In this document: positions 1 to 48,945 of the stretch, piece after piece
Layout of the letters: every line of letters starts with the position of its first letter
Numbering within the stretch: the first letter of the stretch is position 1
Assembly (NCBI GenBank): GCA_943358395.1
Contig: CALRGY010000006.1
Span: forward strand, 1 to 48,945
Length of the DNA stretch: 48,945 bases
Direction: 5' to 3'
Origin: Candidatus Uhrbacteria bacterium
GTDB lineage: Bacteria > Patescibacteriota > Patescibacteriia > UBA9934
Translations under genes and position numbers: made by a program
Notes under the pieces: model-generated
What the model was told of the DNA's origin: nothing
Seen by the model: only the letters and a program-made list of their open reading frames with translations
The model's database searches: none

Positions 1-617
1 CGATCAAAATTCCACAGTGTATATTCCGGCGGCATTGGATCGACGCCTTCCTCTTCAGCAATCGTCTCCAATCGACCGCTCAATTGGGCAAGCACGCCCA
101 TCAGCGTACGCCGACGTTGCGCAACATGAACCACTCCAACCTGTGCCGACTCCGTAATCTCGCCTACAAATAATCTTTCCAATATTGCTGCACGCTCCAT
201 TCGAGGATTCACTGCACATAATTGCTCAATAAGTGGAGCAATGCGTTCCGCAAACAGCGCCGTGCCTCCCAGAATGTCACGAATCATCTTTTGTGTATCC
301 GCATTACGAAGCTCTGCGTCACCGCATGTCGCATACGTCAATAATTGCGTTCCAAGAATTCCATGCTGATCATCAAAAAACGCACTTTCCAAATCTACAG
401 TAACATCTAGCCATTCTTCGTATGCGATCGTTCCACGCATCTCGTCATCCGCAGTCCGCAACGCCAACGACTGCTCCGCAAATGCATTCGCATCGATCGT
501 TGCATATATCAGCTCCTTCAATGTTGACGGAACACTAATCTCTCGCGACTTCTCCGCTTCTTCCAAACCTAAATGATCAGGTTCTAACGACGCATCGATA
601 AACGCACGCTCTGTCAT
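1..617 (-). CDS. hypothetical protein, 3' end outside window
   Basis: The visible part is the first 205 codons of an open frame that runs off the left edge of the window. I do not recognise a family. The protein is acidic, looks mostly helical and has no obvious membrane segment or metal motif. The start is well supported: a GGAGGT Shine-Dalgarno sits 7 nt before the ATG, and the ATG overlaps the stop of pgk in an ATGA junction. It is therefore a translationally coupled downstream member of the gap-doxX-ndh-pgk cluster. The strong SD contrasts with the SD-less first genes of the window. Confidence 0.7.
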   Translation of the reverse strand, partial: MTERAFIDASLEPDHLGLEEAEKSREISVPSTLKELIYATIDANAFAEQSLALRTADDEMRGTIAYEEWLDVTVDLESAFFDDQHGILGTQLLTYATCGDAELRNADTQKMIRDILGGTALFAERIAPLIEQLCAVNPRMERAAILERLFVGEITESAQVGVVHVAQRRRTLMGVLAQLSGRLETIAEEEGVDPMPPEYTLWNFD

Positions 618-1756
618 ACCAACACCTCCAGCGCCGGCATCACGTCGCCGGAGAGGAAGGTGAGCATGGCGCCGCCGCCGGTGGAGACGTGGGCGAAGGA
701 GTCGGTGAGGCAAAGGTCTTCCAGACATTCAACGGTCTCTCCCCCGCCGATGATGGTGATGGCTTTGGTGTTTTTTGCGATTGCCTGGGCAATGGCATGT
801 GTGCCAGCAGTGCCATCCGATCGAGTCGTGATTCCCATTGGCCCGTTCCATATAATGTATTTCGCCTGGGCGATTGCAGAACAAAATGCGGCAATCGTCG
901 ACGGCCCAATGTCGGGAACGATGTCTTTTGTTACAACAACGTCACACGGCAAAAATATCTTTTTTCCAAATGTCTTTGCAATAGCCTTTGCCACAGCAAC
1001 ATCTTTCGGCTTCGTGAATTCTGCAGCATCGATTGGAAGTGAGCCGATGTCTGCTTTGAGCATCGTTAGCGCCGTTGCACCGCCGACAAGAATGGCATCG
1101 ACGTGGGGACCAAGATTTTTGATAAGGGAAATCTTTGTGGCAATTTTTGCGCCGCCAAGAATCAAAACCGATGGAGACTTTGGCGCAAGAGAAAGTGCAC
1201 GTACCTCTCGCACCACCAACTCTCCAGCAAAATGTGGGAGATATTTCGTCGCTGCTACCAGCGATGCATGTTTGCGGTGACACACGCCAAACGCATTATT
1301 CACATACACGTCGCCAAGTGCAGCAAGGCGCTTCGCGAAATCTGCGCTATTTTTTTCTTCTCCAGGATTGAATCGGAGATTTTCGAGCATCACAATTGCA
1401 CCCGGTGCCATGCGGTCGATCACTCGCGCTGCGTCGTCACTTACTCCCTGCGCAATGAATCGAATGGGATAATCGAGAACTCGTGATAGCGCCCGCGCAA
1501 CAGGCTTCAATGACAACGCTTCATTCCGCTTTCCCTTCGGATCACCAAGATGGGCAATGAGAACAATCCGTGCGCCACGGGATTGGAGGCGATGAATTTC
1601 GGGCATTACCGAGAAGAGACGATGCAACCCGTTTGGCGATACGCGACCATTCACCAACGGCACATTCGCATCAATGCGGAGGAGCACTCGACTATCCCGA
1701 GGAATATCGCGAGCTGTCCAGGAAGTGATGGGATGTGGGGATTTGCGTGTCTGCAT
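614..1756 (-). CDS. pgk: phosphoglycerate kinase
   Basis: Catalyses the ATP-forming step 1,3-bisphosphoglycerate + ADP to 3-phosphoglycerate + ATP in cytoplasmic glycolysis. The protein is 380 aa, slightly shorter than the usual 390-400. Visible family motifs: RIDANVP (27-33), LENLRF (124-129), VNNAFG followed by HRKHAS (152-165), a GGGET nucleotide-binding segment and a C-terminal STGGGA. Two conserved positions differ: the family HLGRP motif reads HLGDP (69-73), replacing a substrate-binding arginine, and the usual NDAFG reads NNAFG. A TACAAT box ends 4 nt before the ATG and partly overlaps the end of a 125-bp palindromic repeat, so the mRNA may be nearly leaderless. Its stop overlaps the next start (ATGA). 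It lies in a cluster with GAPDH and NADH dehydrogenase. Family call certain; activity of this variant is inferred. Confidence 0.95.
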   Translation of the reverse strand: MQTRKSPHPITSWTARDIPRDSRVLLRIDANVPLVNGRVSPNGLHRLFSVMPEIHRLQSRGARIVLIAHLGDPKGKRNEALSLKPVARALSRVLDYPIRFIAQGVSDDAARVIDRMAPGAIVMLENLRFNPGEEKNSADFAKRLAALGDVYVNNAFGVCHRKHASLVAATKYLPHFAGELVVREVRALSLAPKSPSVLILGGAKIATKISLIKNLGPHVDAILVGGATALTMLKADIGSLPIDAAEFTKPKDVAVAKAIAKTFGKKIFLPCDVVVTKDIVPDIGPSTIAAFCSAIAQAKYIIWNGPMGITTRSDGTAGTHAIAQAIAKNTKAITIIGGGETVECLEDLCLTDSFAHVSTGGGAMLTFLSGDVMPALEVLV

Positions 1757-1764
1757 AGGAATTG

Positions 1765-1888
1765 TAGGACTTTCTCATTTTAGGCTATTTTCGGTGCGCA
1801 AGGAAAAAATTCGCGAGGTGTACTTAACGGTACATTGAGCGAATTTTCGACGCAGCAAGCCGAAAAGAGACAAAATGAGGAAGTCCTA
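1765..1888. repeat. 125-bp palindromic repeat family A, copy 1
   Basis: An imperfect inverted repeat whose ends read TAGGACTTTCTCATTTT and, on the other side, AAAATGAGGAAGTCCTA, with a GTAC...GTAC palindrome at the tip of the hairpin. It lies between pgk and the NADH dehydrogenase and overlaps the 3' end of the latter, supplying its last 21 codons and its TAA stop. Other full copies: 4786-4910, 19899-20044, 21221-21348, 21463-21587, 25036-25160, 44695-44819. Confidence 0.9.
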
Positions 1889-3044
1889 AAAAATACTTCG
1901 CGTCGATGAAGAGTCTGATGATGTGCCCAGTATACCCCAAAACGGGGACGCCGAATGCGGTGCCGATAGCGTAACGCTCGCCAAGAGCGATGATAATGTC
2001 CCATCGCTTTTTCTGTTGATAGGCAATAACGGGCTTTTTTTCAATCATCGCCACAATATTTCTCGCAACAATTCCCGACTGCTGCACTGCTGCCTGGGCG
2101 GTTTGCGGATCAGGGTATACACCATCGCGCAGCACAGCGGCATCGCCGAGAATAAAAATGTCGCGATACCCCAACGCACGCAATGTATCGTCGACGAGAA
2201 TTCTTCCCTGGGCATTTTTCTCAAATGAAAGCGCACCGATGAACTCCGGCATCTTTACGCCAAGTGCGGTAATACAAAGATTGCAAACGATGACTTCGAC
2301 GGATTCAGCCGGCGTTCCATGATCGATGTGTCGCAAGCCTACCGAATGCTCGGCGACATTGACGAGCATCGTCTGCATGCGGAGGATGATACCAAGATGA
2401 CGCAATCGCCGATGAACCGCATTACGCAAAAGGCGCGGCAACATTGGCAATGGCTCGGTGCCGGAATCCACAAGCACGACCTCGATCGATCTCCGCGGAA
2501 TTTTTCCCTGGCGCTCGAATCGACGAACCGTTGCCGCACATTCCGCTGCAAGCTCTATTCCATTTGCTCCAGCACCTGCAACCACAATACGCTGCGATGA
2601 TTCTTGCGCCGCATGAGTGATGCGCGCCATTTCCGATCGAATCATCGACGCATCCCCGGTATGTTTCAATGTCTTTGCGTACTGCTTTGCGCCAGGAATC
2701 CCAAAATCATTTGCAACACTTCCTGGCGCCAACACACAGATGTCATACGCGATCATTGATCCATCCGCGCATGTTACGGTTCGAGCTACAGGATCGATAG
2801 ACTGCATTGTCTCATGTCGAAATCGAATCCCAGCGAAATAATCAAAAGCGAAATCTGCACGCACATTCGACGTATCTCTCCCGATAGTACCGGCAGCAGC
2901 CGTATGCAGCCACGGCGTATACACCGAAGCAGAACGAGGATCGATGATGGTTATCGCGATCTGTTTCGCGATCGAAGAACGCAAGAGGCGGCATGCGACA
3001 CTAAGACCACCGAATCCGCCACCGATGATGAGAATTCTCTGCAT
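1824..3044 (-). CDS. type II NADH dehydrogenase-like FAD oxidoreductase
   Basis: A 406-aa pyridine-nucleotide oxidoreductase most like single-subunit NDH-2, which oxidises NADH and reduces quinone at the membrane face without pumping protons. The N-terminal FAD-binding loop GGGFGG is at 8-13, a second dinucleotide-binding loop GAGANG at 157-162, and an ILGDAAV FAD-binding segment lies in the C-terminal third. The start at 3044 is chosen because the Rossmann fold begins right there; a start 27 nt upstream is possible. The last 21 codons and the stop are encoded by a family A palindrome, so the natural C-terminus appears to have been replaced or extended. Neighbours are GAPDH, a DoxX-like protein and Pgk, which fits reoxidation of glycolytic NADH. 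The exact electron acceptor is unknown. Confidence 0.82.
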   Translation of the reverse strand: MQRILIIGGGFGGLSVACRLLRSSIAKQIAITIIDPRSASVYTPWLHTAAAGTIGRDTSNVRADFAFDYFAGIRFRHETMQSIDPVARTVTCADGSMIAYDICVLAPGSVANDFGIPGAKQYAKTLKHTGDASMIRSEMARITHAAQESSQRIVVAGAGANGIELAAECAATVRRFERQGKIPRRSIEVVLVDSGTEPLPMLPRLLRNAVHRRLRHLGIILRMQTMLVNVAEHSVGLRHIDHGTPAESVEVIVCNLCITALGVKMPEFIGALSFEKNAQGRILVDDTLRALGYRDIFILGDAAVLRDGVYPDPQTAQAAVQQSGIVARNIVAMIEKKPVIAYQQKKRWDIIIALGERYAIGTAFGVPVLGYTGHIIRLFIDAKYFLGLPHFVSFRLAASKIRSMYR

Positions 3045-3075
3045 ACATGAATCAACTTTTTCTCCTTTCATCTCC

Positions 3076-3218
3076 TAGCCCCCCTCTAAATCCCCCTCCT
3101 CCCCCTTACCCCTCCATAAATGGAGGGGAGTTCACGATTAAGATTCATCACCGAGTACCCTCCCCCTGCAAAGGGGGAGTAAGGAGGGGGTGGGAGTTAG
3201 GAGGGGGCTGAAACCGAG
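3076..3218. repeat. G/C-rich hairpin repeat family B, copy 1
   Basis: Intergenic between doxX and ndh. It holds two short palindromes: CCCCTCCATAAATGGAGGGG and, near its far end, CTCCCCCTGCAAAGGGGGAG, joined by a spacer containing GTTCACGATTAAGATTCATC and flanked by C-rich and G-rich tracts that pair with each other. The same architecture recurs near 18419, 27482, 30694, 44041, 47568 and 47894. Confidence 0.75.
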
Positions 3219-3231
3219 AGGGTTCCCATTC

Positions 3232-3729
3232 TTACCCAAACAAAAATCGCGTCACTGCACTCGGCTTGCGGAGATTTCCGAGCACGGTGGCATTCAAACC
3301 AAAGGCATGGCCAGCGCCGCCGGCAACAAAGAGAAGGAGCACTGCGGCGTAAATCACGTGTTCATCGATATATCCATGTGCCGTGTTCTCTACAAAATGC
3401 GCCAAGTAATACAACGTCATGAGTGCGATACCGAACAGTGCTGCCGGGCGCGTGAGAAGACCAATGATGAGCGCGATGCCGAGGAGGAATAATCCCCATG
3501 CATTGAGCACATCGATGATGCCGTTGCCTGCCAATGATCGAAACCATTCCGCAAACGGCCCGTTTGCCACAGCAAGATACGTTGCCGCACTCCATCCGGT
3601 AGAAATCTTTGACCACCCCGTTGCAAGAAATAACCCTCCGAGTACCAAGCGAAGAAGCACATACGCCGCACCAAAGGCACGTTCATGTGTTGCTGAAGAA
3701 ATTTTTCCCAGTGTTGATTGTGTGCGCAT
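3232..3729 (-). CDS. DoxX-like membrane protein
   Basis: A 165-aa protein with about four membrane segments, starting near residue 20, typical of the DoxX/DoxD family. Family members occur with thiosulfate:quinone oxidoreductase or with other small membrane redox or stress systems; the substrate cannot be told from sequence. The start at 3729 is preferred over the longer frame from 3831 because the extra residues are low-complexity and overlap the 3' end of gap. No SD is seen. A half copy of repeat A lies 24 nt upstream. The position between GAPDH and NDH-2 suggests a link to quinone or redox metabolism, but this is inference. Confidence 0.8.
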   Translation of the reverse strand: MRTQSTLGKISSATHERAFGAAYVLLRLVLGGLFLATGWSKISTGWSAATYLAVANGPFAEWFRSLAGNGIIDVLNAWGLFLLGIALIIGLLTRPAALFGIALMTLYYLAHFVENTAHGYIDEHVIYAAVLLLFVAGGAGHAFGLNATVLGNLRKPSAVTRFLFG

Positions 3730-3752
3730 AGTATGTGATGAGAATGATGGGT

Positions 3753-3769
3753 AAAATGAGGAAGCCCTA
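3753..3769. repeat. half copy of repeat family A (17-mer end)
   Basis: Read on the minus strand this is TAGGGCTTCCTCATTTT, the terminal 17-mer of the 125-bp palindrome with one difference. Its first three bases are the TAG stop codon of gap. No second arm is visible nearby, so it is either a decayed copy or a stand-alone site. Confidence 0.7.
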
Positions 3770-4762
3770 TAATGAAAGACAAAGCTCGACAAGACTATGG
3801 GAATAGCCCCACTCGTTGTCGTACCACGCAACCACCTTCACAAGATTGCCGTCGACGACGTTCGTGAGCGAAAGATCGACGGTGGCAGAGTGCGGGTTGC
3901 CGATGAAGTCCGAGGAGACAAGTGGTTCGTCAGTAACTCCAACAATATCTTTAAATCGAGGAAGCTTCGTTGCGGCAACGATTGCAGCATTCAATTCTTC
4001 GATTGTGACATTCCTCTTCAAAAGAAACGTCATATCGGAAAGTGACACCGTTGGCACCGGAACGCGAATCGATAATCCATCGAAGTGATTCTTCAGCGAC
4101 GGGATCGTTAACGCAACGGCGATTGCGGCACCGGTTGACGTGGGAATAATATTCTCTGCCGCAGCCCTACCCTCGCGCAGATCTTTCCGCGGCGCATCAA
4201 TTAAGGACTGCGATGCCGTGTATCCATGCACCGTGGTCATCATCGCCTTCTCGATACCGAATGCTTCTTCGATGATCGCCGAAACTGGCGCAACACAGTT
4301 TGTGGTACAGGAAGCATTACTCAGAACTCTCGCCTTTTCCCCTTTGATATTTTCATTATTCACCCCCATCACAAACGTTGGCACATTTCCGCCTTTTGCC
4401 GGCGCAGAAATAACAACACGTTTCGCGCCAGCCGCAAGATGCACACTCGCCTTCTCTTCCGTTACAAACAGCCCCGTCGATTCAACGACGATATCAATAT
4501 CCAAATCCTTCCACGGCAATTGCGCCGGATCTTTCTCTGCACAAAGCCGAATTGTTTTCCCTCCGATGATCAATGCACCATCGGTATGACTCACGTCCAC
4601 ATTCCACGTTCCGTAATTCGTATCGTGCTTTAACAAATATGCAAGCGTTGCTGCATCGGTAAGATCGTTAATCGCCACAACATCGAATTCCTTCTTCTCC
4701 CATCCCACCTTCAACACCGTTCTTCCGATCCGCCCAAACCCATTAATAGCAATACGAGGCAT
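3767..4762 (-). CDS. gap: glyceraldehyde-3-phosphate dehydrogenase, type I
   Basis: Oxidises glyceraldehyde-3-phosphate to 1,3-bisphosphoglycerate with reduction of NAD+. The protein is 331 aa, full length for the family. It starts with the Rossmann motif INGFGRIGR (6-14); the catalytic cysteine is Cys152 in SNASCTTN; a TGAA segment for phosphate binding and the C-terminal WYDNEWGYS motif are present. The start at 4762 is chosen because it directly precedes the NAD-binding motif; the open frame extends further upstream into a repeat. An extended -10 box TGATACAAT ends 10 nt before the ATG, and there is no SD. The stop TAG is formed by a half copy of repeat A. First gene of the gap-doxX-ndh-pgk cluster. 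Confidence 0.97.
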   Translation of the reverse strand: MPRIAINGFGRIGRTVLKVGWEKKEFDVVAINDLTDAATLAYLLKHDTNYGTWNVDVSHTDGALIIGGKTIRLCAEKDPAQLPWKDLDIDIVVESTGLFVTEEKASVHLAAGAKRVVISAPAKGGNVPTFVMGVNNENIKGEKARVLSNASCTTNCVAPVSAIIEEAFGIEKAMMTTVHGYTASQSLIDAPRKDLREGRAAAENIIPTSTGAAIAVALTIPSLKNHFDGLSIRVPVPTVSLSDMTFLLKRNVTIEELNAAIVAATKLPRFKDIVGVTDEPLVSSDFIGNPHSATVDLSLTNVVDGNLVKVVAWYDNEWGYSHSLVELCLSL

Positions 4763-4772
4763 AGATGCCAGT

Positions 4773-4781
4773 ATTGTATCA
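4773..4781 (-). promoter_or_regulatory. extended -10 promoter of gap
   Basis: TGATACAAT on the minus strand, with the hexamer ending 10 nt before the gap ATG. Transcription would start about 3 nt before the start codon, so the mRNA would have almost no leader. Confidence 0.55.
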
Positions 4782-4785
4782 TCTT

Positions 4786-4910
4786 TAGGACTTCCCCATT
4801 TTGCCCATTTTCGGCTTGCATCATCGGAAAGTCGTTCAACGTACCGTGAAGTACGTCTCACGACCTTTCCTCGATGCGCACCGAAACTGGTCGAAAATGA
4901 GAAAGTCCTA
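4786..4910. repeat. palindromic repeat family A, copy 2
   Basis: Full 125-bp copy with ends TAGGACTTCCCCATTTT and AAAATGAGAAAGTCCTA. The tip holds AACGTAC and GTACGTC arms. It fills the gap between the ATP-grasp gene and the gap promoter. The outer TAG on its high-coordinate side, read on the minus strand, is the stop codon of the ATP-grasp gene. Confidence 0.9.
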
Positions 4911-5789
4911 CGATAGTGACGATGAAGTATTTCGACGCTGTTTCTCGAGCAAGTACTTCACCATCTCCTCCGCAATATTGATTCCCGTAACATTTTGGGT
5001 ATACCTGAAGTCGTTAGGGAAATTGACTTCAGCGATATACGGCTGATCATTTTCGTCGAATAAAAGATCAACGCCTCCAGTTTCAATACCCAACGATCGG
5101 ACAGCACGCACGGCGATCTGTTGAATGTCTTCTGAAAACACCCGGGCCTCTGGCTTTTCCTTTATGCTATCGCTGGCGTTCGTACGAAATTCTCCTACTG
5201 GAGGATAGGTAATATGGCTCGCAATCACCCGATCACCCAAAACAATTAAACGAGCATAATATCGATGCGCGATATATTTTCGAATCAAGATCGACGACCG
5301 CAAAGAACGAAGATAATCAAGAATCGACCGCAAACTCTGCAACGAATCCACCTGCATGACACCAATGCCGTACGAGCCACCGCGCATCTTTACAATAAGC
5401 GGAAATCCCCCAAGGTATTCAATAGCCGCAGACAAATCTTCTTCGGTTACCGGAATATAGGGCACCGATGGAATAACAGGGAGTCCAATATTCTTATGAA
5501 TAAAATAGGAACAGCCCCGCGTTCCGACTGCGCTCTCCCAATGCGTATAAAACGTTGTGCACGTTGGAGTAATCATCATGCGCTCTGCAGTATGGGCTTT
5601 TTGTCCCCACGAAATGCGATAGAGCAGATCATCATTCCCTAGAACCGGCAGCTGCGACAACGGAAAATTCGCTATAGTATATTCGCGATACTCCACGCCA
5701 AGCACCACGCATGCATCATGAAACATACGAGAAGTACTCGGCATATCGGAATGGGATTTTTTGGTATTCACCAGACAGTGCAACGTCAT
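4908..5789 (-). CDS. RimK-like ATP-grasp ligase
   Basis: A 293-aa protein with an ATP-grasp fold of the RimK/glutathione-synthetase-like type. The central glycine-rich ATP loop is at about 127-144 (GGFPLIVKMRGG then SYGIGV), and the metal/ATP-binding segment near 237-263 contains GGVDLLFDEN and AEVNF. Family members join an acid to an amine at the expense of ATP; RimK itself adds glutamates to ribosomal protein S6. The real substrate cannot be read from sequence. It lies downstream of tsf but is separated from it by a terminator, so it probably has its own promoter. Its TAG stop is the end of a family A palindrome. Confidence 0.8.
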   Translation of the reverse strand: MTLHCLVNTKKSHSDMPSTSRMFHDACVVLGVEYREYTIANFPLSQLPVLGNDDLLYRISWGQKAHTAERMMITPTCTTFYTHWESAVGTRGCSYFIHKNIGLPVIPSVPYIPVTEEDLSAAIEYLGGFPLIVKMRGGSYGIGVMQVDSLQSLRSILDYLRSLRSSILIRKYIAHRYYARLIVLGDRVIASHITYPPVGEFRTNASDSIKEKPEARVFSEDIQQIAVRAVRSLGIETGGVDLLFDENDQPYIAEVNFPNDFRYTQNVTGINIAEEMVKYLLEKQRRNTSSSLS

Positions 5790-5807
5790 ATAGTATGAAG
5801 AGAAATC

Positions 5808-5838
5808 AAAAACCGAGCCGTTTTCTTGGCTCGGTTTT
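5808..5838 (-). terminator. rho-independent terminator after tsf
   Basis: An 11-bp stem CCGAGCC/GGCTCGG extended by A/T pairs, with an 8-nt loop, followed on the minus strand by a T run. It lies 14 nt past the tsf stop and ends the rpsB-tsf transcript. The A/T flanks make it potentially bidirectional. Confidence 0.85.
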
Positions 5839-5851
5839 GGAATAAAGAGCT

Positions 5852-6442
5852 CTATGCGCCTAATTGCATGCGAATCATGCGACCAATGCGAAGGTTTTCA
5901 CCAATAGCAGTGATGTTTTCTGTGAGAAGCTGTTGAATGGTCTTTTCGTCGTCTTTGATGAAGACCTGCTCCAACAAACAGATGTCTGCGAAAAACTTGT
6001 TCAGCTTGCCGTCGAGAATTTTCTCGATCATTTCTGCTGGCTTCCCTTCTTGGCTGAGCTGTTCGCGATAGACTGCCTTTTCACGGTCGATCACGTCAAC
6101 AGGCACCTGGTCGCGAGAAACATACTGCGGAGCACTTGCGGCAATATGCATTGCAAGGTCTTGACCGAAGGCGATAAACTTCTCATTTCGTGCCACGAAG
6201 TCCGTTTCACACAGTACCTCCACGAGTACCGCCAACTTGTCGCCGTGCGCGTAGGCAAACACTTTGCCCTCCGCTGTAACACGATCTGACTTCTTCGCCG
6301 CCTTTGCGGCGCCTGTTACACGCAACGCGTCGATTGCCTTTTCCATGTCGCCGCCCGCTTCTTCTAATGCACGCTTGGCATCCATCATGCCCGCGCCACT
6401 CATTTCACGCAGCTTTGCAACGTCACCAGCAGAAATTGCCAT
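5852..6442 (-). CDS. tsf: translation elongation factor Ts
   Basis: Guanine-nucleotide exchange factor for EF-Tu. The protein is 196 aa, matching the short, Thermus-like form rather than the roughly 280-aa E. coli form. The N-terminal UBA-like domain contains LREMSGAGMMDAKRALEEA (about 11-29), and the diagnostic TDFVARNEKF motif follows around residue 80. The start at 6442 is the first ATG that fits the family N-terminus; an upstream in-frame TTG is less likely. It is the partner of rpsB immediately upstream (12-nt gap), the classical rpsB-tsf operon, and is closed by a strong terminator. Confidence 0.97.
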   Translation of the reverse strand: MAISAGDVAKLREMSGAGMMDAKRALEEAGGDMEKAIDALRVTGAAKAAKKSDRVTAEGKVFAYAHGDKLAVLVEVLCETDFVARNEKFIAFGQDLAMHIAASAPQYVSRDQVPVDVIDREKAVYREQLSQEGKPAEMIEKILDGKLNKFFADICLLEQVFIKDDEKTIQQLLTENITAIGENLRIGRMIRMQLGA

Positions 6443-6454
6443 ACATTGGTTCAA

Positions 6455-7333
6455 TTACTTTTTCCCTTCTGGTTTACGCACTTCTGGCTTTGCTTCTGCC
6501 TTTGCCGCACCAGCCTTTCGTGCAAGTTCTTCTTTCGTCGCATCGTCCAAATCATCAACCACAGCACGGGAACTGTCTGTTAATTTCACATCGTCCTCTG
6601 CATTCACGCGCAAAATTGCTGCTGCCTTTTCTTTTGCTACCGCTGTTGCACGAGCCTTTCCTTCCTTCACCGCTTCTGCAACCAATTTTGTCATCATGGT
6701 CAAGCTTCCTACAGCGTCGTCGTTTCCTGGAATAACGTACTTGATTCCACGAGGGTTCACGTTGCTGTCCACAAGGGCAACCATAGTTACGCCCATGGTC
6801 GTTGCTTCCCGTACTGCTGTTTTTTCATGACGAGCATCCAAAATGAACAATGCATCTGGCAGCTTTGTGAGCGTAGAAAGTCCACCAATCTTTTCGTCGA
6901 GCTCTTCAATTTCACGCGAAAACTGCAACTGCTCCAATTTCGTGTACTTCTTCAACTCGCCTTTTGCAGACTTATCTTTTAAGTCCAAGTAGTGACGAAT
7001 GAGCTTCTGGATTTGCGCAAAGTTCGTCAACGTTCCACCCAACCATCGAGTGGTGATGTATGGCATGCCCACTTCCTTGGCATATTCTTCAACCACAGGC
7101 TGTGCCTGGCGCTTGGTACCAACGAACACAATCGATCCACCACGCGCCACTGTTTCGGTAACGAATGTGAGTGCACGTTCCAATTGTGCCTGCGTCTTTT
7201 CCACGTCGATGATGTGAACACCGCTCCGTTCGCCGTAAATAAACGGCTTCATTTTAGGGTGCCAACGGCTCGACTGGTGACCAAAGTGCACACCTGCCTT
7301 TACCATTTCAAGTAACGAAGGAATCTTTGCCAT
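6455..7333 (-). CDS. rpsB: 30S ribosomal protein S2
   Basis: A small-subunit ribosomal protein, 292 aa. The core is conserved: AGVHFGHQSSRWHPKM (13-28), TRWLGGTLTNF, and DARHEKTAVREA followed by VDSNVNPRGIKYVIPGNDDA. It exceeds the usual 230-260 aa because of a charged C-terminal tail rich in Ala, Lys and Glu, which looks disordered. The start is supported by AAGGA 8 nt upstream, a clear SD. It heads the rpsB-tsf operon, and the 5' leader has the potential to fold (see 7361-7426). Confidence 0.97.
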   Translation of the reverse strand: MAKIPSLLEMVKAGVHFGHQSSRWHPKMKPFIYGERSGVHIIDVEKTQAQLERALTFVTETVARGGSIVFVGTKRQAQPVVEEYAKEVGMPYITTRWLGGTLTNFAQIQKLIRHYLDLKDKSAKGELKKYTKLEQLQFSREIEELDEKIGGLSTLTKLPDALFILDARHEKTAVREATTMGVTMVALVDSNVNPRGIKYVIPGNDDAVGSLTMMTKLVAEAVKEGKARATAVAKEKAAAILRVNAEDDVKLTDSSRAVVDDLDDATKEELARKAGAAKAEAKPEVRKPEGKK

Positions 7334-7360
7334 AGTGAAATCCTTTTAGCCTCGGTTTTT

Positions 7361-7426
7361 GCATCTCGGGCCCTTTCTACATAAGGGAGGATCCGGTCGA
7401 TGATGAGTCAAAAACCTGTGAGATGC
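7361..7426 (-). promoter_or_regulatory. possible structured rpsB leader
   Basis: In the 5' untranslated region of rpsB, GCATCTC and GAGATGC can form a 7-bp closing stem around an inner CCCT/AGGG hairpin. Many bacteria regulate rpsB-tsf through an S2-binding leader RNA. I infer the same role here only from position and pairing; the published motif was not matched base by base. Confidence 0.3.
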
Positions 7427-7489
7427 TGATGAATAATTGCCTGTAGAAGACGGCGAAATGGTACCCAATTTTTGCAAAAAGCGCAAATA

Positions 7490-8500
7490 TTAGCGAATAA
7501 ACATTGCGTCGCCAAAGGAGAAGAATCGATAGTCTTTCATGATCGCTTCAGCGTATGCTGCAAGGATGTTCTCACGCCCCGCAAATGCAGAAACGAGCAT
7601 CAATAACGTCGATTGCGGAAGATGAAAATTCGTAATCAGAGCATCGACAACCTGAAAATGAAACCCTGGAGTAATGAAAATATTCAATTCCCCTGAAAAG
7701 TATGCAAGCCGGTCAAGGGTCGCGTGCACGCCCTCGAGCACACGAACAGTAGTGGTTCCAACCGCAATGATTCGCCGATGCTCCAGCTTTGCTGATGCAA
7801 TCCGCTCTGCCGTTCCCGCATCGATTTCCACGAATTCCGCGTGCATAACGTGATCTTCGATGTGATCAGCCTGCACCGGACGAAACGTTCCGATGCCAAC
7901 GTGAAGAACGATGTGCTCGATCTGAATCCCCTTTTCGCGAGCTTTTTCGATCAATTCTGGTGTGAAATGTAAGCCGGCAGTCGGCGCAGCGACCGATCCG
8001 ATGGATTGCGCGTATACGGTTTGATAGCGATCAGGATTCGTCAGATCGGTAGTGACGTACGGCGGGGTTGGGACGGAGCCGTGCAAATCGCAAAAGGCGA
8101 AGATTTCTGCCGCAGGCTGACCGGTTTTGAGGGTAATAATACCATCGTCGGTTTTTGCGGAAACAGCCCAGCGAGCAGTCTCTACAATCAATTCCGATCC
8201 AATATGCAGCTTACGACTCCCCCGAATCAGGGCATCGATTTCTCCGTCACGTACTTTCAATACAAACACTTCGAACCCTTCAATGTGAAGCCGAGCCTTA
8301 AACACTTTAGACACGTTAAACACCAAAACATCTCCCGCCTGCAGTTCATCAAGAATGCTCGAGAATCGATTGTGATGATGCATTTCTCCAGATACCCGAT
8401 CGAGCACCAATACTTTCGATGCATCTCGTGGCTCGATGGGTGTTTGAGCAATGAGCCGCTCTGGCAGGCTGTATGAAAAATCTGAAACGGGCGTTGGCAT
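7490..8500 (-). CDS. queA: S-adenosylmethionine:tRNA ribosyltransferase-isomerase QueA
   Basis: Transfers and isomerises the ribosyl part of SAM onto preQ1 in the anticodon loop of tRNA, giving epoxyqueuosine. The 336-aa length is standard. Motifs: SYSLPERLIAQTP at the N-terminus, VAAPTAGLHF in the middle, HVGIGTFRPV and the C-terminal TNFHLPQSTLLMLVSAFAG. The usual LVFNDTRV segment reads LVFNVSKV, a noticeable change. The promoter is TTGTCA, 17 nt, TACACT, and the -10 box ends 8 nt before the ATG, so the transcript should be leaderless. It is divergent from rpmE, and their -35 boxes overlap. No other queuosine genes are in the window. Confidence 0.95.
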   Translation of the reverse strand: MPTPVSDFSYSLPERLIAQTPIEPRDASKVLVLDRVSGEMHHHNRFSSILDELQAGDVLVFNVSKVFKARLHIEGFEVFVLKVRDGEIDALIRGSRKLHIGSELIVETARWAVSAKTDDGIITLKTGQPAAEIFAFCDLHGSVPTPPYVTTDLTNPDRYQTVYAQSIGSVAAPTAGLHFTPELIEKAREKGIQIEHIVLHVGIGTFRPVQADHIEDHVMHAEFVEIDAGTAERIASAKLEHRRIIAVGTTTVRVLEGVHATLDRLAYFSGELNIFITPGFHFQVVDALITNFHLPQSTLLMLVSAFAGRENILAAYAEAIMKDYRFFSFGDAMFIR

Positions 8501-8508
8501 ACCGCGGC

Positions 8509-8537
8509 AGTGTAACGTTTTGGCTAACCTTTGACAA
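8509..8537 (-). promoter_or_regulatory. queA promoter
   Basis: The -35 box TTGTCA is at 8532-8537, followed by a 17-nt spacer and the -10 box TACACT at 8509-8514. The ATG of queA begins 8 nt beyond the -10 box, so transcription should start at or next to the A of the ATG. Confidence 0.8.
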
Positions 8538-8559
8538 AAAGCCCTTCAAACGATACTAT
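8531..8559 (+). promoter_or_regulatory. rpmE promoter, overlapping the queA promoter
   Basis: Consensus -35 TTGACA at 8531-8536, 17-nt spacer, -10 TACTAT at 8554-8559. The -35 hexamer shares five bases with the -35 of queA on the other strand, so RNA polymerase cannot occupy both at once. A second -10-like CATAAT at 8592-8597, 7 nt before the rpmE ATG, could give a leaderless form. Confidence 0.75.
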
Positions 8560-8604
8560 TTTTCCACTTAATCGGCTGTATACAAAGCAGTCATAATTCC
8601 CACT

Positions 8605-8916
8605 ATGAAAGCGGAAATTCACCCAAAATACTTCGCATCGACCATGACCTGTGCCTGTGGTGCGACGTATAAAACAGGTTCCACATTGGAAAAAATCGAC
8701 ATCGAATTGTGCAGTGCATGCCACCCATTCTTTACGGGTAAGCAAAAGATTCTCGATACGGCTCGCCGCGTTGAAAAGTTTACCGGCAAAGCAGAAAAGA
8801 AATCTGCAACGGTTAAAACCGCAAAAGACAAGGCGGCAGAACGGGCAGCGCGTGCTCAAACCAAGGCTGCAAAAAAGGCAAATAGCGATACGTCTATCAA
8901 ATCCGTTTCCCGTTAG
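8605..8916 (+). CDS. rpmE: 50S ribosomal protein L31
   Basis: A large-subunit ribosomal protein. The first 70 residues match L31: [10 protein letters not shown], a zinc-ribbon pair TCACG (about 15-19) and [12 protein letters not shown] (37-48), then DTARRVEKF. The protein is 103 aa against the usual 66-90 because of a Lys/Ala-rich C-terminal tail likely to contact rRNA. The first zinc pair is C-x-C rather than C-x2-C by my reading. It starts a unit upstream of prfA-prmC, separated from it by a hairpin. Confidence 0.93.
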
Positions 8917-8926
8917 GTTTTACCGC

Positions 8927-8957
8927 AAAACACTTCGTCGCAAGGCGGAGTGTTTTC
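8927..8957 (+). terminator. hairpin between rpmE and prfA
   Basis: AAAACACTTCG pairs with CGGAGTGTTTT (one G-T pair) across a 9-nt loop, with a TTTT on the plus side. It lies 11 nt past the rpmE stop and likely terminates or attenuates rpmE transcripts; the prfA -10 box follows directly. Confidence 0.7.
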
Positions 8958-8970
8958 GTTTATACTGGAA

Positions 8971-10086
8971 ATGTCCTCATCAATACCTATGGCAATGGAA
9001 TTCGCAAAAGTCATCGCAGAAAAACGCGCAGAAAAAGAAGTGATCGAGGCAGACCTCATGCGAGCCTCTACCCTTGGGAATTCCAAGCAGCTCCGTGAGA
9101 TCAATGCGAAATATCAACAGATCACGCGAATCCTCGACATTGCCACTACGTACGAAATTGCGGCGCGCAACCTCGCGGAAGCGCAGGCAACCGCACATGA
9201 TTCCGATCCAGAGATCCGCGACATGGCAGAACAAGAAATTGCCGCACTGCTCCCAACCATGCCAAAACTTGAGCTCGATCTTGAGCTTGCACTTATTCCT
9301 GCAGACCCGATTGACGGGCACGATGCCATTGTGGAAATTCGTGCCGGCACTGGTGGCGACGAAGCCGCACTGTTTGCCGCAGATTTATACCGCATGTACA
9401 CCCGGTTTACAGAACGCAACGGATGGAAGGCGCTTATTATTTCCCAAAGTCAAAATGATCTGGGCGGCTTCCGCGAAATCGTGGTTGAAATTCATGGCGA
9501 CGGCGCATACGGAACCATGAAGCTTGAAAGTGGAGTTCATCGGGTTCAGCGGGTGCCGAGTACAGAGAAAGCGGGGCGCATTCACACGTCTACTGCCACC
9601 GTTGCCGTGCTTCCAAAAATTGAACAGGAAGAATTCGACATCAATCCCAAAGACCTCACCATCGAAGCAACCACATCCCAGGGCGCTGGCGGACAAAGCG
9701 TAAACACCACATACAGCGCTGTGCGCATGGTGCATATTCCCACAGGAATCAGCGTGTATTGCCAAGACGAACGCTCATTTAGTCAGAATAAAGAGCGCGC
9801 CATGGGCGTGATGCGTTCCCGCGTGTTCACATTCGAAGCAGAAAAGAAACGCGCCGCACTCGATGCAGAACGCCGAAGCCAGATTGGCGGCGCGGAACGT
9901 TCAGAAAAGATTCGCACGTATAATTTCCCTCAAGATCGTATTACCGATCATCGTGTAAAGCAGTCTTGGCACGGCATTCCAAGCATTCTGGACGGAAACA
10001 TCACCGATATTCTCACCACACTCAAAATGGCAGCACGCAGTGCAAAATTCGGCGAACTCACCAGCAGCGATGATGACGATGAATAA
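8971..10086 (+). CDS. prfA: peptide chain release factor 1
   Basis: Recognises UAA and UAG and triggers peptide release. The protein is 371 aa from this start (a GTG 21 nt upstream is in frame). The RF1 codon-recognition tripeptide position reads PST in [17 protein letters not shown], and the catalytic GGQ motif is in [22 protein letters not shown] box ends only 4 nt before the ATG, suggesting a leaderless message. It is directly followed by prmC, whose product methylates the GGQ glutamine, a classical pairing. RF1 reading UAG is relevant here because repeat A supplies many TAG stops. Confidence 0.96.
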
Positions 10087-10089
10087 GGT

Positions 10090-11004
10090 ATGGACGGCGG
10101 CATGACAATCTTCGACATTCTCACGTGGGCAGGCGATGTCCTCAAGGCTGCCGACGCTACTCGCACCGTACAGCAGAACCCACGGCTTGATGCACAAGTC
10201 CTTTTATCGTACGTGCTTCAGGTGAATAGTGCATACCTTTTCACCCACGGCGATGAACCAATTGCGCCCAACGTCACCGAAACATACCAACGCCTCATTG
10301 CCCGCCGTGCTCGTCACGAACCCGTTGCCTACCTTACCCAAACCAAAGCATTCTTCGGACGTGATTTCTTTGTGAATTCGCATGTGCTCATTCCTCGACC
10401 AGACACCGAGGTACTCGTCGAAGCCGCACTCGGCGTGATCGATTCCCAATCCACGATTATCGACATCGGTACTGGCAGTGGCGCCATTGCAATCTCGCTT
10501 GCATGCGAAACGCATCGCCCAACATTCGCTATCGAGATCGATCGCGACGCAAAAGCCATTGCCGAGCACAATGCGCGAGTGCTTGATGCAAACGTCACGG
10601 TTCTTGAGGGATCACTGTTTACGCCGTTCATCAACCAAAACCGTACGATAAACGACCTGACCCCTTCCCTAACTCACCTCGTCATCACCGCAAATCTCCC
10701 CTATCTCACCCCATGGCAATGGAATGATCTTGATCCAGATGTAAAAAACTATGAACCGAAACTCGCGCTTGTTGGGGGCGCCGACGGCTTAGCGTTGTAC
10801 GACGAGCTCTGTACCCAACTCCGAACGTATCTTCACGAAGCCTCACGCAAAGGCAAACGCATCACCATGGATCTCTTTATCGAAATCGACGTCACGCAAC
10901 GTCACACTGCACCATCGCTCCTCAGAACCCATTTTCCCGAAGCAATCATCAACGTCATCGCGGATATGAATCATCGAGAACGGGTTGTTCATCTCAAGGT
11001 GTAA
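10090..11004 (+). CDS. prmC: peptide chain release factor N(5)-glutamine methyltransferase
   Basis: Methylates the glutamine of the GGQ motif in release factors, using SAM. The 304-aa protein has an N-terminal helical domain, IPRPDTE (about 98-104), the SAM loop DIGTGSGAIAISLA, and the active-site motif, which reads NLPYL here instead of the family NPPY. The start at 10090 follows prfA by 3 nt; an in-frame ATG at 10102 is also possible. Co-transcribed with prfA. Confidence 0.93.
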   Translation: MDGGMTIFDILTWAGDVLKAADATRTVQQNPRLDAQVLLSYVLQVNSAYLFTHGDEPIAPNVTETYQRLIARRARHEPVAYLTQTKAFFGRDFFVNSHVLIPRPDTEVLVEAALGVIDSQSTIIDIGTGSGAIAISLACETHRPTFAIEIDRDAKAIAEHNARVLDANVTVLEGSLFTPFINQNRTINDLTPSLTHLVITANLPYLTPWQWNDLDPDVKNYEPKLALVGGADGLALYDELCTQLRTYLHEASRKGKRITMDLFIEIDVTQRHTAPSLLRTHFPEAIINVIADMNHRERVVHLKV

Positions 11005-11030
11005 ACGCCATCTTCGATGCACCGTCACCA

Positions 11031-12083
11031 TTACAGACCGTACATCTGCTCGATAACAACATTTCCCAAATCGTCCGTGACTTCAATCCATGTTTTTCCA
11101 GCATTCATCACCATCTCGTTTCCCTCATTATCGTAGAAACGCATCCGATCACGTACTGAAGATTTTTTCCAGGTTCCTCCCAAATCATTTCCGTGTCCAT
11201 TCTGGAAAATTTTCATTCGCCCTTCCCCAAGGGTACGTATGGTTCGTCTGCCTTTATCATCACCAGGAATAGTCCCAACATCTGTTTCTATGATGACGAC
11301 ATTGTTTGCGGTATAGGTCTTTCCGCCCTGCGATCGATCATACACGTTCGTTGTCGGATCATACGTCCATTGAACGTCGTATCCCTTTCGCCAAGAAAGC
11401 GTTATAACCGTGTGCACGGATGTTTCCGAAACTCCGTCGGTAAATATCCAAGAATCGTACGTGGGAGCTGCGGCATGATACTTTTTATCGATTTCTCTCA
11501 TCGACTGCTTCAAATCATCCATGGTGGTGTACACGTTATGCGGCGCATATCGCGTGAGTTCATCGCGATAATAATATTCGCTCTGAAAGAATTGATCGAG
11601 GTCGAATACGCCACGGCCCGTGATCATCCGCAACGCCTCTGGCGAACCACCGACGTGCGCGTAAATTCCATCAAACTCCGCATTCCAATCCAAATAATAC
11701 GAACGCGCAGAACGAACAGGGCCAATCTTCTGAACATCCTGCTCCGAGGAAAAGAATGCGAGGAATCTGGGAATATCGCCCTCAACGGGTGCTTCGATGA
11801 CGAGAAACGCCTCATCGATTCCCGACAATGGCCAGGCGTCGGCAGAGTTCTCGATCATCACGCCGAACACGTGAGGCAACACTGCAAGCGGAGCATCAAG
11901 AAGAGCGCCGGTTAATGGATGCCTGGGAAGAACCGTGATTATTGCAGGAGCATCCGACGACTGCGGCACACGATACTGGTTTTGCTGCACATATCGCAAC
12001 GCCGATACTCCACTGACGATGATGAGTGCCCCAACGAACACCAGCCATGCTAACGACCGCGACGGTAATCCTTTTTTTCCCAT
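11031..12083 (-). CDS. DUF3048 domain-containing membrane-anchored protein
   Basis: 350 aa. Residues about 10-30 form one membrane anchor or uncleaved signal, followed by an extracytoplasmic part. The body matches the DUF3048 (YerB-like) pattern: HPLTGALLD, a VMIENSADAWPLSG segment, EGDIPRFLAFFSS and IGPVRSARSYYLDW, then HVGGSPEA. The biochemical role of the family is unknown. An extended -10 box TGATATACT ends 10 nt before the ATG and overlaps the T run of the rplY terminator upstream. It converges on prmC with a 26-nt gap and no obvious terminator. Confidence 0.85.
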   Translation of the reverse strand: MGKKGLPSRSLAWLVFVGALIIVSGVSALRYVQQNQYRVPQSSDAPAIITVLPRHPLTGALLDAPLAVLPHVFGVMIENSADAWPLSGIDEAFLVIEAPVEGDIPRFLAFFSSEQDVQKIGPVRSARSYYLDWNAEFDGIYAHVGGSPEALRMITGRGVFDLDQFFQSEYYYRDELTRYAPHNVYTTMDDLKQSMREIDKKYHAAAPTYDSWIFTDGVSETSVHTVITLSWRKGYDVQWTYDPTTNVYDRSQGGKTYTANNVVIIETDVGTIPGDDKGRRTIRTLGEGRMKIFQNGHGNDLGGTWKKSSVRDRMRFYDNEGNEMVMNAGKTWIEVTDDLGNVVIEQMYGL

Positions 12084-12093
12084 AGAAGTTCCC

Positions 12094-12102
12094 AGTATAT
12101 CA
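12094..12102 (-). promoter_or_regulatory. extended -10 promoter of the DUF3048 gene
   Basis: TGATATACT on the minus strand, with the hexamer ending 10 nt before the ATG at 12083. It is embedded in the T tract of the preceding terminator. Confidence 0.55.
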
Positions 12103-12104
12103 AA

Positions 12105-12136
12105 AACGCCACGTCGCTTCTGAGCGACGTGGCGTT
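12105..12136 (-). terminator. rho-independent terminator after rplY
   Basis: A 13-bp perfect stem AACGCCACGTCGC with a 6-nt loop, followed on the minus strand by TTTTT. It lies 9 nt past the rplY stop. Confidence 0.92.
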
Positions 12137-12144
12137 GAATGATC

Positions 12145-12837
12145 TTATTTCTTGTCCTTTGCTCCCTTTGCTTTTTCAGCCTCTGCAGCTTCCTCAGGAG
12201 TAACCTTCTTTTCCTTCAGCACTTCCACCTTTGAAACGTCTGCATCTACCATTTCGTTCAACGATGCTATTTCTTCCTCAGAACGTGGCGGCTGTACGGA
12301 CGCTACGGCAACGTCTGATGAGGTAAGAATTTCTACACCTTCTGGGGCAACAATGTCCGAAACACGGATCACGTCGTCAAATGTCGCAAGCCGTGTAACA
12401 TCGATGGTGATTTCATGCACCAACGCATTTGGCAAGGAAAGCACCTCAACTTCCTCCAAAGACTGCAACAATGTTCCACCAAGCTCTTTGACGGCTGGAG
12501 CAACACCGGAAAGTACCAATGGAATCTTCGCTTCAATCTTGCGATTTGGGTCAACGGCACGGAAGTCGATGTGGGTAACGAAATCGTTCAGTGCATTTCG
12601 CTGCACCTCACCAATCAACACCTGAAACGTCTTCTCGCCGACCTTCAAGTCAACAACGGTGCTCGAACCTGCAGCTGCAAGCACTTTCAAGAAGGCATTA
12701 CGGTCTACTTGAATATTCGTTGGCTCGGTTCCGAAGCCGTACACCACTGCAGGAACAGTACCCTCTGCACGAAGTGCTTCAGTTGCACGGCCGGTCAGCT
12801 CACGAACGGTGGCATTCATTGTTGCGTGGTTCTGCAT
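12145..12837 (-). CDS. rplY: 50S ribosomal protein L25, long (CTC/TL5) form
   Basis: Binds 5S rRNA in the large subunit. About 230 aa: an N-terminal L25 domain (RELTGRATEALRAEGTVPAVVYG, about 9-31) and a C-terminal beta domain (LPNALVHEITIDVT), as in Thermus TL5 and the Bacillus stress protein CTC, plus an Ala/Lys/Glu-rich tail. The start is ambiguous: 12837 is chosen because a -35 TTGACC at 12872-12877 and a weak -10 near 12849 place the transcription start just before it; in-frame starts at 12855/12858 and an ATG six codons downstream also exist. Confidence 0.92.
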   Translation of the reverse strand: MQNHATMNATVRELTGRATEALRAEGTVPAVVYGFGTEPTNIQVDRNAFLKVLAAAGSSTVVDLKVGEKTFQVLIGEVQRNALNDFVTHIDFRAVDPNRKIEAKIPLVLSGVAPAVKELGGTLLQSLEEVEVLSLPNALVHEITIDVTRLATFDDVIRVSDIVAPEGVEILTSSDVAVASVQPPRSEEEIASLNEMVDADVSKVEVLKEKKVTPEEAAEAEKAKGAKDKK

Positions 12838-12894
12838 AGATAGCGCATATTTCATCAAATTTGAATGATTTGGTCAACCTCGCCGTACACAATA

Positions 12895-13191
12895 CTACGT
12901 TCTCATCGATTTCAGAATGCTGTGCGCAACAAGAACGTCGTCCAACGACAAGCGTTTACGAGACATAAAGCGCACAGCGTCCTGCGCATCACAGTCGGTA
13001 AAAAGCCCTACGCAAGCAATATGCTGTTCAAAACGCTCAATGGTATAAAACATTGCCCGAAAGCACTGTTGGCAGGTGGCATGAAGCACCTCCCGTCCTT
13101 CACTCCGTTTGAGGGTACGCAAACGCTCCCCATCATACGCCGTCGAGCAAAAAGGACATTTCGTGACCGGATCGAGAAGTGCGTACTGCAT
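12895..13191 (-). CDS. small protein with two CxxC pairs, probable zinc ribbon
   Basis: 98 aa. CPFC at 12-15 and CQQC at 40-43 probably bind one zinc ion. The C-terminal half (DAQDAVRFMSRKRLSLDDVL) looks helical. I do not recognise a named family. The start lies 5 nt after a half copy of repeat A whose TAG is the stop of rodA upstream, so the two genes are separated only by that 17-mer. Its role is unknown; co-transcription with rodA and rplY is likely. Confidence 0.75.
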   Translation of the reverse strand: MQYALLDPVTKCPFCSTAYDGERLRTLKRSEGREVLHATCQQCFRAMFYTIERFEQHIACVGLFTDCDAQDAVRFMSRKRLSLDDVLVAHSILKSMRT

Positions 13192-13196
13192 AGTCT

Positions 13197-13213
13197 AAAA
13201 TGAGGAAGTCCTA
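13197..13213. repeat. half copy of repeat family A between rodA and the zinc-ribbon gene
   Basis: On the minus strand TAGGACTTCCTCATTTT, identical to the end of the full palindromes. Its TAG is the rodA stop codon, and the next ATG begins only a few bases beyond its end. Confidence 0.75.
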
Positions 13214-14305
13214 CTGATCGCCGGGGCGGAGGCGGACGGCAACGGATTGCACTACTCCGATCAATATCAACGACAACAATAGCGCACTTCCCCCATAGCT
13301 CACAAAGGGGAATGCAATTCCCGTGGCCGGCATGAGGGAAATATTCGCCCCGACGTGAATAGCAATTTCAATAAAAATCACTGAAAATGCACCAATACAG
13401 AGGTATGCGCCAAACGTATCGTGCGCCATACGGCCAATACGAATCATGCGCCACAACACCACAGCGCACGCAGCAAATAGGAGCAGAGCACCAACAAACC
13501 CTAATTCTTCCGCAATCACCGCAAACACAAAGTCTGTCTGACTTTCTGGCAAAAATCGTAACTGGCTTTGGCTCCCATCCCCCAGTCCCCTTCCCAAAAT
13601 ACCACCGGAACCAATAGCAATTTGCGCCTGAATCACGTTATACCCTGTTCCCAACGGGTCGCGAGAAGGGTCGAAAAATGTCATCACTCGATCTTTTTGA
13701 TACGGCTGAAACACCAAAAGCCAACCCATCACCACCACAAGTGCTGCTACAGATGCCAAAGCTGCAATTTGTACCGGCCGAATTCCTGCAAACAACACCA
13801 TCACTGCCCAAATACCAATAAACAGTACCGCTCCCCCCAAATCTGGCTGCCGCATTAACAGCGCAACCGGTACCGCAACCAGCGCACCGGTGATTGCAAC
13901 ATCTCTCCATCCAAATCGACGCTTTGCTCGTTCGCTCAAATATGCTGCCAATGCAATCATGAGCGCTACTTTCATTGGCTCAACGGGCTGAAATGCAAAG
14001 CCGCCAAGCACAAACCACCCCGTTGATCCATTCAATGTTCGCCCAAAGAGCAGCACGAATATGAGCAGAAGAATACCAATAGCGTACACGCCACGGGAAT
14101 AATGGCGAAATGCGTGATAATTCATGGTAGCAATCACCGCGCACGCCGCGCAGCCGATTCCAAGGGCGATTGCCTGTTTTTGTAAAAAAATCTCAGAACC
14201 ACGAGAAAGCTCCACTGAAAAAATTGCCGCGAACCCAAACGTAATCAAAATCGCAACCGCAATCATGAGCAATGCATCACATTTTCGTAAAAGCGAAAAA
14301 ATCAT
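13211..14305 (-). CDS. rodA: SEDS-family peptidoglycan glycosyltransferase RodA/FtsW-like
   Basis: A 364-aa integral membrane protein with about ten transmembrane segments. SEDS proteins polymerise lipid II into glycan strands for wall elongation (RodA) or division (FtsW). RodA-like motifs: DPSRDPLGTGYNVIQAQIAI, LGRGLGDGSQSQLRFLPES, TDFVFAVIAEELGFVGA, and the C-terminal LMPATGIAFPFVSYGGSALL. RodA is preferred over FtsW by these loops, with moderate certainty. A half repeat A precedes the start, and the gene follows a membrane-anchored unknown in the same direction. The stop TAG comes from another half repeat A. Confidence 0.92.
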   Translation of the reverse strand: MIFSLLRKCDALLMIAVAILITFGFAAIFSVELSRGSEIFLQKQAIALGIGCAACAVIATMNYHAFRHYSRGVYAIGILLLIFVLLFGRTLNGSTGWFVLGGFAFQPVEPMKVALMIALAAYLSERAKRRFGWRDVAITGALVAVPVALLMRQPDLGGAVLFIGIWAVMVLFAGIRPVQIAALASVAALVVVMGWLLVFQPYQKDRVMTFFDPSRDPLGTGYNVIQAQIAIGSGGILGRGLGDGSQSQLRFLPESQTDFVFAVIAEELGFVGALLLFAACAVVLWRMIRIGRMAHDTFGAYLCIGAFSVIFIEIAIHVGANISLMPATGIAFPFVSYGGSALLLSLILIGVVQSVAVRLRPGDQ

Positions 14306-14311
14306 GACGAA

Positions 14312-14327
14312 AAAATGAGGAAGTCCG
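14312..14327. repeat. half copy of repeat family A upstream of rodA
   Basis: On the minus strand CGGACTTCCTCATTTT, 6 nt before the rodA ATG. It is one base off the consensus end and lacks the TAG. Confidence 0.6.
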
Positions 14328-14332
14328 ACGGG

Positions 14333-15235
14333 CTATTCCCGGGGGTCAGCGCTCTGTGCACCCTGCGGTGCCATATACGTCAATGGATCAAAATAATTGA
14401 TCTCCGGCACAACAGTAACAGTCGCAGATGACGGCAATTCACCGTACCACCGTACCTCAACATCGCGCTTCTCCCCAGCCCCAAACGAAGAAACTGTTGC
14501 CTGGGCAATGCCAACAGTTGCACCTGCCCGCTCCAAAATAACTGTAAATTGCGGCTCCCAATAGCTATATGCCGAAGCATTCGTCACGGTAAACGCCGTG
14601 CGACCAATGGGCTGAGTCGCGAGCGTAATATCTGTGGTGTATGTGGGCGATGTGATGACAAAATTCCCGTGCTGCGCAAGCCATTCTGCACTATTCGGTG
14701 CTTCATGCCGGTTCACCCGGTGCCACACAATGTTCTCAAGCGCCACACTGAGTGCCGCTGGTCGCGCATCGGCACGCACGCCCAATGCAAGCATATATTT
14801 CTTTTCGCCAGGCATCACAAACCCCTTTTCCGTGCGCGAAATCATTCCCCCACCATGAAATGTATACGTAAACGTGGCATACCATTCTGTATTGGGGTTC
14901 TGCAGTGTTGCGTAAAGGTCGTAACTCGTTGGGGTGCCCTGAACCACTTTTGCAGCACCCACCACCAATACCTGCGCTACGCTTCCTTGTGCAACGGCAT
15001 GCATCGACACGATGTTATTTTTCACCGTTGCCGCAGCGCGCAACTCTGCAAACGAACCGGAAATAATGTACCCCACCACAGTCACCACAAAGAACACCAG
15101 CATGCCACTATTCACCACAACAGCAAGAATAATCCCGCACCGCACCACAAGCGGTCGCGCTGCTAAAAGGCGAATCCCACGCCGGTGCTCGCGCTCGATG
15201 GCTTGAAGTTCTGGGGAAAGCGCTGGGGGAATCAT
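14333..15235 (-). CDS. membrane-anchored protein of unknown function
   Basis: 300 aa. A charged N-terminal cytoplasmic segment (1-30) is followed by a hydrophobic stretch (about 34-60) that should span the membrane, and then a beta-rich outer domain of about 230 residues without recognisable catalytic motifs. I do not recognise the family. An extended -10 box TGTTATACT ends 7 nt before the ATG, so the mRNA should be leaderless. It is the first gene of the run through rodA to rplY, which suggests but does not prove a cell-envelope role. Confidence 0.75.
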   Translation of the reverse strand: MIPPALSPELQAIEREHRRGIRLLAARPLVVRCGIILAVVVNSGMLVFFVVTVVGYIISGSFAELRAAATVKNNIVSMHAVAQGSVAQVLVVGAAKVVQGTPTSYDLYATLQNPNTEWYATFTYTFHGGGMISRTEKGFVMPGEKKYMLALGVRADARPAALSVALENIVWHRVNRHEAPNSAEWLAQHGNFVITSPTYTTDITLATQPIGRTAFTVTNASAYSYWEPQFTVILERAGATVGIAQATVSSFGAGEKRDVEVRWYGELPSSATVTVVPEINYFDPLTYMAPQGAQSADPRE

Positions 15236-15242
15236 ACTGAGT

Positions 15243-15251
15243 AGTATAACA
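15243..15251 (-). promoter_or_regulatory. extended -10 promoter for the 300-aa membrane gene
   Basis: TGTTATACT on the minus strand. The hexamer ends 7 nt before the ATG, the spacing expected if transcription begins on the start codon. Confidence 0.65.
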
Positions 15252-16050
15252 GAGAGTTTTTTTGGGGGGAGAGTGAGGGGAGTCTTTGGAGGGTATCGGA
15301 GTAGAAGGCGAGAGTGATCTTTGGAATGGGTTGTGAATCAGAGGAACTGCGACCGGGAGGGGTTGCGTTTTAAAAAGGGGTGCTCTGCTAATGCAACTGA
15401 GTTGCATGTAGAGGATGGGATGATGACGGGACTTCGATGAGAATCGATTGTGGTTATCGAGAGTGATCGAGATTCTGATGGAGGCAGCGACCTTCATGTT
15501 TCATCGGTTTTTCTGCGTACAGCCGATCATGGTGATCGATTTTGAACATCAGAATCTGACCATGTACTTTTCCAAAGAGACTTCTCGCTAATGCGAATCA
15601 TTCGCAGAAAGAAACCGCTGGTCGACAGTGACGGTGAGGATCCAGAGCAGGTGATGACGTGTGCCGTCGATGATTTCTCTACTACACCACCAAAGACATC
15701 TTTCGCTGATTTCACGATCACGTCGAAGTACGGTGCGCTGTTGAAAAAGGTCGAAAATGTAGGGTGCCCTGTTAAAACGAGACCCCCTCCAACTCACCCT
15801 TCCCACTTCGCTCTTCGAGCTTCGAGGGACAGGTGGCAGGGGGAGGGTTCGCATTCGGACTTACAACCCCTTCAAAGACTCCCATCTCTCACGTCACGAA
15901 TCGTTTACTTGTCGTCTCATTCGAGGTCCTTCGCTTGTGCTCAGGATCTGGCTGCCGCCTTTCACGCCCACTCCAAGACTCACTTTTCTTCCCAATTCCC
16001 AACCCCCTCCAAAGACTCACTTCACCTTCCTTCATCCCCTCCTTAGGTTG
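15250..16050. repeat. composite inverted-repeat element C, copy 1
   Basis: This gene-free 0.8-kb stretch upstream of gyrB is closely matched by 40990-42000. The left arm has G-rich runs with repeated AGTCTTTGGA and GATCTTTGGA words; the right arm holds their complements (CTCCAAAGACTCAC), so the whole can fold back on itself. The core (about 15370-15770) is the best conserved part: TGCAACTGAGTTGCA at 15392-15406 and TGCGAATCATTCGCA at 15592-15606 are perfect 7-1-7 palindromes, and about 57 bp ending at the second are identical between copies. The right arm also holds a half family B repeat and an AGGTCCTTCG...CTCAGGATCT word. Confidence 0.8.
15591..15779 (+). other. possible small ORF inside element C copy 1
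   Basis: From the ATG inside the second palindrome, about 60 codons read MRIIRRKKPLVDSD, then FADFTITSKYGALLKKVEN. The matching frame in the other copy (from 41507) encodes a similar peptide with about 70 percent identity. However, the opposite strand is also open and conserved, and the identical DNA extends upstream of the ATG, so conservation may act on DNA or RNA rather than on this peptide. No SD. Confidence 0.3.
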
Positions 16051-16077
16051 TCCACGATCTGCTCCACATGATAAACT
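16048..16077 (+). promoter_or_regulatory. gyrB promoter
   Basis: -35 TTGTCC at 16048-16053, 18-nt spacer, extended -10 TGATAAACT with the hexamer at 16072-16077. The leader to the gyrB ATG is about 30 nt and has no SD but contains the 10-bp palindrome GGAACGTTCC. Confidence 0.6.
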
Positions 16078-16115
16078 CCGAACGAATTTAATACGGGAAC
16101 GTTCCACCCCATTCT

Positions 16116-18122
16116 ATGGCAGATCATAAAACGAGCTCCGATTACAGCGCAAAAAACATTACCGTTCTTGAGGGGCTTGAACCGGTACGCAAGCGCCCGG
16201 GCATGTACATTGGTTCGACGGGTCCGACGGGCCTGCATCACATGATCTGGGAAGTCGTCGACAACTCATTCGACGAAGCCATGGCAGGCCATGCCACCAC
16301 CGTTACCATTCACCTCAAACCAGATAACTGGATCGCCGTTGAAGATAACGGCCGAGGTATTCCTGTTGATATTCACCCGGAACAAAAAATTTCTGCCCTG
16401 GAATTGGTGCTCACCAAGCTGCATGCCGGGGGAAAATTCGGTGGCGAGGCTTCGGGCTATAAAGTCTCTGGCGGTTTGCACGGCGTTGGTGTTTCCGTAG
16501 TGAATGCGCTTTCCGATGATTTGCGCGCAGAAGTGCACAAAGACGGGCAAATTTGGGAACAAGAATATAAAAAAGGCATTCCCCAAGGCAAAGTAAAAGC
16601 AACGGGGAAAACCAAAAAGCGCGGAACGATCATCCACTTCCATCCCGATGCCACCATTTTTGAAACCATCGAGTTTAATCTTGATCACATCGTCGACCAC
16701 CTCCGTCAACAGGCGTACCTCACCGCGGGCATTCGCGTAGAAATCGTCGACGAACGCACAGAAACCCCTGCACCATACGGTTTTTACTTTGAAGGCGGGG
16801 TTGCAAGCTACGTTCGTCATTTAAATGAGCGCAAAGAAATCAAGCAGCCCAACGTTTTTTACGCCAAAAAGCAAAGCGGCGATTTGGAAGTAGAAGTATC
16901 TCTCCAATACACTGCCGAGTATTACGACAGCGTGTATTGCTACGCGAACAACATCGTCAACCCCGGCGGAGGAACCCATCTTGCCGGCTTCCGCTCTGCA
17001 CTCACCCGCGTGCTCAATGCGTATGCGCGAGATAAAGGCTACATCAAAGAAAAAGATACGAATCTTACCGGCGACGACGCACGCGAAGGTTTAACTGCTG
17101 TGATTAGCGTGAAGCTCCCAGAGCCGCAATTTGAGGGGCAAACAAAAGACAAACTCGGTAACCCAGAAGCTCGTGCCGCAGTAGAATCTGTGTTCGGCGA
17201 AGCGTTTCAAATTTTCTTGGAAGAGCACCCACGCGATGCCGAAGAGATCATCGGGAAGTGCCTACTCTCTGCTCGTGCGCGTGCTGCGGCGCGTGCTGCT
17301 CGAGATACCGTTTTGCGCAAAGGCGCATTTGAAGGCATGACGCTTCCAGGAAAACTCGCCGACTGTTCCAGTAAAGACACCAAGTCTACCGAGCTCTATA
17401 TCGTTGAGGGAGACTCCGCAGGTGGAAGCGCAAAGCAAGGCCGTAATCGTGAATTCCAAGCCATTCTTCCACTCCGAGGAAAGATTTTGAACGTTGAACG
17501 CGCACGGCTCGACAAGCTTCTTGCGAATAACGAAGTGAAAAACCTCGTTATTGCGCTCGGTACGAACATCGGCGAAGCGTTCGATCTTGCCAGCCTCCGC
17601 TACGGCCGCATTATCATCATGACAGACGCCGACGTGGACGGCGCGCACATCTGTACTCTGCTCCTCACCCTCTTCTATCGTCACTTCCCCCAACTTATCG
17701 CCAACGGCAACATTTTCATTGCCATGCCGCCACTCTATCGCGTGCAAATCGGCAAGCAGGTTCGCTATGCGTTTACCGAAGAAGAACGCGAGCAGCACAT
17801 CAAAGAAATGAGTGCGGGTAAGGTTGATGCATCGAAAGTAAAGATCAAGAATGACGACGGGACTGCCGCTGAAGAAGATGACGGCGCAGCAAACAACGGC
17901 ATTAAGGTGAACATTCAACGGTACAAGGGTTTGGGAGAAATGAACCCAGACCAGCTCTGGGAAACCACCATGGATCCTGCCACCCGCATGATGAAGCAAG
18001 TCACCGTGGAAGACGCCGCTATCGCCGACGAAACCTTCGACATGCTCATGGGCGCCGACGTTGCTCCTCGAAAGAAGTTTATTCAGACGCATGCGAAGGA
18101 TGTGAGCAACTTGGATGTATAA
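16116..18122 (+). CDS. gyrB: DNA gyrase subunit B
   Basis: ATPase subunit of the type II topoisomerase that introduces negative supercoils. The 668-aa protein has an N-terminal GHKL ATPase domain with VLEGLEPVRKRPGMYIG, EVVDNSFDEA and DNGRGIPVDIH, then GGLHGVGVSVVNALS. A transducer domain follows, then TOPRIM with EGDSAGGSAKQGRNR and DADVDGAHI, and the C-terminal QRYKGLGEMNP. An acidic insert of about 15 residues (EEDDGAANNG) precedes the last motif. The subtype (GyrB versus ParE) is called from overall similarity and the QRYKGLGEMN context. No gyrA in the window. It is preceded by element C. Confidence 0.95.
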   Translation: MADHKTSSDYSAKNITVLEGLEPVRKRPGMYIGSTGPTGLHHMIWEVVDNSFDEAMAGHATTVTIHLKPDNWIAVEDNGRGIPVDIHPEQKISALELVLTKLHAGGKFGGEASGYKVSGGLHGVGVSVVNALSDDLRAEVHKDGQIWEQEYKKGIPQGKVKATGKTKKRGTIIHFHPDATIFETIEFNLDHIVDHLRQQAYLTAGIRVEIVDERTETPAPYGFYFEGGVASYVRHLNERKEIKQPNVFYAKKQSGDLEVEVSLQYTAEYYDSVYCYANNIVNPGGGTHLAGFRSALTRVLNAYARDKGYIKEKDTNLTGDDAREGLTAVISVKLPEPQFEGQTKDKLGNPEARAAVESVFGEAFQIFLEEHPRDAEEIIGKCLLSARARAAARAARDTVLRKGAFEGMTLPGKLADCSSKDTKSTELYIVEGDSAGGSAKQGRNREFQAILPLRGKILNVERARLDKLLANNEVKNLVIALGTNIGEAFDLASLRYGRIIIMTDADVDGAHICTLLLTLFYRHFPQLIANGNIFIAMPPLYRVQIGKQVRYAFTEEEREQHIKEMSAGKVDASKVKIKNDDGTAAEEDDGAANNGIKVNIQRYKGLGEMNPDQLWETTMDPATRMMKQVTVEDAAIADETFDMLMGADVAPRKKFIQTHAKDVSNLDV

Positions 18123-18141
18123 TTCATTAATAGTCATCAAT

Positions 18142-18333
18142 ATGTCATCAGAAATGCCAAAACCAGCATCGCCGAATCCAGAAACAGACCCGAAGGAAAA
18201 GGAGGCATCGACACCAGAAATTCCAACAGCCACACCGGATCGAAAAAGATCACACAAGGAAATGTATCCAGCGATCCCAGATGACATTCTCGCCAAGGTA
18301 CTCAGTGGAGAATATAACAACACCGGAGACTAA
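18142..18333 (+). CDS. small hypothetical protein, Pro/Glu/Lys-rich
   Basis: 63 aa. The first 45 residues are low-complexity and rich in Pro, Glu, Thr and Lys, probably disordered; the C-terminal 18 residues (AIPDDILAKVLSGEYNN) look helical. The start at 18142 is the ATG after the gyrB stop; a start at 18115 overlapping gyrB is also open. It ends 10 nt before a terminator, which supports it being translated as the last gene of the gyrB unit. No family recognised. Confidence 0.5.
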   Translation: MSSEMPKPASPNPETDPKEKEASTPEIPTATPDRKRSHKEMYPAIPDDILAKVLSGEYNNTGD

Positions 18334-18343
18334 TAATCATCGA

Positions 18344-18374
18344 AAAATACTGATTCATCATGAATCGGTATTTT
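18344..18374 (+). terminator. rho-independent terminator after gyrB unit
   Basis: AAAATACTGATTCAT pairs with ATGAATCGGTATTTT (one G-T pair) with almost no loop; the T run is part of the right arm. Confidence 0.75.
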
Positions 18375-18418
18375 GCTATCCGTCATCCTGAAAAGCTCTC
18401 AATCCCTCGCTCCATCGA

Positions 18419-18521
18419 TTCCCCTCCTCCCCCTAACCCCTCCATAAATGGAGGGGAGTTCACAATCGAGATTCATCTCTTCGATACTCTCCCCCATTTA
18501 TGGGGGAGTAAGGAGGGGGCT
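18419..18521. repeat. hairpin repeat family B, copy 2
   Basis: Two palindromes, CCCCTCCATAAATGGAGGGG and CTCCCCCATTTATGGGGGAG, joined by a spacer like that of copy 1 (GTTCACAATCGAGATTCATC). Intergenic after gyrB. Confidence 0.85.
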
Positions 18522-18540
18522 GAAGCCGCACACAAATAGA

Positions 18541-18588
18541 AACCGCCCGCCAGATAAGCCAGCGTACGGCTTCTCCGGCGGGCGGTCA
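18541..18588. repeat. GC-rich inverted repeat
   Basis: ACCGCCCGCC and GGCGGGCGGT form a perfect 10-bp stem around a 27-nt loop that contains AGCC and GGCT. It lies at the 3' end of the small membrane protein gene on the minus strand and may act as a terminator for it, although no T run follows. Confidence 0.6.
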
Positions 18589-18810
18589 GTCCTGCCCCTC
18601 CCCTTCTTTCTTCTCCTCTTTTACAGGTTCTTTTGATTCTTCTTTTCTTTTTTCCCCGAGAATCGCAAACAGTTGATCTCTAAAAAGGAAGAGTTCAGCG
18701 TAGATAGCGAAAAACATCCCCATCAAAATCACATTCGTTTCATCATGCGTAAATCCCCAGATGGCAAAGCCCAACCCTCCAACGGAGGAAATCTGATAGA
18801 TATACTGCAC
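18586..18810 (-). CDS. small membrane protein of unknown function
   Basis: 74 aa from a GTG start chosen because a strong GGGGGAGGGAG purine tract lies just upstream; the open frame extends further to 18897 without another ATG. Two hydrophobic stretches (about 8-22 and 28-46) separated by a short polar loop suggest a hairpin membrane protein, followed by a Lys/Glu-rich cytoplasmic tail. It is divergent from secE. No family recognised. Confidence 0.55.
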   Translation of the reverse strand: MQYIYQISSVGGLGFAIWGFTHDETNVILMGMFFAIYAELFLFRDQLFAILGEKRKEESKEPVKEEKKEGEGQD

Positions 18811-18915
18811 CTCTCCCTCCCCCAAATCAGTCCCGCCAACATGGCGTTTCGATGATTTGTGCGCAATCAGCGTAGGAGAAGAGAGAGAGAAAGTCAACCG
18901 ATATGCACAGGATAT

Positions 18916-18945
18916 TTGCTATTTTTCAAAGAAATCGTGTATATT
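18916..18945 (+). promoter_or_regulatory. secE-nusG promoter
   Basis: -35 TTGCTA at 18916-18921, 18-nt spacer, -10 TATATT at 18940-18945. Just downstream, CCCC and GGGG at 18955-18967 can form a small hairpin followed by TTTTTT, a possible weak attenuator before secE. Confidence 0.65.
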
Positions 18946-18991
18946 TCCGGCGTGCCCCCGAGAGGGGTTTTTTGATAGGAACATACGTTTT

Positions 18992-19201
18992 ATGCAGCGA
19001 ATTCTCAATAATCCGGCGATGAAATACTTCCGGGAGGCAAAAATGGAGTTGGAAAAGGTGGCGTGGCCAACGCAGAAAGATACGGTGATGTATTCCGTCA
19101 TTGTATTAGTGCTCAGCCTGGTTACTGCCGCTTTTATTGGCGCATTAGACTTTGGCTTGAGCAAGGGCTTGGAATTCTTGGTTTCAAAAATCTCCGCATA
19201 A
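18992..19201 (+). CDS. secE: preprotein translocase subunit SecE
   Basis: Small essential subunit of the SecYEG channel. 69 aa with the typical order: an amphipathic helix containing KYFREAKMELEKVAWPTQKDT (about 11-31), then a single transmembrane segment (about 36-60). The start at 18992 is the ATG that gives the family length; longer in-frame starts overlap the promoter. AGGA lies about 13 nt upstream. It is followed by nusG after 1 nt, the conserved secE-nusG-rplK-rplA order. Confidence 0.95.
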   Translation: MQRILNNPAMKYFREAKMELEKVAWPTQKDTVMYSVIVLVLSLVTAAFIGALDFGLSKGLEFLVSKISA

Positions 19202-19202
19202 T

Positions 19203-19748
19203 ATGGCAAAACAAACCGCCAATTACGGCCGCCGATGGTACGTTATTCATACGTATTCTGGGTATGAGGAGAGCGTGGTGGAGGCGCTTCAGCAGCGTAT
19301 GAGCACCATGGATATGGAAGAGAAAATCTTCAATATCCTTGTGCCAAAGGAGAAAAAGATCAAAATCAAGAACGGTGCGCGTAAGGTGATTGAGGAGAAA
19401 ATCTTCCCCGGCTATGTACTCGTGGAGATGATTGTTACCGACGACAGCTGGTACGTCGTGCGCAACACACCAAACGTCACCGGATTCATCGGCACCGGCA
19501 ACACGCCAACACCAATTCCCCAGGAGCAGGTGGACGACCTCATGAAGCGCGTCGGTGTAGCAGAGCCAGAATTCAAGATCGATGTCACGAAAGGCGCACT
19601 CGTTGCCATCACCGACGGGCCATTCAAAGGTCAGCAAGGAAAGGTGGAAGACGTGGACGAAAGCCGTGGCAAAATCAAAGTCATGGTTTCCATGTTCGGT
19701 CGCGACACCCCATTGGAACTGGATTTCTTGCAGGTAAAGAAGGTGTAA
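19203..19748 (+). CDS. nusG: transcription termination/antitermination protein NusG
   Basis: Binds RNA polymerase and couples it to the ribosome or Rho. 181 aa: the NGN domain starts at RRWYVIHTYSGYE (10-22) and includes KIFPGYVLVEM, and the KOW domain is ITDGPFKGQQGKVEDVDESRGKIKV. It begins 1 nt after the secE stop, so translation is coupled. A strong terminator follows, so rplK-rplA has its own promoter. Confidence 0.97.
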   Translation: MAKQTANYGRRWYVIHTYSGYEESVVEALQQRMSTMDMEEKIFNILVPKEKKIKIKNGARKVIEEKIFPGYVLVEMIVTDDSWYVVRNTPNVTGFIGTGNTPTPIPQEQVDDLMKRVGVAEPEFKIDVTKGALVAITDGPFKGQQGKVEDVDESRGKIKVMVSMFGRDTPLELDFLQVKKV

Positions 19749-19753
19749 ATACT

Positions 19754-19790
19754 CAAAAAAGTCGCCCCAAGAAATTGGAGCGATTTTTTG
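19754..19790 (+). terminator. rho-independent terminator after nusG
   Basis: A stem of about 15 bp (CAAAAAAGTCGCCCCAA against TTGGAGCGATTTTTTG, one bulge) with a 4-nt loop and a T6 run. The last TTG of the T run is also the start of the rplK -35 box. Confidence 0.9.
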
Positions 19791-19816
19791 ACTCTTTTGG
19801 CTTATTCTGGCATAAT
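19788..19816 (+). promoter_or_regulatory. rplK-rplA promoter
   Basis: -35 TTGACT at 19788-19793, 17-nt spacer, extended -10 TGGCATAAT with the hexamer at 19811-19816. The predicted leader to rplK is about 235 nt and contains a family A palindrome. L11-L1 operons are often autoregulated by L1 binding to the leader; no L1 site was identified here. Confidence 0.75.
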
Positions 19817-19898
19817 TTCCGCACTTATTCACGATGTAGTTGCTCGAAAATTTGCCGGTTGGCGATGACGGGAATCTACTATAAAAATAAGCGAACTG

Positions 19899-20044
19899 GC
19901 ATATTTTCGACCAGTTTCGGTGCGCATCGAGCAAAGCTCGTGAAACGTACTTCTTGGTACGTTGAACGAATTTGCGATGATGCAAGGCATGAAGTAAGCG
20001 CTTCGCTTTACTTCATACCAAGCCGAAAATGGGCAAAATAGGAC
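19899..20044. repeat. palindromic repeat family A, copy 3, with nested hairpin
   Basis: Divergent copy in the rplK leader. Core and right arm match copy 2 in reverse orientation. A 28-bp perfect hairpin, ATGAAGTAAGCG with CGCTTTACTTCAT, is inserted in one arm at about 19989-20017. The left end is eroded. Confidence 0.75.
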
Positions 20045-20057
20045 AGCTCGCAATCGT

Positions 20058-20483
20058 ATGGCGAAGAAAATTAAGGCAGTCATCAAGGTACAGTCGATCG
20101 GTGGACGAGCAACTCCAGCACCTCCACTCGGACCAGCACTTGGTGCGCAGGGTGTAAACATTCAGCAGTTCGTGCAGGAATTCAATGCGGCAACGCAGGA
20201 CCGCATGGGTGAAACAGTTCCAGCGATTATCACCATTTACGAAGACCGCACCTTCAGCTTCATCCTCAAGACGGCTCCAGCCTCCGATCTCGTCAAGAAA
20301 ATCGTCGGTATTGAAAAGGGTTCCGGCAAGCCATTAACGGAAAAGGTCGGCAAGATTACTCAGGCACAGCTCCGCGAAGTTGCCATGAAGAAAATGCCAG
20401 ACTTGAACACCAAAGACGTAGAAGCTGCAATGAAAATCATTGCAGGAACGTGCCGGCAGATGGGCGTTGACGTGATCGCTTAA
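20058..20483 (+). CDS. rplK: 50S ribosomal protein L11
   Basis: Part of the GTPase-associated centre of the large subunit. 141 aa, standard length. Motifs: [20 protein letters not shown] (13-32, proline-rich switch region), [12 protein letters not shown], and the C-terminal rRNA-binding part with [20 protein letters not shown] and a final TCRQMGVDV. No SD. Followed by rplA. Confidence 0.98.
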
Positions 20484-20536
20484 ATTCATTCGTGGGAGAT
20501 CGGATTCCGATCGCTACTACCACTAACCACATATCT

Positions 20537-21223
20537 ATGACCGGTAAACGCATGGCTACTGCAAAGCAGATGATTGATAAGAAAAAGCTCTACGCAGTGA
20601 AAGATGCTGTTGCACTTTTGAAGGAAACAGCAAAGGCAAAGTTCGACGAAACCGTAGAATTACACTTCGCACTTGGAGTTGATCCAAAGCAAGGCGATCA
20701 GCAGATCCGTGGCACTGTTACCTTGCCCCACGGCACAGGAAAGACGAAGCGCGTGATTGCTTTCGTTGATGCAAACAATGAGGCTGCAGCAAAGGCTGCA
20801 GGTGCAGACATCATCGGAACTGAAGAAGTGCTTGAAACATTGATCCGCACCGGAAAGATTGATTTCGACGTTGCCGTGGCTGTGCCAAGCATGATGCCGA
20901 AGCTTGCAAAAGCAGCAAAAATTCTTGGACCTCGCGGTTTAATGCCAAACCCAAAAACAGATACGGTTGGCCCGAACATCGCGAAGATCATCGAAGAACA
21001 AAAGGGTGGAAAGGTTGCATTCAAAAATGACAACACCGCCAACGTGCACATGATCGTCGGCAAAGTATCCTTCTCTGCAGAAAACTTGGTAAGCAACCTT
21101 GCCGTTGCCATCGAAGCCATCCGCAAGATAAAGCCAGCATCGTCAAAGGGTATCTATCTGAAGTCCGTTACGATGACCAGTACCATGGGTCCAGCAATCA
21201 AATTAGATCAAGCATCGGTCTAG
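20537..21223 (+). CDS. rplA: 50S ribosomal protein L1
   Basis: Forms the L1 stalk for tRNA exit and often represses its own operon. About 228 aa. Motifs: DETVELHFALGVDPKQGDQQ, the signature LGPRGLMPNPKTDTV, and GKVSFSAENL. The start at 20537 is preferred; 20552 is possible, and a GTG at 20492 lies 8 nt after rplK. The TAG stop is the first triplet of a family A palindrome. The usual followers rplJ and rplL are not in the window. Confidence 0.97.
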   Translation: MTGKRMATAKQMIDKKKLYAVKDAVALLKETAKAKFDETVELHFALGVDPKQGDQQIRGTVTLPHGTGKTKRVIAFVDANNEAAAKAAGADIIGTEEVLETLIRTGKIDFDVAVAVPSMMPKLAKAAKILGPRGLMPNPKTDTVGPNIAKIIEEQKGGKVAFKNDNTANVHMIVGKVSFSAENLVSNLAVAIEAIRKIKPASSKGIYLKSVTMTSTMGPAIKLDQASV

Positions 21224-21348
21224 TCGGACATCCTCATTTGGTCGATTTTCGACTCACACCATCGCAAACTTTTTCAACGTACCGTTAAGTACGTCTCAAA
21301 AGCTTTGCTCGGCGTTCATCGAAACTCGCCACAAATGAGAAAGTCCTC
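21221..21348. repeat. palindromic repeat family A, copy 4
   Basis: Starts with the TAG stop of rplA and ends with AAATGAGAAAGTCCT. Tip: AACGTAC and GTACGTC. The left end is diverged (TAGTCGGACATCCTCATTT). Confidence 0.85.
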
Positions 21349-21355
21349 CACTCAC

Positions 21356-21396
21356 AAAAAACCCGCCAATTCCTCAGGAATTCGGCGGGTTTTTGT
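21356..21396 (+). terminator. rho-independent terminator after rplA
   Basis: AAAAACCCGCC with GGCGGGTTTTT and an inner AATTCCT/AGGAATT stem around a tiny loop. It comes directly after the repeat A copy, so the transcript carries the palindrome as its 3' untranslated region. No gene is seen from here to 21463. Confidence 0.92.
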
Positions 21397-21462
21397 TTGT
21401 CCACATCGCGATTGATATGAATAAGAAATGACTGCTAAGCTTCTAGTGAAATCTTGATCTTG

Positions 21463-21587
21463 TAGGACTTTCTCATTTTAGGCTATTTTCGGTGCGCAAG
21501 GAGCAAAATGTGCGAGGCGTACTCCTTGGTACGGTGAGCACATTTTCGACGCAGCAAGCCGAAAAGAGGCAAAATGAGGAAGTCCTA
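21463..21587. repeat. palindromic repeat family A, copy 5
   Basis: Perfectly framed copy: TAGGACTTTCTCATTTT at one end and AAAATGAGGAAGTCCTA at the other. It ends 9 nt before the ATG of the nucleotidyltransferase gene. Nearly identical to copy 1. Confidence 0.92.
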
Positions 21588-21596
21588 TCCTTCCAT

Positions 21597-22187
21597 ATGT
21601 CTTCCCCGTACCACGATCCGTTCGGTCCTGGTTCCAATGTCACAAAACGGTTCGTACCGGATCAGGAACGGCTCCGGGTACTCGTTGCAAGCCTCAAGGC
21701 TCTTGGAATGCGCGTTGTGCTCACGCAGGGCGTGTACGACCTTATTCACGAAGGCCATGCCGCATACCTGGAAAAGGCGAAAACGTTGGGCGATATCCTC
21801 ATCGTTGGCGTGGATTCCGATGAACTGACGAAAATCCGCAAAGGGCCACGGCGCCCGATTGTGCCACAAACGGAACGCATCAACATGTTGCTGCACCTTC
21901 GGCATGTCGACATTGTAACGGTCAAAGAAGCGCACCACGGTATTGGTGACATTATCGAAATCGTAAAACCGGATGTGATGGTCTTTTCGTCATCCACCAA
22001 AGAAGTCGGACAAGACGACGTGGAAGGCTACCGCCAACACTGTGGAGAAATTGTGGTGCTTCCGCCGCAAGCCACCACAACCACTTCGGCACGCGTGCGT
22101 AACTTGAGCATCGAGGGAGTCGAAGATTTAGCGAAAGAAGTGAGTGCGCTCATGGAAAACTTCGTCACGAAAATTCGCGAAGGATAA
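21597..22187 (+). CDS. cytidylyltransferase-like nucleotidyltransferase
   Basis: A 196-aa protein of the HIGH-type nucleotidyltransferase superfamily (similar to the RfaE2/HldE C-terminal domain and glycerol-3-phosphate cytidylyltransferase). TQGVYDLIHEGHAAYLEKAK contains the HxGH active site (HEGH); RINML and the TTTTSARVR segment occupy the ISTT(S) nucleotide-binding position. The substrate is unknown. The start at 21597 is chosen because the longer frame from 21492 would run through repeat A. The next gene begins 2 nt downstream and has a diverged domain of possibly the same fold fused to a deaminase, so the two may act together. Confidence 0.8.
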   Translation: MSSPYHDPFGPGSNVTKRFVPDQERLRVLVASLKALGMRVVLTQGVYDLIHEGHAAYLEKAKTLGDILIVGVDSDELTKIRKGPRRPIVPQTERINMLLHLRHVDIVTVKEAHHGIGDIIEIVKPDVMVFSSSTKEVGQDDVEGYRQHCGEIVVLPPQATTTTSARVRNLSIEGVEDLAKEVSALMENFVTKIREG

Positions 22188-22189
22188 CT

Positions 22190-23152
22190 ATGCTTATCGC
22201 CTTCGTTCCCGTTCTCCATAAAGGCTATATCGATCTCTTCAAGAAGTACCCCGATACGCTGGGAATTCTTGGCGCCGACGTGATTGCCGACTTTACTGCC
22301 CTCACCCGCGACTGCCGCGTGGTCGATCCTGAAATAATGAAAACCGTAATCGAGAGTCTGGGAATCTTTTCATCGGTTCGTGTGCTTTCGAAAACTGATT
22401 TTGCTTCGGTCGCGTGGGGTCCTGTCGCCTCGGACCCCGTTGGTGCTCAAACCGACGGTGCGGTTTTGTGCGCCAACGGGGACCTCCCTCGGCGCCACCC
22501 CGTGCTCCCTTCGCTCGGCGTCACCCCCAATGTCGCCCCACCTGATGATTCATCTCGATTCATCATGCCCGACGATGAGGTCTCACACGCTCTCGTCGAA
22601 CAATATTCCATCCCCAACGTCACGTTTGAATCGATTTTCCTTCGATGGAACAGAATAGAGACGCTGCGCGAAAACATCGTCGCACCACATCGAAAAATAA
22701 CTTCAACCGAATTTGCACAATCGATGATAAACATCGCAACAACGGAATCGATGAAAAGTAGTGATTGGTGGAGACAAGTTGGAACAGCTATTGTCAAAGA
22801 TGGATCGGTCATTGCACTTTCGCACAACAAACACCTTCCCACCGATTATCATCTCGATATCGAGGGTGACCCACGAACAAATTTTGATGCGGGTGTGCGG
22901 ATCGATCTCACGACAGCAATTCACTCGGAAGCACTCGCGATTGCGCAAAGCGCAAAAGCCGGCACTTCGCTCAACGGTGCCGAGGCGTTCGTTACCACAT
23001 TCCCTTGCCCGAACTGCGCCAGATTACTTGCCGAATCCGGCATTAAAACCGTGTATTATCACAAAGGCTATTCCCTTCTCGATGCCGAGGATATTTTGAA
23101 AGCGTACGGAATCGAAATTATTCTCGTCGACCTAGCCAATACGAGTCCATAG
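22190..23152 (+). CDS. dCMP deaminase fused to an N-terminal nucleotidyltransferase-like domain
   Basis: 320 aa. The C-terminal domain (about 185-320) is a cytidine/dCMP deaminase: zinc ligands in IHSEALAI and FPCPNCARLL (PCxxC), which convert dCMP to dUMP. The N-terminal part (1-70 and again about 120-165) has VPVLHKGYIDLF and looks like a HIGH-type nucleotidyltransferase with a degraded motif (HKGY instead of HxGH). Residues about 76-118 are encoded by a G/C-rich palindromic insert, rich in Pro, Gly, Ala and Asp. SD GAAGGA lies just upstream. The 3' end overlaps the convergent HIT gene by 21 bp. The deaminase call is firm; the N-terminal role is unknown. Confidence 0.82.
   Translation: MLIAFVPVLHKGYIDLFKKYPDTLGILGADVIADFTALTRDCRVVDPEIMKTVIESLGIFSSVRVLSKTDFASVAWGPVASDPVGAQTDGAVLCANGDLPRRHPVLPSLGVTPNVAPPDDSSRFIMPDDEVSHALVEQYSIPNVTFESIFLRWNRIETLRENIVAPHRKITSTEFAQSMINIATTESMKSSDWWRQVGTAIVKDGSVIALSHNKHLPTDYHLDIEGDPRTNFDAGVRIDLTTAIHSEALAIAQSAKAGTSLNGAEAFVTTFPCPNCARLLAESGIKTVYYHKGYSLLDAEDILKAYGIEIILVDLANTSP
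22416..22537. repeat. palindromic insert inside the deaminase gene
   Basis: GGGGTCC and GGACCCC form a 7-bp stem; directly after it CCCCGTTGG pairs with CCAACGGGG around an inner AAACCG/CGGTTT hairpin. A C-rich tail with CTCGGCG words follows. The frame stays open through it. It appears to be a repeat inserted in a domain linker, but no second copy is present in this window. Confidence 0.6.
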
Positions 23153-23575
23153 TCCCTTTTTTGGATCGTATGTTGCATCATCGGGATCAGACTGCACGAT
23201 GTTTGCGTGAAGATGCGTAACAGATGATCCCGTAAATTGAGGATCGCCGAATCGGAGATACAAGGTGCCACCCGTCATATTACGCTTCGCTGTTTGTTCG
23301 CGAACAAGTTCACCGAGTTCCGACCATGCCTCGGGCGATATTTCACCGATGTGTCGAATGTGTTCGATGTGAATAAACATGAGGTGTTCTTTACTTGGTG
23401 TATACGGGTACATGTTTTCCGTTGCAATCCAATATTTCCTGTGCTCCATCGGGCGCTTATGGAATTCCGCCAAGTGCTCCGGGCAAAAGGGGCAAACATT
23501 TTCCTTCGCAATCCGATTGATCGCATCTTCATACACCCCCGGGCGGGCGTTTTGTTTGTTCACGAAATCACTCAT
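23132..23575 (-). CDS. HIT-family nucleotide hydrolase/transferase
   Basis: 147 aa. It carries a histidine-triad-like motif VTHLHANIV, in which the third histidine position is Asn (HLHAN), and a CPFC pair near residue 28 that probably binds zinc with a later histidine. HIT proteins cleave or transfer nucleoside monophosphates; the altered triad makes the precise activity uncertain. It is the last gene of a DHFR-ThyA-HIT run, 4 nt after thyA, and its 3' end overlaps that of the deaminase on the other strand by 21 bp. Confidence 0.82.
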   Translation of the reverse strand: MSDFVNKQNARPGVYEDAINRIAKENVCPFCPEHLAEFHKRPMEHRKYWIATENMYPYTPSKEHLMFIHIEHIRHIGEISPEAWSELGELVREQTAKRNMTGGTLYLRFGDPQFTGSSVTHLHANIVQSDPDDATYDPKKGLWTRIG

Positions 23576-23579
23576 ATTC

Positions 23580-24476
23580 TTAGACTGGCGTTGGAATCGT
23601 CATCGCCTCGTGTGGCGTGTAGTCGGAGAGGACGAAGTGTTCTGGTGTAAATTTCAGCATATCGTCGATCGATGTGTCAGCAATCGTTACTGTTGGGAAT
23701 ACTCGAGGTTCGCGAGCAAGCAATTCTTGAACTTTTTCGAATTGGCTTTCGTAAATGTGCGCATCGGAAATGGTGTAGACGAGTTCTTTTGGCGTGTAGC
23801 CCGTTACCTGCGCAAGCATCATGGTAAATGCCGCATACTGCACCATGTTGAACACCACGCCTACAGGGATATCGCCGCTACGTTGAAAATGGTGGACAGA
23901 AAGCTCTTTCGTTTCTGGAAAAACCAGCACATGCAAATAGCCGTGGCATGGCGCAACTACCACCTTCCGGGGAGGAAGACCGGAGTGCTGAATGGTGTAT
24001 TGCGGGATCCACGGAGAAATAATGTGGGTGCGCAAATTTGGTCGCTCTTTGATTTGTTTCACGACGTGCTCGATTTGATTAAATGGCGCGCCTTCACTTG
24101 TAGGAAACGCCGTCCATGCTGGACCGTAACTTCCGGGACCAAGATCGCCCTCTGGCAAACCAAATATGTCGCATCGCTCTTTCGTCACCCACCGCTTCCA
24201 CCATGCGCAGCCAAAGGATTTCAACTCTTCTTGCGTGCGAGCTCCGTGAAGAAACGCGACGTGTTCGCCGATTGCTCCGATCATGAATTTCCCCGAAAGG
24301 TCGCGCTCGGTAATCATGGGGAACCCATTTGCCAAGGAAAAATGCATCTGCGCCCCAAGAATCATCCGCGAGCCCTCACCTTGAATCGGCTTCACGTCGA
24401 CACCTTCTGCCATGATTTTTTGAAGAAGATTGCGATATTGAAGATCCGGCGTACGCTCCGCAAAAGGCTTCATCAT
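23580..24476 (-). CDS. thyA: thymidylate synthase
   Basis: Converts dUMP to dTMP with methylenetetrahydrofolate. 298 aa. The catalytic cysteine lies in VVVAPCHGYLHVLVF, and the dUMP-binding QRSGDIPVGVVFNMVQYA is well conserved; a C-terminal SDAHIYESQ matches the folate/dUMP region. Other motifs are diverged: the usual YGxQWR reads YGPAWT and the RR dimer arginines read RTHII. It is therefore a distant ThyA. The start overlaps the DHFR stop (ATGA). With DHFR, dCMP deaminase and dUTPase nearby it forms a thymidylate locus. Confidence 0.92.
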   Translation of the reverse strand: MMKPFAERTPDLQYRNLLQKIMAEGVDVKPIQGEGSRMILGAQMHFSLANGFPMITERDLSGKFMIGAIGEHVAFLHGARTQEELKSFGCAWWKRWVTKERCDIFGLPEGDLGPGSYGPAWTAFPTSEGAPFNQIEHVVKQIKERPNLRTHIISPWIPQYTIQHSGLPPRKVVVAPCHGYLHVLVFPETKELSVHHFQRSGDIPVGVVFNMVQYAAFTMMLAQVTGYTPKELVYTISDAHIYESQFEKVQELLAREPRVFPTVTIADTSIDDMLKFTPEHFVLSDYTPHEAMTIPTPV

Positions 24477-24976
24477 AGAACGGTGTAATGGAATAAAATA
24501 CTCTGGCTATTCAAGGCTCGCGTTTCGACGAGCTTCAGATTCATCCGACCGAAATCCTGTGCTAATGATACGCCTTCTCCGAACAGTACCGGCTCGATGG
24601 TCAAAAAAAGATCGGTCACCAATCTCTGTGCCAAGAACTGCTGGTACACTCCCCCGCCACCGGCAATAGCGACATTTGCGCACCCTTCAGCCGCAAGCTT
24701 CTCGATGATGCGCACCGGACTATCCGACGTATATTCCACACCAATCATCGGATTCTGCTTTTCTGGATCACACGTCATTACGATCAATCGTCGATCCTTC
24801 AACGGCTTGCCGATGGTGGCAAATGTTTTCCGTCCCATAATCACCACACCCGCTTCCTTGGTTTTCTCAACAAAAAATTTCAAATCTTCTTTACTCGTCC
24901 AATCCAAAGACGATTGATCTGCACGCTCCGCAATTTTCCCATCAACACTTATCGCAGCGATTAACCAGACGTTCAT
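24473..24976 (-). CDS. folA: dihydrofolate reductase
   Basis: Reduces dihydrofolate, made by ThyA, to tetrahydrofolate with NADPH. 167 aa. N-terminal VWLIAAISVDGKIAERAD, the SLDWTSKEDLKFF segment, VIMGRKTFATIGKPL and the NADPH loop AIAGGGGVYQQFL. The pattern is intermediate between classical DHFR and the RibD C-terminal reductase domain; the thyA context favours DHFR. The start at 24976 is preferred over the longer frame to 25015. A family A palindrome and a minus-strand terminator lie upstream. Confidence 0.85.
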   Translation of the reverse strand: MNVWLIAAISVDGKIAERADQSSLDWTSKEDLKFFVEKTKEAGVVIMGRKTFATIGKPLKDRRLIVMTCDPEKQNPMIGVEYTSDSPVRIIEKLAAEGCANVAIAGGGGVYQQFLAQRLVTDLFLTIEPVLFGEGVSLAQDFGRMNLKLVETRALNSQSILFHYTVL

Positions 24977-25035
24977 AGATACATCGAGTGTGGCATCGGA
25001 TGGACGAAGGGTCAACGCATGAATGTGGATGAGTG

Positions 25036-25160
25036 TAGAACGTTTTCATTTGCGGCGAGTTTCGATGAAGATCGAGGAAAATTCGTGAGACGTACTTCTT
25101 GGTACGTCAAACGATTTTCCGATGATCTGAGTCGAAAATCGACCAAATGGGAACGTTCTA
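25036..25160. repeat. palindromic repeat family A, copy 6 (covarying ends)
   Basis: Here both ends carry a different sequence that still pairs: TAGAACGTTTTCATTT on the left and AAATGGGAACGTTCTA on the right, instead of TAGGACTT/AAGTCCTA. The matched changes show that pairing, not the exact bases, is kept. Tip: ACGTAC TTCTTG GTACGT. Confidence 0.88.
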
Positions 25161-25162
25161 CG

Positions 25163-25200
25163 AAAAAAAGTCACACCGCCAAGCATGGTGACGGTGTGAC
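25163..25200 (-). terminator. minus-strand terminator upstream of DHFR
   Basis: GTCACACCG and CGGTGTGAC form a 9-bp stem (plus CC/GG inner pairs) followed on the minus strand by TTTTTTT. It points at the DHFR gene and no minus-strand gene precedes it, so it would either stop antisense transcription from the dut side or attenuate a DHFR leader. Confidence 0.7.
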
Positions 25201-25349
25201 CCTTTCCGATGAAGCATCGAACTGTGCCTCATCACGATCAGCACTGTACCTGGAAAAAATTCAGGGTCAACGAACACATGTGGATAACGAAAGTCTCGGT
25301 GGATAAACATTCGATAATCATCCTGGAATCAAGTACGATCGTGATGCTT

Positions 25350-25775
25350 ATGGAAATCGCTATCCGTCGACTTCGCCCAGACGTTCCGCTTCCTGAATAC
25401 AAAACCCCCGGCGCATGCGCATTCGATCTTGCGGTCATCGAAGGACGAACGCTCGCGCCCAATGAACGTGGCATTTTTCCGACCGGACTCGTTGTGAAGG
25501 TTCCCGAAGACCATGTCCTCATTCTTGCATCGCGATCAAGTAATGCAAAAAAAGGCATTACGCTCAGTAACGGCATCGGGATCATCGATGGTGATTACTG
25601 TGGATCGAATGACCAACTTCACATCGCGCTTCATAACATTGGCACCGAACCGTACGCCGTCGAAACTGGCGAACGTATTGCCCAGGGGATGTTTGTGCCA
25701 ATCACCCGTGCACAATTCGTCGAACCAACCAACTGGCAGGCTGCAGATCGGGGCGGATTCGGAACCACCGGGTAA
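25350..25775 (+). CDS. dut: dUTP diphosphatase
   Basis: Hydrolyses dUTP to dUMP, supplying ThyA and keeping uracil out of DNA. 141 aa from this start. The five trimeric dUTPase motifs are present: 1 GACAFDL, 2 ASRSSNAKKG (usual PRSG diverged), 3 NGIGIIDGDYCG, 4 GERIAQGMFVP, 5 RGGFGTTG. The start MEIAIRRL matches the family; ATG 25344 is also possible. A TACGAT box ends 4 nt before 25344, with a weak -35 18 nt further up. The longer open frame from 25209 is not supported. Confidence 0.93.
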   Translation: MEIAIRRLRPDVPLPEYKTPGACAFDLAVIEGRTLAPNERGIFPTGLVVKVPEDHVLILASRSSNAKKGITLSNGIGIIDGDYCGSNDQLHIALHNIGTEPYAVETGERIAQGMFVPITRAQFVEPTNWQAADRGGFGTTG

Positions 25776-25811
25776 TCCTGATATACTGGTGCAAACGCTT
25801 TTTTCTTTTCT

Positions 25812-26717
25812 ATGGCTCACCTCATCACGCTCGGAGCACTCATCGATCGCACCGTGGAACACTATCGCCTTCACTTCAAAGAACTGATTGGTATCAGCTT
25901 GTGGTTTGTGGTGGCAGCAACACCGTTCCTGTTTGCGGGCTACATTGCGCCATTTGGTGTGGATGAATTTACACCCTTCAATGAAACCGCAAGCTACATT
26001 AGCCTCAGCGCTCTTGGCGCCATTCTTACCACCATCGTTGGCATGTGGGTGAGCATTTGCCTCATGCTTACCATTGATGCGCGTGCAAAAAACACTGTTC
26101 CCAACCACGTTGCCCTCGGGAAAAAATCGTGGAAATACCTTCCTTCATTTCTTATCCTTTCGTTGAGCATCGCAGGAGGACTCAGTGTTATTGCCGTGCT
26201 GTGTATGATGCCCGGTTTCCTTATCACGTTCCTGAATACCGCCAATGGAGCAGCCGGAGCGGCGCTAGGAATCCTTGGCGTACTTCTCATTTTTGCCGGT
26301 GCTGGTGCAGGACTCTATGTGCTTATCCGATACGGAATCGCGTACGCTTTTGCACAATATTCTCTCATTCTCGAAACCGAGAGACCGCCATCCATCACCT
26401 CTGTGAGCGCACTCTATCGTGCTCTTCGAGGCCACATTGCTTCCTCTCAAAAAGCGGTCGATGGTCAATGGTGGCAGATTGCATTACGCATTCTTATTCC
26501 CAACCTCATCATTTCCCTTCTTGTTCTTGCAGTCAGCGTTGGCACCAATTTGGCCAGCACCGTGTTCATCTCCTTCGCCGCAGCATCACTCTCCGCATTG
26601 GCGATTACTCTTATTTCCGTAGCGCTCACCCTGATTCTTTTCCTGGTGAACGCCCTTGTGCTTCCCCTCTACAGCTTAACGGCGTACTACTTGTATGACA
26701 GCATCCGCCAACGATAA
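25812..26717 (+). CDS. multi-pass membrane protein of unknown function
   Basis: 301 aa with about six to seven hydrophobic segments and few charged residues. A conserved-looking cytoplasmic helix (TLGALIDRTVEHYRLHF, 6-22) starts the protein, a pattern seen in membrane proteins annotated as glycerophosphoryl diester phosphodiesterase membrane domain or DUF975-like. No catalytic residues recognised. An extended -10 TGATATACT lies at 25779-25787, giving a leader of about 20 nt without SD. It overlaps the next membrane gene by 23 bp, so the two are probably translated together. Confidence 0.75.
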   Translation: MAHLITLGALIDRTVEHYRLHFKELIGISLWFVVAATPFLFAGYIAPFGVDEFTPFNETASYISLSALGAILTTIVGMWVSICLMLTIDARAKNTVPNHVALGKKSWKYLPSFLILSLSIAGGLSVIAVLCMMPGFLITFLNTANGAAGAALGILGVLLIFAGAGAGLYVLIRYGIAYAFAQYSLILETERPPSITSVSALYRALRGHIASSQKAVDGQWWQIALRILIPNLIISLLVLAVSVGTNLASTVFISFAAASLSALAITLISVALTLILFLVNALVLPLYSLTAYYLYDSIRQR

Positions 26718-27465
26718 CCCCACAGAAACACCAGCAGAAAAAAAAGATCCGCCACGTGCGTTTGATATTCTGCTCTATGCCGCCGTACTCACCAAGCGGC
26801 ACGCAGCAGACATCTACGGCTTTACCGCGTATCTCCTATTCCCTCTTCTTCTCTTTTTAGGGGTACGCAATATTCCCGGCACCGTTGGTACTGTTTCCGT
26901 CATCGTCGTCAATGCCCTTGCTCTGGTGATTTTTTGGTGGGCATGCGCTTCAATTTGTACCTTAGTAAGCATCAAAACAGCACACCCGAAAAAAGACCAC
27001 GACATGCGCAGCGTTGGCATGCACGCTGCCGATATTGTTAAAACACTCCTTCTTACCGTTCTGCTTTCTAGCCTTCTTCAAGCCGCTGGCTTTATTCTCT
27101 TCATCATCCCCGGCATTCTTGCCACCATTCTTCTCACCTTTGCGTTTGAAGAAGTGGTGCTTCGGGGAGCAGGGCCACTCAGCGCACTTGCAGCATCCAA
27201 AGCCCGCGTTCAGGGCAATATACGCTCTGTCGGCTGGCAACTTCTTATCATTTTTGTTGCCGCCCTTCTCATCTACACCGCCCTCGGCAGTGGCATTCTG
27301 CTCTTTATTGCAGGGATTTTTCATACCGACGTCGCTGTACTCCTCAGCAACACGCCCCCATTATGGGCAGAAGCGATTCTGAGTATTCTCCAAATCGCCC
27401 TTATTCCCCCAGTGGTCATTGCGCATACCGTCCTGTATCTTTCAACGGGACCTACAGTGGAGTAA
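26695..27465 (+). CDS. multi-pass membrane protein, related to the upstream gene
   Basis: 256 aa. A hydrophilic N-terminus of about 20 residues, then about five to six membrane segments. LFIIPGILATILLTFAFEEVVL followed by ALAASKARVQGN resembles the pattern of the upstream protein (MMPGFLITF ... ALYRALRGH), so the pair probably arose from one family and may form a heteromer. Function unknown. Overlaps the upstream gene by 23 bp. Confidence 0.72.
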   Translation: MTASANDNPTETPAEKKDPPRAFDILLYAAVLTKRHAADIYGFTAYLLFPLLLFLGVRNIPGTVGTVSVIVVNALALVIFWWACASICTLVSIKTAHPKKDHDMRSVGMHAADIVKTLLLTVLLSSLLQAAGFILFIIPGILATILLTFAFEEVVLRGAGPLSALAASKARVQGNIRSVGWQLLIIFVAALLIYTALGSGILLFIAGIFHTDVAVLLSNTPPLWAEAILSILQIALIPPVVIAHTVLYLSTGPTVE

Positions 27466-27481
27466 GCTTCAATTTCCCTCG

Positions 27482-27600
27482 AAACACAACCTCACCCATA
27501 CCCTCTCCTTCGTAAGGAGAGGGATAGCGCATCCGGATTCGTGACGCATCTGACGTGACCTCTCCCTCCTTACGAAGGAGGGAGTCGGAGGGAGGTCTAA
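27482..27600. repeat. hairpin repeat family B, copy 3
   Basis: Palindromes CCCTCTCCTTCGTAAGGAGAGGG and CTCCCTCCTTACGAAGGAGGGAG joined by a spacer with GCGCATCCGGATTCGTGACGC. The version is AT-shifted relative to copies 1 and 2 but almost identical to copy 7 at 47894-48004. Confidence 0.88.
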
Positions 27601-27631
27601 CATCGTAAAGCATCCTGTATATTACCGCCGT

Positions 27632-29125
27632 ATGAATCTTATCCCCGTTATTGGCTTAGAAACGCACATCGAGCTCAGCACGAACACCAAAATGTTCTGT
27701 GGGTGCAGTGCGCGCAGCGAAGGAGCACTTCCAAACACCAATGTTTGCCCAATATGCACCGGTCACCCCGGCACGCTTCCTGTACCCAACGCGGCTGCAA
27801 TACGTTTTTCTGTGCTTCTTGGTTTAGCGCTCAACGGAACCATTACTGAGCATTCGAAGTTCGATCGCAAGCATTACTTCTATCCCGATCTTCCAAAGGC
27901 ATATCAAATTTCACAGTTCGATCTTCCCGTTATGCGCGACGGCGAGCTTTTCATCGACGTCCCCAGCGAAGGCACAGTGCGCATCGGTATTGAGCGCATG
28001 CATCTCGAAGAAGATTCCGCAAAGAATATTCACGGAAGCGATGGCAAAACCTACGTCGATTTTAACCGTTCCAGCATTCCGTTGTGTGAAATTGTCACCA
28101 AACCAGACTTTCGTACTTCTGCACAAGCCAAGGCATACGTGCAGGAATTGCGGCTTTTGGTACGTATGCTCGGCATTTCAAGCGGAGACATGGAGCACGG
28201 CCACTTGCGATGCGATGTGAATGTTTCCCTTCGCGAGGTCGACGATACCGGCTTGCCGATTGGCCCACTGAATCCCAAAACAGAGATCAAGAATATCAAC
28301 TCCTTCCGCGCCATCGAACGCGCCGTTGATTACGAAATCTCCCGTCAAACAGCACTATGGCACGCCGGAACACCGCCGATGGTTACCACCACCCGTGGAT
28401 GGAATGACGACACGCAAACTACCGATGAGCAGCGCACCAAAGAAGACTCTGCAGACTATCGCTATTTCCCGGAACCCGATATTCCACCCCTCGATCTCCG
28501 CAACCTCATCATCGATCTCCGCGATCGCCTTCCCGAACTGCCCAGAGCAAAGCGCGCACGATTTATCGACGAGTACGGATTCAAGCCCGATGCTGCAAAA
28601 CAACTGGTCGACGATGCTGATCTTGCGAACTTCGCCGAAGCCACCATTAGCGAGCTTCGCGCAGACATTTCATCGAAAAACCCTCAAAGCACTGCGGATC
28701 TTGGAAAACTCGTGAGTAATTGGATTCTCACGAAGCTTGCAAACATTCTTTCAACCGAAGGAAAAACCGTTGCCTCATCACGAATCACCCCAGAGCGTTT
28801 TGCCACGCTCCTTGCACGCATCATCGATGGAACACTCACCCCACAGAAAGCGCTCGAAGTATTAGCGCTCATGGAACAAGAAGGCGTTTCCGTCGACGAT
28901 GCCGCAAAAGAACTCGGCGCAGCATCCCTCACCGATTCCTCCGCCATCGACGCCATCGTTCTCGACGTCATCACAAATCATCCCTCGGAAGTCACCCGCT
29001 ACCACGCCGGTGAAGAAAAACTCTTCGCCTTCCTTCTTGGCCAAATCATGAAAGCCGCCAAAGGCAACGCGAATCCATCCCAAGCAACCGAAGCCCTCAA
29101 AACAGCCCTCACTAAAAAATCCTGA
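27632..29125 (+). CDS. gatB: Asp-tRNA(Asn)/Glu-tRNA(Gln) amidotransferase subunit B
   Basis: tRNA-binding kinase subunit of GatCAB, which amidates Glu-tRNA(Gln) and/or Asp-tRNA(Asn). 497 aa, full length. Motifs: PVIGLETHIELSTNTKMFCGC (5-25), VCPICTGHPGTLPVPN with the zinc cysteines, KHYFYPDLPKAYQISQFD, RMHLEEDSAK and EIKNINSFR, plus a C-terminal helical YqeY-like tail. A TATATT box ends 8 nt before the ATG, with no SD, so it is likely leaderless. gatA and gatC are not in the window. The TGA stop lies inside the terminator stem. Confidence 0.97.
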   Translation: MNLIPVIGLETHIELSTNTKMFCGCSARSEGALPNTNVCPICTGHPGTLPVPNAAAIRFSVLLGLALNGTITEHSKFDRKHYFYPDLPKAYQISQFDLPVMRDGELFIDVPSEGTVRIGIERMHLEEDSAKNIHGSDGKTYVDFNRSSIPLCEIVTKPDFRTSAQAKAYVQELRLLVRMLGISSGDMEHGHLRCDVNVSLREVDDTGLPIGPLNPKTEIKNINSFRAIERAVDYEISRQTALWHAGTPPMVTTTRGWNDDTQTTDEQRTKEDSADYRYFPEPDIPPLDLRNLIIDLRDRLPELPRAKRARFIDEYGFKPDAAKQLVDDADLANFAEATISELRADISSKNPQSTADLGKLVSNWILTKLANILSTEGKTVASSRITPERFATLLARIIDGTLTPQKALEVLALMEQEGVSVDDAAKELGAASLTDSSAIDAIVLDVITNHPSEVTRYHAGEEKLFAFLLGQIMKAAKGNANPSQATEALKTALTKKS

Positions 29126-29146
29126 GCATAACGCTCAGGATTTTTT
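29114..29146 (+). terminator. rho-independent terminator at the gatB stop
   Basis: A 14-bp perfect stem AAAAAATCCTGAGC with GCTCAGGATTTTTT and a 5-nt loop. The gatB TGA is within the left arm. Symmetric T and A runs make it bidirectional, so it also ends the convergent coiled-coil gene. Confidence 0.93.
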
Positions 29147-29153
29147 ATTTCAG

Positions 29154-29900
29154 CTACAGGGTCTGAAGATCGCTCTTCTCTTTTCTCTTGGCATTAATTT
29201 CTGCTGACTTCGCTTCAGCTACTTCACGAAGCCTCCCATCGATGACACCGATCTGTTCTGCGAGCTCTCGTTTACGACCAAACTGCCAGAAACGCACTGC
29301 TTTCTCTTGATCCATTAATCGTTTTCGTTGCTCACGAAGATCCACCTCGGAAGAATCGAATCTTCCAGGTAAACGAGATGATTCTTGAGCGATCTCCGTA
29401 AGAGCCTGAGTCAGAACCGGTATCGAAGGCGCTCCATTAAAGGCGCGAGACTCCGCTTCTGGTGCAAGAGGTGCGCCAGCATTCTTCTGCATAGCCCTCT
29501 CCGCCTCGTCGCGCCGATGCATCATGGTACCAATTGCTGCATCAAAATCCGCTAATCGTTGACGTGCGCCAGAGAAAAATCGTGCTTTCCACGTGTTCGC
29601 CGCCTCCCTTTGCAATCGAAGGTCCCGCAGCTGTGCATTCAACGTTTTCACCTGCTGTACATATTCGTTCGGCGCAGGAGCCATCTTCTGCGCAAGATCA
29701 TTCTTTAACTGTTCTACAGCAACCACGGGCTTATCCGGAACAAACTCCGCACCCTTCTTGGTAAATTTGTAGGTTCCCTGCCCTTGCTTAAACTCCTCAA
29801 AGTTTGCGAAAGGCTTCCCAACAACATCATCCTTTCGCCCCTCTCCCCGACGCACTTCAACACTCCGAGGCTTTGGCAACGGCTTGGCACTCGATTCCAT
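29154..29900 (-). CDS. coiled-coil hypothetical protein
   Basis: About 248 aa from 29900; the in-frame ATG at 29930 overlaps the miaA stop as TAATG and is also plausible. The chosen ATG has GAAGGA 7 nt upstream. The sequence is Lys/Arg/Glu/Ala-rich, with long helical stretches likely to form coiled coils at about 65-125 and 185-245. It has no membrane segment and no recognised family. Co-transcribed with miaA. Confidence 0.65.
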   Translation of the reverse strand: MESSAKPLPKPRSVEVRRGEGRKDDVVGKPFANFEEFKQGQGTYKFTKKGAEFVPDKPVVAVEQLKNDLAQKMAPAPNEYVQQVKTLNAQLRDLRLQREAANTWKARFFSGARQRLADFDAAIGTMMHRRDEAERAMQKNAGAPLAPEAESRAFNGAPSIPVLTQALTEIAQESSRLPGRFDSSEVDLREQRKRLMDQEKAVRFWQFGRKRELAEQIGVIDGRLREVAEAKSAEINAKRKEKSDLQTL

Positions 29901-29929
29901 TCCTATTCCTTCTCGCATACATCTCAGCA

Positions 29930-30949
29930 TTAGCGCTTGAGGCAATTATCCGCTATTTCTAGGGCAGCGTCGACGGATGTTACCCACAGAACGCGGGGGT
30001 CGCGGCGAAACCAGGTTTCTTGGCGTTTAGCGTAATGATGGCTGTCGTATTTTATGCGGATGACGGCGTCGCGAAGGGAGGTTTTCTTTTCAAAGAATTC
30101 AACAATCTGCCGGTACCCAATACCCGTCATCGCCTGGCATTCAGCGCCATACTGGGCAAGCAAACCCCGAACCTCATCAACGAGTCCATTCCCGATCATC
30201 TCGTCTACCCGAGCATCGATACGGGCGTAGAGCTGTTCTCGAGGCACATCGATGCCGATGATGCACGCGTCGTACATCGGCGTTTCAAACGCTTGATGAT
30301 CTGCTAATGCTCCGCCGGTGGTACGCAAAATCTCCAGCGCACGCACTAGTCGCCTACGGTTTTTTTCATCAATCGTTGCAGCAGCATCTGGATCACGCTC
30401 GGCAATTTCCTCGAAAAGATCGTTGTCCGACATCCCATCGAGTTCCCTGCGCATCTCCGCACTCGGCACTGCGCCAGCAAAATTCGGTCGGTCGAGAACG
30501 GCACGAATGTACAACCCGGTCCCCCCGACGAGAATCGGAACATTCCCTCGATTGAGAATCTCCCCGATTTTCTCATCGGCGTAGGCTTGAAATTGCGAGA
30601 CGGTAAACGGTTCATCGGGGTTTACCAGATCGATGCCCCAGTGGGGGATGCTGTGAACGAAGCGGGGACGCTCGGAGAAAAGGGATGTGATTGAATCCCC
30701 ACCCCCTCCACCCTTCGCTCCTTCCGAGCTTCGGAGTGGCAAGCCGACTCCCCCATAAATGGGGGAGAGTTCTCGATTCACGTCCGCTTCCGGCTTCGCG
30801 GTTCCAATATCCATGCCCCGATACACAGTCCGACTGTCGGCGGCAATGATTTCCCCACCAAGCCGTTGTGCCAATGCAATCCCAATCCCCGTCTTTCCAC
30901 TACAGGTCGGCCCAACCACTGCAATAATTTTTGGAAGCACTTCATCCAT
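29930..30949 (-). CDS. miaA: tRNA dimethylallyltransferase MiaA with a repeat-derived insertion
   Basis: Adds a dimethylallyl group to A37 of tRNAs reading UNN codons. 339 aa. P-loop GPTCSGKT at 13-20, IIAADSRTVYRGMDIGTAKP at about 34-53, IPHWGIDLVNPDEPFT, VGGTGLYIRAVLD, and the C-terminal YAKRQETWFRRD region. Between AKP and PHW the family normally has only a few residues; here about 40 extra residues (56-98) include a family B hairpin repeat translated as LSPIYGGVGLPLRSSEGAKG and more. The start at 30949 follows an extended -10 TGTTACGAT that ends 9 nt before the ATG. Confidence 0.94.
   Translation of the reverse strand: MDEVLPKIIAVVGPTCSGKTGIGIALAQRLGGEIIAADSRTVYRGMDIGTAKPEADVNRELSPIYGGVGLPLRSSEGAKGGGGGDSITSLFSERPRFVHSIPHWGIDLVNPDEPFTVSQFQAYADEKIGEILNRGNVPILVGGTGLYIRAVLDRPNFAGAVPSAEMRRELDGMSDNDLFEEIAERDPDAAATIDEKNRRRLVRALEILRTTGGALADHQAFETPMYDACIIGIDVPREQLYARIDARVDEMIGNGLVDEVRGLLAQYGAECQAMTGIGYRQIVEFFEKKTSLRDAVIRIKYDSHHYAKRQETWFRRDPRVLWVTSVDAALEIADNCLKR
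30694..30780. repeat. hairpin repeat family B, copy 4, inside miaA
   Basis: CTCCCCCATAAATGGGGGAG plus flanking C-rich (CCCCACCCCCTCCACCC) tract and a GCTCCTTCCGAGCTTCGGAG stem. It is in frame within miaA and translated into about 29 residues. Confidence 0.8.
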
Positions 30950-31007
30950 ACGCCCAGCATCGTAACACAAAACCTGTGCATAGATCCCAAAAAATAGCCG
31001 ATAATAT

Positions 31008-31016
31008 TGATACAAT
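31008..31016 (+). promoter_or_regulatory. extended -10 promoter for the 776-aa gene
   Basis: TGATACAAT, with the start codon at 31049, giving a leader of about 25 nt. The -35 region is weak. Confidence 0.5.
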
Positions 31017-31048
31017 GAAGGGGTATTTTATTTTTGAGATGTTCCAAT

Positions 31049-33379
31049 ATGAATGAAGAATTTGGATACGAAGTGCCTGGTCCGGTAAAGAAAGCTATAG
31101 ATACAGGGAAACGAAATCCTCAACAATATGAAGGCCCAGCAACAGAAGTTCCGGATTTCCACAAAAATCGGAATCCAAAAATCGTTGCAAAAGCAGCGGA
31201 ATCTCAAGCTACACGAAACGCTGAAAACGTAGCATCAGAAAAGAAGGGCGTTGACGAGGCTTTGAAGATGACGACAGCAAAACGCAGGGCGGCGATCATG
31301 GCGGAAGATGATACGAGCTATACCGTCAAACACGAAAAAAGAACGAAGTCTGACGAATTCTTTCCAGAAAAAATGCGTGCAAAAACAGCATTAGGAACAA
31401 AAGTTGAAGATCCGAAGACCGAAAAAGGATTCGTGCTCATCGATGAGCCAGATGCAACGGAAGTTCCAGACTTCGCTCTCAATCGCAACCCAAAGATCGT
31501 TGCGAAAGCGGAAGAGTCTCAGGCAGCACGAGATGCTGCGGTAAAAGCAGAACAAGAAGCAGAAATTAAGCGAGGAATCGATGAGGCGAAGTTGAGTATT
31601 CAGGAGCGAGAGCATCCCGAAACTGCCAACATGAAGGCAAAGATAGGCACTGTTTCCATGGCGGTAACGTGGAATGCACAACAGGAAGAATATGTGTTCT
31701 CTTTCCCAGGGCTTCCAAAGGGAAATGCCTTTGGTATTGGGAGCAATCCAGACAATGCGCGTGCAATTTTCAAACAAGCCATTGCTCTTGCTTCCGAAAC
31801 AATTACTGGTGCGCCACAAAATCCACTCGGTCCCCCAGACATGATCGGCGCAGTACGCAAAATGGCAGATGCTATGAGCGATGATTACAGTGTGAACGAC
31901 AGACGTGATAATACATCTACCAAAGAAGTTACCGGACCACTTGGCCTTAAAGAATCGCCAGCGTTGCGAGATGAACAGGAAAAGGCTGCAAAAGAATCTG
32001 CAGAAATCTACGATCGAGAAACGATGGTAGAGCAGGGTGCACGAATTCTTCAGGAGAAGTTTTCTGCAATGGATGCGAAGCTTGATACGCAAGGCGCAAG
32101 ACTCGCTGAACGTCAAAAGATCGTCGAGAACAAGCTCGGTGCCTTCCTTGCCGGTGCTGTCGGGCTTGGTGCACGAGCATGGGAGGCAGCGAAGAATACC
32201 TTTAAAGGTGGGGTAGAAGTTACGGCAGGAACGTTCAAGCCAACAAAAAACGGCGGTCTGTATCTTGCTGCCAATGAAATCTTCAACGAAAATGTTCGCG
32301 AAACGTTTGCAAGTCTTCACGATCAAATCGCTGATCCGGTGAATAAAGCGATAGATGAACGCAATGATCGCAAAGGAATAGAAGCCATGAACGACTGGAT
32401 CAGTAAGGACATCCAAGAGCGATATGATGCTGAAAGGCGCATGGAACGCTACGGCACCGAAACGCCAACCATTGCGCAAAAGATGAGTGCATTGAATACG
32501 GATCGGAAGATTGCTAAGGCAGCGAAAACAATCGAGGCACAAGAGCAACGAGAACTTCGTGACGTCGTCGCGGTGCAACTCGCAGACGAATTTGCTGCAC
32601 GCGGTGGAGACAGATTTACTGACGCGGAGAAGAAAGAGATTGGCGCAAAGCTTCTTAGGAATAAAGAGATTGCGGAAACCATTGATAAGGTCGCTGGAGC
32701 AATCTCCCTTCCACAAACCGCAGAAATAATCCGCGCCAACGTTGACTTCGCAAAGCTCTTATCGAAAATTTTCAGCGGAGCAGAGGACGAAGAAGCTCTT
32801 GAAGGAAAAACCCCACAGCAAAGATACCTCACAGCGACACCTCGAGAATGGTTCGTTGCGAATATCGTCGAAGGCACAAAGGGCGGAGCACGCGCGTTTA
32901 AAGACATGCTCGTTGATGTTGGATCGACGAAAATTGGGAAGACGGATTACGTTGCAGACATGGAGGCTGCAGAGGCAAGAGAGGTTGACGGCGTAGCCCC
33001 AGAGCTTTCAACGTGGCGCAAATTATTACCAACGGTATTCAAGATCAAAGACAGGATGGCGCTCCGCAATGCGGAAGTTGCAGAAAATACGCTTACCGTG
33101 AAAGAAAGAGCACGAAATATGATGGACAAGGCATATAATCGTTTCATCATCGAGGTAAACGTCGCACGACTACGGAGTATTGATATTCCAGCAACGCATC
33201 CTCTCTTCCGTGCAATTGAATCCTTTGCCGCGATCGAGGAACTGCCAGATAGCGCAATAGAAATGCTTACCCCTAAAGATGTGGGGTATGAGAAAATTGA
33301 AGATTTCGAGGACGACATCGATCCTGAAGATCTTGAAGACGATGATGGCATCGAAGAACCAGTACGCATCGCTGCTTAA
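31049..33379 (+). CDS. large charged hypothetical protein with an internal repeat
   Basis: 776 aa, highly charged and mostly helical, no membrane segment. Two near-identical blocks occur, ATEVPDFHKNRNPKIVAKA at about 36-54 and ATEVPDFALNRNPKIVAKA at about 138-156, each followed by an E-S-Q-A helix, so an early segment was duplicated. A short globular piece (about 200-245, MAVTWNAQQEEYVFSFPG) is followed by long coiled-coil regions and an acidic tail (EDDIDPEDLEDDDG). No known family recognised. It is followed after 20 nt by a 117-aa gene with a terminator behind it, so the two form one unit. A cytoplasmic structural or scaffolding role is only a guess. Confidence 0.78.
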   Translation: MNEEFGYEVPGPVKKAIDTGKRNPQQYEGPATEVPDFHKNRNPKIVAKAAESQATRNAENVASEKKGVDEALKMTTAKRRAAIMAEDDTSYTVKHEKRTKSDEFFPEKMRAKTALGTKVEDPKTEKGFVLIDEPDATEVPDFALNRNPKIVAKAEESQAARDAAVKAEQEAEIKRGIDEAKLSIQEREHPETANMKAKIGTVSMAVTWNAQQEEYVFSFPGLPKGNAFGIGSNPDNARAIFKQAIALASETITGAPQNPLGPPDMIGAVRKMADAMSDDYSVNDRRDNTSTKEVTGPLGLKESPALRDEQEKAAKESAEIYDRETMVEQGARILQEKFSAMDAKLDTQGARLAERQKIVENKLGAFLAGAVGLGARAWEAAKNTFKGGVEVTAGTFKPTKNGGLYLAANEIFNENVRETFASLHDQIADPVNKAIDERNDRKGIEAMNDWISKDIQERYDAERRMERYGTETPTIAQKMSALNTDRKIAKAAKTIEAQEQRELRDVVAVQLADEFAARGGDRFTDAEKKEIGAKLLRNKEIAETIDKVAGAISLPQTAEIIRANVDFAKLLSKIFSGAEDEEALEGKTPQQRYLTATPREWFVANIVEGTKGGARAFKDMLVDVGSTKIGKTDYVADMEAAEAREVDGVAPELSTWRKLLPTVFKIKDRMALRNAEVAENTLTVKERARNMMDKAYNRFIIEVNVARLRSIDIPATHPLFRAIESFAAIEELPDSAIEMLTPKDVGYEKIEDFEDDIDPEDLEDDDGIEEPVRIAA

Positions 33380-33399
33380 TCTCATCTAAATCTCTTTAT

Positions 33400-33753
33400 A
33401 TGTCTCTTCAAACCATCGTGACGAATGCGCCGATTACGGATGAGGTAAAGAAATATTTATTGGAACGGCTCGAAATTGAGGGAGCAACGCCGGATGTGGT
33501 GGCGACAATTAAGCAGGCGTTGCAGGAATACATTGAGGCAGGGTTTACGCAACTTGGGGTGGCAATGAATCCGAATGATCCAGCGATCGTTGCTGCACAG
33601 CAGAAGTTCGATACTGAGGTGAAGAAAGCAGAAGATATGTTTACGGAAGAAGTGGAAAATGCGGCAATCGACGCTGCATTGATTCAAGCGCAGACCACGA
33701 AAGATTTGGAAACATTACAAGTGCAAACACTCAAGGAACAAATGGCAGTGTAA
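33400..33753 (+). CDS. small helical hypothetical protein
   Basis: 117 aa, acidic and fully helical in appearance, with no Cys and no membrane segment. N-terminal MSLQTIVTNAPITDEVKKYLL looks like a small helical hairpin domain; the rest (about 70-117) could form a coiled coil. No family recognised. Second gene of the unit with the 776-aa protein; no SD seen (TCTTTATATG precedes it). Confidence 0.68.
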   Translation: MSLQTIVTNAPITDEVKKYLLERLEIEGATPDVVATIKQALQEYIEAGFTQLGVAMNPNDPAIVAAQQKFDTEVKKAEDMFTEEVENAAIDAALIQAQTTKDLETLQVQTLKEQMAV

Positions 33754-33764
33754 GGGCACAATTC

Positions 33765-33798
33765 AAAACGCGACCGAGTGATTGATCGGTCGCGTTTT
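33765..33798. terminator. bidirectional terminator between the 117-aa gene and thrS
   Basis: A 13-bp stem AAAACGCGACCGA with TCGGTCGCGTTTT and an 8-nt loop, A and T runs on both sides. It serves the plus-strand unit and possibly thrS. It is followed at about 33826-33861 by CCTTCGACAAGCTCAGGG and GTCGCAATGACGG, a word pair common between genes in many bacteria. Confidence 0.88.
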
Positions 33799-33865
33799 GT
33801 GTTATCTCGTATTGTCCTGGATTGCTTCCCCTTCGACAAGCTCAGGGTCGCAATGACGGAAGAAC

Positions 33866-35608
33866 CTACACCGGCAACTTGGCAGCATCGACGGCACGGG
33901 CAACAAGATCGGATTGAGGGATGATGAGGGCTTCGTCGCTTCCAAAGACCTTCACTTGAATATCTCCCCCATCGCGTTCCTTCGCCCCCACCACAATCGT
34001 CCATGGCACCTTGTTCATCGCGGCATCGCGGATCTTTTTCCCCACCTTTTCTGGAGCGTCGTCGAGTGCAACGCGAATACCAGCAGATTCAAGATTTGTC
34101 TTCATCGCCTTTGCGGTCTCGATGAACTCATCCGCAACCGTTGCAACCCTCACCTGCTCCGGCGCAAGCCACATCGGGAATGCTCCAGCAAAGTGCTCGA
34201 TCATTACACCGATGAAGCGCTCGAGTGAACCGAGAATTGCGCGGTGAATCATTACCGGTCGCTGCTTTTCATTATCTGCGTCTGTGTACTCAAGCTCGAA
34301 GCGCTCTGGAAGATTGAAGTCGAGCTGAATTGTTGCGAGTTGCCATTCACGACCAATGGCATCGGTGGCGATAAAGTCGATCTTTGGGCCATAAAATGCT
34401 GCTTCACCAACGCCAAGGAAATATTCCTGATTCATGTCAGCAAGCAATTCCTTCAATGTTCCCACAGCTTTTTCCCACACCTCGGCTCCACCAAGATATG
34501 CTTCCGGCTTTTCAGGATCGTTCACCGAAAGACGAGCTTTGAGTGGCATCTGAAATGCCTCATAGAATTTCGTGATGATATTCGCGATAGCTCGCGCCTC
34601 ATCTTTCACCTGGTCGAGCCGACAGAACACGTGAGCGTCGTCCTGTGTGATGGATCGAACACGCGACAATCCCTGCAACTGGCCAGTATTCTCGTCGCGA
34701 TACACCGTTGTTACTTCACTGTAACGAAGCGGAAGATCGCGATAGCTTCTGCCGCGTGATGCAAAGATTTGCGTGTGATGCGGGCAGTTCATCGGTTTCA
34801 AAACGAATGCATCATCGGTTTTTTTGCTCGAAACGTGGAAGATGTCGTCTGCAAATTTATCCCAATGCCCGCTTGTTTTATACAGATCGCTCTTTGCCAT
34901 GTGTGGAATTGTCACCTTGGTGTATCCATACGGCTTCATCAACGCCCACACAAATGCAACAAGCTGTTCGCGTAAGATTGTTCCTCGAGGCGTGAAGAGT
35001 GGAAGACCGGGGCCAACCAGCGGTGAGAATGCGAAGAGATCAAGCTCCACACCAAGCTTTCGATGATCGCGCTTCTTTGCCTCTTCGAGCATAGCAATAT
35101 GCGCATCACGTTCTGCTTTTGTTTCGAAGGCAATTCCGTAAATACGGGTGAGCATGTCGTTCTTTTCATCACCACGCCAATAGGCGCCAGCAAGCTTTGT
35201 GAGCGAGAAACATTCGGGGTCGAGATTCGCGATTCCATCGGCGTGGCCACCACGACACAAGTCGGAATAGGTTCCCGATGTGTAGAGCGTCAACATCTGA
35301 CCGTCGCCAGCAAACTCATCGATGAGTTCTGTTTTGTATTTGTTGTCCGCAAACAGTGATCGCGCTTCGTCGGCGCTCATCTCTTTCCGATCGAAGGCGT
35401 GCCACGATGGCATCAGCTCACGCATCTTTGCTTCGATCTTTGGCAGATCTTCTTCGGAGATTGGCGTAGAAAATGCAAAGTCGTAATAGAACCCATCATC
35501 AATAGCCGGACCAATAGTGCGCTTGGCGTCTGGATACAAATCCAGCACTGCTGCAGCGAGCAAGTGCGCAAGTGAGTGACGAAGATGTTGCAGTTCTTCG
35601 GAGTTCAT
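33866..35608 (-). CDS. thrS: threonyl-tRNA synthetase lacking the TGS domain
   Basis: Charges tRNA(Thr). 580 aa against about 640 for E. coli ThrRS: the N-terminal TGS domain (about 60 aa) is absent and the protein begins directly with the editing domain (LRHSLAHLLAAAV, HxxxH). Editing-domain CRGGHAD, the catalytic zinc ligands Cys in KPMNCPHH, His in DDAHVFC and His in MIHRAILGS, class II motif 2 (LRYSEVTTVYRDEN) and a C-terminal anticodon-binding domain are all present. The start is the only ATG near the editing domain and there is no SD. Transcription is probably controlled by the T-box leader directly upstream. Confidence 0.96.
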   Translation of the reverse strand: MNSEELQHLRHSLAHLLAAAVLDLYPDAKRTIGPAIDDGFYYDFAFSTPISEEDLPKIEAKMRELMPSWHAFDRKEMSADEARSLFADNKYKTELIDEFAGDGQMLTLYTSGTYSDLCRGGHADGIANLDPECFSLTKLAGAYWRGDEKNDMLTRIYGIAFETKAERDAHIAMLEEAKKRDHRKLGVELDLFAFSPLVGPGLPLFTPRGTILREQLVAFVWALMKPYGYTKVTIPHMAKSDLYKTSGHWDKFADDIFHVSSKKTDDAFVLKPMNCPHHTQIFASRGRSYRDLPLRYSEVTTVYRDENTGQLQGLSRVRSITQDDAHVFCRLDQVKDEARAIANIITKFYEAFQMPLKARLSVNDPEKPEAYLGGAEVWEKAVGTLKELLADMNQEYFLGVGEAAFYGPKIDFIATDAIGREWQLATIQLDFNLPERFELEYTDADNEKQRPVMIHRAILGSLERFIGVMIEHFAGAFPMWLAPEQVRVATVADEFIETAKAMKTNLESAGIRVALDDAPEKVGKKIRDAAMNKVPWTIVVGAKERDGGDIQVKVFGSDEALIIPQSDLVARAVDAAKLPV

Positions 35609-35644
35609 AGAAATACGTCGTATAGGTCCAATACGACCTATAGT

Positions 35645-35791
35645 AAAAAATAAAAATACCCGACCAGAGCACAATGCTCACAGTCGGGACCAAGAAAATC
35701 TCGGCGGTTCCACCCGAATTCCCCGAAAATCTTTCGAGGCTCTTTTGAATTGTTCATCGGCTCGCGAGGTGGTAGCTCGGTCACTGTCGAT
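35645..35791 (-). ncRNA. T-box riboswitch leader of thrS, short stem I
   Basis: On the minus strand the roughly 145-nt leader has, in order: a short stem I closed by TTCATCG/CGATGAA (35789-35795 with 35753-35759) that holds GTGACC, with ACC (Thr) at 35779-35781 as the probable specifier; a stem III of CCTCGAAA/TTTCGGGG (35721-35739); the T-box core GGGTGGAACCGCC (35703-35715); and a terminator CCCGAC/GTCGGG (35659-35688) followed by a T-rich run. The TCGGG next to the T-box core can instead pair with TCCCGA, forming the antiterminator. T-boxes sense uncharged tRNA. Stem I is far smaller than in Firmicutes (about 43 nt against about 100). Confidence 0.85.
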
Positions 35792-35797
35792 GAAAAC

Positions 35798-35826
35798 AAT
35801 ATAAAACGAAGCGCGAACAATGGCAA
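35798..35826 (-). promoter_or_regulatory. thrS T-box promoter
   Basis: -35 TTGCCA at 35821-35826, 17-nt spacer, -10 TATATT at 35798-35803. The predicted start, about 35791, is the first base of stem I of the T-box. Confidence 0.8.
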
Positions 35827-35835
35827 GTGGATACG

Positions 35836-36201
35836 TTATCGGAGCACCTTCATAAGCACAGAATCCTCTGAACCTGCCTTACGAATCTTCATCTCAAGAT
35901 CAACGCGCAGATCATCTAACTTTTCGTCGAGATAATCCTTGCTGACCATACGCGTATTCATCTGACCCTGCATAAGTGACATCTGATCTCTTGTTTCAAC
36001 GATCTGACCCTGCATCACAGACATCTGCCCTTTCATTTCAGCAAATTGCCCATCAACATGCGTTGAAAAATCTTGGAGTGCCTCAGCTTGATCTTCCACG
36101 AATTCGTGCAATGACTTCATGTCGGATTTCAATTCCGATACATCCACAACAAGTCCCTGGACTAAACCAAGAATCTGATCAATTTTTTGATGATCGTCCA
36201 T
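35836..36201 (-). CDS. small coiled-coil protein
   Basis: 121 aa, no Cys, strongly heptad-patterned: repeats such as MKGQMSVMQGQ and RDQMSLMQGQ indicate a continuous coiled coil from about residue 15 to 85. Family unknown. The start at 36201 is supported by a promoter GTGACA, 17 nt, TAGTAT whose -10 box ends 8 nt before this ATG; an upstream ATG at 36207 is too close to the -10. Confidence 0.68.
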   Translation of the reverse strand: MDDHQKIDQILGLVQGLVVDVSELKSDMKSLHEFVEDQAEALQDFSTHVDGQFAEMKGQMSVMQGQIVETRDQMSLMQGQMNTRMVSKDYLDEKLDDLRVDLEMKIRKAGSEDSVLMKVLR

Positions 36202-36209
36202 ATACATCA

Positions 36210-36238
36210 ATACTATCAAAATCTTCGTCTATTGTCAC
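36210..36238 (-). promoter_or_regulatory. promoter of the coiled-coil gene
   Basis: -35 GTGACA at 36233-36238, 17-nt spacer, extended -10 TGATAGTAT with the hexamer at 36210-36215. It lies just past the stop of the upstream gene. Leaderless spacing of 8 nt to the ATG. Confidence 0.72.
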
Positions 36239-36242
36239 CGCA

Positions 36243-37400
36243 TTATTCCCCATCCGTAATAACAATCTTGATATGATCCTTCAGCGTTGGCACACGTTCA
36301 AGCCAGAATGGCGTAAAGCGTACCGAAGCATCCTTTACCGCTTCCGATGCCCGTAATAACGTCAATACTTCGTTCGGCGCCCGTCCAACAAAACGATCTT
36401 TATTGAGCACAGGAGAATTCTCTGCAATGATCGCCTTTCCCTCAAGATACACCCCAAGCGTTGCTTCGCCCCGCTTCACGTCTGTACTTTTTACGAGCAT
36501 CTGCACGGCATCTGTTGAAACATTGCGAATGGCATACCCCTCAGGCACACGCGCATAGAGCTGAGAGAGTGCATACTCTTTCACCGCGTTCTTGTCGTAA
36601 TACACCGCAGTCACATCCATCACCAATGTTACGGTAAAGCTTCCCACTTCGGCACCAACTGCCGCACTTGCACCCTGTGATGTGACAGACGACACATACG
36701 AATCTCCAGCAAAAACAGCGCGATCAATTCCTGCAGACAACGTAGACTTTGCACGTTCGAGCAACGAACCTGCCACAGAAGAAACGGCATCGTCGATATT
36801 CGCCTGCGTTAATGTGCGACGATACGAGACTCCGCCTTTCATCGGCTCCACACTCACCGCATAAATTGTTTTCTGCAAGGACTCTGGTAAGCCAGGAATG
36901 GTGAATTGCGTTGCGCCAATCTCGCCAGAAAGCCCAGGTTTATCGGCATGCGCAAGAACATTCACCTGACCTTTTGACGGAACATTCACCGGGGAATCGA
37001 TTCTGAATAACACACCGTCTTTTGAAAGTAATCGTGTTGTTGCAACTAACGGCTGCGCACTTCCCGATTCGTTGATAATCGTAACCGTACCACCAGCCTT
37101 TTCTTCTACTGCCGTACCACCGTCTGTTGGCAAGGTAATAATTTCCTGCGCTTCAAAAGACTGTTTCACCACAATGCCACTCAATTCCCCATCGTTCTCT
37201 GGAGTTGCTACTGCACGCACTTCCGTATCAACAGCCACGACACGAGGATTCCCCACCACCGTGATTGTTGCCCGCGAAATGGAAAGATACAGAACAGCTA
37301 ACAACAGAAAAAACGTCATGAACACAAATGCTACCGCAATACGCTGATACACCTTCAGCGATCGCGACAACGGCTGCGCACCCCGAGTTTCACGTGCCAT
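36243..37400 (-). CDS. single-pass membrane protein with a beta-rich outer domain, possibly baseplate-J-like
   Basis: 385 aa. Cytoplasmic N-terminus (about 18 residues), one membrane segment (about 20-44), then repeating beta-rich domains. GTVTIINESGSAQPLVATTRLLS and VPSKGQVNVLAHADKPGLSG recall the Ig-like/baseplate-J fold found in surface proteins, but I see no decisive motif. A perfect extended -10 TGCTATAAT ends 8 nt before the ATG. It follows dnaE on the same strand by 20 nt of gap in the opposite order (it is upstream of dnaE's end), so it is separately transcribed. Role unknown. Confidence 0.68.
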   Translation of the reverse strand: MARETRGAQPLSRSLKVYQRIAVAFVFMTFFLLLAVLYLSISRATITVVGNPRVVAVDTEVRAVATPENDGELSGIVVKQSFEAQEIITLPTDGGTAVEEKAGGTVTIINESGSAQPLVATTRLLSKDGVLFRIDSPVNVPSKGQVNVLAHADKPGLSGEIGATQFTIPGLPESLQKTIYAVSVEPMKGGVSYRRTLTQANIDDAVSSVAGSLLERAKSTLSAGIDRAVFAGDSYVSSVTSQGASAAVGAEVGSFTVTLVMDVTAVYYDKNAVKEYALSQLYARVPEGYAIRNVSTDAVQMLVKSTDVKRGEATLGVYLEGKAIIAENSPVLNKDRFVGRAPNEVLTLLRASEAVKDASVRFTPFWLERVPTLKDHIKIVITDGE

Positions 37401-37408
37401 ATGGCAAG

Positions 37409-37417
37409 ATTATAGCA
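37409..37417 (-). promoter_or_regulatory. extended -10 promoter for the 385-aa membrane gene
   Basis: TGCTATAAT, full consensus, with the hexamer ending 8 nt before the ATG. It overlaps the tail of the upstream dnaE coding region by a few bases at most. Confidence 0.72.
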
Positions 37418-37420
37418 CAA

Positions 37421-40400
37421 CTACGTCTTCACATTTCCTTCTCCCACCACACCCCCCACCTTCCGCACAACATCCGCGGAAAGCTCAACGGAATATTCTG
37501 TGGCCACTTTCCGCACGTCACCATTGGTTTCCACCGAAAGAAATACTTTAGCGCGCCCAGGATGCGCACGGAAAATATCACGGAGTTTTGCAATCATGTC
37601 GTGCGTGGGGTTTTGTGGAACGGTAATCACTAAGCCATCAGACAACGAGCCCGCAGGTGGCGCGAGAGGTATCACAATATCTGTAGCATTATTCATCTCC
37701 GACGAACGCGAGTCTGTCCATCCTCCTCGCGTAAGCATTGCTGTACACCCCGGAATTTCTGATTCCGTAAACGCGATCACATCGTCCACAAGTACCGAAT
37801 ACTCCACCGTTTCGGATTCTTCTCGCTTCCGCTGAGATACTTTCCCCGCAATAAGCAACATTGTTTCTGGGTTTAATACCCCACGAACCGTGATATACGT
37901 TTTTGGAAACACAACACACTCAATGCTTCCAGATGGATCTTCCATGCGCACAAACGCCATTGGCTCGTTTTTCTTCTTGGTAAAAATTTGCTTGATATTG
38001 CTCACAATGCCAGCAATCTTCACCATTGCCCCGTCTTCGTACCCCGGAATAGCACTCGCTTTTACCACGTATGGCGCAAACTGCTCGTAGAACAAACTCG
38101 CTGGGTGCGAAGAAACGTACAAGCCCAAAAGCTCCTTTTCCCATGCCAAAAGCATACTTACCGGAATAACTGGTGTATGACGGAATTCGATTTTCTGCTC
38201 AACAATCGACGTACTCAGACCAAAAAGCGACGTTTGATTCCGTGCAATTTCATGTTGAACATGCTTGTTATACAGAACAAGGGTGTCTAAATTTCCCACC
38301 AACTGAGACCGATCGCCAAACCGATCAAGTGCACCTGCTTTTGTGAGCGCTTCAAGTGTTTTCCGGTTAAACGCGCTGGACTTTACTCGCCCAAGCACAT
38401 CGGCAAGATCGATGTATGCTCCGCCACGCTTTCGTTCCTGCACAATTTCCTCTGCCACTTCTGCCCCAACGTTCTTAATCGCAGAAAGCCCCCATCGAAT
38501 ATTTTTTGTGTCCTTCACCACCGCAAACCCCGCAAATGACTCGTTAATATCTGGAGCAAGAACAGTGAACCCCATCCGCCGGCATTCCTCAACTTCAATT
38601 GTAATGCGATCAATAATTCCAGAATCGGAATTCATAAGGGCTGCCATGAATTCCCCGGGATAATGCGCTTTTAAGTACGCCGTACGGTACGCAATCATCG
38701 CGTAACATGCTGCATGAGACTTGTTGAACCCGTATGCTGCAAAGTCTTCCAGCTTCTGAAACACTGCTGCAGCAATTTCTTGCCGTACTCCATTCTTCAC
38801 CGATCCTTCGATGAACTTCGTCTTCATCTTCTCCATAAGCTCTGCAATTTTCTTTCCCATGGCCTTGCGGAGCGTATCTGCTTCACCGCCCGTAAAGCCT
38901 GCCATATCTTTCGCAACTTGCATCACCTGCTCTTGATACACCGGAATACCATATGTTTCACGGAACGCGTTTTCCATGAGTGGGTGCTCGTATACCACTT
39001 TTTCCGTTCCATGCTTTCGGCGAATAAAACTTTCAATAAACTGCATTGGCCCCGGGCGATACAGGGAAACCATAGCGATAATATCTTCAAATGCGCTAGG
39101 CTGAAGCTCCTTGATGTACCGTTTCATTCCATCAGATTCCAACTGAAATACTCCCGTAGTATCGCCTCGTCCCAAAAGTTCAAACGTGATTTTATCATCG
39201 AGCGGTGCGGCATCAAGGTCGATAGTAACCCCGTGCACTGCACGAATAATATCCAGCGCGTCTTCAATAACGGTTAAGTTTGAAAGTCCCAAAAAGTCCA
39301 TTTTCACCAATCCCGCCGCCTCGGCGGAGTTCAATGAATACTGGGTGATGAGCGCCATGTCTTCTTTTTGCCCCTGCTGCAATGGCACTCGGGAAACTAA
39401 TGGGCGATCGCCAATCACAATGCCACACGCGTGCTGCGACGCATGCCGTGGATTCCCCTCGATCTTCATCGCCAGATCAATCACCCGGCGTACCATAGGA
39501 TTATTGTTGTACATCTGCTGCAAATCTGGTGCCTCAACAATGGCAACCTTCAACGGCGTATGTTTTCCCTGAATCGGTGCAGGAACCACCTTGGCAATAA
39601 CGTCTGCCTCCTGAAACGACAGGCCGAGCACGCGCGCCGCATCGCGTACGGCGGCTTTTGGCATGAGCGTTCCAAACGTCACAATCCCAGCCACATGATC
39701 TGCGCCGTACTTTTGCGTCACGTACTCCAATACTTTCCCTCGACCACGATCTGCAAAGTCCGTATCAATATCTGGAAGCGATGCGCGGTCTGGGTTCAAA
39801 AATCGCTCGAACAGCAGCCCGTACCGTAATGGCTCGATGTCGGTAATACGAAGCGCATACGCCACAATGCTTCCTGCCGCAGAACCACGCCCCGGCCCCA
39901 CCAACACCCCATGATCCTTTGCCCACGTAATGTAATCTTGCACAATAAGAAAGTACGACGAGAATCCCATCTTCACGATGGTGGAAAACTCGTATTCAAA
40001 ACGCTGCATGACGTTGTCTGGAATAGGGTCGCTATACCTATCTTTCAAGCCTTGAATGCACAAATCGTGCATCACGTCGTTATCAGTTTTCCCTTCTGGT
40101 AAGGGATAAATGGGAAGAAAGTTCTTCCCTAATTCCATAGCAAACGTCACCCTGTCCGCAATACGTTTTGTGTTAAGCGCTGCCTCTGGAACATCGGCGA
40201 ATGCCGCCATGATTTCTTCTGGGCTTCCAAACGAAAGGTCAACATCGTCCGTAGACGTACGACGAAACTCCTCCAATGTACGACTACGCTGAATACAGAG
40301 CTGGGCTTCGTAGCCTTCACGGTCGTCGGGATTTAAATAGAACGTATTCTTGGTGGCAACCAAGGGAACATTCATCGATACGGAGAGCTTGCGAAAGGCG

Positions 40401-40972
40401 TCATTCAGATCGACTTGCCGGGGCATGTCTGGGTGATGGATCAGCTCGAGAAAGAAGTTTTCTGCGCCAAAAATATCTTGATACTCACGAATCAATGATT
40501 CAGTTTTTTCATGCTCCCCACCAAAATATGCATGCGCGATTTCTCCACCAACACTTCCAGAAAGTGCAATCAATCCCTTGGCGTGCGCCCGAAGAAATGC
40601 TTTATCAACACGCGGCTTATAATAAAAACCATCTAAAAATGCGGCAGTAATAATAGCTAAAAGATTCCGGTATCCCTCTTCTGTTTCTACAATCAGCACC
40701 AACCGATACGGACGATCGTCCAATCGTGGCCGACGATCGGTCATGCCGTGCTGCGCAACGTAAATATCTGCCCCAATAATCGGCTTCATCTCAGCGTCTT
40801 TGCACGCCTTATAAAACTCAACTGCGCCGTACAAGTTCCCATTATCCGTTAACGCAAGCGCCGTCATCCCAAACGACTTTGCCCGTGCCACAAGGGCTTT
40901 TGGCTTTGGCAACGCCTCTAAAAGCGAATAGTGGGAATGGTTGTGCAGGTAGACGAAATCGTTCGAGTCCAT
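37421..40972 (-). CDS. dnaE: DNA polymerase III subunit alpha
   Basis: Replicative polymerase, 1183 aa, the size of the DnaE1 type. An N-terminal PHP domain (HNHSHYSLLEA, about 10-20); the polymerase core with GPGRGSAAGSIVAYAL and the catalytic aspartates in LPDIDTDFADRGR; ELMEKMKTKFIEG and YGFNKSHAACYAMIAY in the fingers; then HhH and an OB domain (VKIAGIVSNIKQIFTKKKN followed by FVRMEDPSGSIECVVFP). The start at 40972 places the PHP motif at the N-terminus; the frame is open upstream into element C but not conserved there. No SD. It is preceded by element C copy 2. Confidence 0.97.
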   Translation of the reverse strand: MDSNDFVYLHNHSHYSLLEALPKPKALVARAKSFGMTALALTDNGNLYGAVEFYKACKDAEMKPIIGADIYVAQHGMTDRRPRLDDRPYRLVLIVETEEGYRNLLAIITAAFLDGFYYKPRVDKAFLRAHAKGLIALSGSVGGEIAHAYFGGEHEKTESLIREYQDIFGAENFFLELIHHPDMPRQVDLNDAFRKLSVSMNVPLVATKNTFYLNPDDREGYEAQLCIQRSRTLEEFRRTSTDDVDLSFGSPEEIMAAFADVPEAALNTKRIADRVTFAMELGKNFLPIYPLPEGKTDNDVMHDLCIQGLKDRYSDPIPDNVMQRFEYEFSTIVKMGFSSYFLIVQDYITWAKDHGVLVGPGRGSAAGSIVAYALRITDIEPLRYGLLFERFLNPDRASLPDIDTDFADRGRGKVLEYVTQKYGADHVAGIVTFGTLMPKAAVRDAARVLGLSFQEADVIAKVVPAPIQGKHTPLKVAIVEAPDLQQMYNNNPMVRRVIDLAMKIEGNPRHASQHACGIVIGDRPLVSRVPLQQGQKEDMALITQYSLNSAEAAGLVKMDFLGLSNLTVIEDALDIIRAVHGVTIDLDAAPLDDKITFELLGRGDTTGVFQLESDGMKRYIKELQPSAFEDIIAMVSLYRPGPMQFIESFIRRKHGTEKVVYEHPLMENAFRETYGIPVYQEQVMQVAKDMAGFTGGEADTLRKAMGKKIAELMEKMKTKFIEGSVKNGVRQEIAAAVFQKLEDFAAYGFNKSHAACYAMIAYRTAYLKAHYPGEFMAALMNSDSGIIDRITIEVEECRRMGFTVLAPDINESFAGFAVVKDTKNIRWGLSAIKNVGAEVAEEIVQERKRGGAYIDLADVLGRVKSSAFNRKTLEALTKAGALDRFGDRSQLVGNLDTLVLYNKHVQHEIARNQTSLFGLSTSIVEQKIEFRHTPVIPVSMLLAWEKELLGLYVSSHPASLFYEQFAPYVVKASAIPGYEDGAMVKIAGIVSNIKQIFTKKKNEPMAFVRMEDPSGSIECVVFPKTYITVRGVLNPETMLLIAGKVSQRKREESETVEYSVLVDDVIAFTESEIPGCTAMLTRGGWTDSRSSEMNNATDIVIPLAPPAGSLSDGLVITVPQNPTHDMIAKLRDIFRAHPGRAKVFLSVETNGDVRKVATEYSVELSADVVRKVGGVVGEGNVKT

Positions 40973-40989
40973 AGCTTCCCGTAGAGTAG

Positions 40990-42000
40990 CACGCCGAGGG
41001 CGGGAATGTGAGGGGAGTCTTTGAATGGGTTGGGAGTAGGGAGTGATGGTGATCTTTGGAGTGGATTGTGGTGAGAACGGGAATCGGAGCAGCAGCCCAG
41101 ATCCTGAGGCTACGCCGAAGGACCTCAAAGAAACGACAGGTAAACGGTCGGAGGCACAAGGGGTGGGAGTCTTTGGAGGATGTTGGGATAGTGAAGACGG
41201 AAATCGGAGCAGCAGATCCTGAGGCTTCGCCGAAGGACCTTGAACGAGCCAACATGGAAATGGTTCGGAGTCTGAGGGTATTCATTTTGAAAAGTGGGGT
41301 GCTGCTAATGCAACTGAGTTGCATGTAGGGGACGGGATGATGATGGGGATTCGACGGGAAGGGATCGTGGTTATCGAGAGTGATCGAAATTCTGATAGGG
41401 ACACGACATTCATGTTTCATCGATTTTTCTCTGTATAGCCGATTGAGATGATCAGTTTTCGAGGTCAGAATCTGACCATGTACTTTTCCAAAGAGACTTC
41501 TCGCTAATGCGAATCATTCGCAAGAAGAAACCAGTGACTGATACTGATGATGACGATCCAGGGCAGGTGATAACGCATACCGTTGATGATTTCCGTGCCT
41601 CCCCATCCAAGACACTTTTCGCCGATTTCACGATCACGTCGCGGTACGGTGCGCTTTTGAAAAACGTCGAAAATGGGGGGTGTCCCCTTGAAAACGAGAC
41701 CCCCTCGGCCCTTCGCTCCCGTGGAGCTTCGGAGCCGCGAGCCGACTCCCCGCCCCCTCCTAACTCCCCCAATGGGGGAGGGTTCACATCCGGACTCACA
41801 ACCCTTTCAAAGACTCCCATCCCTCACGCTCCGAATCGTTTACCTGTCGGATGCATTCGAGGTCCTTCGCTTACGCTCAGGATCTAGGCTACTGCCCCGA
41901 TTCCCATCCTCACAATCCCAACCCCTTCAAAGATCACTCTCACTTTCTACTCCCAACCCATTCCAAGACTCACTTTACCTCCCATTCCCTCTCCACCTTC
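40990..42000. repeat. composite inverted-repeat element C, copy 2
   Basis: About 1 kb without a recognisable gene, between dnaE and the small plus-strand gene. Same order as copy 1: a left arm with AGTCTTTGGA/GATCTTTGGA words (here extended by two tandem units that each carry AATCGGAGCAGCAG and AGATCCTGAGGC), the core with TGCAACTGAGTTGCA at 41309-41323 and TGCGAATCATTCGCA at 41508-41522, and a right arm with complementary words, a half family B repeat (ACTCCCCCAATGGGGGAG) and an AGGTCCTTCG...CTCAGGATCT word. Confidence 0.8.
41507..41704 (+). other. possible small ORF inside element C copy 2
   Basis: Matches the frame at 15591: MRIIRKKKPVTDTD ... FADFTITSRYGALLKNVEN, then it diverges. The ATG lies inside the second 7-1-7 palindrome. 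As in copy 1 the opposite strand is also conserved, so coding status is open. Confidence 0.3.
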
Positions 42001-42025
42001 TCATACCGTGCTAAACTATCCCCAT

Positions 42026-42286
42026 ATGGATTCCAAAGACTTTCTGTTCGTGGTGCTGGCATTTTGTGCGCTGTGGTTCACGATGTTCCTATGCTTTGCG
42101 CTGTACCATATTGCTCGCTTTATGAAGCGAATGCAGGAGCTCTCACTCCATGCCCGAGAGAAATTCGATGAGGTCATGCACAGCGTGGACGCTATGCGCA
42201 TGCGCATCGAAGGCCACGTGAGCGCCATCACAAGCATTGGTGATGGAATACGCAAGATTATGGATGTGTTACGGAATCGGGAATAA
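42026..42286 (+). CDS. small membrane protein with a coiled-coil tail
   Basis: 86 aa. Membrane segment at about 5-29 (FLFVVLAFCALWFTMFLCFA), then a soluble helical tail with heptads (FMKRMQELSLHAREKFDEV). The pattern resembles DUF948-like small proteins but I cannot assign it. The start at 42026 is supported by an extended -10 TGCTAAACT ending 8 nt before the ATG; the longer frame from 42008 overlaps that box. It converges on pheT with a 13-nt gap. Confidence 0.72.
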   Translation: MDSKDFLFVVLAFCALWFTMFLCFALYHIARFMKRMQELSLHAREKFDEVMHSVDAMRMRIEGHVSAITSIGDGIRKIMDVLRNRE

Positions 42287-42299
42287 TAGGCGAAGCATT

Positions 42300-44684
42300 T
42301 CACCCACGAATCACTCCGTCCACGCGAAGGGCGAGCTCGCGGATGACGGTTGCCATCACGTCGTCGACGTCTTGACTCGTTAGCGTACGATCAGATGCCA
42401 TCAACGTCACACCAAGCGTGACGCTCTTTTTTCCTGCAGGAATTTCTTCACCGCGATACAGCTCCACGACTCGGCAATCGGTAATAAGTGCCCCAGCACC
42501 ACGTACCACTGCAACAATCTTTTCAAAGTCTGTGCGCTCGTCCACCAATAGCGCAATGTCGCGTGTTACCACCGGGAATGCAGGCAATGCTTCATACCGA
42601 TGTGTATGTTTCATGTGAGGGAACAACGCTTCCAGATTGATCTCTGCCAAAAATACCGGGCGATGAATGCCAAACGATGTTTGAAAGTCGCTTCCTACTT
42701 GCCCAACAATTCCAACACGCTCCCCATTTCTGAACACAAATGCGGTACGCCCACTGTGCCAATGGTCGTTCTCACCATCACGTTCAAACGTAAACGCAAT
42801 ACCAGATTTTGCTGCAAAATATTCCAAAACACCGCGCAAACGCATGAATGTTTTTTCCGCATCTGCTCCACCATATTCTCCAAATACCAGCATCATGCGC
42901 TCTTCGGGAAGTTGCCCTTCGTGCGGAAGGTACACACGTGAAAGCTCGAAAATACTCGCCGTATGGGTAAGTGCCTGATTGCGCTCAATCGCGCGCAGCA
43001 CCGAAGGAATAAGCGTTGGACGCATGTGCGTAAGATCGGTAGATAATGGGTTAAATACCGCCAACGCATCTTTCGGGCTTACACCATACATTTCCAAATC
43101 ACTCACACTCACCATGGAATTGCTAAAAAATTCAGAGAATCCTGCGCTTGCCAAGAAGCGTTTTGTCCACGCTGCCCAGTCGAGTGTTGCGTCATCAAAA
43201 CTCGCAGGTGGGCGAGATGCTGGCAACACCGCAGGCATCATGTGATACCCATACATACGAGCCACTTCTTCCGTAAAATCAACCTCGCCTTCGATGTCGT
43301 CTTCCCGCCAGTATGGGACGGTCATCATCGTTGTGTCACCGTCTTTTTGCAGATCGAATCCTAATTTCGTCAAAATATTCACCTGTTCTGCGTCAGGAAT
43401 CGCGACACCGATCCTGCTTCGCACTCGCTCTGGATTGAACGGGAAACGCTTCGGGATTCGTGGAGTCGGGTAGACGTCGATCACGTCGGTAACGGTTCCT
43501 CCGGCGATCTGTATCACAAGCTCAACGGCGCGGGCTAATGCTACGGGCAACGCCGATGGAGACAATCCTTTTTCAAACAAAAGCTGCGCATCAGAGGCAA
43601 CATCCATGGCGCGCGCAGATCGACGAATCGTCAACGCATCAAATGTTGCGGCTTCAAAAATAACGGTCGTGGTTTTCATTGTTGTTCCAGAATCTTTTCC
43701 ACCCATAATGCCAGCAAGCGCCAACGGCTTTTCTGCATCGGCAATAACCATAATCGACGAATCAAGCTTCACCGCTTTTCCGTCAAGCAACGTGAGGCTT
43801 TCCCCTTCCTTTCCCGGGCGTACCATGATGGTATTCTGCGCGATCGACGATGCATCGAATGCGTGCATGGGTTGACCAAGCTCCAGAAGAACGTAATTCG
43901 TAATGTCGACGATGCAATTGATTGGCTTCAGCCCTGCAAGCAATAATCGCTTTTGCATCCACCACGGGGATTTTTGCACGGAAACGCCTGTGACGACAGC
44001 TGCCATGTAGCGTTCGCAGCGTTTATCTTCGAGACGAACCGAGACCCCCTCCGACTCCCCCTTCGTAAGGGGGAGGGTTCGCATCTGAAGAAACTCACCG
44101 CCTACGGCAACGGCGGCTTCGCGGGCAAGACCGATGATTCCCATGGCGTCGGGACGGTTCGTGGTGATTTCAATATCGAAAATAGTGTCGTCACAATCGA
44201 GTGCCTGTGCAATCGGCGTGCCAACAGATGCATCGGTTATTCCAGAGAGATCCCAAATTTCATGATCACCACACGCTACTTTGTCAAAACCAACTTCAGC
44301 CGGAGCACAAATCATTCCCACACTGTCCACACCACGAATTGAAGCTTGCTCTAGGGTTGTCCAGTCCGCTCCCCCGTGCCAGCGCACGCGTGCACCCGGC
44401 AGCGCAACGAATACCCTCATCTTCTCCGCAAGATTCGTGCCGCCGCACACAATCGGCACCACACCTTCCCCAATATCCACCATCGCAACCCGCAATCGAT
44501 CCGCATTCGGGTGCGCTGCCACCGACTGCACCACACCCACCACCATTTTCTCAAAATGCGCACCGCAATGATCGATACTCTCCACACTCATCGATCGCAA
44601 CGAGAACTCTTTCGCAAATTCTTCGGCAGAAATATTCGTTTTGACGTGTTCCTTGATCCAGTTGTACGAGGCTAAAATGTTCAT
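42300..44684 (-). CDS. pheT: phenylalanyl-tRNA synthetase beta subunit, with a repeat-derived insertion
   Basis: 794 aa, full length. Together with PheS it charges tRNA(Phe). An N-terminal domain (MNILASYNWIKEHVKT), the EMAP-like tRNA-binding segment, the B3/B4 editing region, B5 DNA-binding-like domain (GVAIPDAEQVNILTKLGFDL) and a C-terminal anticodon-binding FDX-ACB domain (PAFPVVTRDIALLVDE). Residues about 200-215, LQMRTLPLTKGESEGVS, are encoded by a half family B hairpin and interrupt the segment before VRLEDKRCERYMA. It follows pheS on the same strand, separated by a full repeat A. Confidence 0.96.
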   Translation of the reverse strand: MNILASYNWIKEHVKTNISAEEFAKEFSLRSMSVESIDHCGAHFEKMVVGVVQSVAAHPNADRLRVAMVDIGEGVVPIVCGGTNLAEKMRVFVALPGARVRWHGGADWTTLEQASIRGVDSVGMICAPAEVGFDKVACGDHEIWDLSGITDASVGTPIAQALDCDDTIFDIEITTNRPDAMGIIGLAREAAVAVGGEFLQMRTLPLTKGESEGVSVRLEDKRCERYMAAVVTGVSVQKSPWWMQKRLLLAGLKPINCIVDITNYVLLELGQPMHAFDASSIAQNTIMVRPGKEGESLTLLDGKAVKLDSSIMVIADAEKPLALAGIMGGKDSGTTMKTTTVIFEAATFDALTIRRSARAMDVASDAQLLFEKGLSPSALPVALARAVELVIQIAGGTVTDVIDVYPTPRIPKRFPFNPERVRSRIGVAIPDAEQVNILTKLGFDLQKDGDTTMMTVPYWREDDIEGEVDFTEEVARMYGYHMMPAVLPASRPPASFDDATLDWAAWTKRFLASAGFSEFFSNSMVSVSDLEMYGVSPKDALAVFNPLSTDLTHMRPTLIPSVLRAIERNQALTHTASIFELSRVYLPHEGQLPEERMMLVFGEYGGADAEKTFMRLRGVLEYFAAKSGIAFTFERDGENDHWHSGRTAFVFRNGERVGIVGQVGSDFQTSFGIHRPVFLAEINLEALFPHMKHTHRYEALPAFPVVTRDIALLVDERTDFEKIVAVVRGAGALITDCRVVELYRGEEIPAGKKSVTLGVTLMASDRTLTSQDVDDVMATVIRELALRVDGVIRG
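44041..44084. repeat. hairpin repeat family B, half copy 5, inside pheT
   Basis: CTCCCCCTTCGTAAGGGGGAG preceded by ACCCCCTCCGA, in frame in pheT, translated as TLPLTKGESEGV. One hairpin of the usual two is present. Confidence 0.85.
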
Positions 44685-44694
44685 ATTTGATTAG

Positions 44695-44819
44695 TAGGAC
44701 TTTCTCATTTTAGGCGAGTTTCGATGAAGATCGAGGAAAATTCGTGAGACGTACTTAACGGTACGTTGAACGATTTTCTGATGATCTGAGTCGAAAATAG
44801 ACAAAATGAGGAAGGACTA
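44695..44819. repeat. palindromic repeat family A, copy 7
   Basis: Full 125-bp copy between pheT and pheS. Its high-coordinate end supplies the TAG stop of pheS (the outer bases read TAGTCCTTCCTCATTTT on the minus strand). Tip ACGTAC TTAACG GTACGT. The element sits inside the pheS-pheT mRNA. Confidence 0.92.
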
Positions 44820-45884
44820 GAATTGTTTGAGGAAACGGAGATCATTCTTGTACAACGTGCGAATATCATCGATGTTGATGCCGGAACGCATCATCATGGT
44901 GCGTTCAACGCCCCAACCGAATGCGAATCCGGTGTATTCGTTCGGATCAAGCCCTCCAGCTTTCAGCACATTGGGGTGCACCATGCCGGCACCGCCAAGC
45001 TCTAACCATCCGCCTTTACACAATTTGCACTTCGCCCCGTCTACCTTTGCGGTGCCATTGCATACGGCACAGGAAATATCTAACTCAAAACTTGGCTCCG
45101 TAAAACGGAAATGAAACGGGCGCAACCGCGTTTCTCGATTCGCGCCAAAATAGCGCTTCACAAAATAATCAAACACGCCTTTTAGCTCGGTGACCGTGAC
45201 ATGCTTGTCGATCATCAAGCCCTCAAATTGGTGAAACATAGGCAAATGGCGTGCCGTTGCCTGCCGGCGATAGCACTTCCCGATGCTCACCATACGAATA
45301 GGCAGCTCGCCTTTTTCCATTTCCCGTACCTGCCCGTTACTGGTGTGCGGCGTGAGCACAATCTTCCCTTTCTCACCCGTTGCCACTTCCCCATTTTCCC
45401 CCACAAAAAACGTTTCCCATTCATCACGCGCAGGGTGATCCTTCGGCATGTTCAAGCTTTCAAAGGCGTAATAATCCCAATCGACTTCTGGGTGACGGGA
45501 ACGAACAAAACCAATATGTCTAAAAATGTTGGTAATTTCATCAATAGCTTGGGTGGTAAGGTGCACATGCCCCACGGCTGGCACTGTGCCAGGCAACGAA
45601 ACGTCGAGCCACTCCTGTGCTTGGCGCGCCTCTGCAGCACCAGCAACTACACGCGCTTCTGTGGCAGCAAAACTTGCTTCAACGGTTCGCTTGACGTCAT
45701 TTGCCGTTTTACCAGCATCACGGCGTGCAGATTCATCCAGCGCCGCAAGTTCCTTCATGGTTTCTGCAAGCCGCCCCTTCCGCCCTAAATATTCCACACG
45801 CGCTGCCTCGAGCTCCTCGAGCGTTTGAATTTTCAGGAACACCGCGAGCGCTTCTTGCTGAAGCTGTAAGAAAACATCATTCAT
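44817..45884 (-). CDS. pheS: phenylalanyl-tRNA synthetase alpha subunit
   Basis: Catalytic subunit of PheRS, 355 aa. An N-terminal coiled coil (to about 90), the class II core with THTSNGQVREMEKG, CYRRQATARHLPMFHQFEG, and the region with paired cysteines CAVC and CKLCKGGWLELGGAGMVHP, then GFAFGWGVERTMMMRSGI (motif 3) and DIRTLYKNDLRFLKQF. It begins 4 nt after the rseP stop, so it may be co-transcribed with rseP. Confidence 0.97.
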   Translation of the reverse strand: MNDVFLQLQQEALAVFLKIQTLEELEAARVEYLGRKGRLAETMKELAALDESARRDAGKTANDVKRTVEASFAATEARVVAGAAEARQAQEWLDVSLPGTVPAVGHVHLTTQAIDEITNIFRHIGFVRSRHPEVDWDYYAFESLNMPKDHPARDEWETFFVGENGEVATGEKGKIVLTPHTSNGQVREMEKGELPIRMVSIGKCYRRQATARHLPMFHQFEGLMIDKHVTVTELKGVFDYFVKRYFGANRETRLRPFHFRFTEPSFELDISCAVCNGTAKVDGAKCKLCKGGWLELGGAGMVHPNVLKAGGLDPNEYTGFAFGWGVERTMMMRSGINIDDIRTLYKNDLRFLKQF

Positions 45885-45888
45885 AGCA

Positions 45889-46977
45889 TTAGCTAAAGAA
45901 AATCCGAATTACGTCTTTGACGGTAACAAGAATCACCACCAGGAGCAATGCAACAAAGCCAATGGCATGCACAGTTTGCTCAAATACTGGCGTCGCTTTT
46001 TTCCTGCGAATCACTTCATACAGCAGGAACGCAAGCCTGCCACCATCCAAGGCTGGCAACGGCAACACGTTAATGACAGCAAGGTTAATCGACAGCATTG
46101 CTGCAAACTGCACCAAATGGGAAACACCAAGTGAAGCAACCTGCCCGGTAAGTACCGCAATGCCCACGGGGCCGGCAAGATTCGCGGAAACATCTTCGCT
46201 GCGGAACAGGCTCACCACTAGCCCACCAAATGCTGAAAGCACATCCCAGGTGGAGCGTAGCGTGGTTTCTACCCCCTTTACTGGTGCCAAGTACCACGGG
46301 TATCGCACAAAACCGGTTTCAACCAATGCAACCCCTACGCCAGCACGACCAAGTTCCTCGACAAACTGTGGAGCAACAGCAATCGTCTTCGTCTCCCCGC
46401 TCTGCGCCACCATGATTTCAATCGGCGATGCATCACTGTGCGGCACAAGTGCTTCACGAGCCAATGTGCCTGTTTCGTACGCCACGCCGTCGATGGTGAG
46501 TACCCTATCTCCCACCTTTACGCCCGAAAGATCGGCAGCTGATCCTGGCAATACATCCACAATATGAATTGCGCGATCCGTTACCGTTACCCCAGCATCC
46601 ACACCATCTTCCACCACCGCAGGAAGGCCGAAGAGAAAGCCCACCGTAAACAGCACCCACGCCAGCACCAAATTCATTGCCACGCCAGCAATAATCACCG
46701 TAAACCGTCTCCACAAACTTTTTGCCGCAAAACTATCTGGAGCATTCACATCTTGCCCACTTTCACCCTTCATTTTTACAAAGCCGCCCAACGGAATTGC
46801 GTTCACACTCCACCGTGTTCCGCTTTTTGCCACCCAAGAAAACACCCGTGGCGGAAACCCAATCCCAAATTCTTCCACCGTAATCCCCGCCTTTCGCGCC
46901 GCAATATAATGTCCCAACTCATGCACCAGTACGAGCACGGATAACAGAGCAAGGAACAAAAGAATGGTCCAAAGCAT
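45889..46977 (-). CDS. rseP: site-2 protease RseP/RIP metalloprotease
   Basis: An intramembrane zinc protease that cuts membrane-anchored regulators and signal-peptide remnants. 362 aa with four hydrophobic segments; zinc site HELGHY at about 19-24, a PDZ domain (about 120-205, DVLPGSAADLSGVKVGDRV), and the second metal motif NVLPLPALDGGRL. The start MLWTILLF is chosen at 46977 because a TACAAT box ends 9 nt before it and a terminator stands just upstream; the open frame to 47127 is an artefact. Its neighbours upstream are two small peptide genes. Confidence 0.95.
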   Translation of the reverse strand: MLWTILLFLALLSVLVLVHELGHYIAARKAGITVEEFGIGFPPRVFSWVAKSGTRWSVNAIPLGGFVKMKGESGQDVNAPDSFAAKSLWRRFTVIIAGVAMNLVLAWVLFTVGFLFGLPAVVEDGVDAGVTVTDRAIHIVDVLPGSAADLSGVKVGDRVLTIDGVAYETGTLAREALVPHSDASPIEIMVAQSGETKTIAVAPQFVEELGRAGVGVALVETGFVRYPWYLAPVKGVETTLRSTWDVLSAFGGLVVSLFRSEDVSANLAGPVGIAVLTGQVASLGVSHLVQFAAMLSINLAVINVLPLPALDGGRLAFLLYEVIRRKKATPVFEQTVHAIGFVALLLVVILVTVKDVIRIFFS

Positions 46978-46986
46978 AGTGCACAC

Positions 46987-46992
46987 ATTGTA
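46987..46992 (-). promoter_or_regulatory. -10 box of rseP
   Basis: TACAAT, ending 9 nt before the rseP ATG and lying 6 nt past the T tract of the preceding terminator. No clear -35. Confidence 0.45.
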
Positions 46993-46998
46993 CCTCCC

Positions 46999-47048
46999 AA
47001 AAAGAAAACCAGCCACCTGATTGCCATACGGCATACTCAGATGACTGG
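46999..47048 (-). terminator. terminator ending the 58-aa peptide transcript
   Basis: On the minus strand CCAGTCATCTGA pairs with TCAGGTGGCTGG (12 bp, two G-T pairs) around a loop that has an inner TGCC/GGCA hairpin, followed by TTTTCTTTTT. It separates the peptide gene from rseP. Confidence 0.85.
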
Positions 47049-47052
47049 TCGT

Positions 47053-47131
47053 GGGAGCGGAGCCTCGTAAGGCATTCCGCCGTGATCCTCTCGTGAGGAT
47101 CTCATAGCGGAAACCATAGGCTTCCACTCCC
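47053..47131 (-). ncRNA. candidate structured RNA, nested four-stem rod
   Basis: Four nested helices: GGGAG/CTCCC, AGCCT/AGGCT, TTCCGC/GCGGAA and GATCCTC/GAGGATC closed by a 4-nt loop, with small asymmetric internal loops. It lies between the stop of the 58-aa gene (47209) and the terminator at 46999-47048, so it would be the 3' untranslated part of that transcript or a processed small RNA. It lacks the SRP RNA and RNase P signatures. No second copy is seen in the window. Confidence 0.55.
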
Positions 47132-47208
47132 GGTTTCTCGTTTTTTGCCCCACCTACCTATCCCTTGAGACAGTCAGGGGTGATTCAGCGCCTGAGGCTA
47201 GACGTGGA

Positions 47209-47385
47209 TCACAGGTTGACGGCGCCGACGCTCCCGGTGATGGGGGAGAGGGTGATGTCGACCTTGTCAACCTCCTCGAGCGCCTTGTCGGCGGCGTTCT
47301 CGTTGGCGGCGCCAAACTCGGCGGTCTCGGTGTCGATGTCGGCGCCCTGGTACTCGGCATCGCCGAGTTTCTTCTTTTGACCCAT
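47209..47385 (-). CDS. 58-aa acidic peptide, GC-rich codons, unknown function
   Basis: MGQKKKLGDAEYQGADIDTE at the N-terminus, an Ala/Glu/Asn-rich middle and a C-terminus rich in small residues (SPITGSVGAVNL). No Cys, no membrane segment; acidic overall after a KKK start. An SD GGAG stands 6 nt before the ATG. Nearly every codon ends in C or G (GCC, GAC, GAG, CTC, GTC), unlike the neighbours, so it is either very highly expressed or of foreign origin. A possible promoter TTGCAA, 17 nt, CAATAG lies at 47487-47515; the 100-nt leader has the direct repeat ACGTGACAACAC twice. No family recognised. Confidence 0.65.
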   Translation of the reverse strand: MGQKKKLGDAEYQGADIDTETAEFGAANENAADKALEEVDKVDITLSPITGSVGAVNL

Positions 47386-47486
47386 GGGTCTCTCCGTGTT
47401 GTCACGTTGTGTTGTCACGTTTTTTGCCCATTCCCGACTTGGGTCTGGGCGCTGTCCTTCCGCGGCCGTCTCCGCTAGAAGTCCGC

Positions 47487-47515
47487 CTATTGAAACAGAG
47501 AGAGAGTTTTTGCAA
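47487..47515 (-). promoter_or_regulatory. possible promoter of the 58-aa peptide gene
   Basis: -35 TTGCAA at 47510-47515, 17-nt spacer, -10 CAATAG at 47487-47492. The -10 is a weak match. The leader (about 100 nt) is GC-rich, can fold GCCCA/TGGGC, and contains two tandem ACGTGACAACAC units just before the SD. Confidence 0.4.
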
Positions 47516-47567
47516 GTTTTTTGGGGTAATGATTGGGGAAAAGGGGGTTTTTGGCTGATTTTGGGGC

Positions 47568-47684
47568 AAGACCCCCTCCTTACTCCCCCTTGTAAAGGGG
47601 GAGGGTTCACGTCCGGATTTGGGATGAATCTTATCGTGTACTCCCCCTCCTTACGAAGGAGGGGGCTGGGGGGAGGTCTTGTTT
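47568..47684. repeat. hairpin repeat family B, copy 6
   Basis: Palindromes CTCCCCCTTGTAAAGGGGGAG and CCCCCTCCTTACGAAGGAGGGGG with spacer GTTCACGTCCGGATTTGGGA, enclosed by AGACCCCC and GGGGAGGTCT. It shows the full unit of the family best. Confidence 0.88.
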
Positions 47685-47696
47685 TCGAGGTGACAC

Positions 47697-47731
47697 AAAA
47701 TAAAAACCGGCTACCCTGCGTGGGTAGCCGG
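47697..47731 (-). terminator. terminator of the 9-aa peptide unit
   Basis: A 10-bp perfect stem CCGGCTACCC with a 5-nt loop, followed on the minus strand by TTTTTATTTT. It starts 8 nt past the TGA of the tiny ORF. Confidence 0.9.
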
Positions 47732-47738
47732 CTGCGGC

Positions 47739-47768
47739 TCAGTAGCCGCCGTCCATGAGTTTCCTCAT
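47739..47768 (-). CDS. 9-residue peptide MRKLMDGGY behind a near-perfect SD
   Basis: Ten codons, MRKLMDGGY and TGA. The 13 bases before the ATG, AAAGGGGGTGATC, match the complement of the usual 16S rRNA 3' end (AAAGGAGGTGATC) at 12 positions, by far the strongest SD in the window. The ORF is framed by a promoter (47825-47853), a 9-bp hairpin directly before the SD (47780-47801) and a terminator, making a self-contained unit of about 120 nt of RNA. Codons end in C or G like those of the 58-aa gene. It could be a signalling or leader peptide, or part of a small regulatory RNA; no homologue is known to me. Confidence 0.5.
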   Translation of the reverse strand: MRKLMDGGY

Positions 47769-47779
47769 GATCACCCCCT

Positions 47780-47801
47780 TTGCTCGATAGAAATCGAGCA
47801 A
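47780..47801 (-). promoter_or_regulatory. hairpin upstream of the 9-aa ORF
   Basis: TTGCTCGAT pairs with ATCGAGCAA around TTCT. The helix ends on the first bases of the SD, so it may keep the SD single-stranded or protect the 5' end. Confidence 0.65.
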
Positions 47802-47824
47802 GAGAGAAAAGCCCTCAAAACGAA

Positions 47825-47853
47825 GAAATATCGTCCGAAAGCCTGAACATCAA
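47825..47853 (-). promoter_or_regulatory. promoter of the 9-aa peptide unit
   Basis: -35 TTGATG at 47848-47853, 17-nt spacer, -10 TATTTC at 47825-47830; predicted start near 47818. Confidence 0.6.
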
Positions 47854-47893
47854 AACATGGATGGGGGGTTCGCAAGGGATTGATCTGATCAAA

Positions 47894-48004
47894 ACCTCCC
47901 TCATACTCCCTCCTTCGTAAGGAGGGAGGTAACGCATCCGGATTCGTGACGCATCTGAACGTGATCTCTCCCTCCTTACGAAGGAGGGAGTCGGAGGGAG
48001 GTCT
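47894..48004. repeat. hairpin repeat family B, copy 7, overlapping the end of murD
   Basis: Palindromes CTCCCTCCTTCGTAAGGAGGGAG and CTCCCTCCTTACGAAGGAGGGAG joined by a GCATCCGGATTCGTGACGC spacer, nearly identical to copy 3. The last ten codons and the TAA stop of murD are inside it. Confidence 0.9.
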
Positions 48005-48945
48005 GCGCTACAGCCTCAATAAACCTCTCCCCCCGTTCCACAAAGTTCTTAAACTGACCAAAACTCGGTGAAGCCGGAGAAAGGAGACAAACTGATCCCG
48101 ATTCACAGTGATCGATGACGTCTTGGATAATTTCGGGGAAGGTGCTGAGCATTATTGGTTCCCCGCCGATGGAACGGATTGCGGATTCTAATCGATGGGC
48201 ATTCTGCAAGAGATAGATTCGGACACCAAGATCGACCACGCGCTTTGCGAGATTCGTGAAATCGTAACCACGGTCATGACCGCCGAGGATGATGGCACCG
48301 AGGGAATCGGAGAAGACGCTAATGGCAGCAAGGGCAGATTGGGGGGTGGTGGAAATGGAGTCGTTGACGAAGTGGATGCCGTAGTGGGTGCCAAGGTCTT
48401 GGAGACGATGAGGAAGAGATTTGAAACTTGCGAAGGCGGAGGCGACCACGGCGCGATCGATGCCGAGAAAATCGGTGACAGCGAGTACGCCAGCAGCGTT
48501 TTCGCGATTATGATCGCCAAGAAGCGTCAAGGAATCGAGTGTCTCATCGGCGCGATTCACGAATGGGATTGGTTTCGATGAAACACGATGGGAAAGGTCG
48601 ACGAGTTGGGGGAATGTCTCGTTGAAGATAAACACGTCGTCTGCTGTTTGCAGTTCGGCGATGCGCATTTTTGCGGCGTGGTATTCATCGACGCTGCCGT
48701 GATAATCCATGTGCTCTTCGTAGAGATTCAAAATAACGGCGACGTTGGGGGCGATGGCAAGATCGGAAAGTTGATAGCTGGAGAGCTCGATGACGAAGAC
48801 GGTGTCTGCTGGTTCATTGAGATGAGAAATCACCGGCTCGCCGATGTTGCCTGCAAGAACCACAGGCTTTCCAGCGGCTTTGAGCACGTGGGCAAGAAGA
48901 GATGAGGTGGTGCTTTTGCCCTTGGTGCCGGTGATGCCGATGGTG
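47976..48945 (-). CDS. murD: UDP-N-acetylmuramoyl-L-alanine--D-glutamate ligase, 5' part outside window
   Basis: Adds D-glutamate to UDP-MurNAc-L-Ala in the cytoplasm during peptidoglycan synthesis. The start is beyond the window; 322 codons are visible. ATP loop TIGITGTKGKSTTSSLL at the very edge, then VIELSSYQLSDL and LNLYEEHMDYHGSVDEY, GDHNRENAAG, FKSLPHRLQ, FVNDSISTTPQSALAAI and GGHDRGYDF. The motif set fits MurD rather than MurC, E or F. The C-terminus TSLRLPPS and stop come from repeat B copy 7. With rodA and rseP it shows a walled cell. Confidence 0.93.
   Translation of the reverse strand, partial: TIGITGTKGKSTTSSLLAHVLKAAGKPVVLAGNIGEPVISHLNEPADTVFVIELSSYQLSDLAIAPNVAVILNLYEEHMDYHGSVDEYHAAKMRIAELQTADDVFIFNETFPQLVDLSHRVSSKPIPFVNRADETLDSLTLLGDHNRENAAGVLAVTDFLGIDRAVVASAFASFKSLPHRLQDLGTHYGIHFVNDSISTTPQSALAAISVFSDSLGAIILGGHDRGYDFTNLAKRVVDLGVRIYLLQNAHRLESAIRSIGGEPIMLSTFPEIIQDVIDHCESGSVCLLSPASPSFGQFKNFVERGERFIEAVAQTSLRLPPS

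Follow-up and report, generated by a model that had tools for sequence, protein, structure and literature searches.

The leader of thrS in the genome of an ultrasmall Candidatus Uhrbacteria (Patescibacteria) bacterium is very probably a transcription-attenuating T-box riboswitch for tRNA-Thr, with a leader reduced to about 150 nt. Comparison and computation established its anatomy, its covariation, its mutually exclusive folds, the match of its specifier and UGGN bulge to the downstream gene and to the tRNAs, and its recurrence. The host genome comprises 0.91 Mb in 28 contigs and is 97.6% complete; all coordinates below refer to the window, that is, the whole stretch of 48,945 nucleotides analysed here. 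The leader occupies 35645-35826 on the minus strand, and thrS itself (33866-35608, minus strand, ATG at 35608) encodes a threonyl-tRNA synthetase of 580 aa that matched TIGR00418 with 645 bits (E=1.1e-193). Since the closest named relative of this thrS (94% identity) belongs to Candidatus Uhrbacteria, the original prediction of a CPR (Patescibacteria) host, made from the sequence alone, was right. Two neighbouring features should also be recorded: a 7-bp hairpin, GTCGTATTGGACCTATACGAC, at 35617-35637, just 5' of the thrS start codon and 3' of the terminator, which could affect thrS translation, and a 781-aa open frame between miaA and thrS (31034-33379, plus strand) without an NCBIfam match.

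On the minus strand, the leader runs from a promoter through Stem I, a short linker, a purine string, Stem III, AA, the 5' strand of antiterminator helix A1 and the T-box bulge to the A2 hairpin, the A1 3' strand, a terminator and a U-rich tail ending at 35645; every element named in the original prediction lay where it had been placed. A promoter scan identified a sigma-70-like promoter, TTGCCA-N17-TATATT (35826-35798), with the -35 hexamer TTGCCA at 35821-35826, the -10 hexamer TATATT at 35798-35803, a 17-nt spacer and 10/12 consensus matches. Shuffled regions yielded a mean of 0.4 promoter-like sites each; the promoter is arranged in the same way in the relative L033. From the position of the -10 hexamer, the transcript is expected to start close to helix P1, with Stem I at or near its extreme 5' end.

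Stem I is 43 nt long (35754-35796) and directly follows the promoter. Its basal helix P1, whose pairs covary in relatives, is formed by UCAUCGAC (35786-35793) and GCCGAUGA (35754-35761), with a mismatch of A35787 opposite C35760. Above it, a K-turn-like element consists of a 3-nt bulge AGU plus GA on the 5' strand (35781-35785) and GA on the 3' strand (35762-35763), both placed by comparison with relatives. Folding and covariation then support the specifier hairpin CCGAG-CUACCAC-CUCG (35765-35780), whose 7-nt apical loop contains the Thr codon ACC (35771-35773), complementary to the tRNA-Thr anticodon GGU and followed by the conserved A35770. The purine string AAGAG (35740-35744) conforms to the RRRxG motif that precedes Stem III in T-boxes (PMC7583486), and Stem III, CCUCGAAAGAUUUUCGGGG (35721-35739) with AA after it, was recovered by both the Rfam match and folding, as had been predicted, so that the RRRxG and AA flanks of Stem III are both in place. 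The antiterminator helices together lie within 35684-35717 and were identified by folding, with covariation in addition for the A1 5' strand and A2: the A1 5' strand UCGGG (35713-35717), the T-box bulge UGGAACC (35706-35712), in which UGGA is complementary to the 3' UCCA (U73) of tRNA-Thr, the A2 hairpin GCCGAGA-UUU-UCUUGGU (35689-35705) and the A1 3' strand CCCGA (35684-35688). The last of these is also part of the 5' arm of an intrinsic terminator hairpin, CCCGACUGUGAGC...GGUCGGG (35659-35688), found by folding and followed by the U-rich tail UAUUUUUAUUUUUU (35645-35658).

Because the CCCGA strand is common to antiterminator and terminator, the two folds are mutually exclusive. In a transcript ending at the A1 3' end, the minimum free energy structure comprised Stem I, Stem III and the antiterminator, whereas the full leader folded at -48.0 kcal/mol with the terminator vs -41.5 kcal/mol with the antiterminator forced. 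The folding of the cut and the full leader thus bears out the predicted competition between the terminator 5' arm and the antiterminator, and sequence comparison supports control of thrS by transcription attenuation. Taken alone, the leader's folding energy was only mildly unusual (z=-1.94).

The Rfam T-box model (RF00230), run as the original prediction had proposed, matched the T-box core. Using cmscan with E-value reporting, the Stem III-to-antiterminator core alone scored 32.4 bits (E=9e-6), and the core match reached E=3.5e-7 in the genome-wide search. The UGGN-ACC bulge lies within the antiterminator in the RF00230 alignment, and the surrounding A1 and A2 helices covary. It should be noted that the scores obtained with this model (32.4 and 37.3 bits) fall far below its 93-bit gathering cut-off, and that cmscan at Rfam gathering thresholds gave no match in the window; since the T-box is detectable only below the cut-off, a lack of Rfam annotation is uninformative here. 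Most of the length of the model is a long Stem I and Stem II, both missing from the window copy. A full-length placement of the match (255 nt) entered the upstream gene and misplaced Stem I and was set aside, and our model of Stem I was taken from the local core match and the alignment of relatives.

Covariance support for the T-box core and Stem I was sought in relatives and found to be strong. In 22 leaders, aligned by fitting to a covariance model, 93.8% of cells were paired and 17/20 pairs had changed on both sides, with a covariation of 0.649 vs 0.263 in shuffled alignments (0/500 shuffles) and at most 0.166 for slid partners. The covariation was located in P1, the specifier hairpin, A1 and A2. 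An alignment of 11 same-family leaders made with MAFFT agreed with this result (13/20 pairs with double changes; covariation 0.543 vs 0.253 shuffled). The G-U pair closing A2, a reported charging sensor, is present in the window and is not conserved among relatives.

The same-family alignment divided Stem I into P1, the 3-nt bulge with GA facing GA, and a helix of 4-5 bp closed by a loop that carries the Thr codon; in every leader of one alignment an A comes directly after this codon. The GA of the K-turn-like element was invariant in both same-family alignments (alignments A1 and A2), and the NNN-GA/GA pattern recurs in relatives. A kink-turn is found at the base of Stem I in nearly all T-boxes (PMC7583486); the bulge and tandem GA are its signature and would presumably fold as an actual K-turn here. 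With 7 nt, the loop CUACCAC in the window is the size of a tRNA anticodon loop and has its codon at the anticodon-equivalent positions, and the apical loops of relatives are slightly smaller or larger. An internal specifier loop was considered first and dropped, as the alignment puts the codon in the apical loop. The apical location of the codon amends the original prediction, which had put ACC in the expected specifier position. The anticipated size of Stem I (about 43 nt) was correct, and sequence comparison supports the claim that the distal elbow contacts are missing, since Stem I immediately after the promoter has no long distal part with a double T-loop. No Stem II, S-turn or IIA/B pseudoknot was visible in the thrS leader of the window, where only 14 nt separate P1 from Stem III; some leaders of its family have an extra hairpin in this place. 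Scanning 138 leaders for the exact P1-bulge-GA-hairpin-GA-P1' arrangement gave 46 matches, a few of them clearly due to chance, compared with 4-12 in shuffled leaders.

We then compared the specifiers and bulges with the tRNAs and the downstream genes. The tRNA-Thr(GGU) of the host genome has an anticodon complementary to ACC and a 3' UCCA complementary to UGGA. In this genome, U73 occurs only in the tRNAs for Thr, Gly and Cys, and the variable base of UGGN fits the discriminators of the four tRNAs concerned (U73 for Thr and Gly, G73 for Asn and Asp). A second T-box of the same genome precedes asnS (G000:C3:41871-42063; the gene matches NF003037); its bulge, UGGC, fits the GCCA end (G73) of tRNA-Asn, and its hairpin CCAAAAG-CAAACAA-CUUUUGG has AAC in the apical loop. 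In the same way, aspS leaders of same-family genomes (L114, L122, L125 and L127) combine GAC with UGGC, and glyS leaders in the class combine GGC with UGGA, so that the specifier is cognate to the gene downstream in each case. According to NCBIfam, the aspS product of L127 is an AspRS of the non-discriminating type. As a separate observation, same-genus leaders of the asnS T-box (L002:1501-1760; G000:C3, minus strand) conserve an element around GUGACAGCG 5' of the specifier hairpin.

To obtain specifiers blindly, hairpins with loops of 6-9 nt were taken from each leader regardless of the gene, and the codon was read 1-2 nt before the 3' stem. Cognate apical codons were found in 70/86 thrS leaders (shuffled mean 10.1, maximum 20), 8/14 glyS leaders (shuffled 2.05), 6/6 asnS leaders (shuffled 1.65) and 4/4 aspS leaders (shuffled 0.3), all of these leaders being related by descent. 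All 100 thrS and glyS leaders had A as the UGGN base, which the thrS-trained model partly forces, and all 10 asnS and aspS leaders had C. Because the thrS-trained model prefers UGGA and ACC and supplied most of the thrS and glyS leaders, the counts for these two genes are not independent of the search; the leaders of asnS and aspS had been retrieved with the Rfam model, and GGC, the codon of glyS, was absent from the training set. No cognate apical codon was detectable in some leaders of the test, in part because of other Stem I forms. The third position of the specifier is usually C; GGA before glyS (L220 and L290) and ACG before thrS (L299) appeared to deviate from this preference.

These data bear on the question of whether the codon is read at all. 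The T-box might sense tRNA 3' ends with a short Stem I that no longer binds the anticodon, specificity being left to UGGN or another factor. UGGA alone already favours the U73 tRNAs for Thr, Gly and Cys, and weak binding would be expected of a short Stem I without Stem II by analogy with ileS (PMC7583486). However, the loop codon tracks the gene across distant genomes (ACC for thrS, GGC for glyS, GAC for aspS and AAC for asnS), and the specifier hairpin has been maintained by compensatory changes, which makes this explanation unlikely. Even less probable is a thrS attenuator that responds to a signal other than tRNA, either by autogenous binding of ThrRS, as at the thrS operator of E. coli, or by leader-peptide stalling. 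E. coli ThrRS binds tRNA mimics in its own leader, the specifier hairpin is sized like a tRNA anticodon loop, and a protein might bind in addition. Nevertheless, the E. coli mimic bears the tRNA-Thr anticodon, whereas the loop in the window bears the codon, complementary to the anticodon; moreover, a UGGN bulge matching discriminator bases is a T-box signature, and between the predicted promoter and P1 there is no room for a leader peptide.

A covariance model (R1) was built from the 11 leaders of the window's family for the structure-aware search over CPR genomes that had been suggested. It picked up independent leaders of thrS in further named genomes of the CPR, including L063 (E=8.8e-15), L093, L060, L077, L058, L070, L038 and others. 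At E<=0.01, the model matched 43/73 genomes of the order. At E<=0.001, it matched 121/334 genomes in the class, 62/287 in the phylum and 0/36 control genomes, which were nearly all Bacteroidetes; two of these controls reached 0.007-0.008. The idea that the leader is a product of chance or decay, a relic T-box that has lost its function, might draw on the low Rfam score and on same-order genomes without a match, but can practically be dismissed in view of the strong compensatory covariation and specifier retention within the family, the intact promoter and terminator, and matches in a fifth to a third of the sampled genomes.

The origin of the short form could be approached through relatives with a long Stem I. 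In many thrS leaders from sister families within the order, Stem I is long, bears T-loop-like repeats in its distal part (GAGACUGGAAGCCGUGGCUGAAAG is one example) and holds the specifier internally, on a strand of the type UACCACUUUUUGAGC. By a pattern count, for which a stricter pattern replaced an earlier, looser one that over-matched, the distal T-loop pair occurred in 13/25 sister leaders and in 1/18 leaders of the window's family, the sole match in the latter lying outside Stem I. The short form thus looks like a truncation, because the sister families keep the long thrS Stem I. Both forms retain the 3' strand [U/C]ACCR...GAGC, and the simplest reading would be that the distal part of Stem I disappeared and the specifier strand was drawn into a hairpin loop. 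In the aspS leader of L114, aligned to RF00230, the distal Stem I is also missing, and Stem II and IIA/B-like elements are retained.

Leaders from other parts of the phylum (L298-L311) again show the K-turn form, and a second arrangement of Stem I is common in the class: P1, GAUUG, a hairpin, variable hairpins, CUAA and P1'. In 33 leaders chosen by the GAUUG/CUAA pattern (alignment A4), both motifs were invariant, the loop of the specifier hairpin had exactly 7 nt around ACC, P1 was 86.7% paired and the specifier hairpin 99.0% paired, and the covariation was 0.968 vs 0.286 shuffled. Examples are L227:1499-1576 and L257:97-183. To our knowledge, the GAUUG...CUAA architecture resembles no described Stem I. 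Given this arrangement and the recurrence of the K-turn form, apical specifiers in anticodon-sized loops are widespread in Patescibacterial T-boxes. It seems reasonably likely that Patescibacteria have a transcriptional T-box class of their own. Such a class would choose tRNA loop to loop, dispense with elbow docking and in many cases with Stem II, comprise at least two architectures (K-turn and GAUUG...CUAA junction), serve thrS, glyS, aspS and asnS, and descend from T-boxes whose distal Stem I was lost.

Several other genes were found behind T-boxes. A GNAT-like or D-aminoacyl-tRNA deacylase gene lies between the T-box and thrS in L235, L242, L243, L277, L291 and L294 and in L265 and L287; the stretch fetched for L265 did not show thrS. 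These genes were rejected as new T-box targets; with thrS following in 7/8 fetched stretches, they are probably the first genes of thrS operons, which suggests GNAT-thrS and dtd-thrS operons under tRNA-Thr control. In L181, L180 and L187 of the same order, the gene behind a near-canonical T-box (69 to 97 bits) is glutamate-cysteine-ligase-like, an unusual T-box target; the GCS2 domain was assigned in L181. T-boxes of canonical appearance (about 84-95 bits) were also observed in L182-L184 and L186, where the next gene encodes a protein of 450-470 aa that has a glycosyl transferase family 3 domain, as assigned in L184. In L185 and L113, the T-box precedes a gene for a protein of 270-285 aa, and the one in L185 had no match in Pfam.

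By analogy with the established T-box mechanism, the thrS leader would bind tRNA, sense its charging and control termination. The anticodon of tRNA-Thr(GGU) would pair with the ACC apical loop, loop to loop, and the 3' UCCA of uncharged tRNA-Thr would pair with UGGA of the T-box bulge, stabilising the antiterminator and allowing polymerase to read through into thrS. Charged tRNA-Thr would be unable to pair with the bulge, so that the terminator would form and thrS would be switched off. Transcriptional T-boxes are thought to need elbow contact and a long Stem I for speed, before polymerase reaches the terminator, and in translational ileS T-boxes a truncated Stem I has little affinity for tRNA unless Stem II is present (PMC7583486). 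The affinity of the window's leader for tRNA is therefore questionable, as no Stem II is visible and the short ileS Stem I needs one. Pairing of two 7-nt anticodon-like loops is unusually stable, and such stability could compensate.

Among known systems, class I T-boxes (RF00230) share with the window copy the UGGN-ACC bulge, the A1/A2 antiterminator, Stem III with RRRxG and AA flanks, the competing intrinsic terminator, a cognate specifier and a K-turn-like base of Stem I, but the window copy differs in its 43-nt Stem I, its apical specifier and its lack of an elbow-binding double T-loop and of Stem II. Like Bacillota glyQS T-boxes, it has no Stem II and would attenuate transcription, but glyQS T-boxes retain a long Stem I for docking on the tRNA elbow, and the Patescibacterial short form has lost this docking part. 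A very short Stem I with a K-turn and an apical specifier is known from the ultrashort translational ileS T-boxes of actinobacteria (N. farcinica and M. tuberculosis; PMC7583486, PMC10651847), and the window copy resembles this class II in carrying its codon apically on a short stem with the NNN-GA/GA pattern. In contrast to class II, the Patescibacterial output is a transcription terminator rather than Shine-Dalgarno control, with the U-tailed terminator well 5' of the start codon (an added translational effect being possible), the specificities are Thr, Gly, Asp and Asn, and the window copy lacks the Stem II S-turn and IIA/B pseudoknot (Stem II-like elements are present in the aspS leader of L114).

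The original prediction had also considered a short, terminating T-box in such a genome to be new, and this holds in part. T-boxes as such are not new to the phylum and could be found by any Rfam run, because T-boxes in four genomes of the same order exceed the gathering cut-off. The apical specifier is itself already known from actinobacterial translational T-boxes (PMC7583486). What looks new is the apical specifier together with a transcription terminator, no Stem II, several synthetase specificities and phylum-wide spread. Our literature search, which reached few subscription papers and did not extend to the records of TBDB, found no description of T-boxes in Patescibacteria/CPR. A short form with a terminator that is spread across a very large and mostly uncultured phylum questions the supposed need for an elbow-docking Stem I and points to a minimal tRNA-sensing switch. 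In addition, an order in which the Stem I of the same gene is long in some members and ultrashort in others offers a route to the origin of ultrashort T-boxes. As far as we know, little is understood about gene regulation in Patescibacteria, and our results predict that these bacteria would sense amino-acid starvation through tRNA-Thr, tRNA-Gly, tRNA-Asp and tRNA-Asn.
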